NCBI RefSeq assembly: GCF_023715885.1
Contig: NZ_JAMBOY010000003.1
Span: 558,001-622,000, forward strand
DNA: 64,000 nucleotides
From: Microbacterium hydrocarbonoxydans
GTDB lineage: Bacteria > Actinomycetota > Actinomycetes > Actinomycetales > Microbacteriaceae
Direction of reading: 5' to 3'
In this document: one piece after another, positions 1-64,000 of the stretch
Layout: every line of letters begins with the position of its first letter
How positions within the stretch are numbered: position 1 is the stretch's first letter
Program-made: the position numbers and the translations under genes
Notes under the pieces: generated by a model
Databases searched by the model: none
Told to the model about the DNA's origin: nothing
What the model saw: the letters and a program-made list of their open reading frames with translations, nothing else

Positions 1-1657
1 TCGCCTCGAGGACGACGACGAGGTCGCCCTTGACGACCTGCTGACCCTCCTCGACGGCGACCTTGACGACCGTCGCCTGCATGGGCGACTTGACCGCATC
101 ACCGGATGCGCCGGCGCTGACGGAGGTGGCGTGGCTGCGGCGCGACGGCGGCACCGCGGCCGGGCGTCCGACGGCGCCTGCGGCGACCGCGACGCGATCG
201 GGCAGGCTCACCTCGAGGCGCTTGCCGCCGACCTCGACGACCACCGTGTGGCGGCCCGACTCGGCGGCGGGGGTCTCCAGCTCGCCGTCCCACGCCGGGA
301 TGTCGTTGACGAACTCGGTCTCGATCCAGCGCGTGAAGACGCCGAACTCGCCGTTCTCCGCGGTGAAGGCCGGGTCGTTCACGACCTTGCGGTGGAACGG
401 AAGCACGGTGGGGAGGCCGGCGACCTCGAACTCCTGGAGCGCGCGGCGCGAGCGCTCCAGGGCCTCGGCGCGGTCCTTGCCGGTCACGATGATCTTCGCG
501 AGCAGCGAGTCGAAGGCGCCGGAGACCGAGTCGCCGGCGGTGACGCCGGAGTCCAGGCGGATGCCGGGGCCGCCGAAGGTCTTGAAGACGTGGACGGGTC
601 CGGGCTGGGGGAGGAAGCCGCGACCCGGATCCTCGCCGTTGATGCGGAACTCGAAGGAGTGCCCGGTGGGTGCGGGGTCGTCGTAGTCGATGGTTCCGCC
701 GGCCGCGATGCGGAACTGCTCGCGGACCAGATCGATGCCCGTGACCTCCTCCGACACCGGGTGCTCGACCTGCAGGCGAGTGTTCACCTCGAGGAACGAG
801 ACCGTGCCGTCGGCGCCGATGAGGAACTCGCAGGTGCCGGCTCCGACATAGCCGACCTCCTTGAGGATGGCCTTCGACGCGGCGTAGAGCTGCGCGTTCT
901 GCTCCTCGGTCAGGTACGGCGCGGGTGCCTCCTCGACGAGCTTCTGGTGGCGGCGCTGCAGCGAGCAGTCGCGGGTCGAGATGACGACGACGTTGCCCGC
1001 GGCATCCGCGAGGCACTGCGTCTCGACGTGGCGCGGCTTGTCGAGGTACTTCTCCACGAAGCACTCGCCGCGGCCGAAGGCGGCCACGGCCTCGCGTGTC
1101 GCCGACTCGAACAGCTCGGCGACCTCGTCGAGTTCGCGGGCGACCTTCAGCCCGCGTCCGCCGCCGCCGTAGGCGGCCTTGATGGCGATGGGCAGCCCGT
1201 ACTCCTTCGCGAAGGCGACGACCTCGTCGGCGCCGGAGACGGGGCCGGGCGTTCCGGGGGCGAGCGGCGCGCCCACCTTCTCGGCGACATGACGAGCGGT
1301 GACCTTGTCGCCGAGGGCCTCGATGGCTTCGGGGGAGGGTCCGATCCAGGTCATGCCCGCACCGATGACCGCCCGCGCGAAATCGGCGTTCTCGGCGAGG
1401 AAGCCGTAGCCCGGGTGCACGGCATCCGCGCCGGCGCGTCGGGCGACCGAGAGGATCTTCTCGATCTGCAGGTAGGTCTCCGCGCTGGTGGCGCCGCCGA
1501 GGGCGTAGGCCTCATCGGCGAGACGGGTGTGCAGCGCATCGCGGTCCTGGTCGGCGTAGACGGCGACCGACGCGATACCGGAATCCCGGGCGGCACGGAT
1601 GATGCGTACGGCGATCTCGCCGCGGTTGGCGATGAGCACCTTGGCGATAGCAGGCAT
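1..1657 (-). CDS. accA3: Acyl-CoA carboxylase alpha subunit (biotin carboxylase + carrier), 3' end missing
   Basis: Alpha subunit of an acetyl/propionyl-CoA carboxylase: it carboxylates biotin with ATP and bicarbonate for the beta subunit encoded at 8481-10070. It begins [18 protein letters not shown], followed by the ATP-grasp region with the glycine-rich loop (AAYGGGGRG) and the catalytic stretch [12 protein letters not shown]. The last ~40 visible residues are the biotinyl domain ([16 protein letters not shown]). 552 codons are visible; the window edge falls just before the expected biotinylated Met-Lys-Met, so the stop is outside. The ATG at 1657 sits 7 nt after a TAGGCT hexamer, which suggests a leaderless mRNA. 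Family assignment is firm; substrate (acetyl, propionyl or longer acyl-CoA) cannot be read from the sequence. Confidence 0.95.
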
Positions 1658-1664
1658 GGTTGCC

Positions 1665-1670
1665 AGCCTA
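1665..1670 (-). promoter_or_regulatory. -10 hexamer for the biotin carboxylase gene
   Basis: TAGGCT on the minus strand, 7 nt before the ATG at 1657. This is the TAnnnT-N6/7-start arrangement seen at many genes in this window and implies a leaderless transcript. No clear -35 element is visible. Confidence 0.5.
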
Positions 1671-1735
1671 GCGAGAAGAGGGCCGATCGCTTTGACGACT
1701 CCCCACAAGAAAGATCGGGAAACGTGGAGGGGACC

Positions 1736-2374
1736 CTACGACCAGAGGTCGGTCCAGCGGACACCGAGATCAGCTGCCAGCCGCCGAACGGTCGAGAGCG
1801 ACATGCCCACCACCGTCGACGGATCGCCCTCGACGCGGGTGATGAACGCGCCCCCCAGGCTGTCGACGGTGAAGGCGCCCGCCACGTGCAGGGGCTCGCC
1901 GGAGGCGACGTAGGCGGCGAGCTCGGCGTCGTCGATGTCGTCGGCGAACGTCACCGCCGCCTGCGCCGTCGCCGTGGCCTCCACGGGTTCCGTGCCGGGC
2001 GAGACGCGGAACACCGAGTGCCCGGAGTGCAGGATGCCGGTCGCGCCCCGCATCTCCCTCCAGCGTCGAGTCGCCTCCTCCGGCGTGTAGGGCTTGCCGT
2101 AGACCCGGCCGCCGAGCGCGAACATCGAGTCTCCGCCGATCACGATCCCGTCGAACGTGCCCTCGGCCGCGAGCCGGAGCGCGACGTCCGCGGCCTTGGC
2201 CCGGGCGAGCAGCAGGACGAGCTCTTCCGGGGGGAGGTCGGATCCGCGCGCGGACGCCGCGGACGCAGCCAGCGCCTCCTCGTCGACCCCTGGCGCCTCC
2301 GTGAGCGGCTCGATGCCCGCCTGCCGGAGCAGCATGAGGCGAGCGGGAGACGTGGAGGCCAGGCAGACGCGCAT
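1736..2374 (-). CDS. maf: Maf-family nucleotide pyrophosphatase
   Basis: Maf-family house-cleaning nucleoside triphosphate pyrophosphatase, a family that hydrolyses non-canonical or modified NTPs. The N-terminal signature MRVCLASTSPAR matches the family's LASxSPRR phosphate-binding loop, and the central Asp (IGGDSMF) is the expected catalytic-base segment. 212 residues from the ATG at 2374 is normal family length. A GTG at 2383 would add three residues, but a TACGGT hexamer 7 nt before the ATG favours 2374. It lies beside acyl-CoA carboxylase genes, a common actinobacterial association. Its start region is shared with the divergent methyltransferase gene. Confidence 0.9.
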   Translation of the reverse strand: MRVCLASTSPARLMLLRQAGIEPLTEAPGVDEEALAASAASARGSDLPPEELVLLLARAKAADVALRLAAEGTFDGIVIGGDSMFALGGRVYGKPYTPEEATRRWREMRGATGILHSGHSVFRVSPGTEPVEATATAQAAVTFADDIDDAELAAYVASGEPLHVAGAFTVDSLGGAFITRVEGDPSTVVGMSLSTVRRLAADLGVRWTDLWS

Positions 2375-2381
2375 GTGCACC

Positions 2382-2391
2382 ACCGTATCCT
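2382..2391. promoter_or_regulatory. Overlapping divergent -10 hexamers (maf / RNA methyltransferase)
   Basis: On the plus strand TATCCT (2386-2391) lies exactly 6 nt before the ATG at 2398. On the minus strand TACGGT (complement of 2382-2387) lies 7 nt before the ATG at 2374. The two -10 boxes share two base pairs, so both genes appear to be transcribed leaderless from one shared spot and RNA polymerase could occupy only one direction at a time. Inferred from sequence only. Confidence 0.5.
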
Positions 2392-2397
2392 CGAAGG

Positions 2398-3627
2398 ATG
2401 ACTTCTTCCCCGGACCTGCTCGATCTGGACATCACCGGCATCGCGCACGGCGGCACCTTCATCGCCCGCCACGAGGGCCGCGTCGTCTTCGTCTCCGATG
2501 CGATTCCCGGTGAGCGGGTGCGCGCACGACTCGACCCCGAATCGACAGGCTCGTCGAAGAGCTTCTGGCGCGCCGAGACCGTGGAGGTGCTCGACGCCTC
2601 ACCGCACCGTCGACCGCACGTGTGGGCCGAGTCCGATGTCTCACGAGTGCCGGAGCAGCGCGCCGGCGGCGCGGATCTCGGACACATCGACCTCGCGCAG
2701 CAGCGCGTGCTGAAGCGCCGGGTACTCGGTGAGGCGCTCGACCGTTTCGCCGGGCCGGGGCTCGACGCGCCGGAGATCGAAGCCGTCGACTCGGGTGACG
2801 GAACCGGGTGGCGCACCCGAGTCACCCTGCACGTCGACGATGACGGCCTGGTCGGCCCCTACGCCGCACGCAGTCACCGCGTCATCCCCGTCGATTCGCA
2901 CCCGCTCGCCCGCCCGGCGGTCGCGGAGGCGGCTCTTCGGCTGAAGGGCGCTCGCCCGGGGAGCGTCGACCTCGTCGAGCCCGAGGACGGCGACGTCCGC
3001 GTCATCAGGCGTGACGCGCGGCCCGAGCGTCCTCGGCGCGGCACGAGCCGCAGGCCGACACCGGAGATCGTGCACGAGCGGGTCGGCGATCGACGGTTCC
3101 AGCTCGACGCCGGCGGATTCTGGCAGGTGCACCCGCGCGCGGCCTCGGTTCTCGATGCGGCCGTGTACGGCATCCTCGACGGACACGTCGACGAGGGCCG
3201 GACGCACTACGACCTCTACGGCGGAGTCGGGTTGTTCGCCGCGACGCTCGCGGACCTCGGCGGGACCGATATCGTCACCGTCGAGTCCAACGCGCGGGCG
3301 ACCTCGCATGCCGCTGCGAACCTCGCCCCGCTCGATGTGACCGCCGTGACCGCGCGCGTCGACCGCTACCTCGCGGGTCTGCCGTCGGATGCCGCGGCCG
3401 GCGCCGTGGTGCTCGATCCGCCGCGGGCGGGAGCGGGACGCCAGGTCGTCGATGCGCTCAACGCGCTCGCGCCGGAAGCGATCGCCTATGTGGCGTGCGA
3501 CCCGGTCGCGTTGGCGCGCGATCTCGGCTCTTTCCGGGAGCACGGCTGGCAGGTGCCGCGGCTCCGCGCCTTCGACCTCTTCCCGCACTCGCACCACTTC
3601 GAGGTCGTCGCCCTGCTGACCCGCTGA
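2398..3627 (+). CDS. TRAM-domain RNA (uracil-5-)methyltransferase, TrmA/RumA family
   Basis: Class I SAM-dependent RNA methyltransferase of the RumA/TrmA group, 409 residues. The N-terminus (IARHEGRVVFVSDAIPGERV) is a TRAM RNA-binding domain. The SAM fold follows with DLYGGVGLFAATLAD (motif I, around residue 275), the catalytic VVLDPPRAG (around 338) and YVACDPVALARDL, whose Cys matches the family nucleophile in SCNPxTLARD. That Cys is the only one in the protein, so the 4Fe-4S cluster cysteines of E. coli RumA are absent. The exact target (tRNA U54 or a 23S rRNA uracil) cannot be told. Starts 6 nt after TATCCT. Confidence 0.88.
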   Translation: MTSSPDLLDLDITGIAHGGTFIARHEGRVVFVSDAIPGERVRARLDPESTGSSKSFWRAETVEVLDASPHRRPHVWAESDVSRVPEQRAGGADLGHIDLAQQRVLKRRVLGEALDRFAGPGLDAPEIEAVDSGDGTGWRTRVTLHVDDDGLVGPYAARSHRVIPVDSHPLARPAVAEAALRLKGARPGSVDLVEPEDGDVRVIRRDARPERPRRGTSRRPTPEIVHERVGDRRFQLDAGGFWQVHPRAASVLDAAVYGILDGHVDEGRTHYDLYGGVGLFAATLADLGGTDIVTVESNARATSHAAANLAPLDVTAVTARVDRYLAGLPSDAAAGAVVLDPPRAGAGRQVVDALNALAPEAIAYVACDPVALARDLGSFREHGWQVPRLRAFDLFPHSHHFEVVALLTR

Positions 3628-3657
3628 ACGGCGATCTCCAACGACTCGACTAATCAG

Positions 3658-3663
3658 TAGGCT
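3658..3663 (+). promoter_or_regulatory. -10 hexamer for the LuxR two-component operon
   Basis: TAGGCT followed by exactly 6 nt and the ATG at 3670, in the 42-nt gap after the methyltransferase. It is a leaderless-type promoter for the three-gene operon that follows. Confidence 0.5.
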
Positions 3664-3669
3664 GGGCGG

Positions 3670-4332
3670 ATGAGCAGGGTCGCACTGATCGACGATCACG
3701 AGTCCGTCCGTCTGGGACTCGAGGCGGCATGCGCGCGTGACGGCGCGGGAACCGTGGTGTTCTCGGGCAGCACGGTCGGCTCATACCTCGACTGGCGCGC
3801 GGCGACCTCTGCCGCGCCCGCCGACGTCGTCGTGCTCGACCTGACGCTCGGCGACGGCACCACGGTGACCGAGAACGTGTCGTCGCTCGTCGCCGACGGC
3901 GCGAGCGTCGTCATCCACAGCGTCGCCGACCGTCCTGCTGCCGTCCGGGAGGCGCTCGTCGCCGGAGCCGCAGGCGTCGTGAGCAAGTCCTCCGCGCTCG
4001 ACGACGTGCTCGAGGCCATCCGCACCGTGGCGCAGGGCGACGCGCTGAACAACGTGGAGTGGGCGAGCGCCATCGACGGCGACCGCGACTTCGCCGACGC
4101 GCAGCTGTCGACGCGAGAGCGCGAGGTGCTGCGGCTGTACGCCACGGGCCTGCCGCTCAAGGCGGTCGCCGAACGCCTCGGCGTCGCGTACTCCACGGCG
4201 AAGGAGAACATCACCCGCATCCGCGTGAAGTACGTCGAGGTCGGTCGCCCGGCACCCACCAAGGTCGACCTGCTCCGTCGAGCGATGGAGGACGGGATCG
4301 TCGCCGCCGACGGGACGTCGAGTGCCCACTGA
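3670..4332 (+). CDS. LuxR/NarL-family response regulator
   Basis: Two-component response regulator, 220 residues. The receiver domain has the acidic pair D8-D9 (ALIDDHE), the phosphorylatable D57 (VVVLDLTL) and the conserved Lys in VVSKSS. The C-terminal LuxR helix-turn-helix begins around residue 140 (LSTREREVLRLYATGLPLKAVA). The stop overlaps the start of the kinase gene by 11 nt, so the two are translationally coupled and almost certainly partners. Targets are unknown. Autoregulation is likely for this class, but no operator could be identified. Confidence 0.92.
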   Translation: MSRVALIDDHESVRLGLEAACARDGAGTVVFSGSTVGSYLDWRAATSAAPADVVVLDLTLGDGTTVTENVSSLVADGASVVIHSVADRPAAVREALVAGAAGVVSKSSALDDVLEAIRTVAQGDALNNVEWASAIDGDRDFADAQLSTREREVLRLYATGLPLKAVAERLGVAYSTAKENITRIRVKYVEVGRPAPTKVDLLRRAMEDGIVAADGTSSAH

Positions 4333-5554
4333 GCCGCTCAGCATCCGTGAGGCCTGGAGTCAGATCCCCTCTCCGGGCAGCGTGGAGACCGAGTTCGAGC
4401 GCTTCACGGGCAAGCGCATGGAGCGCATCCTCGCGACGGTGGTCGCGATCGGCTCGTCGGCCCTGGGCGTTCAGGCGCTGTTCGCCGCCATCCCGACGAC
4501 ATCCTGGAGCGACGCGCCTCGCGTGATCACGCTCCTCGCCGTCTACGTCCCGTTCACACTGATGCTGGTGACGTGCGTGATCGGACGCGGCGTGCGCGCG
4601 GCATCCGGTCTCTTCGCGATCGTCTACGTGGTCGCGCTCGGCGCATGGCCGAGCCTGGTCGGCGTCTCCGCAGGCTCCGCCACCCAGCCCTGGATATTCT
4701 TCCTCGTCAACGTCGGGGTCGTCGCGGCGATGCTCGCGTTCCCGCTGTGGCTCCAGTTCTCGTGGGCCGTCGCGCTCCCCTTCGTGTACGGGTACGTCCG
4801 GCTCGTCGAGGGCGGTTTCTCCCGCGACTTCTGGGTGACCACGGCCTTCGACGTGTCGTTCACCCTGATCCTCGGCATCGTCATCATCTCCCTCGGCTGG
4901 ATGTTCCGGTCGGTCGCGGCAGGCGTCGATGAGGCGAGAGCGCGTGCCGTGTCGTCGTATGCGGATGCCGCGGCCGCCGCCGCGGCGGAGGAGGAGCGCG
5001 TGGCGATGTCGGCGCTCATGCACGACAGTGTGCTGGCCGCCCTCATCGCCGTGGAGCGCGCGGAGGGCGAGCGAGCACGGGAGCTCGCCGTCGGCATGGC
5101 GCGCGAGGCCCTCACCCGATTGGCGAACACCGAGGCCGCTGTCGCACAGGAGGGCAGCGACGATCCGGTCGCGACCGAGCAGATCGTCGCCGAGCTGCGG
5201 CGCGCACTGTCGGAACTCGGCGCCGACGCGATCGTCGAGGAACGGGGCGGTATCGGACTCGTCCCCGGACGGGTCGCGCGGGCGCTCGTGCTCGCTGCGC
5301 GTCAGGCGCTGGGCAACTCGGTCGCACATGCGCACGGACGGGGACTGCACATCCTGGTGGAGGGACGCGGCGACGAGGGCATCACGGTGACGGTCTCGGA
5401 CACCGGACCCGGTTTCGACCTCGAGACGATCGGCGCCGACCGTCTCGGCATCCGCGCCTCGATCCTCGCGCGCATGGCCGGCGTCGCCGGGACGGCCGAC
5501 ATCGAGTCGTCGGAGCTGGGCACGACCGTCACCCTCGGATGGGACCGCGCGTGA
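4322..5554 (+). CDS. Sensor histidine kinase (NarL/DesK type)
   Basis: Membrane sensor kinase, 410 residues, GTG start inside the 3' end of the regulator gene. About six hydrophobic segments occupy residues 35-200 with little extracellular loop, so it probably senses something in the membrane. An Ala-rich helix then leads to the phospho-acceptor His234 in ALMHDSVLAAL (a shortened HisKA_3 motif), an N box (ALGNSVAHAHG) and a G box (DTGPGFD and DRLGIR) of the HATPase. The intact H, N and G boxes suggest an active kinase. The stop overlaps the next gene in a GTGA. Confidence 0.9.
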   Translation: MPTEPLSIREAWSQIPSPGSVETEFERFTGKRMERILATVVAIGSSALGVQALFAAIPTTSWSDAPRVITLLAVYVPFTLMLVTCVIGRGVRAASGLFAIVYVVALGAWPSLVGVSAGSATQPWIFFLVNVGVVAAMLAFPLWLQFSWAVALPFVYGYVRLVEGGFSRDFWVTTAFDVSFTLILGIVIISLGWMFRSVAAGVDEARARAVSSYADAAAAAAAEEERVAMSALMHDSVLAALIAVERAEGERARELAVGMAREALTRLANTEAAVAQEGSDDPVATEQIVAELRRALSELGADAIVEERGGIGLVPGRVARALVLAARQALGNSVAHAHGRGLHILVEGRGDEGITVTVSDTGPGFDLETIGADRLGIRASILARMAGVAGTADIESSELGTTVTLGWDRA

Positions 5555-6558
5555 ACAGGACGGTGCGCAGCGTCGCGACCTCGCTGGCCGTCGGGTTCGC
5601 GATGTACTTCGTGGCGCGAGGGGTGTGGTGGATCGAGCAGCCGACCGCGCCGCTGCTCATGGTGGCCGCGATCGGTCTCTACCTCGTCATCGTGTGCGCG
5701 GCGATCCTGTGGGACTCCGCGACATCGGTCAGGATGCCGCTGTGGACGGCCCTGCTCGCCCTGGTCGCGAGCGGGGTCATCCCCGCGCTCGTCACACTCT
5801 CCCTGGATCCGGCCACGCTCACGGCCCCGTTCGCCACCTGGTACATCGGAGCCCTCGGCCTGCTGGGCATCGTCTGCGTGGTGCGGCGAAGACTGGCGAT
5901 CGGATGGCTGGTCATCGTCGTGCTGATCGCGGCGTCGTCGGCCGCGCTCGGGTTCGTCGTCGCGCTCTCCCTGGGCCTGGTCGGTTCGGTGATGTGGGTG
6001 GCCGTGGCCCATCTGCTCGTCATGTTCTGGGATCGGGCCGTTCACGACACCGAGCGGCTCGCGGGTATCCAGCAGGCGGTCTCGGCCTGGCACGCGACGC
6101 AGCAGGTCCGGCAGAAGGAGCGTCGTCTGCGTACCCAGTTCGCCGTGGCCGTCGCCGGGCCGCTGCTGAGTCGAGCCGTCGCCACGCAGGGCGAACTCGA
6201 TGCCGGCGAGCGTCTGGAGGCGCGCCTCGCGGAGGGCCGGCTGCGTGACGAGCTCCGGGGTGCGGACCTGCTGAACGACGCCGTGCGGGACGCGATCGAG
6301 GAGGCGCGGCGCCGCGGCGCAGTGGTCACGGTGTTCGACGAGGGCGGTCTCGATGAGCTGACCGAAGAGCGGCGGGGCGAGATCCGCGACGAGCTGGCCG
6401 ACGTTCTGCGCGAGGCGCACGCCGAGAGATGGATCATCCGCGCGGCGAGGGACCCCAGGACGGCCGTGACCGTCGTGGGCAGGGCGAGCGCGGGCAGGGC
6501 CAGCGACGACGATGCCGTCGACGTGTGGCACGAGATCCCGCGCGAGAGTTCGCGCTGA
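5551..6558 (+). CDS. Membrane protein with degenerate kinase-like cytoplasmic region, third gene of the two-component operon
   Basis: Not a named family. About six transmembrane segments fill residues 8-165, mirroring the adjacent kinase, followed by a charged helical cytoplasmic part (residues 170-335). The order of helices and strands there (a long LEARLAEGRLRDELRGADL helix, a strand, ELADVLREAHAERW, a strand ending VTVVGR) resembles the linker and ATPase half of the preceding kinase, but the phospho-acceptor His, the N-box Asn and the glycine boxes are missing. It may be a pseudo-kinase or signalling partner; that is inference. The GTG at 5551 overlaps the kinase stop in GTGA; an ATG at 5539 is an alternative start. 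Confidence 0.7.
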   Translation: MNRTVRSVATSLAVGFAMYFVARGVWWIEQPTAPLLMVAAIGLYLVIVCAAILWDSATSVRMPLWTALLALVASGVIPALVTLSLDPATLTAPFATWYIGALGLLGIVCVVRRRLAIGWLVIVVLIAASSAALGFVVALSLGLVGSVMWVAVAHLLVMFWDRAVHDTERLAGIQQAVSAWHATQQVRQKERRLRTQFAVAVAGPLLSRAVATQGELDAGERLEARLAEGRLRDELRGADLLNDAVRDAIEEARRRGAVVTVFDEGGLDELTEERRGEIRDELADVLREAHAERWIIRAARDPRTAVTVVGRASAGRASDDDAVDVWHEIPRESSR

Positions 6559-6620
6559 GTCGAGCCGCGCCTCGACTCCGACCGGGGGAGGTGATCGGAG
6601 GCGAGGGCGGAAAGAGAATG

Positions 6621-6653
6621 GGCGAGGGGCGGCGAATCCGCCAGCCCCTCGCC
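6621..6653 (+). terminator. Hairpin after the two-component operon
   Basis: GGCGAGGGGC (6621-6630) pairs perfectly with GCCCCTCGCC (6644-6653), and an inner GGCG/CGCC extends the stem. No T-run follows, as is common for actinobacterial terminators. It is well placed to end the operon at 3670-6558. Confidence 0.6.
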
Positions 6654-6732
6654 GTGCGGAACAGTTACCCGAAAACCGTCCGCCGATGACCGGTCTGCGT
6701 CTATCTACCCTGGGACAGAGAGACCAGCCGAA

Positions 6733-6788
6733 CGCGAAGCGTCCCCTTCAGTCTCACGGTTCTTCGCGACGTTGTCTGTAGGTATTTT
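6733..6788 (+). promoter_or_regulatory. Possible promoter/operator of the ROK regulator
   Basis: An inverted repeat CGCGAAG (6733-6739) / CTTCGCG (6762-6768) overlaps a possible -35 TTCTTC (6760-6765), which is 17 nt from TATTTT (6783-6788). This would give a leader of roughly 30 nt before the ATG at 6828. ROK repressors often bind their own promoters, so the repeat could be an operator. Weak evidence. Confidence 0.3.
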
Positions 6789-6827
6789 GGGGGACACGGA
6801 ATCGGCCTCGATGCGAGAAGATGAGAC

Positions 6828-8060
6828 ATGCCGATGCGCCGGGGTACCAACCTGCCGCGGATGGGCGACTTCAATCAGTCCGTGATCCTCGAAGCCATCC
6901 GCCGCTCGGTCGACGGGCTCAGCCGCATCGAGCTCGTCGAGGCGACGGGGCTGTCTGCGCAGACCGTGACCAACATCACGCGTCGACTGCTCGACGACCG
7001 GCTGATCGCAGAGGCCGGCCGCACGATCAACGGGCCGGGCAAGCCGCGGATCACGCTGCGACTGGTCCCCGAGAGCCGTTTCGCAGTGGGGGTCCACCTC
7101 GATCCCGCCGTGATCACCGCCGTGCTCCTCGACATGTCGGGCGCGGTCAGGCGGCGTCGCTCCGTGCGCACGAGCGATATGGACCCGGGGCGGATCGCGG
7201 AGACGATGGCGGGTGCCGTGGACGCGGTCATCGCGGATTCGGCCGTCGACCGTCGACTGGTCTCGGGGGTGGGCATCGCGGTGCCCGGTCCGCTCGACGC
7301 GGAGAGGGGCACTGTGATCGACCCGCCCAAGCTCCAAGGCTGGCACCGGGTCCCTCTGCGCGCCGTGGTGGCCGAGGCGTCGGGGCTGGAGGTCATGCTG
7401 GAGAAAGACACGGTCGCCGCGGCGGTGGGGGAGCAGTGGACAGGGCGATGGGCTGCAGACGGCTCGTTCGTCTTCGTCTACCTCGGCACCGGCATCGGTG
7501 CCGCACTGGTCCGGGACGGGGACGCGATCAGAGGCAGTTCGCGGAACTTCGGCGAGATCGGGCACATCGTCGTCGACCCGGGGGGCCCGGAGTGCGCGTG
7601 CGGATTGCGCGGATGCGTCGACGTGGTCTGCACTCCCCAGGCGATCGTGGAAAGAGCCGAGCGCGATGGGCTGTTCCCGGATGCGGTGGACCCGGGCGAT
7701 CTCGGTGCGGTGGAGGAGCGATTCACGCGACTGTGCGACCGCGCGTCCGAGGGCGAACCGGGGCCCGTGGCGGCGCTCGAGGTCGCTGCAGCGCACCTCG
7801 CCGTGCTCATCTCCGTGCTCACCGACGTCCTCGACGTGGATCGTGTCGTGCTCGGAGGGCCCTACTGGGTAGCGCTCTGCGACGTCTACCTGCGCCTGCT
7901 TCCCGAGATGGTCCACCATCGCAGCGCCACCCGAGCGCTGAGGTCCATTCCCATCGACGGCACGGTCGTCGGTGCCGACGTCGGCGCGGTAGGCGCTGCC
8001 TGCGTCGTACTTGACGCCGTGCTCACTCCGCGCGCATCGGATCTGTATCTGAGCGACTGA
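6828..8060 (+). CDS. ROK-family transcriptional regulator
   Basis: ROK (repressor, ORF, kinase) protein, 410 residues. An N-terminal winged helix-turn-helix (residues 10-65, SRIELVEATGLSAQTVTNI) is followed by a sugar-kinase-like fold. The ROK zinc-site signature CACGLRGCVDVVC and the GEIGH motif (ExGH family position) are intact, as is the phosphate loop YLGTGIGAAL. The family senses sugars or sugar phosphates and represses carbohydrate genes, but no sugar transporter or enzyme is adjacent, so the regulon is unknown. It is flanked by a long upstream gap and a hairpin-rich downstream gap, so it looks monocistronic. Confidence 0.9.
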   Translation: MPMRRGTNLPRMGDFNQSVILEAIRRSVDGLSRIELVEATGLSAQTVTNITRRLLDDRLIAEAGRTINGPGKPRITLRLVPESRFAVGVHLDPAVITAVLLDMSGAVRRRRSVRTSDMDPGRIAETMAGAVDAVIADSAVDRRLVSGVGIAVPGPLDAERGTVIDPPKLQGWHRVPLRAVVAEASGLEVMLEKDTVAAAVGEQWTGRWAADGSFVFVYLGTGIGAALVRDGDAIRGSSRNFGEIGHIVVDPGGPECACGLRGCVDVVCTPQAIVERAERDGLFPDAVDPGDLGAVEERFTRLCDRASEGEPGPVAALEVAAAHLAVLISVLTDVLDVDRVVLGGPYWVALCDVYLRLLPEMVHHRSATRALRSIPIDGTVVGADVGAVGAACVVLDAVLTPRASDLYLSD

Positions 8061-8123
8061 ATCGCCCTTCATCTAAATTCCGATGTATCGGCGCTGGAGC
8101 CGGAATCATAAGTCCAATCGATG

Positions 8124-8228
8124 TACTATCGATAGCGGTGCGCCAACTGGGGTGAATCCGGAGGGGGTGAGTCCCTCATGTGCAGGAGGGGCTCACTGCG
8201 CGGCCCGTGAGCTGGGGGGTTCACGGGC
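8124..8228 (+). other. Hairpin-rich gap after the ROK gene, possible small RNA
   Basis: The 181-bp gap between two convergent genes holds a TACTAT hexamer (8124-8129) inside a dyad ATCGAT-N5-ATCGAT, then an 11-bp inverted repeat with one mismatch (8167-8177 / 8186-8196), then a perfect 8-bp hairpin GCCCGTGA/TCACGGGC (8203-8210 / 8221-8228). The last hairpin can serve as a terminator for either strand. Together they could encode a ~90-nt RNA, or the first hairpin could be a second terminator. No small ORF in the gap looks coding. Confidence 0.35.
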
Positions 8229-8241
8229 CCGCAGACTCCGT

Positions 8242-8484
8242 TCAGCCCGAGAAACGGCCCCAGGGGATGTCGCGCCGGAGTGGGCTGCGCATCGATCGCT
8301 GCGTCTTGATCCACGCCGACACTCGCGGCTCCTCGGCCACGGCATCCGCCGACTCCTGCGCGTAGGCGTCGCTGACGACGGCGATGAGAGCGGCGAGCTC
8401 CTCCTCGGTGGCGTTCCCGCGGGTGATCTCGATCGTCGGCGGCTGCTCGCCCGCTGCAGAGACGGCGTCGGATGGCGCGCTCAC
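8242..8484 (-). CDS. accE: Acyl-CoA carboxylase epsilon subunit
   Basis: Small protein of 80 residues with the hallmark of actinobacterial AccE: a variable acidic N-terminus, then [20 protein letters not shown] and a Trp/Arg-rich tail ending WGRFSG. The family forms a helical adaptor that strengthens alpha-beta subunit contact. It starts at GTG 8484, overlapping the beta-subunit stop by 4 nt (GTGA), so it is translationally coupled. The last gene of this minus-strand pair. Confidence 0.88.
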
Positions 8485-10070
8485 AGCGGGATGTTCCCAT
8501 GCTTCTTCGGCGGCAGCTCGGCGCGCTTGCCACGCAGGGCGCGGAGAGCCTTCGCGATCGACACGCGCGTGTTCGCGGGTTCGATGATCCCGTCGATCTC
8601 GCCGCGCTCCGCTGCGAGGAAGGGGGAGGTCACGCTATAGGTGTACTCGTTCGCGAGGCGCGTGCGCACGGCGGCCACGTCTTCGCCCGCCTCCTCGGCT
8701 TTGCGGATCTCGTTGCGATAGAGGATGTTCACGGCGCCCTGTCCGCCCATGACTGCGATCTCCGCCGTCGGCCATGCCAGGTTGACGTCGGCGCCCAGCT
8801 GCTTCGAACCCATGACGATGTACGCCCCGCCGTACGCCTTGCGCAGGATGACCGTGACCATCGGGACGGTTGCTTCGGCGTACGCGTAGATGAGCTTCGC
8901 GCCGCGGCGAATCACGCCGGTCCACTCCTGGTCGGTGCCCGGCAGGTAGCCGGGGACGTCGACGAGCGTCACGATCGGGATGGAGAACGCGTCGCAGAAG
9001 CGCACGAAGCGGCTCGCCTTCTCCCCGGCCTCGATGTTCAGCGTGCCGGCCATCTGCGACGGCTGGTTCGCGATGATGCCTACGGAGCGACCCTCGACGC
9101 GGCCGAAGCCGATCACGATGTTCGGCGCGAACAGCGGCTGCACCTCGATGAAGTCGCCCGCGTCGACCACGTGCTCGATGACCGAGTGGATGTCGTAGGG
9201 CTGGTTGGGCGAGTCGGGGATGATCGTGTTCAGTGAGCGGTCGGCATCCGTGGTCTCCCATTCGAAGCCGCTCTCGTAGCCGGGGATCTCGGCCATGTTG
9301 TTGTCCGGCAGGAAGCTGAGCAGCGTGCGCGCGTAATCGAGCGCGTCGTCCTCGTCCTGGGCGAGGTAGTGCGCGACGCCGGAGCGGGTGTTGTGGGTCA
9401 GCGCGCCGCCGAGCTCCTCCATGCCGACGTCCTCGCCGGTCACCGTCTTGATGACGTCGGGACCGGTGACGAACATCTGGCTGGTCTTGTCGACCATGAT
9501 GACGAAGTCGGTGAGCGCCGGGCCGTACACGGCACCGCCGGCGGCCGGACCCATGATGATCGATATCTGCGGGATGACGCCGGACGAACGGGTGTTCAGA
9601 CGGAAGATCTCGCCGTACTTGCTGAGGGCGAGCACCCCCTCCTGGATGCGGGCGCCGCCCGAGTCCAGGATGCCGACGATCGGCATCCCGTTCGTGAGCG
9701 CGAACTCCATGATCTTGATGATCTTGTCGCCGGACACCTCGCCGAGCGATCCGCCGAAGGTCGTGAAGTCCTGGGAGTACACGGCGACCGTGCGGCCGTG
9801 GATGGTGCCCACCCCGGTGACGACCGAGTCGCCGTAGGGTCGGTTCCGGTCCATGCCGAACGCTGTGGTGCGGTGGCGCACGTACTCGTCGAACTCGACG
9901 AAGCTGCCGGGGTCGACGAGCAGCTCGATGCGCTCGCGGGCGGTCATCTTGCCCTTGGCGTGCTGCTTCTCCTGCGCGATCTTCTCGGCGTCGACAACGG
10001 CTTCGTTGTAGCGAGCGCGGAGGTCTGCGAGTCTGCCGGCGGTGGTCGAGAGTTCGGGCTGTTCCGTCAC
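8481..10070 (-). CDS. accD: Acyl-CoA carboxylase beta subunit (carboxyltransferase)
   Basis: Carboxyltransferase that moves CO2 from carboxybiotin to acyl-CoA (acetyl- or propionyl-CoA), 529 residues, two crotonase-like halves. Visible signatures are [19 protein letters not shown] and [10 protein letters not shown] in the N half, and [13 protein letters not shown] and [13 protein letters not shown] in the C half, matching the PccB/AccD5 family. The start is taken as GTG 10070 because TAAGGT lies 7 nt upstream; the same bases also look like a ribosome-binding site. The upstream in-frame codons to 10127 have no such support. Partner of the alpha subunit at the window start. Confidence 0.95.
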
Positions 10071-10077
10071 GGATTCC

Positions 10078-10083
10078 ACCTTA
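10078..10083 (-). promoter_or_regulatory. -10 hexamer for accD-accE
   Basis: TAAGGT on the minus strand, 7 nt before the GTG at 10070. It fits the leaderless TAnnnT pattern, though AAGGTGG within it could also act as a Shine-Dalgarno sequence on a longer transcript. Confidence 0.45.
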
Positions 10084-10186
10084 TCGTCGGCTCGTCGCGC
10101 CCCGTTAGATGCTCGCCACAACGGCATGCTCGATCCTTTGGTGATCGGATCTCAGTGCTCGTATCGCTGTCGCGGCTGCGCCCGGG

Positions 10187-11164
10187 TCAGTGCGATGACG
10201 ACGAGGTGTCGGGAAGTTCGTGTCCACCGCTGGACTCGATGCCGTCGGGCGTGGTGTCGCCTCTACCGCGGCGCGTCGTGAGCTCGCCGAGGCGGCGTCC
10301 GGCCCAGCCGACACCGCGGGCGGCCGTCGAGGCCGCGCCTGCGACGGCGCTGCCGACGTACTGGGCGCCGTGCAGCATCCGGAACTCGAGCTTCTCCGCT
10401 CCGGGGACGGGCTCGAGCTCGACCGGAAGGTCGACGGGAGCGGCGCCGAACGCCCGGCGCGACGTCGTGAGCACCCGTCGGCCCAGAATGTGGTTGCCCG
10501 CTCCGCCGACGGCGGCGCCGACGCCGAAGGGCAATGCCTTTCCGACGAACGACGCGCCGCCCTTCGCCGCGAACTGACGGACGAACGCGCTCTTGAGCCG
10601 GTCCGCGAGCGGACCCACCGCCGCTCGCGGCAGCGACTTCGTCACCAGTTCCCCCCAGTAGGACGAGCGGGATCCTCCCCGTCCGGCGGCCTGACCCGCG
10701 AGATGACTGACGAGATCGACGCCCTCCTTGCCGAGCATCAGCGTCATCACCAGCGCTCGTGCCCGGTCGGGGTTGGAGACGGGGATGCCGTGCACCTCGG
10801 CGACGGACTGCGCGAACAGGGCCGTGGACTCGACGAAGCCGACCGTCTCCACGCCGGAGAGGGCGAGGGTGATGCCGGTGCCGATCCCGGGCACGACCGC
10901 TGTCGCACCCACGGCTGCGCCTCCCGCGGTGACCGCAGCGAGGTAGCGCCGCTCGAGGATGCGGATGATCTCCGCCGGGCTTGCCTGCGGGTTGCGCAGT
11001 CGGATGCTGCGGATGTGGGCGAGGACCAGCGGGCGTTGAATGGCCAGCACTCGGTCGAGACCGCGCACCATCAGCGGATGCTCGGTCGACCCGACCGGCG
11101 GCACCCCCTTGTCCCAGGGGGAGTCGTCAGGCAGGGAGTGGATCTTGTGCACCTTCGGAACCAT
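10187..11164 (-). CDS. EcsC-like hydrophobic protein
   Basis: Uncharacterised protein of 325 residues. Residues 80-150 hold glycine-rich hydrophobic helices (AGGAAVGATAVVPGIGTG) followed by a segment like the EcsC family's region between its lipophilic helices (ALFAQSVAEVHGIPVSNPDR). A second glycine-rich stretch (GKALPFGVGAAVGGAGNHI) lies near 215-235, and the C-terminus is polar and Ser-rich. No signal peptide. EcsC-family membership is a moderate-confidence guess; the function of that family is itself unclear. Transcribed alone, from a TATGAT hexamer 6 nt before its ATG. Confidence 0.55.
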   Translation of the reverse strand: MVPKVHKIHSLPDDSPWDKGVPPVGSTEHPLMVRGLDRVLAIQRPLVLAHIRSIRLRNPQASPAEIIRILERRYLAAVTAGGAAVGATAVVPGIGTGITLALSGVETVGFVESTALFAQSVAEVHGIPVSNPDRARALVMTLMLGKEGVDLVSHLAGQAAGRGGSRSSYWGELVTKSLPRAAVGPLADRLKSAFVRQFAAKGGASFVGKALPFGVGAAVGGAGNHILGRRVLTTSRRAFGAAPVDLPVELEPVPGAEKLEFRMLHGAQYVGSAVAGAASTAARGVGWAGRRLGELTTRRGRGDTTPDGIESSGGHELPDTSSSSH

Positions 11165-11170
11165 GTGCCG

Positions 11171-11176
11171 ATCATA
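11171..11176 (-). promoter_or_regulatory. -10 hexamer for the EcsC-like gene
   Basis: TATGAT on the minus strand, close to the sigma-A consensus and exactly 6 nt before the ATG at 11164. Leaderless arrangement. Confidence 0.55.
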
Positions 11177-11189
11177 GGAATCTCCGCCG

Positions 11190-11234
11190 CGAAAAACCCG
11201 AAAGCCCGGCTCCCTTGACGGGGCCGGGCTTTCG
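11190..11234 (-). terminator. Rho-independent terminator of the nucleotidyltransferase gene
   Basis: Perfect 12-bp stem CGAAAGCCCGGC (11199-11210) with GCCGGGCTTTCG (11223-11234) and a 12-nt loop. Read on the minus strand it is followed by GGGTTTTT, making it the only hairpin in the window with an obvious U-run. It ends the gene at 11251-11943. Confidence 0.85.
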
Positions 11235-11250
11235 TGCAGAGATCGCGTGA

Positions 11251-11943
11251 TCAGACGAAGAGGTTCGCGCGCTCCAGGTCTTCCGCGAAGTCGATCTCGA
11301 CCGCGTAGAGGTCGGAGACGTCCATCGGCTCGAGCAGGAGGCCGTTCTCGGCGATCGCGAGCTCGAGCCCCCGCTCGAAGTAGTCCTGGTCCTCGACCCG
11401 CTGCAGCTGGCGCATGAACGCCTTCTTGTCGGCGGACGAGATGTAGTTGATGCCCACGGCCTCGCCGAGGCCGCCCTTGACGGTCTTGGAGAGCTCCTTG
11501 ATGAAACCCTCGGAGGTCACGGTGTACTTGACCTCCTCGTCGCTCACCTTCGAGGTGTTCACGGTCACGAACGACTGGTCGCGCTCGATGTACGCGGCAG
11601 CGCGGCCGAGGATCATCGGGTCGAACACGACGTCGCCGTTCATCCAGAGGACGCCCGCTCGGCCGGTCGCGCCGAGCGCCCGGAGCAGGCTCTTCGAGGT
11701 GTTCGTCTCGTCGTAGCGCTCGTTGTGAACGTAGTTGACGTTCGGGAACGCCTCGATGATGGTCTCTGCGCGGTAGCCCACGACGGTGGTGATGCGGGCG
11801 TCGGTGCCGAAGGCGGCGCGGATGTTGTCGTGCTGCTGACGCATGATCGTGCGGCCGTCGCTCAGTTCGGTGAGCGGCTTGGGCAGCGCACGACCGAGGC
11901 GCGAGCCCATGCCTGCGGCGAGGATGACGGTCTGAAGAGTCAC
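11251..11943 (-). CDS. LicC-like NTP transferase (sugar/choline-phosphate nucleotidyltransferase)
   Basis: Nucleotidyltransferase of 230 residues with the GT-A signature LAAGMGSRLGRALPKPLTEL at the N-terminus, where the downstream Lys contacts the phosphate. An acidic metal-binding segment WMNGDVVFD follows, and the C-terminal AVEIDFAEDLERA matches the family's second Asp motif (xEIDxxxDL). It resembles LicC/RfbA-type enzymes that make CDP-choline, CDP-ethanolamine or NDP-sugars for the cell surface; the substrate is not determinable. The GTG at 11943 follows AGGAG by 5-6 nt, which decides the start over an open frame reaching 12216. It stands alone with no glycosylation genes next to it. Confidence 0.8.
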   Translation of the reverse strand: MTLQTVILAAGMGSRLGRALPKPLTELSDGRTIMRQQHDNIRAAFGTDARITTVVGYRAETIIEAFPNVNYVHNERYDETNTSKSLLRALGATGRAGVLWMNGDVVFDPMILGRAAAYIERDQSFVTVNTSKVSDEEVKYTVTSEGFIKELSKTVKGGLGEAVGINYISSADKKAFMRQLQRVEDQDYFERGLELAIAENGLLLEPMDVSDLYAVEIDFAEDLERANLFV

Positions 11944-11969
11944 GAGTGCTCCTAAAGGATCGGTGTTCA

Positions 11970-11987
11970 CGGTCGGTTCACCGACCG
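11970..11987. repeat. Hairpin in the leader of the nucleotidyltransferase gene
   Basis: CGGTCGG (11970-11976), loop TTCA, CCGACCG (11981-11987). It lies 27 nt before the GTG at 11943 on the minus strand, in the 247-bp divergent gap (11944-12190) shared with the ABC ATPase gene. It could be an operator or an mRNA leader hairpin; nothing else recognisable is seen in the gap apart from the promoter at 12179. Confidence 0.4.
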
Positions 11988-12178
11988 GACACTTCGTCGT
12001 GCCGGATGTCATGCTAGCGATACAGCCTGGGAAGGCCCGCTGTCGGGCGCTCCTGTTGCCGTTTCGTGACCCACTACACACCGGACGCTCAGATTCGTCC
12101 AGAGGCTTGCGCGACGGCATATCGTGTGATCCGCGGGGCAATGTTGCGGTCGGCCGTGGGAAATGTCGTGCCCGTTGA

Positions 12179-12184
12179 TACCGT
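12179..12184 (+). promoter_or_regulatory. -10 hexamer for the tailed ABC ATPase gene
   Basis: TACCGT followed by exactly 6 nt and the GTG at 12191. This supports the far-upstream start and so the long N-terminal tail of the encoded protein. Confidence 0.5.
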
Positions 12185-12190
12185 AGGACG

Positions 12191-14047
12191 GTGACTGCTT
12201 CCCCCGACGACCGCACCGATCAGGTGGCTGACTCCGCGAGCTCGTCTGAGAAGAAGACGCCCGCTCGCACGGCTCCCGCGAAGAAGACGCCGGCGCGTCG
12301 CACGCCGAAGCGGTCGGCGGACGAGAACGCCGCTCCGACCGTCGAGGTGATCGCCGAACCCGTCGCGCGCCCGGGGGCGGGTGAAGCATCGGCGAAGCCG
12401 AGTTCCGCTGCCGCAGCCCGCGCTGCAGCGGCCAAGAATTCGGCCAGGACCGGCGCGGCGGCGAAGGCGGGTGCTGCGAAGAGGACGGCGGCATCCAAGA
12501 GCTCTGCGCGCACAACGCCGGCGGCGAAGGCGTCCCCGGCGAAGAGCGCGACCGCGCGGACGCCGAAGACCGCCGCGTCCGGCGCCCCGAAGACCGCAGC
12601 CGCGAAGTCCGCGGCGGAGAAGAGCGCAGCAGCGAAGACCGCTGCCCGGACGACCGCCGCTCGGACGGCGGCGGCGAGATCGGCGGCCGCGAAGAAGGCG
12701 GCGGCGACCAGGGCAGCCAACGCGGCAGCGGCGAAGGCCGCTGCGGAGGCGGCGGAAGCCGAGCGAAAGGCTGCGGAGACAGCCGAGAGAGAGCAGACGA
12801 CCGCACTCGCCCAGACCGAGGTCGTGTCGGCGTCGGGGCAGGCGCCGGCTCAGGCCTCCACCTCGGAGCCCGCACGCGAGACGACCTCCGTCTCTGAAGT
12901 CACGCCCGAGATCGCGACGGAAGTGCCGGTCGAGTCGGACGCGCCGATCGAGTCGGGCGACCCCGTCGAGCCGGAAGTCCCGGTCCAGTCGGGAGCCGCG
13001 GTCGAGCCGGAGGCATCGGTCGAGCCGGAGGCGCCGGTCGCGGCGGAAGAATCGGTGGACACAGAAGCCCCCGTCGAGTCGGACGCCGCTTCCGAGCCGC
13101 AGCCCGTCGTCGCGGTCGAGACGGCCGAGGGCGACGCCGTTCAGACGACCGACGCTGCGGTGTCGGATGTCGAGGCTCCCGCCGCGGCGGCCACATCCGT
13201 CGAGACGGTCGACGCGGCATCCGACGCCGCGGCGCAGTCGACCAGCCCGCAGGCGCGTGCGGCGGGCGAGCCCGCAGCGGAACCCGGCGGCGAGGCGATC
13301 CGTATTCGAGGACTCGTCAAGAACTTCGGCGATCATACCGCGGTGAACGGCATCGATCTCACGGTTCCGGCCGGATCGTTCTACGGCATCGTCGGCCCGA
13401 ACGGCGCCGGAAAGACCACGACCCTGTCGATCGTGGCCGGGCTGCTCCGCTCCGACAGCGGCAGCGTCGTCATCTGCGGCATCGACCAGGCGACCAAGCC
13501 GACGGCGGCGAAGCGCATGATGGGTGTTCTCCCCGACAGGCTCCGCACGTTCGATCGGCTCACCGGACGGCAGCTCCTCTACTACTACGGACTGCTGCGC
13601 GGGCTGGCCTCCGACGTGATCGAGAAGCGCGTCGGCGACCTCGCCAGGGCCTTCGACCTCGGCGATGCGCTCGGCCGCGTCGTCTCCGATTACTCCGCCG
13701 GCATGACGAAGAAGATCATGCTCGCGGGAGCGATGATCCACTCGCCCCGAGTGCTGGTGCTCGACGAACCGTTCGAGGCCGTCGATCCCGTGTCGTCCGC
13801 AGTGATCCTCGACATTCTGCGCGCATACGTCGCGCACGGGGGCACGGTCATCCTCTCCAGTCATGGCATGGACCTGGTCGAGCGTGTGTGCTCGCGCGTG
13901 GCGATCATCGTCGGTGGCGACGTGCTGGCCGAGGGGACGATCGACGAGGTGCGCGCGGGGCAGACCCTCGAAGCGCGCTTCGTCGAGCTGTCCGGCGGCA
14001 TCGGCGAGGTGGAGGGGCTCGAGTGGCTGCACACGTTCTCCGACTGA
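12191..14047 (+). CDS. ABC transporter ATPase with long histone-like and acidic N-terminal tail
   Basis: 618 residues in three parts. Residues ~20-190 are Lys/Ala/Pro/Thr-rich (KKTPAR, AAKS, AAARSAAAKKAA), like histone H1 or mycobacterial HupB tails. Residues ~200-365 are an acidic Glu/Pro/Val/Ser stretch (repeats such as VEPEAPV and VESDAPIES). From ~367 a normal ABC-2-type ATPase follows: Walker A GPNGAGKT (402-409), signature YSAGM in place of LSGGQ, Walker B LVLDEP (~521) and switch His (ILSSHGMD). The permease gene overlaps the 3' end. Such ATPases usually have 230-310 residues. The tail probably is real: the frame is open throughout and a -10 hexamer sits 6 nt before the GTG. Its role is unknown. 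Confidence 0.85.
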   Translation: MTASPDDRTDQVADSASSSEKKTPARTAPAKKTPARRTPKRSADENAAPTVEVIAEPVARPGAGEASAKPSSAAAARAAAAKNSARTGAAAKAGAAKRTAASKSSARTTPAAKASPAKSATARTPKTAASGAPKTAAAKSAAEKSAAAKTAARTTAARTAAARSAAAKKAAATRAANAAAAKAAAEAAEAERKAAETAEREQTTALAQTEVVSASGQAPAQASTSEPARETTSVSEVTPEIATEVPVESDAPIESGDPVEPEVPVQSGAAVEPEASVEPEAPVAAEESVDTEAPVESDAASEPQPVVAVETAEGDAVQTTDAAVSDVEAPAAAATSVETVDAASDAAAQSTSPQARAAGEPAAEPGGEAIRIRGLVKNFGDHTAVNGIDLTVPAGSFYGIVGPNGAGKTTTLSIVAGLLRSDSGSVVICGIDQATKPTAAKRMMGVLPDRLRTFDRLTGRQLLYYYGLLRGLASDVIEKRVGDLARAFDLGDALGRVVSDYSAGMTKKIMLAGAMIHSPRVLVLDEPFEAVDPVSSAVILDILRAYVAHGGTVILSSHGMDLVERVCSRVAIIVGGDVLAEGTIDEVRAGQTLEARFVELSGGIGEVEGLEWLHTFSD

Positions 14048-15588
14048 GGGCGGCGCTTCTGGTCGGTTCGCTCCGCGGAGACCGACGGATGCGCACCCTG
14101 CTGATGTTCGTCGTCGTCCTGGCGGTTACCGCCGTTGTGTGCACGGCGATCCTGAGCCTCGACGACGCACCCGTCGAGGTTGCGCGCACCGTGACGGTGC
14201 TCGGCAGCGGCGCGCTCTTCCTCGGCTTCCTGGTCGGTCCGCTGCTCGTGGGGGCCACTGACCAGCTCGACCCGCGTCGCTTCGCCGTCTTCGGCGTCGA
14301 CGAGCGGCAGATGCCGTGGATCCTTGCGCTCGCCTCTTTCGTGAGCGTGCCGAGTCTCGCCGTCGTGGCCGTGCACGCGAGCGTGTGCACAGTCGCCATC
14401 CGTCTGGGAGCGCCGTGGCCGGCAGCGGTGCTGATGAGCATCCTCGCCGCACTCTCGACCGTCCTCGTCGCCCGCATCGGGATGGCCCTCAACGCCCTCC
14501 TGCTGCCCGAGCGCCGTTCGCGCGAGCTCACCGCCCTCTTCGCGCTCGCCGTTCTGGTCGTCGCATTCCCTGTCGCGGTGTTCCTGGCGTCGCTGAACTG
14601 GGAGGGACAGGTCCCCGCGTCCGTGGCGAACGTCGCCGCGATCGTGGGTCTCACCCCGATCGCGGCCGCCCCGCGGTTCCTCTTCTCGGCGGCGGCGGGC
14701 GACATGTCGAGCGCCTGGGCCAGCGGCCTCATCGCCGTTGCGACCGTCGCGGTGCTCTGGGTGCTCTGGACGTGGCTCGTCCGTCGGTTGCTCACGACCA
14801 CCGAGCGTCCGGCGGCATCGCGTGAGCGCACCGGGCTCGGCTGGTTCGGTCTTCTGCCGTCCAACGCCTTCGGCGCCATCGCCGCGCGCAGTCTCGTGTA
14901 CTGGCTGCGCGACCGCCGCTACATCATGAACGTGATCGTCGTGCCGGTCGCGGGTGTCCTCACCGTGCTCCCGCTCCTCGTCGCCGGTGTGCCCCTCGAG
15001 ATCGCAGCGCTGTTCCCGGTCCCCGTGATGGCGCTGTTCTTCGGCTGGCTGCCGCACAACGACGTCGCCTACGACTCCACCGCGCTGTGGACGCACGTGG
15101 CCAGCGGCGTCCGCGGCGCTCCCGACCGGCTCGGGCGGCTGGTCCCCGTCGTGCTGGTCGCGGTTCCGGTGCTCGCGATCGCCGTGCCGCTCACTCTGCT
15201 CTGGATCGACGACTGGCGGCTGCTGCTCCCGCTCGTCGGTCTCGGAGGGAGCCTCCTGCTCGCCGGCCTCGGGCTCTCGAGCATCGTCTCGGCCGTCGCG
15301 CCCTACGCGGTCTCGCGCCCCGGCGACAGCCCGTTCCAGCAGCCGCAGCGCTCGGCCTCCCGCGGGATCTTCGGGCCGGCAGCCGCGTTCCTCGGTGCGA
15401 TCGTCGTCAGCGCCCCGACCGTGTGGCTGTTCGTCCTGACCGTCTTCGAGGGCTCGGGATATGCGTCGGCGACGTTCTGGAGCGGGCTCGGGACGGGCAT
15501 CGCGGTACTCGCGATCGGTGTGACGGTGGGCGGTCTGATCTTCGAGCGCGGCGGTGAGAGGCTGATGGAGTTCGTCGAGACCGCATGA
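14023..15588 (+). CDS. ABC transporter permease (membrane partner)
   Basis: Integral membrane protein of 521 residues with about 12 hydrophobic segments and no catalytic motif. It follows the tailed ATPase and begins inside its last codons: the GTG at 14023 has GGAGGGG (14011-14017) 5 nt upstream, giving a 25-nt overlap and translational coupling. An ATG at 14089 is a weaker alternative. The N-terminus (VLRLRAALLVGSLRGDRR) is typical of large actinobacterial ABC-2-like exporter subunits. Substrate unknown. Confidence 0.8.
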   Translation: MAAHVLRLRAALLVGSLRGDRRMRTLLMFVVVLAVTAVVCTAILSLDDAPVEVARTVTVLGSGALFLGFLVGPLLVGATDQLDPRRFAVFGVDERQMPWILALASFVSVPSLAVVAVHASVCTVAIRLGAPWPAAVLMSILAALSTVLVARIGMALNALLLPERRSRELTALFALAVLVVAFPVAVFLASLNWEGQVPASVANVAAIVGLTPIAAAPRFLFSAAAGDMSSAWASGLIAVATVAVLWVLWTWLVRRLLTTTERPAASRERTGLGWFGLLPSNAFGAIAARSLVYWLRDRRYIMNVIVVPVAGVLTVLPLLVAGVPLEIAALFPVPVMALFFGWLPHNDVAYDSTALWTHVASGVRGAPDRLGRLVPVVLVAVPVLAIAVPLTLLWIDDWRLLLPLVGLGGSLLLAGLGLSSIVSAVAPYAVSRPGDSPFQQPQRSASRGIFGPAAAFLGAIVVSAPTVWLFVLTVFEGSGYASATFWSGLGTGIAVLAIGVTVGGLIFERGGERLMEFVETA

Positions 15589-15616
15589 CGCCCGCCCGAC
15601 CCCGTGCGCGCGCGGC

Positions 15617-15622
15617 TAGAAT
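15617..15622 (+). promoter_or_regulatory. -10 hexamer for the DUF3039 gene
   Basis: TAGAAT followed by exactly 6 nt and the ATG at 15629. One of the best -10 matches in the window; leaderless arrangement. Confidence 0.6.
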
Positions 15623-15628
15623 CTCGTC

Positions 15629-15895
15629 ATGAGTACTCCGCTGGACAGCCCCGATCAGGGCGGCGTGGCAACGCTTGATCGCGAACTGGAAGAGCTCCTC
15701 CGGGAGGAGAATCTCGAACCGGGGGACCACGAGCGCTTCTCGCACTACGTGAAGAAGGACAAGATCCTCGAGTCCGCGATCACCGGCAAGCCGGTGCGCG
15801 CGCTGTGCGGCAAGAAGTGGACTCCGGGCCGTGATCCGGAGAAGTTCCCGATCTGCCCCACGTGCAAGGAGATCTACGAGTCGATGGTCGGCTGA
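15629..15895 (+). CDS. DUF3039 family small zinc-ribbon-like protein
   Basis: 88-residue conserved actinobacterial protein. After an acidic N-terminus it has HERFSHYVKKDKI and then a cysteine pattern ALCGKKW...FPICPTCKEIYE. C60, C76 and C79, with His39 as possible fourth ligand, would suit a zinc site. DUF3039 has no established function. It faces pncB convergently with only 9 bp between the stop codons. Confidence 0.85.
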   Translation: MSTPLDSPDQGGVATLDRELEELLREENLEPGDHERFSHYVKKDKILESAITGKPVRALCGKKWTPGRDPEKFPICPTCKEIYESMVG

Positions 15896-15904
15896 CCGGC
15901 CGAA

Positions 15905-17230
15905 TCACTCGGCGTCGACGAAGACCGTCGGGATCGCGGGATCCGACTTGCTGAGCGCGAGCGCGCGCACGGGCAGTTCCTCGCGTACGCGCAGGTGGTG
16001 CTGCCTCGCGGCGGCCGTACCGGGCGCACCCTCGAACGACCGGTCGATCGCACCGTGGTCGACGAACGTCGTCTGCAAGGCGCGACCGTCGGGGTGCTCC
16101 GCTGCGGTTCCGAGTTCCTCGAAGCCGTCCGAGACGACGACGGTCTCGGTGGTGGCCACGCCGTCGGTCAGTGTGCGGAACGCGGCCTTGCGTCCGCCGT
16201 GGGACGCCTTGTCGGTGGAGGCCTTCGCGACGCCGACCCACGACCCGTCGGAATCCTGTCGTGCCACCAGCTTGTAGACCATGCTCGCTGTGGGGTACCC
16301 CGATCCGGTCACCACCGACGTGCCGACGCCGTAGGCGTCGACGGGGGAGGCGGCGAGGGCGGCGATGGCGTACTCGTCGAGGTCGCTCGTCACCGTGATG
16401 CGGGTGCCGGTCGCGCCGAGCTCGTCGAGCTGCGCGCGTACCTCCGCGGCCACGATCGGCAGATCGCCGGAGTCGATGCGCACTCCGCCGAGTCCGGTGC
16501 CCGCGACGCGGATCGCCGTCTCGACCCCGGTGCGGATGTCGTAGGTGTCGACCAGCAGCGTGGTTCCGGTGCCGAGGCTCTCGATCTGCGACCGGAACGC
16601 ATCCTCTTCGTTGTCGTGCAGCAGCGTCCAGGAATGCGCCGCGGTGCCCATCGTCGGGATGCCCCACTGCCGCCCCGCCTCGAGGTTGCTGGTCGCTCCG
16701 AAGCCGGCGATGTAGGCGGCTCTGGCGGCGGCGACGGCCGAGCGCTCCGCCGCTCGTCGCGATCCCATCTCGGCGAGCGGACGCTCTCCCGCGGCGATGC
16801 TCATCCGCGACGCGGCGGTCGCGACAGCGGAGTCGTGGTTGAGCACGCTCAGAGCGAGGGTCTCGAGCACGACGGCATCGGCGAAGCTGCCCTCGACGGT
16901 GAGGATGGGGGAGCCGGGGAAGTACAGCTCGCCCTCGCGGTAGCCGCGGATGCTGCCGGTGAAGCGGTAGGCCTCGAGATACTTCAGCGATTCGGCATCC
17001 ACCACGTGGTTGTCGCTCAGGAACCGCAGCTCATCGTCGCCGAAGCGGAAGTCCCGCAGGAGTGCGAGCAGGCGCCCGGTGCCGGCCACGACGCCGAAGC
17101 GGCGTCCGCCGGACAGCCGCCTCGAGAACAGCTCGAAGACACTGGGCCGAGCGGCCGTCCCGTCGCGCAGGGCGGCGGCGAGCATGGTGAGCTCGTATCG
17201 ATCGGTGAGCAGCGCCGTGGACGTCGTCAT
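15905..17230 (-). CDS. pncB: Nicotinate phosphoribosyltransferase
   Basis: First enzyme of the Preiss-Handler NAD salvage route: nicotinate + PRPP + ATP gives nicotinate mononucleotide. 441 residues, full length. Visible family features are the start [17 protein letters not shown], the GTAAHSW segment carrying the phosphorylated active-site His, [15 protein letters not shown] and VRIDSGDL of the barrel, and FGVGTSVVT-like [13 protein letters not shown] that holds the phosphate. The ATG lies 6 nt after TAAGCT. Transcribed alone, convergent with DUF3039 and divergent from murI. Confidence 0.95.
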
Positions 17231-17236
17231 GCGCTC

Positions 17237-17242
17237 AGCTTA
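17237..17242 (-). promoter_or_regulatory. -10 hexamer for pncB
   Basis: TAAGCT on the minus strand, exactly 6 nt before the ATG at 17230. Leaderless arrangement. Confidence 0.5.
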
Positions 17243-17287
17243 GTGACGGCGGGCTCGGCGGACGCCGCGCATGTCGGTGCGCCCGAG

Positions 17288-17293
17288 TAGGCT
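17288..17293 (+). promoter_or_regulatory. -10 hexamer for murI-rph-rdgB
   Basis: TAGGCT followed by 8 nt and the ATG at 17302; leaderless or nearly so. It lies 45 bp from the divergent pncB -10. Confidence 0.5.
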
Positions 17294-17301
17294 GGGGAGT
17301 C

Positions 17302-18129
17302 ATGAATGACGCGCCGATCGGAATCTTCGACTCCGGTGTCGGCGGGCTCACGGTGGCCAGGGCCATCCGCGCCCAGCTGCCCCGTGAGTCGTTCGTCTAC
17401 ATCGGCGACTCGGCCCACTCGCCGTACGGGCCGAAGCCCATCGCCGACGTGCGCCGCTACTCGCTCGAGGTGCTCGACACGCTGGTGGATCAGGGCGTGA
17501 AGATGCTGGTGATCGCCTGCAACACGGCATCCGCCGCGATGCTGCGCGACGCCCGCGAGCGCTACGACGTGCCGGTGGTCGAGGTGATCGGTCCTGCGGT
17601 GCGCCGAGCCGTGTCGACGACGCGCAACGGCCGGGTCGGGGTCATCGGCACGGTCGGTACGATCGGCTCGCGCGCCTATCAGGACATGCTCGAGGTCAAC
17701 GAGCGGTTGCGGGTCTTCACCGCGGCCTGCCCGCGGTTCGTGGAGTTCGTCGAGGCGGGCATCACCGGGACGCCCGAGGTGCTCGCCACCGCCGAGGAGT
17801 ATCTCGCTCCGCTCAGGGAAGCCGACGTCGACACCCTCGTGCTCGGATGCACGCACTACCCGTTCCTGCGCGGCGCAATCAGCTACGTGATGGGCGAGGG
17901 AGTGACGCTGGTGTCGAGTGACGACGAGACCGCCGGTGATGTGTATCGCCAGCTGGTGCGGGGGGACCTCCTCGCGCCCGCCGACGCGACCGCCTCGTAC
18001 GTCTACGAGGCCACGGGCGCCTCGACCGCCGAGTTCACCGCTCTCGCCAACCGTCTGATGGGACGCGAGGTTCGCGACGTGCAGCTCGTGCAGACCGGTG
18101 TGATCACACTTCCCGACGCCGTCCACTGA
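17302..18129 (+). CDS. murI: Glutamate racemase
   Basis: Interconverts L- and D-glutamate, supplying D-Glu for peptidoglycan. 275 residues. Both catalytic cysteines are present in their motifs: C73 in [10 protein letters not shown] and C183 in [10 protein letters not shown]. The N-terminal [13 protein letters not shown] loop and [11 protein letters not shown] are canonical. It leads a likely operon with rph (57-nt gap) and rdgB, an order common in Actinobacteria. Confidence 0.96.
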
Positions 18130-18186
18130 CCTGACCGCAGGCCCCCGCCCTCCGCCGCCCCCGCGTCCCCCATCGAAGGAATCCCC

Positions 18187-18921
18187 ATGTCAGACACCGT
18201 CCGCGCCGACGGGCGCTCCACCGACCAGCTCCGCGAGGTCACGATCGAGCGTGGCTGGAGCGCTCACGCCGAGGGATCGGCACTCATCAGCTTCGGCGGA
18301 ACCAAGGTGCTGTGCACCGCGTCGTTCACCAACGGCGTGCCGCGATGGCTCACCGGCAAGGGCAAGGGCTGGGTCACGGCCGAGTACTCGATGCTGCCCC
18401 GCGCCACCAACAGCCGCAACGACCGCGAGAGCGTCAAGGGGCGCATCGGCGGCCGCACACACGAGATCTCGCGTCTCATCGGGCGCGCGCTGCGCGCGGT
18501 CGTCGACACCAAGGCGCTCGGCGAGAACACGATCGTGATCGACTGCGACGTCCTGCAGGCCGACGGCGGCACGCGCACGGCCGCGATCACCGGTGCATAC
18601 GTCGCCCTCGCGGACGCGATCGAGTGGGGTCGCGAGAAGAAGTTCATCGGAAAGAACTCCACGCCGCTGATCGACTCCGTCTCGGCCATCTCGGTCGGCA
18701 TCATCGACGGCGAGCCGATGCTCGACCTCGCCTACGTCGAGGACGTGCGCGCGGAGACCGACATGAACGTCGTCGTCACCGGTCGCGGTCTCTTCGTCGA
18801 GGTGCAGGGCACCGCCGAAGGAGCTCCGTTCGACAAGCGAGAGCTCGACGCGCTGCTCGACCTGGGCGTCACCGGATGCAACGATCTGAAGGACGCTCAG
18901 CGGAAGGCGCTCGCGGGCTGA
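18187..18921 (+). CDS. rph: Ribonuclease PH
   Basis: Phosphate-dependent 3'-5' exoribonuclease that trims tRNA 3' ends, 244 residues. Starts [19 protein letters not shown], the usual RNase PH opening; [18 protein letters not shown] and the RGxE-like [21 protein letters not shown] segment carry the phosphate and RNA contacts, and the C-terminal half has the Asp-rich [18 protein letters not shown] motif. Preceded by GAAGGA 7 nt before the ATG. The stop overlaps the next ATG by one base. Confidence 0.96.
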
Positions 18922-19514
18922 TGCGGGTCGTCCTCGCCACGCACAACCCGCACAAGGTCACGGAGTTCCAGCAGATCGTGTCGTCGACGCGGCCCGATCT
19001 GGAGATCGTCGCGTACGACGGGCCTGAGCCGGTCGAGGACGGTGTGACCTTCGCCGAGAACGCGCTCCTCAAGGCGCGCGCGGCGTCCGCGCACACCGGG
19101 CTCCCTGCCCTCGCCGACGACTCCGGGATCTGCGTCGATGTGCTCGGCGGATCTCCCGGCGTCTTCTCCGCGTACTGGGCCGGTCAGAAGAAGGATGCCG
19201 CGGCCAACCTCGAGCTGCTCCTCGACCAGCTGCACGACATCGCCGACCCGCACCGCTCGGCGCACTTCACCTCGACGATCGCTCTGGTGATCCCGGGTGG
19301 CGCCGAGCACGTGGTCGAGGGCATCTGGCCCGGTCGACTCGCTCACGCGGCATCCGGAGTAGGCGGGTTCGGTTACGACCCGATCTTCGTCCCCGACGGG
19401 CAGCCGGCGGGCGAAGAGCGCTCGGTGGGGGAGCTCTCGGCCGAGGAGAAGCAGTCGCAGTCGCACCGGGCCCGGGCGTTCGCCGAACTCGTACCCCTGC
19501 TCGCCGCCCTCTAG
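18921..19514 (+). CDS. rdgB: RdgB/HAM1 family non-canonical purine NTP pyrophosphatase
   Basis: Hydrolyses ITP, dITP and XTP to monophosphates, keeping deaminated purines out of nucleic acids. 197 residues. The substrate-loop motif THNPHK (SHNxxK family) is at residues 7-12, the metal-binding LADDSGICVDVLGG follows, and the C-terminus has GFGYDPIFVP and SHRARA. The ATG overlaps the rph stop (TGATG), so the two are coupled. Confidence 0.95.
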   Translation: MRVVLATHNPHKVTEFQQIVSSTRPDLEIVAYDGPEPVEDGVTFAENALLKARAASAHTGLPALADDSGICVDVLGGSPGVFSAYWAGQKKDAAANLELLLDQLHDIADPHRSAHFTSTIALVIPGGAEHVVEGIWPGRLAHAASGVGGFGYDPIFVPDGQPAGEERSVGELSAEEKQSQSHRARAFAELVPLLAAL

Positions 19515-19523
19515 CTGATCCGA

Positions 19524-19570
19524 CGACAGTCACTACGCTTGACGTACTTCAATTGTAGTGGTTACTGTCG
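19524..19570 (+). promoter_or_regulatory. Promoter inside a long imperfect inverted repeat
   Basis: The arms CGACAGTCACTAC (19524-19536) and GTAGTGGTTACTGTCG (19555-19570) are reverse complements except for three extra bases in the right arm. Between and within them lie TTGACG (19539-19544) and, 17 nt on, TTACTG (19562-19567), a plausible -35/-10 pair 8 nt before the ATG at 19576. A repressor bound to the dyad would cover the whole promoter. Confidence 0.45.
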
Positions 19571-19575
19571 TGAGC

Positions 19576-20151
19576 ATGAGAGAGCTCACCTACTACATCG
19601 GCGTCACGCTCGACGGGTTCATCGCGGGGCCGGCTGACGAGGTCGACTTCTATCCCGTGACGGAGGGCTTCGCCGAGATGCTCGGCACCGAGCTGTCCGA
19701 CATCCAGCCGGCTTTCGTGCGTGCCGGTCGAGGAGGAGCGGATGAACCGCTGACCCGCTTCGACACCGTGGTGATGGGGCGACGCACGTACGAGCCGGCG
19801 CTCGCGCAGGGGGTCGTCGATCCCTATTCGCATCTGCGCACGATCGTGGTGAGCACGACGCTCGACGATCCGCGGCACGACAACGTCGAGATCGTTCGCA
19901 CCGACCCCGTGGCGCGAGTCCGCGAACTCAAGGTCGAGGACGGCCTCGGCATCTACCTGGCGGGCGGAGGCGGTCTCGCCGGCGTTCTCCTCGGCGAGAT
20001 CGACCGACTGATCGTCAAGAAGTACCCGGTGATCGCCGGCTCCGGCATCCCCATGGTCGACCACGGGTTCCGGCCGACACCGTTCGCGCTCGACCGCGTG
20101 CGCACGTTCGACAACGGCTGCGCGGTCATGGAGTACACGCGGTCGCGCTGA
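19576..20151 (+). CDS. RibD/DHFR-like reductase family protein
   Basis: 191-residue protein of the dihydrofolate-reductase/RibD C-terminal superfamily, NADPH-dependent enzymes of mostly unknown substrate. Features: opening YYIGVTLDGFIAG, VVMGRRTYEPAL (nucleotide-binding region) and IYLAGGGGLAGVLLGEIDRLIVKKYPVI near the C-terminus. Such DHFR-like paralogues are common in Actinobacteria and usually are not the folate enzyme; no thymidylate synthase is nearby. The ATG at 19576 is preferred to GTG 19558 because homologues begin MRELTYY and the promoter dyad extends to 19570. Confidence 0.8.
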   Translation: MRELTYYIGVTLDGFIAGPADEVDFYPVTEGFAEMLGTELSDIQPAFVRAGRGGADEPLTRFDTVVMGRRTYEPALAQGVVDPYSHLRTIVVSTTLDDPRHDNVEIVRTDPVARVRELKVEDGLGIYLAGGGGLAGVLLGEIDRLIVKKYPVIAGSGIPMVDHGFRPTPFALDRVRTFDNGCAVMEYTRSR

Positions 20152-20172
20152 ATCGACGACCCGCGAGCCTAC

Positions 20173-20237
20173 TGAGAATCATCACCATTCCCGAGTAGCG
20201 GGATCCGCCCCGAGCGGACGGATCCCGCCTCTAGCCT
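20173..20237 (+). promoter_or_regulatory. Promoter region of the cation efflux gene with a perfect 10-bp dyad
   Basis: GCGGGATCCG (20198-20207) and CGGATCCCGC (20219-20228) form a perfect 10-bp inverted repeat with an 11-nt spacer. TAGCCT (20232-20237) follows, 6 nt before the ATG at 20244. The dyad sits where the -35 would be, so it may be an operator, though it could instead be the terminator of the preceding gene. Upstream, TGAGAATCAT (20173-20182) resembles a Zur half-site. All assignments are tentative. Confidence 0.4.
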
Positions 20238-20243
20238 TGTCAC

Positions 20244-21164
20244 ATGCATGATCACGCGCCCGCCGCTGGCGGCATCCGCTCGGCCAGCCATCGTCGCCTC
20301 CTGGCGATCTCGCTGACGTTGACGGCGACGATCATGGTTGTGCAGGTCGTCGGCGCGATCCTCACGGGATCGCTCGCCCTGCTGGCCGACGCGGCGCACA
20401 TGTTCACCGATGCGTCCGCCCTGGTGATCGCGCTCATCGCCGCAGCGGTCGCCGCACGGCCCGCCGACGACCGGCGCACGTTCGGCTATCAGCGGGCCGA
20501 GGTGTTCGGCGCCCTCATCAACGCGATCATCCTCATCCTCCTCTCCGGGTGGGTCGGCGTCGAGGCGATCGGCCGTCTCGTCGACCCCGGCGACACGGAG
20601 GTCGCCGGCGGCCTCATGCTCGTCGTCGCCGCGGTCGGGCTCATCGCCAATGCCATCTCGATGTGGCTGCTGAGCCGCGCCCAGCGCAGCAGTATCAACG
20701 TGCGCGGCGCGTACCTCGAGGTCATGGGCGACCTCATCGGCTCGGCGATGGTGATCGTCGCCGCCATCGTGATCGTCACGACCGGGTGGATGCCGGCCGA
20801 CGCGATCGCCTCGCTGGCGATCGCCGTCATGATCATCCCGCGCGCGATCGCCCTGCTCCGGGAGGTGTTCTCCGTGCTCTCCGAGTCGGCGCCGAAGGGG
20901 ACGGCGGTCAGCGACATCCGCCGGCACCTGCTCGACTACGACGGCGTCGTCGGGGTGCACGACGTGCACGTGTGGCAGCTCACAAGGGGCGCGCCGGTGT
21001 TCAGCGCGCACGTGAGCGTCGAGCCGGCTCTGCTCGCCGACGGCCGCTCCGCGCGGCTCCTCGCCGACATGCAGTCCTGTCTCGCCGAGCATTTCGACGT
21101 CGAGCATTCGACCTTCCAGATCGAACCGGCGGAGCAGTCGGACTGCGAGCCGCACCACGCGTGA
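20244..21164 (+). CDS. Cation diffusion facilitator (CzcD/ZitB-like metal exporter)
   Basis: Proton-coupled exporter of Zn2+ or similar divalent cations, 306 residues: His-rich N-terminus, six transmembrane segments (about residues 20-195) and a cytoplasmic C-terminal domain. The TM2 metal site ADAAHMFTD (H52, D56) is canonical. The TM5 site reads YLEVMGD (E159, D163), with Glu where zinc-specific members often have His; this may shift metal choice. The C-terminal domain includes VHDVHVWQL and a His/Cys tail. Probably metal-regulated from the dyad upstream. Confidence 0.92.
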   Translation: MHDHAPAAGGIRSASHRRLLAISLTLTATIMVVQVVGAILTGSLALLADAAHMFTDASALVIALIAAAVAARPADDRRTFGYQRAEVFGALINAIILILLSGWVGVEAIGRLVDPGDTEVAGGLMLVVAAVGLIANAISMWLLSRAQRSSINVRGAYLEVMGDLIGSAMVIVAAIVIVTTGWMPADAIASLAIAVMIIPRAIALLREVFSVLSESAPKGTAVSDIRRHLLDYDGVVGVHDVHVWQLTRGAPVFSAHVSVEPALLADGRSARLLADMQSCLAEHFDVEHSTFQIEPAEQSDCEPHHA

Positions 21165-21170
21165 CCGCTC

Positions 21171-23135
21171 TCAGGACTCGATGACGACCTCGTCGGGACT
21201 CTTGTCGGGACGCAGTCCTCGCCACCGCGCATGCCGCAGGACGCCGTCGGGTGTCCAGTTCGCGAACTCGACCTCTCCGACCAGTTCTGCGCGCACCCAC
21301 AGAGCATCCGAGGCGTCCGGCGCCGGCACGCCGTCGAGCGGGGCGTCCGCCACCCGCAGCGGAGCGAGCCGGGCGAGCAGATCCCGCAGCATCCGGTCGG
21401 TGAAGCCTGTGCCCACCCGACCGACGTAACGCAGGGGTCCGTCATCCGGCACGGCGAGGAGCAGCGACCCGAAGGTGCCCTCGCGATCTCCCTTGCCCGG
21501 GCGGATGCCGACGATCACCACCTCCTGCATGCGGGTGTTCTTGAGCTTCAGCCAGGAGGGCGACCGCTGACCCGGGCGGTACCGGGAGCGCGGATCCTTG
21601 ACGACGACACCTTCCAGCCCGAACTCGTCGCTGGCGGCGAGAGCGGCATCGACGTCGTCGAAGACGGGCGGCACCTGGATCGGGGCATCCAGGTCGGAGA
21701 CGACGTCTTGTAGAAGAGTCCGCCGCTGCGACAACGGCAGGGACGAGAGATCGTGCCCGTCGAGACGCAGCAGGTCGAACACCATGTACACGATGGGGGT
21801 GCGGACGACTTCGCGCTCTATCTCACGCGGTCGGGTGAGGTGCATGCGGTTCTGCAGCAGTGAGAAGCTCGGGTGACCGCGCGCGTCGAAAGCGACGATC
21901 TCGCCGTCGAGGATGGCGTCGTCCACCGGAAGGAATGGGGCACCGTCGGCGGTGAGCTCGGGATATCGGGCGGTGATGTCTATGCCGCTGCGGGCGTGCA
22001 GCAGCATCCTTCCGCTCGCCCAGGTGCCGATCGCGCGGATGCCGTCCCATTTCACCTCGACCCAGGAGGGATCGCTGAGACCGCGAGCGATCGCGGGCGT
22101 GCCGTTCTCGGCGAGCATCGGGGAGACGGAAGCCGGCGTCGAGCCGCCCGGCGACGGGGACTGCGCGGCGGCTATGCGGGGGCGATGTTCCTTCCGCGCC
22201 GGCGGCGCAGGGGGCGGCGCCTCGGAGGTCGCCGTCACCGCATCCGTCCCCGGACGCAGCGTGACGAGCGGGTCCCCGCCCGACGCCACCCGCTCGAGAA
22301 CCTCCTCGAAGTCGAGCTGGCGCAGATCGGGGTCGTCGAGCTCGTCCCACGTGCGCGGCGCGGCGACCCAGGGCTGGGCGCGACCCCGCATCGAATACGG
22401 CGAGATCGTGGTCTTGCGGCCGTTGTTCTGGCTCCAGTCGAGGAACACCTTGCCACCGCGCGCGACCTTGGCCATGGTGCTGGTCGCGAGGTCGGGGTGG
22501 TCGTTCTCGATGAGGCGCGCGACCTCCTTCACGACGGCGGAGATCTCGTGGCTCGTCTGCTGGCCGGGGAGGTTCGCATAGAGGTGGATGCCCTTGCTTC
22601 CGCTCGTGACCGGAATCGGTTCGAGCCCGATACCCGTCAGGATGCCGCGGGCGATGCGCGCGACCTCCGCGCACTGCGCGAGCTCGACGCCGGGGCCCGG
22701 ATCGAGGTCGAGCACGAGGCGGTCGGGGCGTCCCGGAAGTCCATCGGGAGTGAAGCGCCACTGCGGCACGTGCAGTTCGATGGCCGCGACCTGGGCGAGC
22801 CACACGAGCGTGGGCACGTCGTCGACGAGCGGGTAGTCCTTCGGTCCGTCGGAGTGCTCGATGGGCTGGCGGGGTATCCACTTGGGTGCCCCGGGTTCGA
22901 GCTGCTTCGTGAAGAAGGAGTCCTCCGGGTTCCGTGCGGTGCCGACGCCCTCGACCCAGCGCTTCCTGGTCACCGGTCGGCCGTCGAGCAGGGGGAGCAG
23001 CACGGGCGCGATCGCCGTGTAGTACGCGATGACCTCGCCCTTGGTGGTGCCGGTGTCGGGGTAGACGACCTTGTCGAGGTTGGTCACGCGCAGGCGGCGG
23101 CCCTCGATCTGCACGTTCTGCGCCTCCGGAGCCAT
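21171..23135 (-). CDS. ligD: LigD-type ATP-dependent DNA ligase with polymerase domain (NHEJ)
   Basis: Non-homologous end-joining ligase, 654 residues. The N-terminal ~280 residues are the archaeo-eukaryotic primase-like polymerase domain, with the catalytic LDLDPGPG (D143, D145) and SGSKGIHLYA. A Pro/Ala linker (~310-335) leads to the ligase domain with the adenylated Lys362 in EVKWDGIRA, DGEIVAFD, LEGVVVKDP and WLKLK. The 3'-phosphoesterase domain found in mycobacterial and pseudomonad LigD is absent. The start MAPEAQ at 23135 lies 6 nt after TACGCT. It is divergent from ku, its functional partner. Confidence 0.93.
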   Translation of the reverse strand: MAPEAQNVQIEGRRLRVTNLDKVVYPDTGTTKGEVIAYYTAIAPVLLPLLDGRPVTRKRWVEGVGTARNPEDSFFTKQLEPGAPKWIPRQPIEHSDGPKDYPLVDDVPTLVWLAQVAAIELHVPQWRFTPDGLPGRPDRLVLDLDPGPGVELAQCAEVARIARGILTGIGLEPIPVTSGSKGIHLYANLPGQQTSHEISAVVKEVARLIENDHPDLATSTMAKVARGGKVFLDWSQNNGRKTTISPYSMRGRAQPWVAAPRTWDELDDPDLRQLDFEEVLERVASGGDPLVTLRPGTDAVTATSEAPPPAPPARKEHRPRIAAAQSPSPGGSTPASVSPMLAENGTPAIARGLSDPSWVEVKWDGIRAIGTWASGRMLLHARSGIDITARYPELTADGAPFLPVDDAILDGEIVAFDARGHPSFSLLQNRMHLTRPREIEREVVRTPIVYMVFDLLRLDGHDLSSLPLSQRRTLLQDVVSDLDAPIQVPPVFDDVDAALAASDEFGLEGVVVKDPRSRYRPGQRSPSWLKLKNTRMQEVVIVGIRPGKGDREGTFGSLLLAVPDDGPLRYVGRVGTGFTDRMLRDLLARLAPLRVADAPLDGVPAPDASDALWVRAELVGEVEFANWTPDGVLRHARWRGLRPDKSPDEVVIES

Positions 23136-23141
23136 GACGCC

Positions 23142-23147
23142 AGCGTA
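23142..23147 (-). promoter_or_regulatory. -10 hexamer for ligD
   Basis: TACGCT on the minus strand, exactly 6 nt before the ATG at 23135, in the 58-bp ligD-ku gap. The ku side has only a weak TTCACT 6 nt before its ATG. Confidence 0.4.
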
Positions 23148-23193
23148 GTCAAGGGACTGGTTGTGACAGGTGCGACTGGTGTTCACTGATCTC

Positions 23194-24063
23194 ATGAGGA
23201 CGATCTGGAAGGGCGCCCTGACGTTCGGGCTCGTGAACGTGCCGGTCAAGGTGTACTCCGCGACCGAGGACCACGACGTTCCGCTGCACCAGGTGCACGA
23301 TAAGGACGGCGGGCGCATCCGCTACCAGCGCACATGCGAGGTGTGCGGCGAGACCGTCGCCTACTCCGACATCGATCGCGCCTACGTCGACGACGGCCAG
23401 ACGGTCGTGCTGACGAAGGACGACCTCGCCGCGCTGCCCGCCGAGCGGAGCCGCGAGATCGACGTCGTCGAGTTCGTGCCGTCCGAGCAGGTCGACCTGC
23501 TCACCCTCGACAAGGCGTACTACCTGGAACCCGACTCGAAGTCGCCGAAGGCATACGTGCTGCTGCGCAAGACCCTCGAGCAGACCGACCGCACCGCGAT
23601 CGTGCGGTTCACCCTGCGACAGAAGACCCGGCTCGCGGCGCTGCGCGTACGGGGCAAGGTCCTCGTGCTGCAGACGCTGCTCTGGGCCGACGAGGTGCGC
23701 GAAGCCGACTTCCCCGCCCTCGACGAGGACGTGCGCATCTCGAAGAAGGAGCTCGAGCTGTCGTCGTCTCTCGTAGACAGCTACTCGGCCGACTTCGATG
23801 CCGAGTCGTTCGTGGACGAGTACCAGAAGGAGCTGCGCACCCTCATCGACGCGAAGATCGAGGCGGGCGACACGTTCGACGTCTCCGACACGTTCGGCGA
23901 GGAGGATGCCGACGCCAAGAGCGGCGAGGTCATCGACCTCATGGAGGCGCTCCGCGCCAGCGTCGCGAAGTCGAAGGCCGCGCGGTCGGGCGGCACCGAC
24001 GCGGAGGACGACGAGAAGCCGAAGAAGTCCTCGAAGCCGGCGGCGAAGAAGAAGGCCGGCTGA
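23194..24063 (+). CDS. ku: Ku DNA end-binding protein
   Basis: Bacterial Ku homodimer subunit that threads onto double-strand ends and recruits LigD. 289 residues, opening MRTIWKGALTFGLVNVPVKVY as in nearly all bacterial Ku. The ring core includes YQRTCEVCGETVAY and LDKAYYLEPDSK. A Lys-rich C-terminal tail (KKSSKPAAKKKAG) matches the basic DNA-sliding extension known in mycobacterial Ku. ATG 23194 is chosen over upstream codons by this conserved N-terminus. Divergent partner of ligD. Confidence 0.95.
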   Translation: MRTIWKGALTFGLVNVPVKVYSATEDHDVPLHQVHDKDGGRIRYQRTCEVCGETVAYSDIDRAYVDDGQTVVLTKDDLAALPAERSREIDVVEFVPSEQVDLLTLDKAYYLEPDSKSPKAYVLLRKTLEQTDRTAIVRFTLRQKTRLAALRVRGKVLVLQTLLWADEVREADFPALDEDVRISKKELELSSSLVDSYSADFDAESFVDEYQKELRTLIDAKIEAGDTFDVSDTFGEEDADAKSGEVIDLMEALRASVAKSKAARSGGTDAEDDEKPKKSSKPAAKKKAG

Positions 24064-24082
24064 CCGGCATCCGCCCCGCGGG

Positions 24083-24853
24083 TCAGTGCTTGCCGTCGCC
24101 GTCGAAGTCGGGTGCGCGGTCGAACACCTCGGGCTCGAGCGCGAGCTCCTCAGCCTCTGCCGCATCGGTCGTGGCATCGCCGGCCGCCGCCGCCTTCTTG
24201 GCCTTGTGGCGCTCGGACAGGTAGTGCCACAGCGTGACGAGCGCGGTGCCGCCGACCGCCGCGAGCAGGATCAGGTCGATGTAGCTCTCGACGAAGTGCG
24301 CGACGGGCGGGATGAAGCCGATCAGGTAGCCGAACATGGTGAGTCCGAAGCCCCAGAGCACGGCGCCGATGAGGTTGTAGAGCGTGTACTTGCGCCATGG
24401 CATGTGGCCGACACCCGCGGCGACCGGGGCGAAGGTCCGGACGATCGGCACGAAGCGGGCGAGGATGACGGTGATGCCGCCGAAGCGCTCGAAGAACGCG
24501 TTCGTGCGTTCGACGTTCTTCTTGCTGAAGAGTCCTGACTCCTTGCGCTCGAAGACCGCGGGGCCGCCCTTGTGGCCGATGACGTAGCCGACTTCACCGC
24601 CGACGAACGCCGCGAGGCCGATGAGCAGAGCCACGAACCACACGTTGACGCCGAACACTCCGTGCTCGGACCCGGCCAGAGGGTGCGACAGGAGGCCGGA
24701 GATAACCAGCAGGGTGTCGCCGGGGAGCAGGAAGCCCACGAGGAGTCCGGTCTCGGCGAACACGATGAAGCAGACCACGAGAAGCGCCCAGGGGCCGGCC
24801 GTGCCGATGATCGTGGCCGGGTCGAGCCAGGGGATGAGGGCGGCGTGGTGCAT
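24083..24853 (-). CDS. DedA family membrane protein
   Basis: 256-residue DedA/SNARE-associated-like protein, a family implicated in lipid scrambling or flipping (undecaprenyl phosphate, phosphatidylethanolamine). Features: ETGLLVGFLLPGDTLLVISG (acidic and Pro-Gly-Asp motif), GGEVGYVIGHKGG, and RFVPIVRTFAPVAAGVGHMPWRKY with the conserved Arg of the re-entrant loop. Four to five transmembrane segments; an acidic cytoplasmic tail of ~50 residues. It faces ku with 19 bp between the stops. Confidence 0.9.
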   Translation of the reverse strand: MHHAALIPWLDPATIIGTAGPWALLVVCFIVFAETGLLVGFLLPGDTLLVISGLLSHPLAGSEHGVFGVNVWFVALLIGLAAFVGGEVGYVIGHKGGPAVFERKESGLFSKKNVERTNAFFERFGGITVILARFVPIVRTFAPVAAGVGHMPWRKYTLYNLIGAVLWGFGLTMFGYLIGFIPPVAHFVESYIDLILLAAVGGTALVTLWHYLSERHKAKKAAAAGDATTDAAEAEELALEPEVFDRAPDFDGDGKH

Positions 24854-24919
24854 GGAGTTCCCGTCGTCGAGCTGTGTGCGGCGGTCTGGTCGTCGGCCGC
24901 GGAGGATGCGACTGATCGG

Positions 24920-25001
24920 TGCGGAAGGTGGGACTTGAACCCACACGCCCTGAGGCACAGGAACCTAAATCCTGCGTGTCTGCCAATTTCACCACTCCCG
25001 C
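24920..25001 (-). tRNA. tRNA-Leu (anticodon TAG)
   Basis: Minus-strand cloverleaf. The acceptor GCGGGAG pairs with CTTCCGC (one G-T), the D arm contains TTGGCAGAC, the anticodon arm AGGA-TTTAGGT-TCCT gives TAG, the variable arm is long as in class II tRNAs, and the T arm is GGGTTCAAGTCCC. The discriminator is A; no CCA is encoded. It reads CTA/CTG-type Leu codons. No integrase or partial repeat flanks it, so there is no sign of use as an attachment site. Confidence 0.96.
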
Positions 25002-25120
25002 GCGGTGGCATAAGTCTACTGACCGGGGCATCGCGCGTGGCTGAGGATCCGCCCGCAGCCGTATGAGGACAGTGTGGATAAGTCCGGCGGCGCGTTCGGC
25101 ATCCTTGCGAGGATGCTCGG

Positions 25121-26308
25121 GTGAATCAGCCCTCCGTCGTCATCGCCGAGCGCGTCCGCGCGCGATTGCGCAGTCAGGGCATCGAGCCGGCCCTCGACGC
25201 GGATGCCGCCCGCGCGGTGACGCAGGCCGAGGTGCGTCGCTTCAACGACATGGCGTTGATGCAGGGCGGTGTGCTCGTCGAGGACGAGGCACGGTGCCTC
25301 CGCGACGTGCTGGCATCGCTCGGCGGGTTCGGTGCTCTCCAGCCCCTGCTGGACGACCCCGAGATCGAGGAGATCTGGCTCAACGGCCCGGATAGCATCC
25401 ACGTCGCCCGACACGGGATTGCTGAGCGGATCGATCTGAGCCTGACGGCGGAGGCGCTGCGCGATCTCATCGAGCGGATGCTGCACTCCACCGGCCGCCG
25501 GGTCGACATCAGCCAGCCGTTCGTCGACGCGTCGCTGCCCGACGGGTCGCGCCTGCATGTCGCTATCGCCGATGTGGTGCGGGGAGGCACGGCGGTCAAC
25601 ATCCGGAAATTCCTTCCCCGCTACCGAGCCCCGGAGGCGCTGGTCGCGCAGGGGGCGCTCCCCGGCCATCTCGCGGCGACGCTCGCGACGGCGATACAGC
25701 AGGGGCGGAGCATCGTCGTCTCCGGCGCGACCCACGCGGGCAAGACGACGATGCTCGGCGCCCTGCTTGCCAGCTGCGTCGGCCGTCAACGCGTCGTGAC
25801 CGTGGAGGAGACGTTCGAGCTCGCTCTCGAGGGGCCCGATGTCGTGGCGCTCCAAGGACGGCAGGCAAGCCTCGAGGGAACCGGCGAGATCACGCTGCGG
25901 CGCCTCGTCAAGGAGGCGCTGCGCATGCGGCCCGATCGGCTCGTGATCGGGGAGGTTCGTGATGCGGAGGCGCTCGATCTCGTGCTCGCCCTCAACACCG
26001 GTGTGCCCGGGGCGGCGACGGTGCACGCGAACTCGGCGGTCGAGGCGCTCGAGAAGCTGGCCCTGTTGCCGCTTCTCGCGGGTCGCAACATCGACCGGAG
26101 CTTCGTGGCCCCGGCGCTCGCACGCGCGGTCGACCTCGTCGTGCACTGCGCGCGGGACAGCGAGGGAAGACGGTACGTGGAGGAGGTCGTCGAGCCGACC
26201 GGCGAAATCGTGCACGGGCGCATCGTCTCGAGGCCGGTGTACCGGCGTGGAGACGACATCGTCCGGCCCGGACGCGCCGACCTCCGCCGCGTGGGGGCAG
26301 CCCCGTGA
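25121..26308 (+). CDS. TadA/CpaF-type secretion ATPase (Flp pilus assembly)
   Basis: Type II/IV secretion system ATPase, 395 residues, first gene of a seven-gene Tad cluster. Walker A is GATHAGKT (residues 202-209); the His box and Walker B region VTVEETFELALEG and LRMRPDRLVIGEVRDAEALD follow, and GVPGAATVHANSA is the family's ATVHA motif. The N-terminal domain (LLDDPEIEEIWLNGPDSI) matches CpaF. GTG start with GAGGA upstream; it overlaps the next gene in GTGA. No TadZ/CpaE gene is seen upstream, where tRNA-Leu lies. Confidence 0.93.
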   Translation: MNQPSVVIAERVRARLRSQGIEPALDADAARAVTQAEVRRFNDMALMQGGVLVEDEARCLRDVLASLGGFGALQPLLDDPEIEEIWLNGPDSIHVARHGIAERIDLSLTAEALRDLIERMLHSTGRRVDISQPFVDASLPDGSRLHVAIADVVRGGTAVNIRKFLPRYRAPEALVAQGALPGHLAATLATAIQQGRSIVVSGATHAGKTTMLGALLASCVGRQRVVTVEETFELALEGPDVVALQGRQASLEGTGEITLRRLVKEALRMRPDRLVIGEVRDAEALDLVLALNTGVPGAATVHANSAVEALEKLALLPLLAGRNIDRSFVAPALARAVDLVVHCARDSEGRRYVEEVVEPTGEIVHGRIVSRPVYRRGDDIVRPGRADLRRVGAAP

Positions 26309-27165
26309 CGCTGCTTCTCGGGGCATTGCTGGCCGCGGGCGTCCTCCTCGGCTCGTCGCCGTGGATGTGGCCGCGTCGGGAGGAAGCGAGCACGAACGCC
26401 GAGCGGAGGGGGCCTCTCGCCAAAGCGCTCGAGGAGGCAGGGTTCGCGGCCGTGACGCCGCGCGCGCTGGTCCTGACGATGACCGCGCTCGCCGCGGCGA
26501 CGGCATCCGTCGCCTGGCTCGTCGTCCCGATCCCGGTTCTCGCCGTGCTCGCCGGGATCGCAGCGGGCGCGGTGCCCGTGATGTTCCTGCGCTCTCGCCG
26601 CCTGCGACTGCGCAAGCTGCGTCGCCAGGTGTGGCCCGATGTCTGCGACCTGCTGATCGCTTCCATCCGCGTGGGGCTGTCGCTGCCGGATGCCGTCGCG
26701 AGTCTGGCGGAGTCGGCACCCGGGATGATGCGGCCCGCTTTCGGGGTGTTCGCCCGCGATCTGCGCGCGACGGGGCGGTTCGAATCGAGCCTCGACCGAC
26801 TCAAGACGTCGCTCGCCGATCCCATCGCGGATCGCATCATCGAGACGCTGCGGATGGCCCGCCAGGTCGGCGGCACGGAACTGGGGGCGGTGCTTCGCGC
26901 TCTGTCGGCGTCCGTGCGCGCCGACGCCGCGCTGCGCGGAGAAGTGGAAGCGCGGCAGTCCTGGATCAGGGGCGCCGCGGTGCTCGGGGCAGTCGCGCCG
27001 TGGGTGATCCTCGGCCTGCTCGTGACGCGTCCCGAGGGAGCCTCCGCCTATGGAACGCCCGAGGGGGTGGCCGTGATAGCCGTCGGGGCCGCGATCTCGG
27101 TGATCGCCTACCGGATCATGATCCGAATCGGTCGGCTTCCCGAACCCGAGCGGTGGTTCGGATGA
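26305..27165 (+). CDS. TadB-like type II secretion F-family membrane protein
   Basis: Inner-membrane platform subunit, 286 residues. Transmembrane segments are near residues 2-17, 50-90, 225-245 and 260-280, with a cytoplasmic T2SSF helix bundle between (VWPDVCDLLIASIRVGLSLPDAV, then RMARQVGGTELGAVL). Overlaps the ATPase stop (GTGA) and the next start (ATGA). Partner of the following TadC-like gene. Confidence 0.88.
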   Translation: MTLLLGALLAAGVLLGSSPWMWPRREEASTNAERRGPLAKALEEAGFAAVTPRALVLTMTALAAATASVAWLVVPIPVLAVLAGIAAGAVPVMFLRSRRLRLRKLRRQVWPDVCDLLIASIRVGLSLPDAVASLAESAPGMMRPAFGVFARDLRATGRFESSLDRLKTSLADPIADRIIETLRMARQVGGTELGAVLRALSASVRADAALRGEVEARQSWIRGAAVLGAVAPWVILGLLVTRPEGASAYGTPEGVAVIAVGAAISVIAYRIMIRIGRLPEPERWFG

Positions 27166-28100
27166 GCGCCCTCTCGGCCGCGGCCGTCTCGGTCCTCGGC
27201 GGCGGAGCGCTGGCCACCGGCCTGCTGCTGACGCTCTCCGCTCTGCCGAGGTGGTCGGCCACGCCGCTGATGACGCGGCTCGCGCCGTACGTGAGGGATG
27301 CGGTCGTGGACGACGCGTTGCCGCCGTCCGTGCTTCCCGCCGCGGGGTGGCTTCCCGCGTCCTCGCGCTCGCAGCCCGAGCGACTGAGGGTCGTGCTCGA
27401 ACGTGCGCTCGGCGCGAGCAATGCACTGCGGCGTCGTCTTGCGCAGGCAGGGAGCGATATGCCTGCGAGCGTGTTCCGGAGTCGACAGCTCGGATGGTTG
27501 GTAGCGGGGATAGGACTCGGCGCAGCGATCGTGGTGACCCTCGTTCTCGCAGGGCGGATGTCGCCGCCGGCGGCGCTGCTGCCCTTCCTGCTCGGCGCGG
27601 GCGCGACCGTCGGATACGACATGAGGCTCACGGCCCGCGTCGCGTCCCGCCGAGCGCGCCTGGCCGACGAACTGCCGACGACCCTGGAGTTCCTGTCGCT
27701 CTGCCTGTCGGCGGGAGAAGGTCTGCTGGACTCGCTGCGGAGGGTGGCGACGGTGGGCACGGGGGAGCTCACGGTCGAGCTGCGCCGTGTGGTCGTGGCG
27801 GTCGGCACCGGATCTCCGCTCGGTGACGCGCTGCGTGAGCTGGCGTCGCGCCTGGACCTCCCGGGACTCAATCGAGCCGTCGATCAAGTGATCGCGGCTC
27901 TGGAGCACGGGGCGCCGCTCGCGGGCGTTCTGCAGGCTCAGGCCGGTGACGCGCGGGAAGACGCCAAGCGCGTGCTCATCGAGCAGGCGGGGCGCAAGGA
28001 GATTCTCATGCTCCTTCCCCTCGTCTTCCTGATCCTGCCGCTGTCGGTGCTCTTCGCCATCTACCCCGGCCTCTTCATCCTGCGACTCGGCATCGGCTGA
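27162..28100 (+). CDS. TadC-like type II secretion F-family membrane protein
   Basis: Second platform protein, 312 residues. Hydrophobic segments are near 5-25, 110-145 and at the C-terminus (MLLPLVFLILPLSVLFAIYPGLF), with the T2SSF domain between (LADELPTTLEFLSLCLSAGEGLLDSLRRV). The ending resembles known TadC proteins. The ATG overlaps the previous stop by 4 nt. Confidence 0.88.
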   Translation: MSALSAAAVSVLGGGALATGLLLTLSALPRWSATPLMTRLAPYVRDAVVDDALPPSVLPAAGWLPASSRSQPERLRVVLERALGASNALRRRLAQAGSDMPASVFRSRQLGWLVAGIGLGAAIVVTLVLAGRMSPPAALLPFLLGAGATVGYDMRLTARVASRRARLADELPTTLEFLSLCLSAGEGLLDSLRRVATVGTGELTVELRRVVVAVGTGSPLGDALRELASRLDLPGLNRAVDQVIAALEHGAPLAGVLQAQAGDAREDAKRVLIEQAGRKEILMLLPLVFLILPLSVLFAIYPGLFILRLGIG

Positions 28101-28121
28101 GCGCTCATTCGAAAGGACGCC

Positions 28122-28319
28122 ATGAACGACTCTCCACTCCGTACCTCCCGATCCGTGCGCCTGATCGAGCGTCTGCTCGACGACGACACGGGCGACGTCC
28201 CCGGTTGGGTGCTCGTGACGCTGATGACCGCCGGGCTGGTCGTGCTGATCTGGGCTGTCGCCGGTCCGGCGTTGAGCGCTCTTTTCGAGCAGGCGATCCA
28301 GCGCGTGTCTGGTCTGTGA
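28122..28319 (+). CDS. Putative Flp-type pilin (short, atypical prepilin motif)
   Basis: 65-residue protein in the position where Tad clusters encode the major pilin. A basic-acidic leader ends LLDDDTG, followed by one hydrophobic helix (VPGWVLVTLMTAGLVVLIWA) and a short amphipathic tail, the size and shape of Flp pilins. The usual Glu at +5 after the processing Gly is absent (G, then DVPGW). Preceded by GAAAGGA. It may be the pilin or a related structural peptide; the genomic position is the main support. Confidence 0.7.
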   Translation: MNDSPLRTSRSVRLIERLLDDDTGDVPGWVLVTLMTAGLVVLIWAVAGPALSALFEQAIQRVSGL

Positions 28320-28332
28320 GCCCGAGCGCCTG

Positions 28333-28728
28333 ATGCGCGGTCTCCGGGGAGACGATCGTGGATCCAGCCCGGTCGAGTTCGTGCTGGTCGGTACGATGCT
28401 GACCGCGCTGACGCTCGCGGTGCTGCAGCTCGCACTCGTCGTATACGTGCGCAACGTGGTACACGATGCGGCGATCGAAGGCGCCCATCACGCGGCGCTC
28501 GCTGACGTCGCTCCGGAGGAGGGCGCCGCCCGCGCACGCCAGGTGATCGCGCAGTCGATCGGCTCGGCTTACGCCGACGACGTCGAGGCGGCGCGGGTGG
28601 AGCGGAGCGGGCGCGAGGTCGTGGTGGTGCGCATCCGCACGGCGCTGCCGGTCATCGGACTCATCGGCATTCCATCGGCGATGAACATCGCCGCGCAAGC
28701 CCCCGCGGAGTCGTTCGATGCACGATGA
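28333..28728 (+). CDS. TadE-like pseudopilin
   Basis: 131 residues. The N-terminal motif DRGSSPVEFVLVGTML is a TadE-type prepilin site (Gly, then Glu at +5) followed by one transmembrane helix; the rest is an extracytoplasmic alpha/beta domain. It overlaps the next TadE-like gene by 11 nt. Confidence 0.85.
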   Translation: MRGLRGDDRGSSPVEFVLVGTMLTALTLAVLQLALVVYVRNVVHDAAIEGAHHAALADVAPEEGAARARQVIAQSIGSAYADDVEAARVERSGREVVVVRIRTALPVIGLIGIPSAMNIAAQAPAESFDAR

Positions 28729-29152
28729 CCGCGGCTCAGCGGCACTCGAGTTCATCACGGTCGGTGTGATCCTGCTTGTGCCGCTCGTGTACCTGATCGT
28801 CGCGCTGGGGAGCATCCAGGAGCACACCCTCGGTGCCGAGGCAGCGGCCCGTCATCTCGCGCGCGTGATCGCGAGCGCACCGGATGCCGAGACGGCAGCC
28901 GCGCACGGCGACCGCGTCGTCGAGAACATCGCCGACCAGTACGGGATCGAGCGCGGGTCGCTGGAGGTGTCGGTGACATGCGCCCCGCGCGCCGCCGAAT
29001 GCCCCGCGCCCGGCGCGCTCGTCACCGTGACCGTCGCCACCCGGGTCCCGCTCCCGCTGGTCCCGTCGGTGCTGGGGCTCGACCTTGCGGCATCCATTCC
29101 GGTCGAGGGAGTGGCGGTGCAGAAGGTGTCCCGCTTGTGGGGTGCGTCGTGA
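28718..29152 (+). CDS. TadE-like pseudopilin, second copy
   Basis: 144 residues, opening MHDDRGSAALEFITVGVILL: prepilin Gly with Glu at +5, then a transmembrane helix. Its extracytoplasmic part has two cysteines (TCAPRAAEC) that could form a disulfide. Overlaps the next gene in GTGA. Confidence 0.85.
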   Translation: MHDDRGSAALEFITVGVILLVPLVYLIVALGSIQEHTLGAEAAARHLARVIASAPDAETAAAHGDRVVENIADQYGIERGSLEVSVTCAPRAAECPAPGALVTVTVATRVPLPLVPSVLGLDLAASIPVEGVAVQKVSRLWGAS

Positions 29153-29559
29153 AACGAGACGACGATGCCGGCAGTGTGCTCCTGCTCGCACTCGGCTACG
29201 CCCTGCTCGCCATCGCGCTCATTTTCATCGCCGCCACAGCCACCGATCTGTACATCGCGCAGAAGCGCCTCGATTCGCTCGCCGACTCCGCCGCGCTCGC
29301 CGGAGCCGACGGCTTCACGGTCGTCGTGGAGGGGGACGTCGTGCGTGCGCAGCTGACGGACTCCGGCGTACGCGAACAGGCGACAGCCGTGCTGGACGGG
29401 ATGCCGGGGCGGGCAGCGCTGGTCGCGGCGACCGCTCCCGACGGCGTGTCAGCGCGCGTGACGCTCACGACGGACTGGCACCCGCCGATCGTGTCACTCT
29501 TCGTGCCGGAGGGGGTGCGCCTCGAGGCCACCGCCACGAGCCGCACCGCGCTGCGCTAG
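29149..29559 (+). CDS. TadG-like / Tad helicase-secretion neighbourhood protein
   Basis: 136 residues, GTG start overlapping the previous stop. It opens with DDDAGSVLLLALGYALLAIALI, a leader plus one transmembrane helix, then QKRLDSLADSAALAGADGF, the stretch typical of TadG and Rv3654c-like proteins whose N-terminus resembles Flp/TadE. It lacks Glu at +5. Last gene of the pilus operon; about 80 bp without a gene follows. Confidence 0.8.
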   Translation: MKRDDDAGSVLLLALGYALLAIALIFIAATATDLYIAQKRLDSLADSAALAGADGFTVVVEGDVVRAQLTDSGVREQATAVLDGMPGRAALVAATAPDGVSARVTLTTDWHPPIVSLFVPEGVRLEATATSRTALR

Positions 29560-29641
29560 CTCGGAGGCGGTTTGCGGGACGGGGGTTCAGAAAAGAGCGG
29601 CCCCGTCCGGTGGTGATACCCGCGTCAGACCCGCGCTTGAG

Positions 29642-30193
29642 TCAGCCGCGCAGGAGCGCGAGCACGTGCTCCACGCGGCGGTGGAACTGCGGCGGCACCT
29701 CGTCGGGGAGCGCGTCGATCGGCCACCACCGCACGTCCTCCGACTCGTCGCTGACCCGCAGTGCGTCATCCCCGGCGACGACGAACGCGACGCCGATGTC
29801 GAGGTGCGAGGCGCACCGGCCGAACGCGGCGGACAGCTCGTGGTGGTCGAGGTCGTAGACGTAGTCCTCGCCGGGCCGCGGGGCGACGATGCCCGTCTCC
29901 TCGGACAGCTCGCGGAGCGCGGCATCCGCTATCGATCGATCTCCCGGTTCGAGGTGCCCGCCCGGCTGCACCCAGAAGCGCCCCTTGCCGTGGAACACGA
30001 GCAGGATGCGGGAGAGCGACCGGTCGAAGACGAACGCCGACGCGGTCGCATGGCGAGGTCCGTCGTCGCGCTGCACCGGTCCGTCGTCGTCGGAGAAGAA
30101 GGAGGCGAAGTCCTCCTGCGCCGCCCGATCCTGCTCCGAGGTCACCGGGAAGTCGGCGACCAGTCGGCGGACATCTGCGCCGAGCGCGCTCAT
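29642..30193 (-). CDS. Nudix hydrolase
   Basis: 183-residue Nudix-superfamily pyrophosphohydrolase. The box reads GGHLEPGDRSIADAALREL followed by SEETGI: the REL-EETG core is intact, while the first acidic residue is Asp and the spacing is one residue longer than the textbook box, as in several actinobacterial members. Substrate unknown. The ATG overlaps the MFS gene's stop in ATGA, so it is translated with the transporter. Confidence 0.88.
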   Translation of the reverse strand: MSALGADVRRLVADFPVTSEQDRAAQEDFASFFSDDDGPVQRDDGPRHATASAFVFDRSLSRILLVFHGKGRFWVQPGGHLEPGDRSIADAALRELSEETGIVAPRPGEDYVYDLDHHELSAAFGRCASHLDIGVAFVVAGDDALRVSDESEDVRWWPIDALPDEVPPQFHRRVEHVLALLRG

Positions 30194-31458
30194 GCGTCAT
30201 CCTTCGTCCGCGGCACGAACCGGGGGATCCATCGGATGAAGCCGACGGCGCCGACGAGGCCGATGACCCCCATCGCGGCTGCGGCGATCGGCAGCGATGC
30301 GACCGCGGTGATGCCCGAGACGAGCAGTGGCGCGACCGCGCCGCCGGCATCCGTCAGCGTCCGCCACGAACCCAGGAACGCCGCCGGCTCGCGCTTGGGA
30401 GCGACGTCCGCCCCGAGTGTCAGCAGGATGCCGCTGGAGAGCCCGTTGCCGACGCCGAGGACGGCGGCGAACATGCCGAACCAGAGCACCGCGGCATCCA
30501 GATCGTGGGTGAGGGAGAGCGCGACGAAGCCGGCGCCCATCAGGAGCATCGCAGGCATGGCCGCCCAGAGCCGGCCGAACCGGTCCATCACCTGACCGCT
30601 CGCATAGAAGAGCGCGAAGTCGATCGCGCCGGAGACCCCGACGACGAGGGCGATCGTTGAGGCGTCGAGTCCGAGGGAGAGACCCCACAACGGCAGCACC
30701 ACCTGGCGGGCGGAGCGTACGGCGGACAGAGAGGCGGCAGCAAGTCCCAGTCGGGAGAGCACCGTACGCTGCCGCCACATCGTGCGGAGGACGCCGGTGC
30801 GCGGCGCGGTGGGGATGGATCCGCTCACCGGCTCGCCCGAATCCGACACCAGGGGAGCGGTGCGTACCGGCGTGGTCGGCGGGATCGTCTTCTCCGGGTC
30901 GGGGCCGAACAGCACGAGCACGACCATCACGACGAGACAGGCGAGGAAGAACCAGATCGCCGCGATCTCCGATCCGAAGAGCTGCAGAAGACCGGCGGCC
31001 ACGAACGGGCCGATGAAGACGCCGAGGCGGAAGCTTCCGCCCAGCAGAGACAGGGCGCGCGCACGGAAGGCGATCGGAACACGGGTCGTCATGAAGGCGT
31101 GTCGCGCGAGACCGAACGCCGCCGCGCAGAAGCCGAGCAGGAAGACGGAAGCCGCGAGCACCGCGGGTGACGGCGCGAACACCATGCCGATGCCTGCGCC
31201 GATCGCCACGACACCGGCGATCACCATCGTGAACCGCTCGCCGATCTTGGCGACCGCCCAGCCCGCGGGCAGGTTGCCGCACAGCTGGCCCACGACAAGC
31301 GCCGAGGCGACGAGTGCGGCGAAGGCGACATCGGCGCCCATCGAGGCGGCGATGACGGGGATGAGGGGGATGACCGCGCCCTCACCGAGCGAGAAGAGGA
31401 TTGTCGGCAGGTACACCATCGGCCCGAAACGCCTCAGGACCGTGGATGCACCGCTCAC
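30190..31458 (-). CDS. Major facilitator superfamily transporter
   Basis: Drug/metabolite exporter-like MFS protein, 422 residues, 12 predicted transmembrane segments with a polar central loop (~residues 185-225). Motif-A-like loops are WAVAKIGERF (2-3) and QVMDRFGRLW (8-9). The start is taken as GTG 31458, 7 nt after TAGCGT; a GTG at 31467 with GGGAG upstream is an alternative. Substrate unknown. Forms a two-gene unit with the Nudix gene and is divergent from prfB. Confidence 0.88.
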   Translation of the reverse strand: MSGASTVLRRFGPMVYLPTILFSLGEGAVIPLIPVIAASMGADVAFAALVASALVVGQLCGNLPAGWAVAKIGERFTMVIAGVVAIGAGIGMVFAPSPAVLAASVFLLGFCAAAFGLARHAFMTTRVPIAFRARALSLLGGSFRLGVFIGPFVAAGLLQLFGSEIAAIWFFLACLVVMVVLVLFGPDPEKTIPPTTPVRTAPLVSDSGEPVSGSIPTAPRTGVLRTMWRQRTVLSRLGLAAASLSAVRSARQVVLPLWGLSLGLDASTIALVVGVSGAIDFALFYASGQVMDRFGRLWAAMPAMLLMGAGFVALSLTHDLDAAVLWFGMFAAVLGVGNGLSSGILLTLGADVAPKREPAAFLGSWRTLTDAGGAVAPLLVSGITAVASLPIAAAAMGVIGLVGAVGFIRWIPRFVPRTKDDA

Positions 31459-31465
31459 TCCTTTC

Positions 31466-31471
31466 ACGCTA
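31466..31471 (-). promoter_or_regulatory. -10 hexamer for the MFS-Nudix unit
   Basis: TAGCGT on the minus strand, 7 nt before the GTG at 31458. It overlaps the alternative GTG at 31467, which argues against that start. Confidence 0.4.
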
Positions 31472-31512
31472 CTCCCGTTCGCGGACCGTCCCCGCCCGAG
31501 CAGGCGGCACGT

Positions 31513-31518
31513 TAGGCT
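31513..31518 (+). promoter_or_regulatory. -10 hexamer for prfB
   Basis: TAGGCT followed by 9 nt and the ATG at 31528, giving a leaderless or nearly leaderless mRNA. Confidence 0.45.
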
Positions 31519-31527
31519 GGATGCGCC

Positions 31528-32637
31528 ATGCTCGAACTCGATCTCTCCGCCGACATCCAGGCCCTCCGCGTCACCTACGGTGACATCCGCGAGGTCGTCG
31601 ATGTCGATGCGCTCCGCTCCGACATCGCCAAGCTCAGTGAAGAGGCCGGCGCTCCGGACCTCTGGGACGACACCGAGCGTGCGCAGAAGGTCACGAGCGC
31701 CCTCAGCCACCGCCAGTCCGCCCTCGCACGCGTGGAGGGCATCGGACGCCGCCTCGACGACCTCGAGGTGCTCGTCGACCTCGCGAACGAGATGGGCGAC
31801 GAGGACTCCGCGACCGAGGCGCGCAACGAGCTCGCGGCACTGACCAAGGTCATCAACGAGCTCGAGGTGCAGACGCTCCTCGACGGCGAGTACGACGACC
31901 GAGCGGCCATCATCACGATCCGCTCCGGCGCCGGCGGCGACGACGCCACCGACTTCGCCGAGATGCTCATGCGCATGTACCTGCGCTACGCCGAGCAGCA
32001 CAAGTACCCGGTAAAGGTCATGGACACGTCGTACGCCGAAGGTGCTGGCATCAAGTCGGCGACGTTCGAGATCGATGCGCCCTACGCGTTCGGCACGCTG
32101 TCGGTCGAGGCGGGAACGCACCGCCTCGCGCGCATCAGCCCGTTCGGTTCAGCCGACAAGCGCCAGACGTCCTTCGCCGCGGTCGAGGTCATCCCGCTCA
32201 TGGAGGAGGCGACCGAGGTCGACATCCCCGAGGGCGACATCCGCGTCGACGTGTTCCGCTCGTCGGGCCCCGGCGGCCAGTCCGTGAACACGACCGACTC
32301 CGCCGTCCGCATCACGCACCTCCCGACCGGCATCGTCGTCTCCATGCAGAACGAGAAGTCGCAGATCCAGAACCGCGCCGCCGCGATGCGCGTGCTGCAG
32401 ACCCGCCTCCTGCTGCTGCAGAAGGAGGAGGAGGCGGCGAAGAAGAAGGAGCTCGCGGGCAACATCACCGCGAGTTGGGGCGACCAGATGCGCTCGTACT
32501 TCCTCTACGGTCAGCAGCTCGTGAAGGATCTTCGCACGGGACACGAGTCGGGCAACCCGGCTGCGGTGTTCGACGGCGACCTCGACGGGTTCATCTCGGC
32601 CGGCATCCGCTGGCGCAAGCGCAAGGAAGAGGCCTGA
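31528..32637 (+). CDS. prfB: Peptide chain release factor 2
   Basis: Recognises UGA and UAA stop codons and triggers peptide release. 369 residues. The GGQ motif (249-251) and the SPF anticodon-like tripeptide in RISPFGSADKRQTSF are both present. The frame runs uninterrupted from ATG 31528, so the in-frame UGA frameshift used for autoregulation in E. coli and many bacteria is absent, as is usual in Actinobacteria. Followed by a strong shared terminator; ftsE-ftsX-smpB lie downstream beyond one minus-strand gene. Confidence 0.97.
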   Translation: MLELDLSADIQALRVTYGDIREVVDVDALRSDIAKLSEEAGAPDLWDDTERAQKVTSALSHRQSALARVEGIGRRLDDLEVLVDLANEMGDEDSATEARNELAALTKVINELEVQTLLDGEYDDRAAIITIRSGAGGDDATDFAEMLMRMYLRYAEQHKYPVKVMDTSYAEGAGIKSATFEIDAPYAFGTLSVEAGTHRLARISPFGSADKRQTSFAAVEVIPLMEEATEVDIPEGDIRVDVFRSSGPGGQSVNTTDSAVRITHLPTGIVVSMQNEKSQIQNRAAAMRVLQTRLLLLQKEEEAAKKKELAGNITASWGDQMRSYFLYGQQLVKDLRTGHESGNPAAVFDGDLDGFISAGIRWRKRKEEA

Positions 32638-32659
32638 GCGACTCAGCCCCCACGCCGTC

Positions 32660-32701
32660 GAGAGAGGGCCGGTATCCCCGCGGGGATACCGGCCCTCTCT
32701 C
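32660..32701. terminator. Perfect 20-bp bidirectional terminator
   Basis: GAGAGAGGGCCGGTATCCCC (32660-32679) is the exact reverse complement of 32682-32701, with a two-base gap. It lies between the convergent prfB and DUF2510 genes and can stop transcription from both sides. It is the longest perfect hairpin noticed in the window. Confidence 0.85.
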
Positions 32702-32711
32702 GTGTCGCTGC

Positions 32712-34121
32712 TCAGCCGGCGGTCGGGCTGACCGTGATGCGCGCGACCTCCTGGAACATCTCGTCGGTGACGATGACGGTGTACGAGGCGCTCTGCGCGA
32801 CGTCGAAGGTGACCTTGCCGCTGACGGAGTCCCCGGCCTCGAGGTCGTCACTTCCGAGCTGTCCGTCGGCGAAGTAGTCGTAGGTGCCCTCGGCGCCCTC
32901 GGCGGTCTCGATCGCGAAGTAGATCGGGTTGACGTAGCTCGTGCCCTCGAGCCCGGTGACGGTCACATCGAGGGTGACGAAGCCGCCGTTCGTCGACGGG
33001 ATGCTGGTGCCGTCGGTCGTGCTCCACGTCGCCGTCGCGATGGTGATCTCGCTCGTGCCCGAGTACTGCTCGATGGTGACGGGCTCGCCGAGCGTGCCCT
33101 CCACGACCTCGGTCGGGGTCGAGGTGCCGTCCTCGGAGCCGTCGGTGCTGGAGTCGCTCGAGGGCGGGGAGGTCGGGAAGTCGCGCACGCTCTCCGTCGC
33201 GACAGCCGCGACGAAGAACACGAAGGCGACGACGGCGGCGATGATCGAACCGACGACCGAGACGATCAGGCCGGTGATGCCCGGCCATTTGCGGCCCTTC
33301 AAGAACAGAGAGATGAGGGAGACGATGAATCCCGCGCCGAGCAGGATGAACCCGATGATGTTGACCACGGGGATGAAGCCGAGGATGAAGCCGAGTGCGG
33401 CCAGCCCGAGACCGATGATCCCGACGACGGAGAGCGGCTTCGGTGCTGCGGGAGCGGAGGGGTAAACGCCGGGGTAGGCACCTGTCGGCGCAGCCGCCGG
33501 GTAGGCGTCCGCTCCCGGATAGGACGGTGCGGAGCCGGGGTACGTCGGAGCGCCGCCATAGCCGGGTGCCTGCGGCGGCTGTGGCGATCCCGGGTAGGAG
33601 GCCGCGGCTCCCGGGTACGACGGCGCAGGGTTCGCGTACGGGGGCACGTCGGTGCCGGATGTGCCGTATGCCGACGTGTCCGCGGCATCCTGGGCATTCG
33701 GCGCCGACCACGACGCCGCCGGTTCGGGAGCGGAGACCTGCTCGGCGGAGGCCTGGTCGGTTCCCGCCGACTGATCGGCAGCGGCAGAGGAGTGGGTAGA
33801 GGCGATATCGCCGGAGGGTGCATGCCCGGACTCCGACTCGGAGGACGGAGCCGGGGCGCCGGTGGACGGCTGCTCCCAAGAAGCGCTCTCGACGGCGGAG
33901 ATCGACTCCACGGCAGCCGCCGTCTCGGCGGCCGCGGCCGATTCCGGCACGCTCGGCTCGGCGGCGGACGAAGCAGGGCTCGAGGCGTCGACGGCGGACG
34001 ACGAGTCCGTGGTCTGCGAGGCACCGGGGTCGGCCGGAGCGAAGTGCTCCGTCCACTGCGTGCCGTCCCACCAGCGCTGACGTCCGGATCCGTCGTCATA
34101 CCAGCCTGCGGGCGTCGTCAT
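32712..34121 (-). CDS. DUF2510 membrane protein with extracytoplasmic C-terminal domain
   Basis: 469 residues. The N-terminal DUF2510 motif (PAGWYDDGSGRQRWWDGTQW) is followed by a Ser/Ala-rich stretch (~40-130) and Tyr-Pro-Gly repeats (~140-210, e.g. SYPGSPQPPQAPGYGG). Then come three hydrophobic segments (~225-320, DUF4190-like) and a Ser/Thr linker to a beta-rich domain of ~130 residues (ITIATATWSTTDGT and VNPIYFAIETAEG) resembling DUF4352/telokin-like domains. It may be a cell-envelope sensor or adhesin-like protein; function unknown. SD GAGGGGG precedes the ATG. Confidence 0.85.
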   Translation of the reverse strand: MTTPAGWYDDGSGRQRWWDGTQWTEHFAPADPGASQTTDSSSAVDASSPASSAAEPSVPESAAAAETAAAVESISAVESASWEQPSTGAPAPSSESESGHAPSGDIASTHSSAAADQSAGTDQASAEQVSAPEPAASWSAPNAQDAADTSAYGTSGTDVPPYANPAPSYPGAAASYPGSPQPPQAPGYGGAPTYPGSAPSYPGADAYPAAAPTGAYPGVYPSAPAAPKPLSVVGIIGLGLAALGFILGFIPVVNIIGFILLGAGFIVSLISLFLKGRKWPGITGLIVSVVGSIIAAVVAFVFFVAAVATESVRDFPTSPPSSDSSTDGSEDGTSTPTEVVEGTLGEPVTIEQYSGTSEITIATATWSTTDGTSIPSTNGGFVTLDVTVTGLEGTSYVNPIYFAIETAEGAEGTYDYFADGQLGSDDLEAGDSVSGKVTFDVAQSASYTVIVTDEMFQEVARITVSPTAG

Positions 34122-34262
34122 GGGGTCCCCCTCGAAGAATCGTCCGTGCGATCGGCACGGATCGGCAGCGCCGCTGAATACCGGCACATCATGTATAGCA
34201 GTGCGCCATGACGCGCAGGGGGCCACAGGGGTGTCGCTCGCGGGTGGAGTGATCCCCGCACT

Positions 34263-34268
34263 TAGGCT
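34263..34268 (+). promoter_or_regulatory. -10 hexamer for ftsE-ftsX
   Basis: TAGGCT with 9 nt to the ATG at 34278; leaderless or nearly so. Confidence 0.45.
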
Positions 34269-34277
34269 CGTATCGCC

Positions 34278-35345
34278 ATGATTCGGTTCGAGAACGTCAC
34301 GAAACGCTATCGCGGGACCACCAGGCCTGCTCTGTCCGGCGTCGACTTCGAGGTGCAGCGCGGGGAGTTCGTCTTCCTCGTCGGCGCCTCCGGGTCGGGG
34401 AAGTCGTCGTGTCTGCGACTGATCCTGCGCGAGGACGTGCCCACCTCGGGCCGGGTCGCCGTGCTCGGTCGCGACCTGCGGTCCCTCGCCAACCGCAAGG
34501 TCCCGTACTTCCGTCGTCACATCGGATCGGTCTTCCAGGACTTCCGACTCCTCCCGTCGAAGACCGTCTACCAGAACGTGGCCTTCACTCTGCAGGTGAC
34601 CGGGTCGTCGCGCGGTTTCATCCAGCAGGCCGTGCCGGAGGCCCTCGCCCTCGTCGGCCTCGACGGCAAGCAGAAGCGAATGCCGCACGAGCTCTCGGGT
34701 GGTGAGCAGCAGCGCGTCGCGATCGCGCGAGCGCTGGTCAACCGCCCCCAGGTGCTGCTGGCCGACGAGCCGACCGGAAACCTCGACCCCGCGACCTCCG
34801 TCGACATCATGCAGCTGCTCGCGCGCATCAACGCGGGCGGCACCACTGTGCTCATGGCGACACACGAGGCCGCCTTCGTCGACCAGATGCAGCGTCGCGT
34901 CATCGAGCTCCGCGACGGGGTCATGGTGCGCGACGAGGTGCACGGCGGCTACGGCGACACCTCGCAGATCCCGCGCCTCGTGCCGGAGGAGGTGCGAGGC
35001 GCTGCTGCTGCCGCCGCCCTCACCGCGGTGCAGGAGGTGCAGCGTCAGACCGCCGACCTCTCCGTCGTCCGCGCCGCCCTCGCCGAGGAGCTCAGCGCGC
35101 AGCGCAGAGCCGCCGCCGCTGCGCCGGACGCCGTGCCCACGGCATCCGAGACGCCGGAGGCGCAGGCCGTGCCCGCGGTGCCGGCCGTCGAAGAGGTTCC
35201 GGTCGTTGTGGAAACACCCGCCGCGCAGATTCCGCCGCGCACGCACCCCATCGTGCTGCCCGAGGTCGACGTCGCAGAGCTGGGGGTCGCCGATCGCCTC
35301 GGCCTCTCGGACGACGGCGACGAGAAGGTGGGGCCGACGTCATGA
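34278..35345 (+). CDS. ftsE: FtsE cell-division ABC ATPase with long C-terminal extension
   Basis: ATPase of the FtsEX complex that activates peptidoglycan hydrolases at the septum. Residues 1-225 are the standard domain: Walker A GASGSGKS (36-43), Q loop VFQDFRLLP, signature LSGGEQQR, Walker [14 protein letters not shown] and switch MATHEAAF. FtsE normally ends there (~229 residues); here ~125 more follow, Ala/Pro/Glu-rich and disordered-looking, ending [20 protein letters not shown]. Overlaps ftsX by 4 nt (ATGA). Confidence 0.95.
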
Positions 35346-36256
35346 GAATCGGACTCATCCTCATGGAGGCGCTCGTCGGCCTCCGCCGCAACATCTCGAT
35401 GGTCATCTCGGTCGTGCTCGTGACCTTCGTGTCGCTGACCTTCGTCGGGGCGGCCATCCTCATGCAGTCGCAGATCGGCACGATGCGCGGCTACTGGTCT
35501 GAGCGCGCCCAGGTCGCGGTCTACATGTGCTCGTCGATCTCGGAGTCGGAGACGTGCATCGATGGAGCGGCGACCGAGGACCAGGTCACGGCGGTACGCG
35601 ATCAGCTGGAGGGCGACGCGCTGGCTCCGCTCATCAGCGAGGTGACCTTCGACAGCAAGGAGGACACCTACGCGAAGCTCGTGGCCCAGCTCGGGGAGGA
35701 GCAGGCCAGCGTCATCACGCCGGACCAGGCGTTCGAGGTGTTCTTCGTCACGATGAAGGATCCGGGGCAGTCGCAGGTGATCGCCGAGGCTTTCAGCGGG
35801 GTCGCGGGGGTGGAGCAGGTCAGGGATCAGCTGCAGTACCTCGAACCCCTCTTCTCCGCCCTGACCGTCGCCACGTACATCGCGGTCGGCATCGCGGTGC
35901 TGATGCTCGTCGCCGCGATCCTGCTCATCGGGACAACGATCCGCCTGTCCGCATACGCGCGGCGCAAGGAGATCGGCATCATGCGTCTCGTCGGCGCCTC
36001 GAACCGATTCATCCAGACGCCCTTCGTGCTGGAGGGCGTGTTCGCCGCCTTCCTGGGGTCCGTTCTCGCCAGCGCAGCGGTCGTGGCGGGCGTGCACTTC
36101 GGCGTCAACGGCTATCTCCGCGGCCGGGTGCCGTTCATCACCACCTGGATCGGAATGCAGGATGCCGCGGTCGTCGTGCCCGTGCTGATCATCATCGGCG
36201 TCGTGCTCGCCGCGCTCTCGGCCGGCTTCGCGATCCGTCGGTGGCTTCGCACCTGA
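35342..36256 (+). CDS. ftsX: FtsX cell-division membrane protein
   Basis: Membrane subunit of FtsEX, 304 residues. One N-terminal transmembrane helix (20-45), an extracellular domain of ~130 residues that contacts hydrolase partners (with a Cys pair at [11 protein letters not shown]), then three more helices (~175-300). The coupling loop [19 protein letters not shown] is typical. Followed after 75 nt by smpB, a conserved actinobacterial order (prfB-ftsE-ftsX-smpB). Confidence 0.95.
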
Positions 36257-36274
36257 CCCGGCGCGGTATAGACT
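36246..36274 (+). promoter_or_regulatory. Promoter of smpB
   Basis: TTCGCA (36246-36251), 17-nt spacer, TAGACT (36269-36274), giving a leader of about 50 nt before the ATG at 36332. AGGAGAG lies just upstream of that start. The -35 overlaps the last codons of ftsX. Confidence 0.5.
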
Positions 36275-36331
36275 GACAGGCTGCTCGGTGACGGATCGCG
36301 TCACCGACGTCGTCACGCACAGGAGAGAATC

Positions 36332-36808
36332 ATGCCCAGGGAACGCGGGGAGAAGGTCATCGCGACCAATCGTCGCGCACGTCACGACTACAACATCGAG
36401 AAGTCGTACGAGGCGGGGATGGTGCTCACCGGCACCGAGGTCAAGTCACTGCGTCAGGGACGCGCGAACCTCAGCGACGGGTACGCGTTCGTCAAGGGTA
36501 ACGAGGTCTTCCTCGACGCCGTGCACATCCCCGAGTACTCGCAGGGACACTGGACCAATCATTCGGCCAAGCGCATCCGCAAGCTGCTTCTGCACCGCGA
36601 GGAGATCGCGAAGCTCGCGCACGCCGTCTCGGCGGGCGGCTACACGCTCATCCCGCTGAAGCTCTACTTCTCCGACGGTCGAGCCAAGGTGGAGATCGCT
36701 CTCGCGAAGGGCAAGCGCGAATACGACAAGCGGCAGACCCTGCGCGAGAGGCAGGACACACGCGAGGCCGAGCGCGCCATGCGCCTGCGCAATCGCGTGG
36801 GCGAGTGA
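36332..36808 (+). CDS. smpB: SmpB, tmRNA-binding protein
   Basis: Trans-translation factor that brings tmRNA to stalled ribosomes. 158 residues, with the OB-fold core ([20 protein letters not shown] and [20 protein letters not shown]) and the basic C-terminal tail ([19 protein letters not shown]). No ssrA gene is seen in the window. The stop abuts the convergent peptidase stop with no spacer (TGATCA). Confidence 0.96.
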
Positions 36809-38674
36809 TCAGTCGGCCGGTCTGAATCCGAACACCCGGCCGAGGAACGCGAGCTCGCGTTCGAGAGCGTCGATGATGGTCTCCGCGGCCCGGAACCCGT
36901 GCCCCTCGGACGGATAGAGCACGTACTCATGGTCGACTCCACGCGCTGCCAGCGCATCGCGGATCGCCTCCGACTGCGCCGGCGGTACGATGCGGTCGTC
37001 CCCGCCCTGCATGAGCAGCACGGGCACGTCGATGCGATCGGCGTGCGTGAGCGGTGAGCGCTCGACGTACAGCTGCTCCGCCTCGGGGAGCGGGCCGACG
37101 AGCCCCTCGATGTAGTGCGCCTCGAAATCGTGCGAGTGCTCGACGAGCATCCGCAGATCGGCGACGCCGTACCGACTGATACCGGCCGCGAACGTGCCTC
37201 CGCGCACCAACGCCGACAGCACCGTCCAGCCGCCGGCAGAACCGCCCTTGATCGCGATGCGCGCCGGGTCGGCCATCCCGGCTGCGACGAGCCCACGGGC
37301 CGCGGCGACCACGTCGTCGACGTCCGCGACGCCCCACCCGCCCTCCAGTCGCTCTCGATACGCGCGCCCGTACCCGCTCGAACCGCCGTAGTTCACGTCG
37401 AGCACGCCGATGCCCCGACTCGTGTAGAACGCGATGGACGGGGACGCGGCTCCGGTGACGTGAGCGGTGGGACCGCCGTGCACGAGCACGACGTACGGTG
37501 GCAGCTCGCCCTCGGGGGCGGTCGCCGAGGGGTTCGCCGGCGGGTAGGCGAAGGCGTGCACGGGCCCGCGGGCGCCGTCGACGACGAGGGCGGATGCCGT
37601 CGGCATCCACGCCGGGTCGGCCGGCGTGCCGCCGGCGACCGGCGCGATGCTGCCGGAGTCGACATCGACGAGCCACAGGCCGGGCGAGCCGGCCGAGCTG
37701 GAGCCCGACAGCAGCACGCGCGACCCTGACGCATCGTCCACGCTCACATGCCCGTCGGTCGGGACGATCAGCGGGCGGGCGCTGCCGTCCGGGGACACCA
37801 CGACGACGGCATCTCTGCCGTTCGTGCGCACGGCGACGATACGCCCGTCGTCGAGAGGCCGGAACCAGCGGTTGCCGAGGACCCAGAGTCCGTAACCGGT
37901 ATCCGCATCCGCCTCCGCGCCTGTCGCGGGCTCCGGAGCGGCGGGATGTCCGTCGTGATCCATGCGCACCCTGTGCAGGGTCCATCGGCCGGTGGGGTCA
38001 TCGGCGAACACGAGCTCGTCATCGCTGGTCCACTCCGGCTGCAGGGCGGCGCGTGTCGGCACGACGCTCGTGTGCGACCCGTCGGCGATCGCGAGACGCG
38101 CCGACTGCCACGGCATCCGCGCCGCGTCCCACTGGACCCACGCGACCCGGCCTCCGTCGGGCGACGGTGCAGGATGCGCGAAGAAGCCCTCACCCTCGAC
38201 GATCACTTGTACCGCTCCGGGGTCGTCCGCCGCCGACGCGTCGGTGGGGATCTCGACGATGGCTCGGCGGTGCGGGTCGACGGTCAGGTCCTCGCGCACC
38301 GCGAACAGCCGCCCGTGCTGCAGGCGGAGTCCGCCGTGGGCAGGCCCGGGCGGGGTCAGCTCCACGGGATCGCCGCCTCGCGCCACCTTCCGCACGCGCT
38401 GGTCCTTCGCGTCGACGAAGTAGAGCGTTCCATCGTCGTCGGCCGTCCAGGCGCCTCCACCGTACTCGTGCACTCGTGAGCGCGCGCTCCACGGCGCAGG
38501 AAGCACCTGGGCGCCGGTCGAACTCCGCACTGTCACGCGCCCGCCCTCGGCCGGGACCGACTCGCCCCACCAGATGTCGTCGCCGACGAACCGTGCGCCG
38601 TCGATGCGGGGCGATGAGGCGGCGACGGATGCCGGAGTGAAGGGTGAGGGCCAGGAGCCGAACGGTGCGGACAT
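36809..38674 (-). CDS. S9 family prolyl-oligopeptidase-like peptidase
   Basis: 621-residue serine peptidase of the prolyl oligopeptidase/acylaminoacyl peptidase group. An N-terminal beta-propeller (~1-380) gates an alpha/beta-hydrolase domain. The catalytic Ser479 is in GGSAGGW, the likely Asp560 in GGDDRIVPP and His592 in SEGHGF. No signal peptide, so cytoplasmic. The ATG lies 6 nt after TAGGCT. Confidence 0.92.
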   Translation of the reverse strand: MSAPFGSWPSPFTPASVAASSPRIDGARFVGDDIWWGESVPAEGGRVTVRSSTGAQVLPAPWSARSRVHEYGGGAWTADDDGTLYFVDAKDQRVRKVARGGDPVELTPPGPAHGGLRLQHGRLFAVREDLTVDPHRRAIVEIPTDASAADDPGAVQVIVEGEGFFAHPAPSPDGGRVAWVQWDAARMPWQSARLAIADGSHTSVVPTRAALQPEWTSDDELVFADDPTGRWTLHRVRMDHDGHPAAPEPATGAEADADTGYGLWVLGNRWFRPLDDGRIVAVRTNGRDAVVVVSPDGSARPLIVPTDGHVSVDDASGSRVLLSGSSSAGSPGLWLVDVDSGSIAPVAGGTPADPAWMPTASALVVDGARGPVHAFAYPPANPSATAPEGELPPYVVLVHGGPTAHVTGAASPSIAFYTSRGIGVLDVNYGGSSGYGRAYRERLEGGWGVADVDDVVAAARGLVAAGMADPARIAIKGGSAGGWTVLSALVRGGTFAAGISRYGVADLRMLVEHSHDFEAHYIEGLVGPLPEAEQLYVERSPLTHADRIDVPVLLMQGGDDRIVPPAQSEAIRDALAARGVDHEYVLYPSEGHGFRAAETIIDALERELAFLGRVFGFRPAD

Positions 38675-38680
38675 GCCTCG

Positions 38681-38686
38681 AGCCTA
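38681..38686 (-). promoter_or_regulatory. -10 hexamer for the S9 peptidase gene
   Basis: TAGGCT on the minus strand, exactly 6 nt before the ATG at 38674. Leaderless arrangement. Confidence 0.5.
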
Positions 38687-38725
38687 GGCCGCGCCGATCT
38701 CCCGGCGCGGCTCGAGCGGATGCCG

Positions 38726-39412
38726 TCAGACCGCGCGCAGGACCGCCACGACCTTGCCGAGGACCACGGCTTCGTCGCCGAGGATGGGCTCGAACGCCGA
38801 GTTGCGCGGTAGCAGCCAGGTGTGGCCGTCGCGGCGGCGCAGCACTTTGACGGTCGCCTCGCCGTCGAGCATCGCGGCGACGATCTCGCCGTTCTCCGCG
38901 CTGTTCTGCGAGCGGACGACGACCCAGTCGCCGTCGCAGATCGCGGCGTCGATCATGGACTCGCCGGAGACCTTGAGCATGAACAGGTCGCCCTTGCCCA
39001 CGAGCTGGCGGGGGAGCGGGAAGATCTCCTCGACCTGCTGGTCGGCGGTGATCGGCACGCCGGCGGCGATGCGACCGACGAGCGGGACGAGGGCGGCGTC
39101 GCCCACCGGGGTGGCGACATCGGCCGGGTTCTCGGTGCCGGTGCCCGGCAGGTCGATCAGCACCTCCATGGCGCGGGTCTTGCCGGGATCGCGCCGTAGA
39201 TAACCGCTCAACTCGAGCTGTCCGAGCTGATGGGTCACGCTGGAGAGCGACTTCAGCCCCACCGCGTCGCCGATCTCGCGCATACTCGGCGGGTACCCGT
39301 AGCGGCTGATCGACGTCTGGATGACCTCGAGGATCGCCATCTGCTTCGGGCTGAGGCTCTTCCTCCGCCGAGTGCGCGGCGCCTCGGACTCGGGGGCGGA
39401 GATCTCGCTCAT
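38726..39412 (-). CDS. lexA: LexA, SOS repressor
   Basis: Self-cleaving repressor of DNA-damage genes, 228 residues. Winged HTH at ~20-80 ([20 protein letters not shown], then [16 protein letters not shown]), the Ala117-Gly118 cleavage site in GRIAAGVP, and the Ser152/Lys189 catalytic dyad in GESMIDAA and EATVKVL. SD GAGGAG lies 5 nt before the ATG. Divergent from a LysM protein gene across a 290-bp gap that holds SOS-box-like elements, so autoregulation is expected. Confidence 0.96.
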
Positions 39413-39481
39413 GGTGCTCCTCAGGTGTGCGGTATCGCGGTCCGGATTCGAATGTCGGTGGTCCGTGATGGGGTGTGCGTA

Positions 39482-39599
39482 TCGAAACCGTATCCGAGAA
39501 TCGCGCCGATCTGGAAGATCTGTTCGAGCGTGTCGGCCGATTCGGAGGTCGGGTTTCGAAGAACTCTTGACAGATGTTCGAATTCGAAGATACCTTCGG
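39482..39599. promoter_or_regulatory. Cluster of SOS-box-like palindromes between lexA and the LysM gene
   Basis: Compared with the actinobacterial box TCGAAC-N4-GTTCGA: TCGAAA-CCGT-ATCCGA at 39482-39497, TGGAAG-ATCT-GTTCGA at 39512-39527 (right half perfect), a TTCGAATTCGAA palindrome at 39577-39588, and TCGAAG-ATAC-CTTCGG at 39584-39599 (symmetric central change). The last two cover the spacer and -10 of the LysM gene promoter; the first two lie toward lexA. LexA binding is inferred. Confidence 0.6.
39567..39596 (+). promoter_or_regulatory. Strong promoter of the LysM protein gene
   Basis: A perfect -35 TTGACA (39567-39572), with ATACCT 17 nt or TACCTT 18 nt downstream (39590-39596) as -10. 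It is the only consensus TTGACA noticed upstream of a gene in the window, as expected for a tightly repressed, strongly inducible promoter. The transcript would have a ~100-nt leader. Confidence 0.6.
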
Positions 39600-39702
39600 A
39601 ACGTAGCTTCGCATTCTCGGCTCCCGGCCGAGTCGCGGATGCGAACGCTACGCCAACTTCACCGCTGACGCGGATGCGCAGCGGTAGAGCAGAGGAGCAG
39701 AG

Positions 39703-40065
39703 ATGAGCACCATCACCTTCAGCAACGCAGCGGTCCTTCCGGCACGTCCGGCGACGCGGCTCCGGCTGACGGCGCGCGGTCGCCGCTTGCTGCTCGCTCT
39801 CGCTGCCGTCCCGCTCGCCGGGGGCATCGCGTTCGCTGCTCTGAGCGGGGGCACCGCCCTCGCCTCGAACGAGAGCGTCGTGACGGCCTCGTTCGAGACC
39901 GTCACGGTCATGCCGGGCGACACCCTGTGGTCGATCGCGGAGAGCGTCGCCCCCGGTGCGGACCCGCGAGAGGTCATCGGCGACATCACGCGACTGAACG
40001 TCCTGCAGGGCGGCGCGCTGCAGATCGGGCAGGAGATCGCGATCCCCGCACAGTACTCCGAATGA
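39703..40065 (+). CDS. LysM-domain membrane protein, probable SOS cell-division inhibitor (YneA/Rv2719c-like)
   Basis: 120-residue protein: a short basic cytoplasmic N-terminus, one transmembrane helix (~28-50, LLLALAAVPLAGGIAFAALSG) and a single extracellular LysM domain (~66-116, VMPGDTLWSIAESV, then LQGGALQIGQEIAIP). Architecture, size and location divergent to lexA match B. subtilis YneA and M. tuberculosis Rv2719c, SOS-induced proteins that delay division. Function here is inferred from that synteny. Confidence 0.85.
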   Translation: MSTITFSNAAVLPARPATRLRLTARGRRLLLALAAVPLAGGIAFAALSGGTALASNESVVTASFETVTVMPGDTLWSIAESVAPGADPREVIGDITRLNVLQGGALQIGQEIAIPAQYSE

Positions 40066-40098
40066 CGTCACTCGGCAGCCCGGCATCACTGCGCGGCC

Positions 40099-40104
40099 TA
40101 CCAT
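40099..40104 (+). promoter_or_regulatory. -10 hexamer for the hisC-hisB-hisH operon
   Basis: TACCAT with 7 nt to the GTG at 40112. It contains the in-frame ATG at 40103, so transcription from it would exclude that alternative start. Confidence 0.45.
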
Positions 40105-40111
40105 GGGAAGG

Positions 40112-41197
40112 GTGACCGCATCACTCGCCGACCTGCCGCTTCGTGACGATCTCCGAGGACTCACGCCCTACGGGGCTCCCCAGGCGCCACTTCCCATCGC
40201 GCTGAACGTGAACGAGAACACGCATCCGGTTCCGGATGCGGTGGCGAGCGACATCCTCGACGACATCGCCGTGGCGCTGCGCGACGTCAACCGCTATCCC
40301 GACCGCGAGTTCACCACCCTGCGCGAGAGTTTCGCGGAGTATCTCGGTCACGGCCTTGTGGCTGAGCAGATCTGGGCCGGCAACGGCTCCAACGAGGTTC
40401 TGCAGCACATCCTGCAGGCGTTCGGCGGGCCGGGGCGCACCGCCTTCAGCTTCGCGCCCACGTACTCCATGTATCCGCTCATCGCGAAGGGTACGGGGGC
40501 GACCTGGATCGCCGGCACGCGACAGCCCGATTACTCGCTGACCCCCGACGACGCCGCCGCACAGGTCGAGGATGCCGATCCGGATGTGATCCTGTTGTGC
40601 GCGCCGAACAATCCCACCGGCACACCGCTGTCGCTCGATGTGATCGAGGCGGTGTACGAGGTCAGTCGCGGAGTCGTGGTCGTGGATGAGGCGTATCAGG
40701 AGTTCGCTCCGCACGACGCGCCGTCGGCGTTGACCCTGCTCGACGGGCGCCCCCGTCTCGCGATCTCGCGCACGATGAGCAAGGCCTTCGCCTTCGCCGG
40801 CGCACGTGTCGGCTATCTCGCGGCGGATCCCGCCTTGATCGACGCCCTGCGCCTCGTCCGGCTGCCCTACCACCTGAGCGCGCTCACGCAGGCCGCCGCC
40901 ATCGCCGCGCTGCGAAACGCCGACGTGATGCTGGGCATGGTCGAGGAGATCGTCGAGCAGCGGGACCGCATCTCCGCGACGCTCGAGGCGCTCGGCTACA
41001 CGCCGCACGAATCGTGGTCCAACTTCGTGCTCTTCGGCGGTGTCTCCGACCCCGCCTCCGTCTGGCAGCAGCTGTACGACCGCGGCGTGCTGATCCGCGA
41101 CGTGGGCATCCCCGGTCACCTCCGCGTCACCGCCGGCACGGAGGCGGAGACGACCGCGTTCCTCGACGCACTGGCCTCGATAGGATCGGCTTCATGA
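40112..41197 (+). CDS. hisC: Histidinol-phosphate aminotransferase
   Basis: PLP enzyme converting imidazole-acetol phosphate and glutamate to histidinol phosphate. 361 residues from GTG 40112 (three more from ATG 40103). Features: [11 protein letters not shown] near the N-terminus, [20 protein letters not shown] and the PLP Lys in [17 protein letters not shown] (about residue 224). First gene of hisC-hisB-hisH; overlaps hisB by 4 nt. Confidence 0.95.
41181..41186 (+). promoter_or_regulatory. Possible internal promoter for hisB
   Basis: TAGGAT inside the 3' end of hisC, 7 nt before the hisB ATG at 41194. It fits the leaderless pattern but could be chance in coding sequence. Confidence 0.3.
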
Positions 41198-41811
41198 GCA
41201 GTACCGCCCTGACCCCGCGCACCGCGACGCGTGTGCGCAGCACATCGGAGTCCACCGTCGAGCTCGAGCTGAACCTCGACGGCACCGGTGCGAGCCGGAT
41301 CGACACGTCGGTGCCGTTCTTCGACCACATGCTGACGGCTTTCGCGAAGCACTCGCTGACCGACCTCACCGTCCGCGCGTCGGGCGACACGAACATCGAC
41401 GCGCACCACACCGTGGAGGACATCTCGATCGTGCTCGGACAGGCGATCCGCGATGCGCTCGGTGACAAGTCCGGCATCTCCCGCTATGGCGACGCTCTGG
41501 TCCCTCTCGACGAGGCGCTCGCTCAGGCCGTCGTCGACATCTCCGGGCGTCCGTACCTCGTCCACACGGGCGAGCCGGCGGGTTTCGAGCACCACCTGAT
41601 CGGCGGCCACTTCACCGGCTCGCTCGTACGACACACGTTCGAGGCCATCACGTTCAACGCCGGCTTGACTGTGCACGTCCGGGTCCTGGGCGGGCGCGAC
41701 CCGCACCACATCGCCGAAGCCGAGTACAAAGCGTTCGCGAGGGCGTTCCGTCAGGCCAAGGCGCTCGACCCGCTCGTCGACGGCATCCCCTCGACCAAGG
41801 GCGCACTGTGA
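41194..41811 (+). CDS. hisB: Imidazoleglycerol-phosphate dehydratase
   Basis: Mn-dependent dehydratase of histidine synthesis, 205 residues. The His-rich metal motifs [14 protein letters not shown] and [10 protein letters not shown], plus [17 protein letters not shown], are intact; [15 protein letters not shown] is the conserved opening. Monofunctional (no phosphatase domain). Overlaps hisC (ATGA) and hisH (GTGA). Confidence 0.96.
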
Positions 41812-42449
41812 CCGGCGCACCCCGCGTCGCGGTGTTCGACTACGAGTCGGGCAACGTCCACTCGGCCGTCAAGGCGCTGGTCGCGGCGGGCGCGGACGCT
41901 GTGCTCACTCGCGACCGGAGCGAGGCTCTGGAGGCTGACGGTCTGCTCGTGCCGGGAGTCGGCGCGTTCCAGGCGGTCCGCGATGCGCTCCACGCACACG
42001 GCGGGGACGACATCATCGATCGTCGTCTCGCGGGCGGGCGCCCCGTGCTCGGCATCTGCGTCGGCATGCAGGTGCTCTTCTCCCACGGCGTCGAGCGCGG
42101 TCGCGACACCGAGGGCCTCGGCGAGTGGCCGGGAGCCGTCACCGAGCTCAACGCCCCGGTGTTGCCCCACATGGGGTGGAACACGGTGGAGCCGGGTAGC
42201 GACAGCATCCTGTTCCGTGGCATCGAAGACGAGCGGTTCTACTTCGTGCACTCCTACGCGGCGCAGTCGTGGGAGCTCGACGTGATCCCGCCGTTCCCGC
42301 AGCCCGTGCTCACCTGGTCGACGTACGGCGAGCCGTTCCTCGCGGCCGTCGAGAACGGTCCGCTGTCTGCGACGCAATTCCACCCCGAGAAGTCGGGGGA
42401 GGCGGGCATCCAGCTGCTGCGCAACTGGGTGAAGAGCCTGCGCGACTGA
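41808..42449 (+). CDS. hisH: Imidazole glycerol phosphate synthase, glutaminase subunit
   Basis: Class I glutaminase that supplies ammonia to HisF, 213 residues. Catalytic Cys84 in [10 protein letters not shown], His192 and Glu194 in [10 protein letters not shown], oxyanion loop VPGVGAFQ. hisF is not in the window. The stop codon is directly followed by the stop of the opposite-strand ParA-like gene (TGATCA). Confidence 0.96.
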
Positions 42450-44087
42450 TCAGAAACCGCGTGCCACCGCTGCGGCGGCCGACAGCCACGCCCGTTGCGT
42501 CGGCGCGGCCAGAGCCCGCAGACGCAGGTGGCCGTCTACCATCTCGCGGTCGAACGGGATCTGCACGACGTCGCGCGCCAGCGGCTGGTACCCGGCGACG
42601 ACCTCGGCGACATCGGCCGACGAGGCCTTCGGGTCGGCCTGACTGACGACGACCACGGACTCGCGCGCCAGACGCGCCGACCGCTCGTCGCGGTCCTCGA
42701 GGGCCTCGAGCAGGAGCGCACCGGCCTCCGCGTGGTCGTCACGGGTGGTGGTCGCGACGACGATCTGGTCGGCGAGCTCGATCATCCGCAACCACATCGG
42801 GTCGGACTCGTCGTTGCCGGAGTCGATGATGATGAGGCGGTAGAACTTCGCAGCCACCGCGTGGATCGCATCGACGTCGTCGGGGCTCAGTCGGTTCTCG
42901 TGCGCGAGGCGGATCGGCTTCGAGCGGAGCACGTCGTACTTCTCCTGCGGCTGGTGATGCACGAAGTGCGCGAGATCCGCCGACTGACCCTGGGCGCCGA
43001 GGAGACGCTGCGTCTGCGGAAGCAGTTCGAGCAGAGTCCTGTCGTGGGCGCCGGTTTCGGTGCGCCAGCCGAGCGTGCCGCGCGTCTGGTTGTTGTCCCA
43101 GGCCAGCACACCCGCGCCGCCGTACTGCGCGAACACCGCGGAGAGGAGGACCGTGGCCGGGGTCTTGCCCGCCCCGCCCTTGCCGTTCACGACCGCGACC
43201 GTGCGAGGGCCGGGCCAGTGTCGGCTCACGGCGTGCTCATCCTCGCGGACCGCGCGCTCCTGCGCGTTCGGGGCGAGCGAGAAGCCGAGGCGGTTGAGCA
43301 CGCCGCGGCCTCCATGACGCGCAGGTTCCTCGCGCGGATCCTGCTGCAGGAAGGAACGACGCTCGATGCCCTGCTCGCGCTGAAGGCGGCGGGACGACGC
43401 GAGGGGGCCGGTGGCCGGGGTGGGACCAGCAGGTCCCGGCGCACCCTGGAGAGCAGGCGGGGGCGATGGGGGCGAGGCGGGCGCCGACGCCGCGGAGGCG
43501 ATCGGCTGCACGGGCTGCGCGCCGGGTGCGGCCGGAGCAGGTCGCGTCGGAACCGGGGCCGTCGCGGGCGCGGACGTCGGGGCAGACGGCGCGGCCGGAG
43601 CGGGAAGCGGCGTCGGGACGGAGGAGACCATGGGCGGACCCGCGGGGGCGGCCGGCTGGGCAGGCCCGGGATGCCGGGCGGGAGCGGTCGGCTGAGCGAG
43701 AGGGGCCGGCCGAGCAGGCGCGGGATGCTGGGCCGGTGCAGTCGGCTGAGTGGGTGGGGCCATGGACGCTCCAGGCATGGGGGGCGTGGCGGCAGAAGCG
43801 CCGGGCGCCGGCGACGCGGGCGCCTCGGGGCGCGCGGGGGTGGCGGGCGCTCCTCCGGATGCGGCGGCCGCGGCCTCGGCGCGCGTCGACGGCGCCGTTC
43901 GTGCGTCGCCATGGGGTTGGTCCCCGGCCTCAGGCCGCGGGCGGAGGGCGCTGGCCGGAACGGTGGGCCAGTCGTCGTCATCCTGCGGCGAGAGGGGCAC
44001 GTGCTCGACGATCTCGGGTGCCGGCGGCGGGGGAGTGTTGCCCCGCCGCAGGGGACCTCCGCCGTATGCTTCCCCGTCGCGCGCCAT
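42450..44087 (-). CDS. ParA/MinD-like ATPase with Pro/Ala-rich N-terminal half
   Basis: 545 residues. Residues ~20-270 are a disordered Pro/Ala/Gly stretch (many PTAPAxHPxPAxP units). The C-terminal half is a SIMIBI ATPase: deviant Walker [11 protein letters not shown] with the signature Lys, switch-like [14 protein letters not shown] and Walker [12 protein letters not shown]. Architecture recalls the mycobacterial EspI (Pro/Ala-rich MinD-like) family. Role (positioning, secretion or division) is unknown. It is inserted head-on between hisH and hisA. SD GAGGAG lies 7 nt before the ATG. Confidence 0.8.
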
Positions 44088-44163
44088 GAACCAACTCCTC
44101 ATCGACCGAATAGACGTGGTATCGAGGCTACCGCGTGCAGCGCTTCCCTCACCGTCATGTCAT

Positions 44164-44192
44164 TTGGAGCGGACTCCCGCGAAGGCTAGTGT
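44164..44192 (+). promoter_or_regulatory. Promoter of hisA-sseB
   Basis: TTGGAG (44164-44169), 17-nt spacer, TAGTGT (44187-44192). The leader is about 45 nt with GAGGA before the ATG at 44242. hisA therefore seems to have its own promoter, separate from hisCBH. Confidence 0.5.
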
Positions 44193-44241
44193 CGTTTCTC
44201 GTGCCGGTGATCAGGCGCATCCCATCTCACCTGAGGACGTC

Positions 44242-44988
44242 ATGAACGACTTCGCGCAGTCCCCCTCTCTCACTCTGCTTCCCGCGGTCGATGTGGCCGG
44301 TGGCAAGGCCGTGCGGCTGACGCAGGGCGAGGCCGGCACCGAGACCAGCTACGGCGACCCGCTCGACGCCGCCGGGGAATGGGTGTCGCAGGGCGCGAAG
44401 TGGATCCACCTCGTCGACCTCGACGCGGCGTTCGGACGCGGCAGCAACGCCCCGATCCTGCGCAAGGTCATCAAGCAGTATCGCAACGTGAACGTGGAGC
44501 TGTCCGGCGGCATCCGCGACGACGCGACGCTGGAAGCCGCCCTCGAGAGCGGTGCAACGCGCATCAACCTCGGAACCGCGGCACTGGAGAACCCCGAGTG
44601 GGCCGCCGACGTCATCGGTCGCTACGGCGAGGCGATCGCCGTGGGGCTCGACGTGCGCGGCACGACGCTCGCCGCGCGCGGGTGGACGAAGGAGGGCGGC
44701 GATCTCTGGGAGGTGCTGGAGCGCCTCGAGGATGCCGGGTGCAGCCGCTACGTCGTCACCGACGTCACCAAGGACGGGACGCTCAAGGGCCCGAACCTCG
44801 AACTGCTCCGTGAGGTGACCTCGCGCACCCCGAAGCCCGTCGTGGCATCGGGCGGCATCTCGAACCTCGACGACATCATCGCCCTGCGGGAACTCGTGCC
44901 GCTCGGCGTCGAGGGTGCGATCGTCGGAAAGGCCCTCTACGCCGGCGCGTTCACGCTGGCCGAGGCTCTGGATGTCGCGGGGGACTGA
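44242..44988 (+). CDS. hisA: Phosphoribosyl isomerase A (HisA/PriA)
   Basis: (beta/alpha)8 isomerase, 248 residues. The opening [18 protein letters not shown] and the second-half [15 protein letters not shown] carry the two catalytic Asp residues; [10 protein letters not shown] and [12 protein letters not shown] bind phosphates. In Actinobacteria this enzyme is often the bifunctional PriA acting in both His and Trp synthesis; whether that holds here depends on a trpF gene elsewhere. The 3' end overlaps the sseB-like gene by 17 nt. Confidence 0.94.
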
Positions 44989-45754
44989 CGACCACGGCCA
45001 CCACCACGGCGACTCGGCCGGGGTGCCGTGGGAAGGACGCAGCTTCGAGTCGAATCCGCACGCCGGCGACGACGGATCCGCTGACCCCGCGCTGCTCGCG
45101 GCCTTGACGCGCTTCCGGGCGGGAGAGGGGTCGCAGGTCGAGGTCGTCGACGCGTTCCGCGGCGCGCGGGTGCTGATACCCCTGATCGCCGAGAAGGGCG
45201 AGGAGGGCGTGGCGCCCAGCGGTCTCGCCGTCGACAAGACGCAGGAGCTGTCGATCGTGACGGTCGCGGCGCCCGACGGACGTCGAGTGCAGCCCGTGTT
45301 CTCCTCGGTCCAGACGATGCAGCAGTGGGATGCCACGGCGCGGCCGATCCCGGTCGAGGCCGTGCGCGTGGCTCTGTCGGCATCGGCCGAGGACACGGAT
45401 CTGATCGTGCTCGACCCGACCGCCGAGACCGAGTTCGTCATCCGGCGCCCTGCCGTCTGGTCGATCGCGCAGGGGCACGCGTGGGAGCCCAGCTTCCTGT
45501 CGCCCGAGGTCTTCCGCGCGCTCCAGGAGAGCGTCGCGCACGAGCTCGCCGTGATCGACGTGTCGGTGGCGGCCGGCGATCCGGACGCGCGGCTCCGCGG
45601 TCCCGAGCTCATCGTCGTGCTCGAGCTCGTCGACGGGCTCGAACGCGAGGTGCTGGATGCCGTGCTCGCCCGTCTCGCGCAGCGGTGGGCGGCCGACGAC
45701 CGCATCGCCGTGCTCGCCGACTCGCTCACCGTCAAGCTCCGTCGCTCCGCCTGA
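44972..45754 (+). CDS. SseB-family protein
   Basis: 260 residues; ATG 44972 is inside hisA with GAGG 6-7 nt upstream, so coupled to it. A His-rich N-terminus (DHGHHHG) precedes an SseB N-terminal-like domain: [28 protein letters not shown] and [20 protein letters not shown]. The C-terminal region ([21 protein letters not shown]) matches the SseB C-terminal domain. Function unknown in Actinobacteria, where it commonly follows hisA. Confidence 0.85.
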
Positions 45755-45838
45755 CGACGGGGACGCCGTCCGGCGCGAGGCGTTTCGTCTCGCGTCGCTC
45801 GCCCGACGACCCGGACGGCTCCCTGGCGAACGACAGGG

Positions 45839-46237
45839 TCAGTTGACCGGGCCGGTCCACTTCTCGCCAGGGCCCTTGCCGATCGGGTCGGGGATGGTCG
45901 AGGCCTCGCGGAACGCGAGCTGGAGGGAGCGCAGTCCGTCGCGCAGGGAGCGGGCGTGCATGTCGCTGATCTCCGGTGCGCCGGCGGTGATGAGCCCGGC
46001 GAGGGCGTTGATGAGCTTGCGGGCCTCGTCGAGGTCGAGCTGCTCGGCCGCATTCGGGTCGTCGGCGAGGCCGAGCTTGACGGCGGCGGCGCTCATGAGG
46101 TGCACGGCGGCGGTGGTGATGACCTCCACGGCGGGCACGTCGGCGATGTCGCGAGTGGCTGACGATGCGGCCTCCTCCTGCCGTGCCCAGCGCTCCTCGC
46201 GCTCGCGTGCGGAATCGTCCGATACCTGGTTCGTCAC
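45839..46237 (-). CDS. DUF1844 domain protein
   Basis: 132 residues, mostly helical: DVPAVEVITTAAVHLMSAAAVKLGL then LDLDEARKLINALAGLI, the DUF1844 core. No known activity. GTG start with AAGG 5-6 nt upstream. Divergent from infC, a conserved actinobacterial neighbour arrangement. Confidence 0.85.
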   Translation of the reverse strand: MTNQVSDDSAREREERWARQEEAASSATRDIADVPAVEVITTAAVHLMSAAAVKLGLADDPNAAEQLDLDEARKLINALAGLITAGAPEISDMHARSLRDGLRSLQLAFREASTIPDPIGKGPGEKWTGPVN

Positions 46238-46254
46238 TTCGCCTTGCTCTCTGT

Positions 46255-46262
46255 TAGACTAT
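46255..46262. promoter_or_regulatory. Overlapping divergent -10 hexamers (DUF1844 / infC)
   Basis: Plus strand TAGACT (46255-46260) for infC; minus strand TAGTCT (complement of 46257-46262) for the DUF1844 gene, about 19 nt before its GTG. The two boxes share four base pairs. Confidence 0.5.
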
Positions 46263-46265
46263 GTC

Positions 46266-46493
46266 GGGCTCCGGAGCGTCATGCTCCGGCACGAAAGAGG
46301 ATTCACTTCCCACCCGCGCTTGCCGTTCCAGGCTACCGGGTCTTGCACTCCGCCGGATCGCGTCGTCAGATGCGTCCGGTAGACAGGGTGCGAAGCCGGC
46401 GTCTGACTGCCGGCGGGTGGGGGACGATTCCGATTTCGCTCGGGATGCAGACAGCATCCCGATGGCCGAATCCCATCGTCTAAGGAGTTCCGC
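46266..46493 (+). promoter_or_regulatory. Long structured leader of infC-rpmI-rplT
   Basis: About 230 nt between the -10 and the infC start, with three perfect hairpins: CCGGAGC/GCTCCGG (46271-46277/46283-46289), GCCGGC/GCCGGC (46395-46400/46409-46414) and CGGGATGC/GCATCCCG (46441-46448/46454-46461). The last ends 20 nt before AAGGAG (46482-46487). In other bacteria infC or rplT leaders mediate feedback by IF3 or L20; here that is inference. Confidence 0.55.
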
Positions 46494-47108
<615 letters not shown>

Positions 47109-47182
47109 CGACCGCCCCCACCGACTCCCGCACCGCGGGTTGACCCCGTCGCCTGAGAAGGCGCCATACGAAGGAAGAGAAG

Positions 47183-47377
47183 ATGCCGAAGCAGAAGACC
47201 CACTCGGGTGCTAAGAAGCGCTTCAAGATCACCGGCAGCGGCAAGCTGAAGAAGCAGCAGGCGAACATGCGCCACAACCTCGAGCACAAGTCGAGCCGTC
47301 GCACCCGTCGCCTGAACCAGGACCAGGTGCTCGCGAAGGCCGACTTCAAGGTCGCCAAGAAGCTCCTCGGCCGCTGA
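47183..47377 (+). CDS. rpmI: 50S ribosomal protein L35
   Basis: 64-residue basic ribosomal protein with the full family sequence pattern ([19 protein letters not shown], then [19 protein letters not shown]). Preceded by GGAAGAGAAG. 74 nt after infC and 32 nt before rplT, in the conserved operon. Confidence 0.97.
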
Positions 47378-47409
47378 CGCGCCGAACGCACGAATAGGAA
47401 CACACGAAA

Positions 47410-47796
47410 ATGGCAAGAGTCAAGCGGGCAGTAAACGCCCACAAGAAGCGCCGCGTCATCCTCGAGCGCGCGTCCGGCTACCGCGGTCAGCGTTCGCGCC
47501 TGTACCGGAAGGCCAAGGAGCAGGTCATCCACTCCCTGGTCTACTCGTACCGGGACCGTCGCAAGCGCAAGGGCGACTTCCGTCGCCTCTGGATCCAGCG
47601 CATCAACGCCGCTGCACGCCAGAACGGCATCACGTACAACCGCTTCATCCAGGGCCTCGGCCTCGCGGGCGTGACGGTCGACCGTCGCATGCTCGCCGAC
47701 CTCGCGGTCAACGACGCGGCCACGTTCGCGACGCTCGTCGAGACGGCCAAGAAGGCTCTGCCTTCCGACGTCAACGCGCCGAAGTCGGCCGCGTAA
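47410..47796 (+). CDS. rplT: 50S ribosomal protein L20
   Basis: 128 residues, with [33 protein letters not shown] and [20 protein letters not shown], all canonical L20. Early 23S rRNA assembly protein and, in other bacteria, repressor of this operon. Followed by a strong terminator. Confidence 0.97.
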
Positions 47797-47810
47797 GCAG
47801 CTCGTCAGTA

Positions 47811-47844
47811 CAGAGGGCGCCTTCCTCCGGGAAGGCGCCCTCTG
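47811..47844 (+). terminator. Terminator of infC-rpmI-rplT
   Basis: Perfect 15-bp stem CAGAGGGCGCCTTCC (47811-47825) with 47830-47844, tetraloop TCCG, followed by TCGTTCC. It lies 14 nt after the rplT stop. Confidence 0.85.
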
Positions 47845-47887
47845 TCGTTCCCCCGCTGTTCTCCGCGGATCCGCGTCCGTCGTTCCC

Positions 47888-47893
47888 TAGACT
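47888..47893 (+). promoter_or_regulatory. -10 hexamer for the rRNA methyltransferase gene
   Basis: TAGACT followed by exactly 6 nt and the GTG at 47900. Leaderless arrangement. Confidence 0.5.
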
Positions 47894-47899
47894 GAGATC

Positions 47900-48712
47900 G
47901 TGCTGGAGAACCCCCGGTCCCCCCGAGTCCGTGCCGTCGCGAAGCTGACCAAGCGCAGTGCGCGCGCAGAGACGGGTCTGTTCCTGTCGGAGGGACCGCA
48001 GGCGGTCCGCGAGGCGCTCACGTACAGTCCCGAGGCGATCGTCGAGCTCTTCGCGACTCCGACGGGCTGGGACAAGCACCCCGACATCCGGGCGAAGGCG
48101 TCGGATGCCGACGTCAGAGTCGAGCTCGTCACCGAGTACGTGCTCAACGCGATGGCCGACACGGTCACGCCGCAGGGGCTCGTCGCCGTCGTCCGGCAGA
48201 CGCCGACCTCGGTGCGCGCGATCTTCGACGCGTCTCCGCGCCTCGTCGCGATCTGCGAGGAGATCCGCGACCCTGGCAACCTGGGAACCATCATCCGGGC
48301 GGCGGACGCGGCCGGCGCGGATGCGGTGGTGCTCACCGGCCGCACGGTCGACCCGTACAACCCGAAGGTCGTGCGCGCGACGACGGGATCGCTCTTCCAT
48401 CTCCCGGTGTCCGTGGGCGCCGAACTCGACGACGTCGTCACGCGCGCGCACGACGCCGGACTCACGATCCTCGCCGCCGACGTCAAGGGCGACGATCTGC
48501 TGCAGGCACGCGCTGAGGGGGTGCTCGCTCAACCGACGGGGTGGCTGTTCGGAAACGAGGCTCGTGGACTCGACGACGACGCCCTCGACAGGGCTGACCG
48601 GGTTCTCAAGCTGCCGATCTTCGGTCGAGCGGAGTCGTTGAACCTCGCCACCGCGGCGAGCGTGTGCCTGTACGAGAGCGCCTTCGCGCAGCGCGCCGGC
48701 ACCGCTGGCTGA
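47900..48712 (+). CDS. TrmH/SpoU-family RNA 2'-O-methyltransferase
   Basis: 270 residues. N-terminal substrate-binding domain (TKRSARAETGLFLSEGPQAVREAL) and C-terminal SPOUT fold with motif 1 ICEEIRDPGNLGTIIRAADAAGAD, motif 2 WLFGNEARGLDDDAL and motif 3 LPIFGRAESLNLATAASVCLYE. Probable 23S rRNA or tRNA ribose methylase; in this position in Actinobacteria it commonly follows rplT and precedes pheS. Here a two-component operon and a transporter intervene before pheS. Confidence 0.93.
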   Translation: MLENPRSPRVRAVAKLTKRSARAETGLFLSEGPQAVREALTYSPEAIVELFATPTGWDKHPDIRAKASDADVRVELVTEYVLNAMADTVTPQGLVAVVRQTPTSVRAIFDASPRLVAICEEIRDPGNLGTIIRAADAAGADAVVLTGRTVDPYNPKVVRATTGSLFHLPVSVGAELDDVVTRAHDAGLTILAADVKGDDLLQARAEGVLAQPTGWLFGNEARGLDDDALDRADRVLKLPIFGRAESLNLATAASVCLYESAFAQRAGTAG

Positions 48713-48760
48713 CCTTCTTCCTGAGACCGCCCTCGAATCTTCGACGGACACCCTGACTGG

Positions 48761-48766
48761 TAGGGT
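48761..48766 (+). promoter_or_regulatory. -10 hexamer for the regulator-kinase-TAXI operon
   Basis: TAGGGT 38 nt before the ATG at 48805, with GGAGAAGGGGA in the leader as ribosome-binding site. No good -35; a weak TTCGAC sits 15 nt upstream. Confidence 0.35.
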
Positions 48767-48804
48767 TTGTCCCTGCGCGTGGGCGGAGAAGGGGACCGGG
48801 GTCG

Positions 48805-49473
48805 ATGCGGATTCTGATCGTGGAGGACGACGAGCGCGTCGCCGCCGCCCTCGACGCATTCCTCGCGCGATCCGGCTACGCGACGGTCCGCGCGGCTGAC
48901 GGAGCCGCGGCGCTCGACCTCCTCGGCGCCGACACAGAGGTCGTCCTTCTGGATCTCGGCCTTCCCGACGTCGATGGCATCGATCTGTGCCGCCGCATCC
49001 GCGGCCGCTCCGACGTCCCCATCGTGATCGTGACGGCGCGCAACCAGGTCACTGAGCGTATCAAGGGGCTGCGCGCCGGTGCCGACGACTTCGTGGTCAA
49101 GCCGTACGACGTGCACGAGCTGCTCGCCCGCATCGAGGCGGTCACGAGACGGTCTCGCCCCGTGCGCCCGGAGTCGGAGGGCCTCGTCGATCTCGAGGGC
49201 GGCGCGGTGCGCATCGACCTCGTAGCCCGTCAGGTGGTTGTCGACCGAGAGCCCATCGAGTTGACGCGCAAGGAGTTCGACATCGTCGCAGTGCTCGCGC
49301 GGTACCCCGGCGTCGCCGTGCCGAAGGAGCGGTTGATCCGAGAGGTGTGGAACACCGATTGGCGGGGCTTCGGCCACTCGCTGGAGGTCCACGTCGGGGC
49401 GATCCGTCGCAAAGCGGGGCAGCGTCGGCTGATCGAGACCGTGCGCGGCGTCGGCTATCGGCTGGCGGGCTGA
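48805..49473 (+). CDS. OmpR-family response regulator
   Basis: 222 residues. Receiver domain with acidic pair in IVEDDERV, phospho-acceptor Asp50 in VVLLDLGLP, Lys99 in VVKPYD; C-terminal winged helix (LTRKEFDIVAVLARYPGVAV and WGGF-like RGFGHSLEVHVGAIRRK). Just ahead of its kinase gene (2-nt gap). Tandem 11-bp repeats downstream of the operon may be its binding site. Confidence 0.93.
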   Translation: MRILIVEDDERVAAALDAFLARSGYATVRAADGAAALDLLGADTEVVLLDLGLPDVDGIDLCRRIRGRSDVPIVIVTARNQVTERIKGLRAGADDFVVKPYDVHELLARIEAVTRRSRPVRPESEGLVDLEGGAVRIDLVARQVVVDREPIELTRKEFDIVAVLARYPGVAVPKERLIREVWNTDWRGFGHSLEVHVGAIRRKAGQRRLIETVRGVGYRLAG

Positions 49474-49475
49474 CG

Positions 49476-50852
49476 GTGCGCAGGCGCCTCGTCGTCGTGT
49501 TCCTCGTCCCGCTGGTCGCGATCCTCGTGTCGCTCGGCGGCGTCACGGCGTGGAGCGCGACACGCAGCATCCAGCAGACCTTCTACACCGAGCAGCTGGG
49601 CGACCTCGCGTACTTCGTGACCAGTGCGAGGCAGGCCCTTCGCTCGGGCAGCGCCACCGTGATCGATGCGGAGGTGCGCCGGTTCCACGAGGTGTACGAC
49701 ATCGATGTGCGGGTCTTCGATCTGACGGGCACGGCGTGGGCGAAGGGCGACCGTGAGGGCGATGTGCTCTCCGACGAGGAGACGGCGCGCGTGGGCCTCG
49801 CATTGTCCGGCCGGCGGGCGGAGGCTCCGGCGCCGGTTTTCCCATGGAGCATCGCCGAGTCTTCGCTGGTCGAACCGGTCTTCGACGATGGAGACGTCAT
49901 CGGCGCGGTCATGGTGTCGGCCGACACCGCCGCGCCGCGGGCGGAGATCGTGCAGCAGGTCATCGTGCTCTCGCTCGTGTCCGTCGTCACGGTGGGCCTC
50001 GGCATCCTGCTCGTGATGCAGCTCGCGCGGTGGGTGCTCTCGCCCGTGCGGCGACTCGACGAGGCGATGATCGCCATAGAGCGCGGCGAGATGGACGCGC
50101 GCGTCGCGGAGGACACGGGGCCGCCGGAGTTGCGTCGGATGACGCGGGTGTTCAACGGCATGGCCGACGAGATCGAGCGGGTGATGACGAGGCAGCAGGA
50201 GTTCGCGCTCAACGCGTCGCACGAGCTGCGCAATCCTCTCAACGCGCTGCTTCTCCGCGTCGAGCACCTGTCGACGGGACTCGGCGACGACTGGCGCGAC
50301 GATGTCGAGGAGACACGGGAGGAGGGTCGGCGCCTGGTGCGCATCCTCGAGACGCTGCTGAGTCTCGCCAGGGGCGGCCGCGGCGACACCGCGATCTCGG
50401 CGGTGGACCTGACCGCACTCGCCGGGCGACGCGCGGAGGCGTGGCGCGACGTGGCCGGTCAGCGGGGGATCTCCGTCGTGGCACCGAGGGGCGAGCCGGT
50501 GATGAGCGCGACCGACCGCACGATCGTCGAGAGCGCTCTGGATGCCGTGATCGACAACGCCGTGAAGTACTCGACGCCCGATTCGGTCGTGGTGGTCGCG
50601 GCGCAGCGAGACGAGAGCGTGTGCCGGCTGACCGTGCGGGACCAGGGGCCGGGTCTCACCGAGGCGCAGGCTGCTGCGGCGACCGATCGGTTCTGGCGCA
50701 GCGACGACAGGGGAGACACCCCGGGGTCAGGGCTGGGGCTCGCGATCGCGAGCGATCTGCTCGATTCCCTGGGGGCCGAGCTGCTCGTCGAATCCCCCGA
50801 GAGCGGCGGACTTCTCGTCACCCTCCTCCTGCCGGACGGAGTGCACTCATGA
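49476..50852 (+). CDS. Sensor histidine kinase with periplasmic sensor domain
   Basis: 458 residues from GTG 49476. Two transmembrane helices (~5-27 and ~160-185) flank an extracytoplasmic domain of ~130 residues, followed by HAMP (~186-238), HisKA with His249 in NASHELRNPLNALL, N box ALDAVIDNAVKYS and G boxes DQGPGLT and GSGLGLAIA. A complete kinase. Its stop overlaps the TAXI gene start (ATGA), so binding protein and sensor are made together. Confidence 0.92.
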   Translation: MRRRLVVVFLVPLVAILVSLGGVTAWSATRSIQQTFYTEQLGDLAYFVTSARQALRSGSATVIDAEVRRFHEVYDIDVRVFDLTGTAWAKGDREGDVLSDEETARVGLALSGRRAEAPAPVFPWSIAESSLVEPVFDDGDVIGAVMVSADTAAPRAEIVQQVIVLSLVSVVTVGLGILLVMQLARWVLSPVRRLDEAMIAIERGEMDARVAEDTGPPELRRMTRVFNGMADEIERVMTRQQEFALNASHELRNPLNALLLRVEHLSTGLGDDWRDDVEETREEGRRLVRILETLLSLARGGRGDTAISAVDLTALAGRRAEAWRDVAGQRGISVVAPRGEPVMSATDRTIVESALDAVIDNAVKYSTPDSVVVVAAQRDESVCRLTVRDQGPGLTEAQAAAATDRFWRSDDRGDTPGSGLGLAIASDLLDSLGAELLVESPESGGLLVTLLLPDGVHS

Positions 50853-51817
50853 GACGTCGTCTCCTCGGGCAGCGCATCGTCGCCGGCGTGATCGCCGTGC
50901 TGATGGTCGGGTCGATGAGCGCGTGCTCGCCGCGGTCTGCGGAGTGGGGCGACACCGACTACGAGATCGCGGGAGGCGGGGCGAACGGCGTCTACTTCGC
51001 CTACGGTGAAGGGCTCGCCGCTGAGCTCGGGTCCGGCTTGGACGTGCGCATGACGGCCGTGCAGACCGCCGGTTCGGTCGACAACCTGCTCCGCGTCGGT
51101 TCGGGGGAGGCTCTGCTCGGCTTCGCGCAGGGGGACGCCGCAGCGGATGCCGTGGAGGGCGAGGGTGTGTTCCGGGATCCGCTTCCCGTGCAGGCCGTCG
51201 CCCGCCTCTACGACGAGTACTTGCACGTCGTGGTGCGCGCGGACTCGGACATCGACGGGCTCGACGACCTCGCAGGTCGGGTCGTCTCGCTGGGAGCGGA
51301 GAACTCGGGCGTCAACGTCATCGCCTCGCGGGTGCTGGATGCGGCGGAGGTCGACCCCGCATCGATCAGCGACCCGGAGCTCGGACTCGCGGCATCGATA
51401 GACGCGCTGCAGAGGGGCGGGATCGACGGGTTCTTCTGGGTCGGGGGCGTTCCCACCCCCGGGATCGCCGAGCTCGCGCAGACGACCCCGGTACGGCTTC
51501 TGCCGATCGAGCAGAACTGGGTGAACCGGGTCAACGAACGCTACTCGTACGCCTACCGACCCTCCGACCTCCCGGTCGGCCTCTACGGGCTGGAGTCGTC
51601 CGAGCCGACGCTCGCCGTGCCGAACTACCTGGTGACCTCGGGCGACACTCCGGCCGGTGTGGTGCGCGACGTGCTTCGGGGACTCTTCGACGGGCGCACC
51701 CGGCTCGCACACGATGTGCCGGCCGCCGCACTCCTCGACCGCATCCAGGCGATCTTCACCGGTCCCGTTCCCCTGCACCCCGGCGCGATCCAATACTTCC
51801 GCGAGCAGCGCGACTGA
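50849..51817 (+). CDS. TAXI-family TRAP-type solute-binding lipoprotein
   Basis: 322 residues. Signal peptide with lipobox ending SMSACS (lipid-modified Cys26). Mature part: EIAGGGANGVYFAYGEGLAAEL, the TAXI opening (normally GxxGGxYYPxG), QTAGSVDNLLRVGSGEALLGF and AGRVVSLGAENSGVN. TAXI proteins bind glutamate, other carboxylates or similar solutes. The TRAP membrane subunits are absent; the gene instead is fused translationally to a sensor kinase, suggesting a ligand-presenting role. Confidence 0.9.
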   Translation: MRRRLLGQRIVAGVIAVLMVGSMSACSPRSAEWGDTDYEIAGGGANGVYFAYGEGLAAELGSGLDVRMTAVQTAGSVDNLLRVGSGEALLGFAQGDAAADAVEGEGVFRDPLPVQAVARLYDEYLHVVVRADSDIDGLDDLAGRVVSLGAENSGVNVIASRVLDAAEVDPASISDPELGLAASIDALQRGGIDGFFWVGGVPTPGIAELAQTTPVRLLPIEQNWVNRVNERYSYAYRPSDLPVGLYGLESSEPTLAVPNYLVTSGDTPAGVVRDVLRGLFDGRTRLAHDVPAAALLDRIQAIFTGPVPLHPGAIQYFREQRD

Positions 51818-51820
51818 CGC

Positions 51821-51839
51821 CTCAAGAAATCCTCAAGAA
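51821..51839 (+). repeat. Tandem 11-bp direct repeat, likely response-regulator box
   Basis: CTCAAGAA at 51821-51828 and again at 51832-51839, an 11-nt period (about one helical turn), starting 3 nt after the TAXI gene stop. OmpR-class dimers bind such tandem repeats. A weak -10-like CAATCT lies at 51866-51871. Binding by the regulator at 48805 is inferred. Confidence 0.5.
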
Positions 51840-52158
51840 GTTCTCGTCCCGGCGTCGCGCTCTGCCAATCTGGGGTCGATCGCGCATGATTCGACGGAGA
51901 ATTCCTATGCCACAGTCCCGACGCCCTGCCCGCAGGCGAGGACCTCGGCATCCCGTCGTCTCAACGCTCGATCGCATCGGATCGGAGGCTTGCTGCCTCG
52001 AGCTCCTTGGGGGAGGAGCACGGCAGCAGGGACGCCCCCACGGTTCGCGGGGGCGGACCGGGGGGGCACTCCGCCACCGAGGCGGAACCGCCGCGATCAG
52101 GGGATTACGAACGTGTAAATCTCCCCGAGTCCGCCTGGAGCCGCGTCACACACGTGGT
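51840..52158 (+). other. Gene-free gap with three stacked hairpins; possible structured RNA
   Basis: No convincing protein gene in 353 bp (51818-52170). A bulged hairpin pairs GCTGCC (51992-51997) with GGCAGC (52022-52027) and, inside it, GCTCCT (52002-52007) with AGGAGC (52014-52019). Then CGCCCCC/GGGGGCG (52033-52039/52049-52055) and CCGCC/GGCGG (52071-52075/52081-52085). A GGAGA-N6-ATG at 51907 opens an 84-codon frame, but its Arg/Gly-rich translation looks non-coding. It may be an RNA, a leader or a decayed gene. Confidence 0.4.
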
Positions 52159-52164
52159 TAGTTT
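52159..52164 (+). promoter_or_regulatory. -10 hexamer for the gluABCD-like operon
   Basis: TAGTTT followed by exactly 6 nt (GGAGAA) and ATGATG at 52171. The spacer doubles as a Shine-Dalgarno sequence, so both leaderless and leadered translation are possible. Confidence 0.5.
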
Positions 52165-52170
52165 GGAGAA

Positions 52171-52920
52171 ATGATGACCTCTGATAAGCCCCTCGTCGTG
52201 GTCGACGACGTGCAGAAGCACTACGGCGACTTCCAGGCGCTCACGGATATCAACCTCACGGTGAACGCCGGCGAGGTCGTGGTCGTGATCGGACCTTCGG
52301 GTTCCGGCAAGTCCACCCTGTGCCGCACGATCAATCGCCTCGAGACCATCACGAGCGGAACGATCAGCATCGACGGCAAGGCCCTGCCCGCGGAGGGCAA
52401 GGGGCTCGCGAACCTCCGCGCCGACGTGGGCATGGTCTTCCAGTCGTTCAACCTCTTCGCCCACCTGACGATCCTCGAGAACGTGACGCTCGGCCCGATC
52501 AAGGTCCGCGGCATGAAGAAGGCGGATGCCGAGAAGGAGGCCATGGCCCTGCTCGAGCGGGTGGGGGTCGCGCAGCAGGCGTCCAAGCTTCCCGCCCAGC
52601 TCTCCGGCGGACAGCAGCAGCGCGTCGCGATCGCGCGCGCCCTGGCGATGCATCCCAAGGTCATGCTCTTCGACGAGCCCACCAGCGCGCTCGACCCCGA
52701 GATGATCAACGAGGTGCTCGACGTCATGGTCGAGCTCGCTCAGGAGGGCATGACGATGATCGTCGTCACGCACGAGATGGGCTTCGCGCGCAAGGCCGCC
52801 GACCGCGTCGTCTTCATGGCGGACGGCCAGATCGTGGAAGAGGCGAAGCCCGAGGAGTTCTTCACGAACCCGAAGAGCGACCGGGCCAAGGACTTCCTCT
52901 CGAAGCTCCTCACGCACTGA
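52171..52920 (+). CDS. gluA: Polar amino-acid ABC transporter ATPase (GluA-like)
   Basis: 249 residues. Walker [10 protein letters not shown] loop [21 protein letters not shown], signature [15 protein letters not shown], Walker [16 protein letters not shown] and switch [10 protein letters not shown]: the GlnQ/GluA subclass. Powers the glutamate-type importer encoded by the next three genes, the order of corynebacterial gluABCD. Second start ATG 52174 is equally possible. Confidence 0.92.
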
Positions 52921-52984
52921 AACCCTCGCGCACCCCGCACACACTTCACAGACCCTGCACCCACAGCACACGAAGGAGACGCAC

Positions 52985-53893
52985 ATGCGACGCACACGGA
53001 CACTGGCAGGACTCGGTATCGCAGCCGCAGCACTGCTCGCCCTGACCGCCTGCAACAGCGGCAGCCCCTCGAACCCCGGCGGAGGCACCGGCGGCGACGA
53101 GGGCGGAGAGGACTCGACCTGGTTCGAGGTGGCGACGGACGTCGACCTCGAGGGCAGCCCGACGTTCGACGCCATCAAGGAGCGCGACAAGGTCGTCATC
53201 GGCGTCAAGGAGGACCAGCCCGGTCTCGGCTACCTCGACGTCACGACCAACGAGCGCACGGGATTCGACGTGGACATCGCTCGCTGGATCGCGGCGTCGC
53301 TCGGCTACGACGAGGACAAGATCGAGTTCAAGCCGATCGCCTCGGCCAACCGCGAGCAAGCGATCACGAACGGTGACATCGACTACTACGTCGGCACGTA
53401 TTCGATCACCGACAAGCGCAAGGAGCAGATCGCGTTCGCAGGTCCGTACTTCATCACCGGACAGGGCCTCCTCGTCGCCGCCGACAACGACGACATCAAG
53501 AGCGAAGCGGACCTGAACGCGGACACCACGGTGTGCTCGGCGACCGGCTCCACGCCGATCCAGAACATCCGCACGAACTACCCGGAGGTTCCGACCAAGG
53601 AGTTCGACCTGTACTCCGCGTGCGTCGAGGCTCTGCTCTCGGGCGAGGTCCAGGCTGTCACGACCGACCAGGCGATCCTGATCGGCTACGCGGCGCAGGA
53701 CCCCGACAACCTCAAGGTCGTCGGCGAGCCGTTCACGGAGGAGCGCTACGGCGTGGGCCTCGCGAAGGACGACGCCGCGCTGCAGGAGTTCATCAACACG
53801 ATGTTCACCGACGGTGGCGACATCTGGCAGGCGATCTTCGACAAGAACCTCGGCTCCTCGGGCATCGAGGTCACCCAGCCGGCCGTCGACTGA
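52985..53893 (+). CDS. gluB: Glutamate-type ABC transporter binding lipoprotein (GluB-like)
   Basis: 302 residues. Signal peptide and lipobox LTAC (lipid-modified Cys23), a Gly/Ser linker, then a SBP_bac_3 domain: VVIGVKEDQPGLGYLDV, GFDVDIARWIAASLGY, DYYVGTYSITDKRKEQIAFAG. Family ligands are glutamate, glutamine or aspartate; GluB similarity suggests glutamate. GAAGGAG precedes the ATG. A hairpin follows the stop. Confidence 0.92.
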   Translation: MRRTRTLAGLGIAAAALLALTACNSGSPSNPGGGTGGDEGGEDSTWFEVATDVDLEGSPTFDAIKERDKVVIGVKEDQPGLGYLDVTTNERTGFDVDIARWIAASLGYDEDKIEFKPIASANREQAITNGDIDYYVGTYSITDKRKEQIAFAGPYFITGQGLLVAADNDDIKSEADLNADTTVCSATGSTPIQNIRTNYPEVPTKEFDLYSACVEALLSGEVQAVTTDQAILIGYAAQDPDNLKVVGEPFTEERYGVGLAKDDAALQEFINTMFTDGGDIWQAIFDKNLGSSGIEVTQPAVD

Positions 53894-53908
53894 TCGACTG
53901 AACGACCC

Positions 53909-53937
53909 GAGGGGGCGGCTCGAGTGGCCGCCCCCTC
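53909..53937 (+). terminator. Intercistronic hairpin between gluB and gluC
   Basis: Perfect 11-bp stem GAGGGGGCGGC (53909-53919) / GCCGCCCCCTC (53927-53937), 7-nt loop, no T-run. Inside the operon, so probably a partial terminator or 3'-end stabiliser that keeps binding-protein mRNA above permease mRNA, as seen in other ABC operons. Confidence 0.65.
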
Positions 53938-53963
53938 CTCAGAACCCAGAAGGGGAGGACGGC

Positions 53964-54611
53964 GTGGACGTCATCTTCGGAAACACCGACCTGTGGGGGA
54001 GGGCGCTGGGCAACACCCTGCTGATCTTCTTCGGCGGCGGTGTCCTCGCTCTCGTCCTCGGCATCATCGTGGGCGCCATGCGGGTCTCGCCCGTCCCGAT
54101 CGCGCGCGGCGTCGGCACGGTGTACGTGAACCTCATCCGCAACACCCCACTGACGCTCGTCTTCTTCTTCTTCGTCTTCGGCTACCCCCAGCTGGGACTG
54201 CCGAAGCTCAGCACCACCATCCTCGGCATCCTGGCTATCGGCATCTACACCGCGACCTACGTCGCGGAGGTGCTGCGTGCCGGCATCAACACCGTTCCCG
54301 TCGGGCAGGCCGAGGCCGCCAGGGCGATCGGCCTCCCGTTCGGGCAGGTCATGTCTCTGGTCGTCCTCCCGCAGGCCTTCCGCTCGGTCGTCCCGCCCAT
54401 GATGAGCGTGTTCATCGCCCTGCTCAAGAACACCACGGTCGCCGCGGGCTTCTCGGTCCTCGAGCTGGGAGCCATCCGCTCCTACCTCAGCGAGCGCGGT
54501 GAGAACGCGCTCGTCGTGCTCCTGTGGGTCGCGGCGATCTTCGTCGCCCTCGTCCTGCTGCTCAGCTGGCTCCAGCGGTATCTCGAGAACAAGTGGAGGA
54601 TCGCGCGATGA
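53964..54611 (+). CDS. gluC: Amino-acid ABC permease (GluC-like)
   Basis: 215 residues, five transmembrane helices, HisM/GlnP-type. The EAA loop GQAEAARAIGLPFGQVMSLV contacts the ATPase. GTG 53964 follows AGGGGAGG by 5-6 nt, deciding the start. Overlaps gluD by 4 nt (ATGA). Confidence 0.92.
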   Translation: MDVIFGNTDLWGRALGNTLLIFFGGGVLALVLGIIVGAMRVSPVPIARGVGTVYVNLIRNTPLTLVFFFFVFGYPQLGLPKLSTTILGILAIGIYTATYVAEVLRAGINTVPVGQAEAARAIGLPFGQVMSLVVLPQAFRSVVPPMMSVFIALLKNTTVAAGFSVLELGAIRSYLSERGENALVVLLWVAAIFVALVLLLSWLQRYLENKWRIAR

Positions 54612-55555
54612 CTTCCGTCCTGTACGACGTCCCCGGTCCCAAGGCGATCCTCCGGAACCGCCTCCTCGGGGTGGCGACCGTCGTCGTCATCCTCGCCCTG
54701 CTCGGCTTCATCGTCTGGCGCTTCGCGGTCAGCGGGCAGTTCGACGCATCGCGCTGGTACGTCTTCACCTTCAGCGCCGTGTGGACGCAGATCTTCGGCG
54801 CCCTGGGGCGCACCCTCGCGGCATTCGCCCTCGCAGGTGTGCTGAGCCTCGTCGTCGGGTTCGTCCTCGCCATCGGTCGTCTGTCGGATCACGCGTGGAT
54901 CCGCGTGCCCGTGACCGTCGTCACCGAGGTCTTCCGCGCGGTTCCCGTGCTCGTGCTCATGATGCTGCTGTACTACGGACTGCCGACGGTCGGCGTCAAG
55001 ATGGAACCCTACTGGGCCGTCGTGATCGCCCTCATGGTCTACAACGGCTCCGTGCTCGCCGAGGTCATCCGCGCGGGCGTCGAGTCGCTGCCCCGTGGTC
55101 AGAAGGAGGCCGGCTACGCGATCGGCCTACGCAAGAGCGGCGTCATGCGCCTCATCCTCCTGCCGCAGGCGATCCGCGCCATGCTGCCCGTGATCGTCGC
55201 CCAGCTTGTCGTGACGCTCAAGGACACCGCGCTCGGGTTCATCATCACGTACCCCGAGTTGCTGTACTTCGCGAAGCAGCTGACCTCGCAGCAGGGACGC
55301 CCCGTGCTGCAGTCCGCGTTCGTGATCGGCGGCATCTACATCGTCATGTGCCTCATCCTGTCGGGCATCGCTCGCTGGCTGGAGATCCGCACCCGGCGGT
55401 CGCCCAAGCTCCGCGGAGGAGCAGGCGCACCCGGCGGCCCGAATGAGGGACCGGACCCTCGTCAGCACGAGGGTGGCACGAACACCGAGCTGATCGCCAT
55501 GCAACGCGGCGCAGGCAGGTTCGACGGCACGAGTACCGGCGCAGGCGGCGTCTGA
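54608..55555 (+). CDS. gluD: Amino-acid ABC permease (GluD-like)
   Basis: 315 residues. An extra N-terminal helix (~20-45), then the five-helix core with EAA loop GQKEAGYAIGLRKSGVMRLI; a hydrophilic C-terminal tail of ~50 residues rich in Gly/Arg/Pro, as in corynebacterial GluD. Pairs with GluC as the second permease subunit. Confidence 0.92.
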   Translation: MTSVLYDVPGPKAILRNRLLGVATVVVILALLGFIVWRFAVSGQFDASRWYVFTFSAVWTQIFGALGRTLAAFALAGVLSLVVGFVLAIGRLSDHAWIRVPVTVVTEVFRAVPVLVLMMLLYYGLPTVGVKMEPYWAVVIALMVYNGSVLAEVIRAGVESLPRGQKEAGYAIGLRKSGVMRLILLPQAIRAMLPVIVAQLVVTLKDTALGFIITYPELLYFAKQLTSQQGRPVLQSAFVIGGIYIVMCLILSGIARWLEIRTRRSPKLRGGAGAPGGPNEGPDPRQHEGGTNTELIAMQRGAGRFDGTSTGAGGV

Positions 55556-55574
55556 TCGCTTCGCCGCCCGCCGG

Positions 55575-55580
55575 TAGACT
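55575..55580 (+). promoter_or_regulatory. -10 hexamer for pheS-pheT
   Basis: TAGACT followed by 8 nt and the GTG at 55589; leaderless or nearly so. No T-box or attenuator-like structure fits in the 33-nt gap after gluD. Confidence 0.5.
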
Positions 55581-55588
55581 CGACTCTC

Positions 55589-56629
55589 GTGTCTGAGTCT
55601 CTCGAAATCACCCCGGAGGCGGTCGAAGCCGCTGTCGCGGCGGCGCTCGATGCCATCGCCGCGGCAGGCGACACCGCCGAGCTGAAAGCCGCCCGAGCGG
55701 CGCACGTCGCGGAGGGGTCGCCGCTCGCGGTGCTCAACGCCTCGATGCGTCAGGTCGCCCCCGAGAACAAGGCGGCGTTCGGCAAGCTCGTGGGGCAGGG
55801 ACGCGGCCGCGTGACCCAGGCCCTCGCCGCCAAGGAGTCGGAGCTGGCCGCCGCCGAGGTCGCGGCCCGGCTGGAGTCCGAGCGCGTCGACATCACCGCG
55901 GTCTCTTCGCGGTCGCGCGTCGGCGCCCGGCACCCGCTCACCCTGCTCAGCGAGCAGATCTCCGACATCTTCGTCGGCATGGGGTGGGAGATCGCCGAGG
56001 GCCCGGAGCTCGAGCACGAATGGTTCAACTTCGACGCGCTGAACTTCGACGTCGATCACCCCGCACGCCAGGAGCAGGACACGTTCTACGTCGACCCCAC
56101 TTCGCGTCACCTCGTCATGCGCACGCACACGAGTCCGGTGCAGGTGCGCTCGATGCTCGACCGCGACGTTCCGATCTACGTGCTCTGCCCCGGCCGCGTC
56201 TACCGGACCGACGAGTTCGACGCGACGCACCTGCCGGTGTTCACGCAGTTCGAGGGCCTCGTGATCGACAAGGGCATCTCGATGGCCCACCTGAAGGGCA
56301 CGCTCGACCACGTCGCGCGCCAACTCTTCGGCCCGGAGGCGAAGACCCGCTTCCGCACGAACTTCTTCCCGTTCACCGAGCCTTCGGCGGAGCTCGACCT
56401 GTGGCACCCGACCTTCAAGGGCGGCGCGCGCTGGATCGAGTGGGGCGGATGCGGCATGGTGAACCCGAACGTGCTGCGCGCGGCGGGGATCGACCCCGAC
56501 GTGTACAGCGGCTTCGCGTTCGGAATGGGCGTCGAGCGGGCACTCATGTTCCGCAGCGACGTGCAGGACATGCGCGACATGGCCGAGGGCGATGTCCGTT
56601 TCAGCGAGCAGTACGGGATGGTGGTGTGA
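55589..56629 (+). CDS. pheS: Phenylalanine-tRNA ligase alpha subunit
   Basis: 346 residues, GTG start. N-terminal coiled-coil arm (1-85), then class II catalytic core: HPLTLLSEQISDIFVGMGWEI, motif 2 region FRTNFFPFTEPSAELDLW and motif 3 GFAFGMGVERALM. Makes the alpha2-beta2 enzyme with PheT. The stop overlaps pheT's ATG by one base. Confidence 0.97.
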   Translation: MSESLEITPEAVEAAVAAALDAIAAAGDTAELKAARAAHVAEGSPLAVLNASMRQVAPENKAAFGKLVGQGRGRVTQALAAKESELAAAEVAARLESERVDITAVSSRSRVGARHPLTLLSEQISDIFVGMGWEIAEGPELEHEWFNFDALNFDVDHPARQEQDTFYVDPTSRHLVMRTHTSPVQVRSMLDRDVPIYVLCPGRVYRTDEFDATHLPVFTQFEGLVIDKGISMAHLKGTLDHVARQLFGPEAKTRFRTNFFPFTEPSAELDLWHPTFKGGARWIEWGGCGMVNPNVLRAAGIDPDVYSGFAFGMGVERALMFRSDVQDMRDMAEGDVRFSEQYGMVV

Positions 56630-59151
56630 TGCGCGTCCCGCTCTCGTGGCTGCGTGAATACGTCGATGTCGCAGCCGATGCGACGCCTGAGGACGTCCTC
56701 GCGGCGATGGTCTCCGTCGGGTTCGAGGAGGAGGACGTCCACCGCTTCGACCTGGAGGGTCCGATCGTCGTCGGCCAGGTGCTGTCGCTCGAGCCGGAAC
56801 CCCAGTCGAACGGCAAGACGATCAACTGGTGCCAGGTCGACGTCGGCGAGGAGAACGGCGGCGTCCGCGGCATCGTCTGCGGCGCGCACAACTTCGTCGT
56901 CGGCGATAAGGTCGTGGTGACGCTTCCCGGAGCCGTGCTGCCAGGGCCGTTCCCCATCGCGGCGCGCAAGACCTACGGGCATGTGTCCGACGGCATGATC
57001 GCCTCGGCGCGCGAACTCGGCCTTGGCGACGAGCACAACGGCATCCTCGTGCTGTCGGATCTCGGCATCGACGCCCCCGTCGGCGCCGACGCGATCGCGC
57101 TGCTCGGCCTCGACGACGTCGCGGTGGACGTGAACGTCACGCCCGACCGCGGCTACGCGTTCTCGGTGCGCGGCATCGCCCGCGAGTACTCGCACGCGAC
57201 GGGCGCGGAGTTCCGCGACCCCGCCGAGCGGGACTTCGCCGAGCTGCAGCCGGGAACCGGCCACACCGCCATCGTCGACGACTCCGCTCCCATCCGGGGC
57301 CGGGTCGGGGCGAGCGAGTTCGTCACTCGCGTCGTGCGCGGGGTCGACCCCTCGCGTCCTACGCCCCCGTGGATGATCGCGCGCCTGTCGCTCGCCGGCA
57401 TGCGGTCGCTCGGCGTGCTGATCGACATCACCAATTACGTGATGCTCGAGCTCGGCCAGCCCCTGCACGGCTACGACCTCGACAAGCTCCAGGGCGGCAT
57501 CACCGTCCGCCGCGCGACGCCCGGCGAGAAGATGACGACCCTCGACGGTCAGGAGCGGAAGCTCCACGTCGAGGACCTGCTCATCACCGACGACTCCGGC
57601 CCGATCGGCCTCGCCGGGGTGATGGGAGGCGGCACCACCGAGATGAGCGAGACGACCGCGAACGTGCTGATCGAGGCGGCGACCTTCGATCCCGTCACGA
57701 TCGCCCGCACGGCCCGCCGGCACAAGCTGCCGAGCGAGGCGTCCAAGCGCTTCGAGCGCGGTGTCGACCCGCTCGTGCCGTTCGTCGCGGCCCGTCGCGC
57801 CGCCGACCTCATGGTCGAGCTGGCCGGAGGAACGCTGACGGACGAGGGCGGCGCGCTCTTCGCCGAGATCTTCGTCGCCGAGATCGAGCTCCCCGCCGGC
57901 TTCGTGCAGGGGCTCATCGGCGTGGATTACACGGATGCCGAGATCACGGACGCTCTGACGATGATCGGAGCCGAGGTCGCTCCCGTGACGGGCGAGAGCG
58001 CGGAAGAAGCCGGCTGGACCGTCATCCCGCCGACCTGGCGTCCCGACATCACCGACAAGTGGTCGCTGGCCGAGGAGGTCGCGCGCATCCACGGGCTCGA
58101 CCGCATCCCGTCCGTGCTGCCCACCCCGCCGTCCGGGCGGGGTCTGACCGCCCACCAGCAGGGGCGTCGTCGCGTCGCGAACGCTCTCGCCGCGGCGGGT
58201 CTCGTCGAGACGCCGTCGTTCCCGTTCACGACGGAGGCGCAGAACGATCTGCACGGGTCGGCATCGGGTGAGCACCTGCCCAGCATCCGGCTGGCGAATC
58301 CGCTCGACGGGTCGGCGCCGTACCTGCGTCGCTCGCTCGTCCCCGGGCTGCTGCAGACCGCGCACCGCAACATCTCGCGCGGCCTGACCGATCTCGCGCT
58401 GTTCGAGACCGGTGTCGTCTTCCTTCCCGAGCCCGGCGTCACGTACGGCACCGACGAGGTGCCGCCGCTGGGTGAGCGTCCCTCGGACGAGACCCTCGCG
58501 CAACTGAACGCGTCGATCCCGCCGCAGCGCCGCCATGTCGCCGTGCTGCTCACCGGCAATACGGCGGCGCGCCAGCCGGGCCGCGCAGCAGAGCCCTCCG
58601 GCCTTTCGGAAGCGCTGGATGCCGTGCGCGTCATCGGCGAAGCGGCCGGCGTCACGATCGACGTCGCCCAGTCGCAGCGCGCGGCGCTGCACCCGGGACG
58701 CACGGGCCTGCTCACGGTCGACGGCGCCGAGGTCGGGTACGTGGGCGAGCTCCACCCCGACGTCGCCTCCGCCGCGGACCTGCCCGGCCGCGCGACCGTG
58801 GTCGAGCTCGACCTCGACGGCATCCTGTCGCTCGCCGGCGCGAAGTCCGTCGCGCCTTCGCTGTCGACGTTCCCTGCGGCGACGCAAGACGTCTCGCTCG
58901 TCGTGCCCGCCGAGGTGCCGGCGGGTGATGTTCGCGCAGCCCTCGTCGTGGGCGCGGGCGAGCTGCTCGAGTCCGTGCGTCTCGTCGACGACTACCGCGG
59001 CGACGGGCTGCCGGACGGTGCCAAGAGCCTCACGTTCGCGTTGCGTTTCCGCGCCGACGATCGCACGCTCACGGCCGCGGAGGCGACCGAGGCCAAGCTC
59101 GCGGGTGTCGCCGTCGCCACCGAGCGCTTCGGAGCTTCGATCCGGGACTGA
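56629..59151 (+). CDS. pheT: Phenylalanine-tRNA ligase beta subunit
   Basis: 840 residues, full length. Start MRVPLSWLREYVDV; tRNA-binding OB domain at ~40-150 (INWCQVDVG), B3/B4 editing domain (~215-390, VMGGGTTEMSETT), B5 domain (~405-480), catalytic-like core, and C-terminal anticodon-binding ferredoxin-like domain (~745-840, PAATQDVSLVVPAEVP and SLTFALRFRADDRTLT). Followed by a hairpin terminator. Confidence 0.97.
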   Translation: MRVPLSWLREYVDVAADATPEDVLAAMVSVGFEEEDVHRFDLEGPIVVGQVLSLEPEPQSNGKTINWCQVDVGEENGGVRGIVCGAHNFVVGDKVVVTLPGAVLPGPFPIAARKTYGHVSDGMIASARELGLGDEHNGILVLSDLGIDAPVGADAIALLGLDDVAVDVNVTPDRGYAFSVRGIAREYSHATGAEFRDPAERDFAELQPGTGHTAIVDDSAPIRGRVGASEFVTRVVRGVDPSRPTPPWMIARLSLAGMRSLGVLIDITNYVMLELGQPLHGYDLDKLQGGITVRRATPGEKMTTLDGQERKLHVEDLLITDDSGPIGLAGVMGGGTTEMSETTANVLIEAATFDPVTIARTARRHKLPSEASKRFERGVDPLVPFVAARRAADLMVELAGGTLTDEGGALFAEIFVAEIELPAGFVQGLIGVDYTDAEITDALTMIGAEVAPVTGESAEEAGWTVIPPTWRPDITDKWSLAEEVARIHGLDRIPSVLPTPPSGRGLTAHQQGRRRVANALAAAGLVETPSFPFTTEAQNDLHGSASGEHLPSIRLANPLDGSAPYLRRSLVPGLLQTAHRNISRGLTDLALFETGVVFLPEPGVTYGTDEVPPLGERPSDETLAQLNASIPPQRRHVAVLLTGNTAARQPGRAAEPSGLSEALDAVRVIGEAAGVTIDVAQSQRAALHPGRTGLLTVDGAEVGYVGELHPDVASAADLPGRATVVELDLDGILSLAGAKSVAPSLSTFPAATQDVSLVVPAEVPAGDVRAALVVGAGELLESVRLVDDYRGDGLPDGAKSLTFALRFRADDRTLTAAEATEAKLAGVAVATERFGASIRD

Positions 59152-59159
59152 ACCCGAGC

Positions 59160-59194
59160 CACGTGCCGTATCCCGACAGCGGATGCGGCACGTG
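59160..59194 (+). terminator. Terminator after pheT
   Basis: CACGTGCCG (59160-59168) pairs with CGGCACGTG (59186-59194); an inner TCC/GGA extends it. Loop about 7-17 nt, no T-run. It lies 8 nt after the pheT stop. Confidence 0.65.
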
Positions 59195-59212
59195 TTCGAG
59201 CCCGCTCACCGT

Positions 59213-59218
59213 TATCGT
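59213..59218 (+). promoter_or_regulatory. -10 hexamer for the DUF402 gene
   Basis: TATCGT followed by exactly 6 nt and the ATG at 59225. Leaderless arrangement. Confidence 0.45.
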
Positions 59219-59224
59219 GGCGAG

Positions 59225-59944
59225 ATGACGACAGTGAACCCGCACCCCACGCCGCCGTCGGTACCGCACGGTACGCGAGCGCTCGGTGAGCCGCCGTTTC
59301 TCGCGCCCGGGGATCAGATCGACTGGCACTACCGCAAGCCCGGGTGGCTGCGCGGCGAGCCGTCGACGATCACGCCGATGCGGGTCGTGCGAGACGACGA
59401 GCGCGGGCTCGTCGCCTGGCTCGCGCCGGGGACGGAGCAGGAGGGGCAGGGCGCGGCCGACGGGCAGCGTGTGCGCTCGGTTCCGCTCGAGCGGCGCTGG
59501 CTCGAACCGCGTCGGCGCATCGTCGAGGAGTGGGTGGGCAACGGCATCCTGCGGATCGCCCCGGCCGGTAAGCCCTGGTCGGTGTGGTTGTTCTGGAGCG
59601 GTGTCCGCGGCGACGACTGGACCCTCGCCGAGTGGTACGTGAACCTCGAGAACGCGCACCTGCGCACCGACCGCGAGACGTTCACCTCGGACCATGTGCT
59701 CGACGTCGAGATCGGGCGGGACGGACAGATCGTCATGGAGGACGAGGACGAGCTCGTAGCCGCCGTCGAACAGGGCCGCCTGGACGCCGACCAGGCCGCC
59801 GAGATCGAGGCGCACGCGGCGGCGGCCATCGCCTCGTTCACCGCCGGAGACTGGCCGTTCGACCCGGAGTGGATCGCCTGGCGCCCCGACTCCGCCTGGA
59901 CCGTGCCGGTTCTCGACGGGCTCGAGGACTTGCGCGTGCCCTGA
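59225..59944 (+). CDS. DUF402 (FomD-like) protein
   Basis: 239 residues with a DUF402 domain in the C-terminal half: WTLAEWYVNLENAHLRTDRE, then HVLDVEIGRDGQIVMEDEDEL and helical tail. The family includes nucleoside diphosphate phosphatases and the fosfomycin-pathway CMP-hydrolase FomD; conserved Tyr, Asp and Glu ligands for two metals are visible in those motifs. The substrate here is unknown and no biosynthetic cluster surrounds it. Confidence 0.85.
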   Translation: MTTVNPHPTPPSVPHGTRALGEPPFLAPGDQIDWHYRKPGWLRGEPSTITPMRVVRDDERGLVAWLAPGTEQEGQGAADGQRVRSVPLERRWLEPRRRIVEEWVGNGILRIAPAGKPWSVWLFWSGVRGDDWTLAEWYVNLENAHLRTDRETFTSDHVLDVEIGRDGQIVMEDEDELVAAVEQGRLDADQAAEIEAHAAAAIASFTAGDWPFDPEWIAWRPDSAWTVPVLDGLEDLRVP

Positions 59945-60006
59945 CGAGCCTCCGCTGACAGCGGATGCCTCTTCCGTCGCGGCGAGGATGCTGATGACAT
60001 GAGTGC

Positions 60007-60996
60007 ATGACGGATGTACTGATCCTCGGCGGGACGGGATGGTTGTCGGGGCGCATCGCGCAACGCTGGCTGCTGTCGGGTGCGGCGGTGACCTGTCTCG
60101 CGCGAGGCGAGCGCCCGGCGCCCGACGGAGCGACGCTCGCGATCGGCAACCGGGACGATCCGGGCGCGTACGACGTCGTCTCGCGCACCGACTGGGATCA
60201 CGTCGTCGACATCTCGTCGCGAGCCGAACACGTGCGCGGGGCCGTCGACGCGCTCTGGGAGCGGGCGAGTCGCTGGACGTATGTCTCGTCGATGTCGGTC
60301 TACGCCGACGACATGACGATCGACGCCGACGAGACCGCGCCCCTCGTCGCTGCAGCCGCGTCCCGCGACGACGATTACGGTGCTCAGAAGGTCGCCGCTG
60401 AAAACACCGTTCGCGAGCTGAGGGACGACCGAACGCTGATCGTCCGGCCGGGGCTCATCGTCGGCGACGGCGATCCGAGCGATCGGTTCGGCTATTGGGC
60501 CGCCGCGTTCCTCCGGGCACACGACGAGTCCGTGCTCGTCCCGGTCACGAGCGGCCGGGAGGTGCAGGTCATCGACGCCGACGATCTCGCGCAGTTCGTC
60601 GTGACGACCACGGCCACGGGCGTCGTGAACGCCATCGGAGACCGGCATCCGTTCGCCGATGTGCTGTCGCTGTTCCGCGCCCGTGCGCGGCACGACGGGG
60701 AGGTGGTGGAGGCCGACGACGACTGGCTGGTGGCCCACGGCGTCGACTACTGGATGGGCGAGCGGTCGCTCCCGCTCTGGCTCCCCGCCGACATGCCGGG
60801 CTTCATGTGTCGCTCGAACGATCGCTATCGCGAGGCGGGCGGCGAGCTCCGACCTCTCGCCGACACCGTGGCGAGCGTGATCGCCGACGAGGACGAACGG
60901 GGCGTCGATCGCCCGCGGCGCGCCGGACTCACCCGCGACGACGAACTCGCCCTGCTGCGCCTCCTCGGCCCACACGGGCGGCGCGACGTCATCTGA
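60007..60996 (+). CDS. NAD-dependent epimerase/reductase-like protein
   Basis: 329 residues, extended short-chain dehydrogenase fold. Rossmann start TDVLILGGTGWLSGRIAQRW gives the GxxGxxG nucleotide loop; WTYVSSMSVYADDM has the Ser and Tyr of the active-site region, and DDDYGAQKVAAE supplies a YxxxK. Similar to CSP41/reductase-like actinobacterial proteins annotated as NAD-dependent epimerases. Reaction unknown. The ATG overlaps the stop of a three-codon frame ATG-AGT-GCA-TGA at 59999. Confidence 0.85.
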   Translation: MTDVLILGGTGWLSGRIAQRWLLSGAAVTCLARGERPAPDGATLAIGNRDDPGAYDVVSRTDWDHVVDISSRAEHVRGAVDALWERASRWTYVSSMSVYADDMTIDADETAPLVAAAASRDDDYGAQKVAAENTVRELRDDRTLIVRPGLIVGDGDPSDRFGYWAAAFLRAHDESVLVPVTSGREVQVIDADDLAQFVVTTTATGVVNAIGDRHPFADVLSLFRARARHDGEVVEADDDWLVAHGVDYWMGERSLPLWLPADMPGFMCRSNDRYREAGGELRPLADTVASVIADEDERGVDRPRRAGLTRDDELALLRLLGPHGRRDVI

Positions 60997-61030
60997 CCAC
61001 GCCGATTTGCGCGTGCCGCGGCGGCCACGC

Positions 61031-61036
61031 TATCGT
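61031..61036 (+). promoter_or_regulatory. -10 hexamer for the arginine-rich small ORF
   Basis: TATCGT followed by exactly 6 nt and the ATG at 61043, identical in form to the promoter of the DUF402 gene. Confidence 0.5.
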
Positions 61037-61042
61037 CGCGGC

Positions 61043-61126
61043 ATGCCTTCGGCCGCCATCGCCACCCTGACGCTCGCTCCGAGCGTCATCGCTGTGCGCC
61101 GACGCCGCGGCGGCCGCCGACTCTAG
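61043..61126 (+). CDS. 27-residue Arg-rich putative leader peptide of the arg operon
   Basis: Small ORF, ATG to TAG, 107 nt ahead of argC. The first 17 codons are ordinary (MPSAAIATLTLAP), then the peptide ends AVRRRRGGRRL: six Arg in eight positions (codons 19-22, 25, 26), two of them CGA. It has its own leaderless-type -10 and lies directly before arginine synthesis genes, the arrangement of an attenuation leader in which ribosomes would pause when charged tRNA-Arg is short. No homologue was checked; a chance ORF in GC-rich DNA remains possible. Confidence 0.55.
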   Translation: MPSAAIATLTLAPSVIAVRRRRGGRRL

Positions 61127-61152
61127 GCGACCCCGCGCTCCTGCCTGCCCGG

Positions 61153-61222
61153 CGGTCGAGTAACGGTGTCGCCGCCCCGGCCTCCGACACCACCCCCGAT
61201 TCCTCGAGGGGTCCGACCGTTA
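61153..61222 (+). promoter_or_regulatory. Alternative RNA pairings between the leader ORF and argC
   Basis: Pairing A: GGTGTCG (61165-61171) with CGACACC (61185-61191), a 7-bp hairpin. Pairing B: TAACGGT (61161-61167) with ACCGTTA (61216-61222). Pairing C: CGGTCG (61153-61158) with CGACCG (61214-61219). A and B share bases 61165-61167, so they exclude each other; B and C reach to within 11-14 nt of the argC ATG. This is the topology of an attenuator or translational switch, but folding was judged by eye only. Confidence 0.4.
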
Positions 61223-61226
61223 AGGT
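61221..61226 (+). promoter_or_regulatory. -10 hexamer for argC
   Basis: TAAGGT followed by exactly 6 nt and the ATG at 61233. The same bases contain AAGG, which could instead act as ribosome-binding site on a transcript from the upstream promoter at 61031. Confidence 0.45.
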
Positions 61227-61232
61227 AGAAGA

Positions 61233-62291
61233 ATGACGTATTCCGTCGCCGTCTCCGGCGCATCCGGCTACGCGGGCGGCGAGATCCTGCGCCTCCTGGC
61301 CGCTCATCCCGACATCGAGATCCGCACCGTCACGGCGCACTCGAACGCCGGGCAGCCGCTCGTCCAGCACCAGCCCCACCTGCGCTCCCTCGCGCACCTG
61401 ACTCTGCAGGACACGACCCCCGAGGTCCTCGCCGGGCACGACATCGTCTTCCTCGCGCTGCCGCACGGACAGTCGGGCCAGTACACCGACGCGCTCGGAG
61501 ACACGCCGCTCGTCATCGACGCCGGCGCGGACCACCGGCTCACGGCGCAGGGCGCCTGGGACGCGTTCTACGGCGGAGCCTTCCACGACGCCTGGACCTA
61601 CGGCGTGCCCGAGCTGCTGGTCGGAGGAGTCAAGCAGCGCGAGAATCTGCGGGGCGCGACGAGGATCGCGGCGCCCGGCTGCAACGCCTCGACCGTGAGT
61701 CTGAGCCTCGCACCGGGCGTCGCCGCCGGTGTCATCGACCCCGGCGACATCGTGTCCGTGCTCGCGGTCGGTCCCTCCGGCGCGGGCAAGAGCCTCAAGA
61801 CCAATCTGCTCGCGAGCGAGATCCTCGGCTCCGCCAACCCGTATGCCGTAGGGGGCACGCACCGGCACATCCCCGAGATCCGGCAGGCGCTCGCCGCGGC
61901 ATCCGGTCGCGAGGCCACCGACTCCGGCATCCGCATCTCGTTCACGCCCGTGCTCGTGCCGATGGCGCGCGGCATCCTCGCGACATCGACGGCGCCGATC
62001 GTCGAGGGCGTCACCGACGCCGAGATCCGCGCAGCCTGGGAGTCCGCGTACGGCGACGAGACCTTCGTGCAGCTGCTGCCCGCCGGGGAGTTCCCCCGCA
62101 CCGCCGACGTCCTCGGCGCGAACACCGCGCTCATGGGACTCGCGATCGACCGGGCCGCGAACCGCGTGACCGTCGTGACGGCCGTCGACAATCTCGTCAA
62201 GGGCACCGCCGGCGCCGCCGTGCAATCCATGAACCTCGCGCTGGGGCTCCCCGAGTCCCGCGCCCTCTCAGTGAACGGAGTCGCGCCGTGA
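61233..62291 (+). CDS. argC: N-acetyl-gamma-glutamyl-phosphate reductase
   Basis: Third step of arginine synthesis: NADPH reduction of N-acetylglutamyl phosphate. 352 residues. GASGYAGGE (9-17) binds NADP, the active-site Cys150 is in [10 protein letters not shown], and [10 protein letters not shown] holds the catalytic His. Leads argC-argJ-argB; overlaps argJ in GTGA. Confidence 0.97.
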
Positions 62292-63445
62292 GCGTCACCG
62301 CCCCCGCAGGATTCGAGGCGGCCGGAGTCGCCGCCGGACTCAAGTCGACCGGCAAGCCGGATGTCGCCGTCGTCGTCAACCGCGGGCCCCGCAAGGTGGG
62401 CGCCGCTGTGTTCACCAGCAACCGGGCGAAGGCCAACCCCATCATCTGGTCGCAGCAGGCGGTCGCCGATCGGGTGGTCGAGGCCGTGGTGCTCAACTCC
62501 GGCGGCGCGAACTGCTTCACCGGAAGCTTCGGATTCCAGACCACGCATCAGACCGCCGAGAAGGCCGCCGAGCTGCTGGGCGTCAGCGCGGGCGACGTGC
62601 TCATCTGCTCGACCGGCCTCATCGGCGTGGGTGACGAGGTGTTCCGGGGCAAGGTGCTCGCTGGTACGGAGCAGGCCATCGGGGAGCTCTCAGCGGACGG
62701 CGGAGAGCTCGCGGCCGAGGCCATCATGACCACCGACAGCGTGTCGAAGACCGCGGTCGTGAGCCGCGACGGATGGACGATCGGCGGCATGGCCAAGGGC
62801 GCGGGCATGCTCGCGCCCGGGCTCGCGACGATGCTCGTCGTCATCACGACGGATGCCGTGCTCGAGCCCCTCGAGGCCGACGCCGCGCTGCGGGCTGCGA
62901 CCGGTCGCACGTTCGATCGCCTCGACTCGGACGGGTGCATGTCGACCAACGATCAGGTGACGCTCCTCGCCAACGGGGCCTCGGGTATCGCGCCCGCTCT
63001 CGACGACTTCGGCGCCGCGCTCCGCGAGCTCTGTCAGGAGCTCGCCGTGAAGCTGCAGGGCGACGCCGAGGGGGCGAGCCACGACATCACGATCGAGGTG
63101 CAGCATGCCGCCTCGGAGTCGGATGCCGTCGAGGTCGGCCGTTCCGTCGCCCGCAACAACCTCTTCAAGGCCGCGATCTTCGGCAACGACCCCAACTGGG
63201 GCCGAGTGCTCGCGGCGATCGGCACGACGAACGCGCAGTTCGACCCGTACGACGTGGACGTGTGGATGAACGGCGTCCGTGTGTGCAGCGAGGGCGGCCC
63301 CGACCGTCCGCGCGAGGAGGTCGACCTGACCCCGCGGGCCACGCACCTCGTCATCGACCTCAAGGTCGGCGACGAGACGGCGACGATCCTCACCAACGAC
63401 CTCACCCACGACTACGTGCACGAGAACAGCGCCTACGCCTCATGA
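62288..63445 (+). CDS. argJ: Glutamate N-acetyltransferase / amino-acid acetyltransferase
   Basis: Recycles the acetyl group from N-acetylornithine to glutamate. 385 residues, GTG start. Self-cleavage should occur between Ala180 and Thr181 in [14 protein letters not shown], Thr181 becoming the N-terminal nucleophile of the beta chain. Other motifs: [30 protein letters not shown]. Its presence implies the acetyl-cycle form of the pathway. Overlaps argB (ATGA). Confidence 0.96.
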
Positions 63446-64000
63446 CCGACATCCAGGACACCACGCCGGACGTCGCCGCCGTGAAGGCGTCGACGCTCAT
63501 CGAATCCCTGCCGTGGCTGAAGAAGTTCCGCGACCAGATCGTCGTCGTCAAGTACGGCGGCAACGCGATGGTCTCGGACGAGCTGCAGGAGGCTTTCGCG
63601 CAGGACATCGCGTATCTGCGCTACGTCGGCGTGCTGCCGGTCGTCGTGCACGGCGGCGGGCCGCAGATCTCGAACATGCTCGAGCGCCTCGAGATCCCCA
63701 GCGAGTTCAAGGGCGGCTACCGCGTCACGAACACGGAGGCCATCAGTGTCGTGCGCATGGTGCTCACCGGACAGGTGAACCCGCAGCTCGTGTCGAAGAT
63801 CAACTCGCACGGTCCGATCGCGACCGGCCTCAGCGGGGAGGACGCCGGTCTCTTCGGAGGCCGCCGCCGCGGGGTCGTCATCGACGGAGAGGAGATCGAC
63901 CTCGGTCGAGTCGGCGACGTCGTACAGGTCGATCCCACCCCGGTGCTCGACCACCTCGCCGCCGGACGGGTCCCCGTGGTGTCGAGCATCGCGCCGGACC
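63442..64000 (+). CDS. argB: Acetylglutamate kinase, 5' part
   Basis: Second step of arginine synthesis and usual target of arginine feedback. 186 codons are visible before the window ends. [10 protein letters not shown] is the phosphate-binding Lys-Gly-Gly motif, [11 protein letters not shown] binds acetylglutamate, and [21 protein letters not shown] and GEDAGLF follow. The N-terminal extension ([15 protein letters not shown]) resembles the helix that mediates arginine inhibition in hexameric enzymes, so feedback sensitivity is likely. Confidence 0.95.

Follow-up and report, generated by a model that had tools for sequence, protein, structure and literature searches.

The stretch of DNA analysed here, called the window throughout, comprises 64,000 nucleotides from Microbacterium hydrocarbonoxydans and contains argC (NCBIfam TIGR01850), the first gene of a presumed operon argC-argJ-argB-argD-argF-argH. 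Downstream of argC, argJ, argD, argF, and argH were also identified by NCBIfam, and argB was assigned from its position and translation only. Upstream of argC lies a short ORF of the leaderless type that is rich in Arg codons (hereafter, uORF), together with its promoter elements and several segments with the potential for pairing in the RNA:

61004..61009, + strand: GATTTG, -35-region element of the leader promoter (GATT[TGC]G is conserved in relatives)
61031..61036, + strand: TATCGT, -10 element, arranged as TANNNT-N6-ATG with the uORF ATG at 61043
61043..61126, + strand: leaderless-type, Arg-rich leader ORF (uORF), 27 sense codons MPSAAIATLTLAPSVIAVRRRRGGRRL followed by the TAG stop at 61124-61126
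61097..61108, + strand: first Arg cluster, CGC CGA CGC CGC, the proposed sensing codons
61115..61120, + strand: last Arg pair, CGC CGA, of which CGA (61118-61120) begins 8 nt before R2
61126..61134, + strand: R2, GGCGACCCC, 5' arm of the main helix; its first base is the last base of the uORF stop codon
61161..61167, + strand: TAACGGT, 5' arm of the second helix, overlapping R3; in the window, no other 7-bp helix of the R3 -9..+5 segment scores better
61165..61173, + strand: R3, GGTGTCGCC, 3' arm of the main helix, pairing with R2 and co-varying across genera
61216..61222, + strand: R4, ACCGTTA, 3' side of the second helix, in contact with the Shine-Dalgarno (SD) element of argC
61222..61225, + strand: AAGG, SD-like element of argC, touched by the 3' end of R4
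61233..62291, + strand: argC

The initial annotation had described a 27-codon ORF preceded by TATCGT-N6-ATG and ending with six Arg residues, two of them encoded by CGA, and all of these are indeed present in the sequence: six of the last nine residues are Arg, with CGA at 61100 and 61118. A spacer separates the uORF from argC (ATG at 61233) as was also described, but its length is 106 nt instead of 107 nt. The promoter arrangement TATCGT-N6-ATG alone is not rare, with 8 sites in the genome. A strict core pattern was found in the same genome at argC and at one other place only; the latter lies opposite the end of a different ORF, on the antisense strand, has no Arg-rich ORF, and was discarded. 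Also, an Rfam covariance-model search of positions 55000-64000, including T-box and riboswitch models, gave no match at E up to 5.

As for the neighbouring genes, a 329-codon ORF is located between pheT and argC (60007-60996); no NCBIfam match was obtained for it at 1e-10, and, going by the look of its translation, it may encode a nucleotide-sugar epimerase-like protein. Elsewhere in the same genome, argG appears leaderless (TAGACT-N7-ATG; L355:1452-1467), and no Arg-rich uORF was found upstream of it; the leader may therefore act on argCJBDFH only.

Conservation of the leader ORF and its arginine codons

For comparison, we assembled 110 regions upstream of argC, namely the window, the 29 best argC matches in a sample of 198 genomes of the genus (194 with argC), and the best 80 of a second genome collection. 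Removal of 8 duplicates and 1 incomplete region left 101 distinct loci (the Microbacterium set), in which close relatives are favoured because the loci were chosen as the best argC matches. Most of the records are Microbacterium, with a few other family members or MAGs and one titled Frigoribacterium. The last of these (L096, Frigoribacterium sp. JB110) groups with the Microbacterium rows on the argC tree and is possibly misnamed.

A counterpart of the uORF, with 4-8 Arg among its last 16 residues, was found upstream of argC in all of the 101 loci. The lack of conservation in close relatives, which the initial annotation had named as a refuting result, thus did not occur. The spacing of the uORF from the -10 element is N6 in 96 loci and N7 in the other 5, where N6 or N7 was required by our calling rule and the 5' end is a predicted one, and the -10 element itself takes the form of 16 different TANNNT hexamers. 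In each of the 96 N6 loci, furthermore, exactly one TANNNT-N6-ATG exists 45-150 nt upstream of R2, and it is always in the frame of the Arg codons; conservation of the frame and of the Arg run in Microbacteriaceae, which had been named as a check, is borne out. Further upstream, GATT[TGC]G occurs 39-40 nt before the uORF ATG in 93/101 loci of the Microbacterium set and outside that set 19/43 loci have it, at a distance of 38-40 nt in 17 cases. Judging from these counts, the arrangement as a whole is not a product of chance.

The word GGCG is found near the uORF stop in 144/145 leader loci, and R2 was located by this word with an in-frame CGN 4-11 nt upstream, R3 then being taken as its best complement. 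Starting from the codon in which R2 begins, the codon two places upstream is Arg in 143/143 loci and CGA in 142/143, and this CGA lies 8 nt before R2 in 101/101 loci of the Microbacterium set and in 41/42 of the others, with variation in the neighbouring codons and the stop position. The presence of a nearby Arg codon is in part by construction, given the rule for R2, but the choice of CGA and its exact place are not; among 126 Arg codons counted in four of the window's ORFs, 5 are CGA. The codon just before CGA is CGC throughout the Microbacterium set (101/101), and in other genera it is Arg in 27 and GAG in 10 of 42 loci. A further cluster of Arg is evident at codons -9, -8, and -7 relative to R2, with 77, 90, and 92 of 101 loci in the Microbacterium set and 31, 29, and 26 of 42 loci in other genera.

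Decoding of CGA by inosine is slow. In the genome, 30 of 45 tRNA matches were inspected together with the tRNAs next to them; the tRNA-Arg anticodons found were ACG, CCG, CCT, and TCT. With tRNA-Arg(ACG) available and no UCG tRNA in this set, CGA is probably read by inosine.

The uORF varies in length (20-43 aa) and in its N-terminal sequence, with mainly the Arg positions being conserved, and its codon positions exhibited no bias of the coding type. A functional peptide is therefore unlikely; the absence of such a bias fits the sensing of codons, yet provides no independent proof of translation.

RNA pairings between the leader ORF and argC

The pairing between R2 and R3 is the best supported helix of the leader, though it was not named in the initial annotation. 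Since R2 was found by GGCG and R3 as its complement, the first four pairs follow from the search rule and are uninformative; pairs 5-9 vary, and bases 5-9 of R2 co-vary with R3. In a few loci the arms were placed otherwise: R2 by hand in L099, L108, L091, and G246, and R3 with the help of preset words in G205, G246, L099, and L108; in L054, R3 is misplaced. The counts on helices leave out three genomes, namely G212 (an ORF but no GGCG), G300 (a near copy), and G217.

When R2 and R3 were re-paired between species, none of 20000 re-pairings reached the score of the own pairing in 59 spread loci, irrespective of whether R3 was fixed or searched freely. When the set was reduced to 57 loci with less than 75% identity, 1/20000 re-pairings did so, and the values were 1/20000 in 8 very diverged loci and 867/20000 in 4. 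A control with the reversed partner gave 350 (57 loci), 2438 (8 loci), and 5803 (4 loci) of 20000; because the control is itself low in the 57 loci, these swap tests are somewhat liberal, yet this is far from explaining the signal of R2:R3. In single sequences, the pairing is modestly above that of shuffles (median p 0.043; 34/59 below 0.05). Changes that keep the pairing are exemplified by GGCGTCGTC/GACGACGCC in G241, GGCGTCGAG/CTCGCCGCC with one mismatch in G231, and GGCGGGCCG/CGGTCCGCC with one G-U in L118. The distance from R2 to R3 is not tied to a phase, as the three phases are represented by 73, 43, and 28 of 144 loci. In some loci the TAG is replaced, by TCG in certain relatives, and the ORF continues; the spacing between CGA and GGCG is unchanged there, which indicates that R2 is kept as RNA and not on account of the preceding stop. 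The minimum-energy fold of the window prefers a local hairpin, and R2:R3 is absent from it.

Two pairings had been noted initially, GGTGTCG/CGACACC (61165-61171 and 61185-61191) and TAACGGT/ACCGTTA. Both do exist in the window, and they are mutually exclusive, as claimed, because GGTGTCG and TAACGGT share the GGT at 61165-61167. In the comparison, however, their fates differ: the latter fits a second, more weakly supported helix (R3'-R4), and there is little comparative support for the former. When the R3 -9..+5 segment was paired with the argC-proximal stretch, none of 20000 swaps matched the own 7-bp helices (61 loci), and in the 57 thinned loci 24/20000 did so, with 8367/20000 in the reversed-partner control; in the most diverged loci the excess was not significant (2917/20000 in 8 loci and 4142/20000 in 4 loci). 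A strong R3'-R4 is seen in 71/143 loci, in which R4 ends 10-49 nt before argC. R3 alone against the downstream sequence, the class to which GGTGTCG/CGACACC belongs, gave no excess at 6 bp (3213/20000) or 7 bp (1667/20000) and a weak one at 8 bp (104/20000).

The folding of the segment from R3 to the SD is near chance (mean z -0.70; 50/143 below -1). Sequestration of the SD by folding was considered and set aside, as the predicted accessibility changed little and inconsistently (0.512 with R2 free and 0.482 with R2 covered; 21/70 up and 18/70 down). A pairing of CGCC in the Arg codons with GGCG of R2, which we read by eye, is lost in the GAG-CGA-CGA-TAG type and hence not general. Between positions 60950 and 61400 of the window, no site resembling a U-tract terminator was found, and the stretch from R3 to the SD averages 46% C, 24% G, and 15% T (143 loci). 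In terms of an amino-acid attenuator, the idea put forward initially holds for the frame and the Arg run, but the form known from trp and his, in which transcription is terminated, is not supported here given the absence of a U-tract terminator in the window.

Distribution of the leader and of ArgR

The family was sampled with 80 loci (one each from 74 other genera and six second genomes), and 40 loci were taken from other families of the order. The leader ORF was found in 45/80 family loci, a count made after three spurious calls had been removed (two within the family and one beyond it) and G217, with an N9 spacing seen by eye, had been added; G217 is thus counted as leader-bearing and is absent from the helix and codon counts. 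Excluded from the list are G201 and G225, where the best call was the C-terminus of pheT, and G416, an artefact with 3 Arg that overlaps argC. By genus, the leader is present in 39/74, or in 39/75 once the leader-free G224 is included. Among the other families, no Arg-rich leader ORF was found in the 40 loci, one of which had just 233 nt upstream; the best call contained 3 Arg and overlapped argC.

On a single-gene tree of argC (90 rows), the leader trait is clustered and needs 12 changes, a distribution that would be compatible with, but is not proof of, an early origin followed by repeated loss. In one genome, G212 (L131), a leader-like ORF with ERR at its end lies 234 nt before argC and R2 is lost; this is possibly a decaying attenuator. 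The distance from the pheT stop to argC is 191-345 nt in genera with the leader (15/39) and 5-250 nt in those without it (20/35, where pheT could be reached; a single one exceeds 145 nt). Several uORFs have a GTG-GAC start and an RRL-GATPLR-like end, which resemble the pheT C-terminus VDDYRG...RFGATLRD, and the leader may descend from the 3' end of pheT. We also noticed by eye that three genera without a leader ORF (L249, L270, and L274; upstream loci L122, L143, and L147 of G201, G225, and G229) carry a GGGGCG or GGCGAC-like stretch where pheT ends or close by, and a GTCGCC stretch plus a AGGGTAGA/AGGGTGGA/AAAGGTGGAA element ahead of argC.

ArgR controls arg genes at the ARG box as a protein repressor acting on DNA. 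Such control and the leader described here have in common the start of the operon and the expected physiological signal, but the C-terminal domain of ArgR was found in 0/74 genomes of the family (72 other genera and 2 Microbacterium), while it was present in 6/6 genomes of other families. In the genome studied here, no match to this domain was obtained, and the N-terminal domain gave three weak matches below the cut-off (E 0.3-0.5). In other families of the order, TGTATAGTTATGC-like argC starts are frequent, which we take to resemble a fusion of promoter and ARG box. In 36/75 other genera the uORF is missing and ArgR, in those tested for it, was not found either, and the leader is therefore not obligatory.

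The start of argC itself falls into two architectures. An SD-like element, defined as AAGG, GAGG, or GGAG within the last 16 nt, precedes argC in 38/39 genera with the uORF versus 11/35 without it; conversely, TANNNT-N6/7 directly before argC is found in 25/35 genera without the uORF, in 22/35 without any SD. This contrast has a Fisher p of 9e-10, ignoring relatedness. In 12/39 uORF genera, argC has the SD-like element and no TANNNT at N6/7. All of the 101 loci in the Microbacterium set have TANNNT at N6/7 before argC (TAAGGT in the window), which could double as a -10 element.

Possible action of the leader and its significance

Comparison among the loci shows a fixed order, in which a leaderless-type ORF start, two clusters of Arg codons, a co-varying R2:R3, and an SD-led argC follow one another. 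With a frame-locked ORF, Arg clusters, a fixed spacing between CGA and R2, and a co-varying helix, arginine sensing by the ribosome is very likely. Its specific form we hold with less assurance: a leaderless attenuator of argCJBDFH in which the ribosome reads Arg codons with classical wiring would be somewhat favoured, where we infer the polarity and the level of the output.

The ribosome would start at the RNA 5' end without a leader and, when arginyl-tRNA is scarce, stall at the first group of Arg codons, which lies 18-29 nt ahead of R2. R2 would then be left free to pair with R3, and R2:R3 would block the overlapping R3'-R4 hairpin beside the ribosome-binding site of argC, allowing expression of argCJBDFH. 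With plentiful arginine, the ribosome would reach the slow CGA and the stop and cover R2, so that R3'-R4 could form and argC would be initiated poorly; loss of the untranslated transcript to Rho might be a second effect. The unit of sensing would be the Arg codon and not the peptide, which outside Arg has no sign of conservation. The ribosome footprint lengths used in this scheme are those of common knowledge. We prefer the classical wiring because both Arg clusters are given a task, the first one freeing R2 and the dwell at CGA/stop covering it.

Wiring in the opposite sense is an unlikely alternative: R2:R3 would be the OFF state, and a ribosome stalled with CGA in its A site would hold R2 in the entry channel and turn argC on. 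It would account for the CGA-to-R2 distance being the most rigid feature of the leader while the stop moves, and R2:R3 is indeed better supported than R3'-R4, but the first Arg cluster would be left unexplained, since a stall there leaves R2 free, and in the window R3 is not followed by a terminator tail. To a similarly small degree, we consider that the uORF ribosome and the helices might determine whether Rho can reach the C-rich stretch that separates R3 from argC, the output being polarity of transcription and not initiation. Salmonella speF orf34 works partly in this way according to passages of PMC6386406. A rho gene is present, and the base composition of the stretch, with C nearly twice as frequent as G, and the missing U-tract terminator in the window would be consistent with such gating; the start of R3 is, however, 45-54 nt from argC in 38/42 loci of other genera. 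Such a length is short for the loading of Rho.

An independent leaderless promoter for argC, TAAGGT-N6-ATG, with the upstream ORF on a separate short RNA, is improbable: although TANNNT at argC is universal in the Microbacterium set, 12/39 uORF genera have the SD-like element without it, most uORF-free genera show TANNNT without an SD, and TAAGGT is nearly fixed, whereas the middle of the uORF -10 element varies freely. Nascent-peptide arrest in response to free arginine, as with the arginine attenuator peptide of fungi, is most improbable despite the Arg-rich C-terminus of the uORF, given that its N-terminus and length vary, that mainly Arg positions are conserved, and that codon positions are unbiased.

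Attenuators that depend on an amino-acid leader are of textbook status. Like the attenuators of trp, his, and ilvB (ilvB-II in Corynebacterium, from passages of PMC10272879), the argC leader has regulatory codons and, beside R2:R3, a putative second helix that would exclude it by sharing an arm, but it differs from them in having no U-tract terminator in the window, a leaderless-type start, and the end of the putative second helix near the argC ribosome-binding site. Leaderless polycysteine sORF attenuators in mycobacteria are known from the title of Canestrari et al. 2020 (cited in PMC9094748), and translation attenuation of cysteine genes in M. smegmatis from passages of PMC13236596. As far as these sources go, the mycobacterial sORFs are likewise actinobacterial, leaderless, short, and rich in the regulated amino acid; the argC leader shares with them the -10 element 6-7 nt before the start, has Arg instead of the Cys run, adds a co-varying helix and a near-invariant codon at a fixed distance, and belongs to another family, in which ArgR was not found. 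Consecutive Arg codons that sense arginine and redirect mRNA folding are also described in passages on Salmonella speF orf34 (PMC6386406), which is, however, an SD-led ORF of 34 codons at an ornithine decarboxylase gene of a gamma-proteobacterium, with Rho and RNase G in its output. Similarly, S. aureus rbfL, as outlined in part of PMC13009471, involves rare Arg codons in a uORF, arginine limitation, and a translational output, but there the stall represses by covering the RBS, and the target is a biofilm regulator and not arginine synthesis. According to a 2005 survey of actinobacteria, conserved RNA regulatory structures were not observed there ahead of arginine operons (PMC1262725). Among the matches listed in open-access literature, with few subscription journals and no preprints, titles and abstract openings gave no description that we recognised as an Arg leader before argC in Actinobacteria.

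The argC leader is an attenuator candidate shared by many genera, all from a family where the search for ArgR gave no match, and in some members of that family an RNA switch might have taken the place of a repressor in nature. The near-invariant CGA poses the question of whether the slow codon itself, beyond the amino acid, is selected at one position of the ribosome. Tentatively, the family could have lost the arginine repressor, and much of it might now use a terminator-free, leaderless RNA switch tuned by the slow CGA, a codon timer that depends on decoding by inosine.
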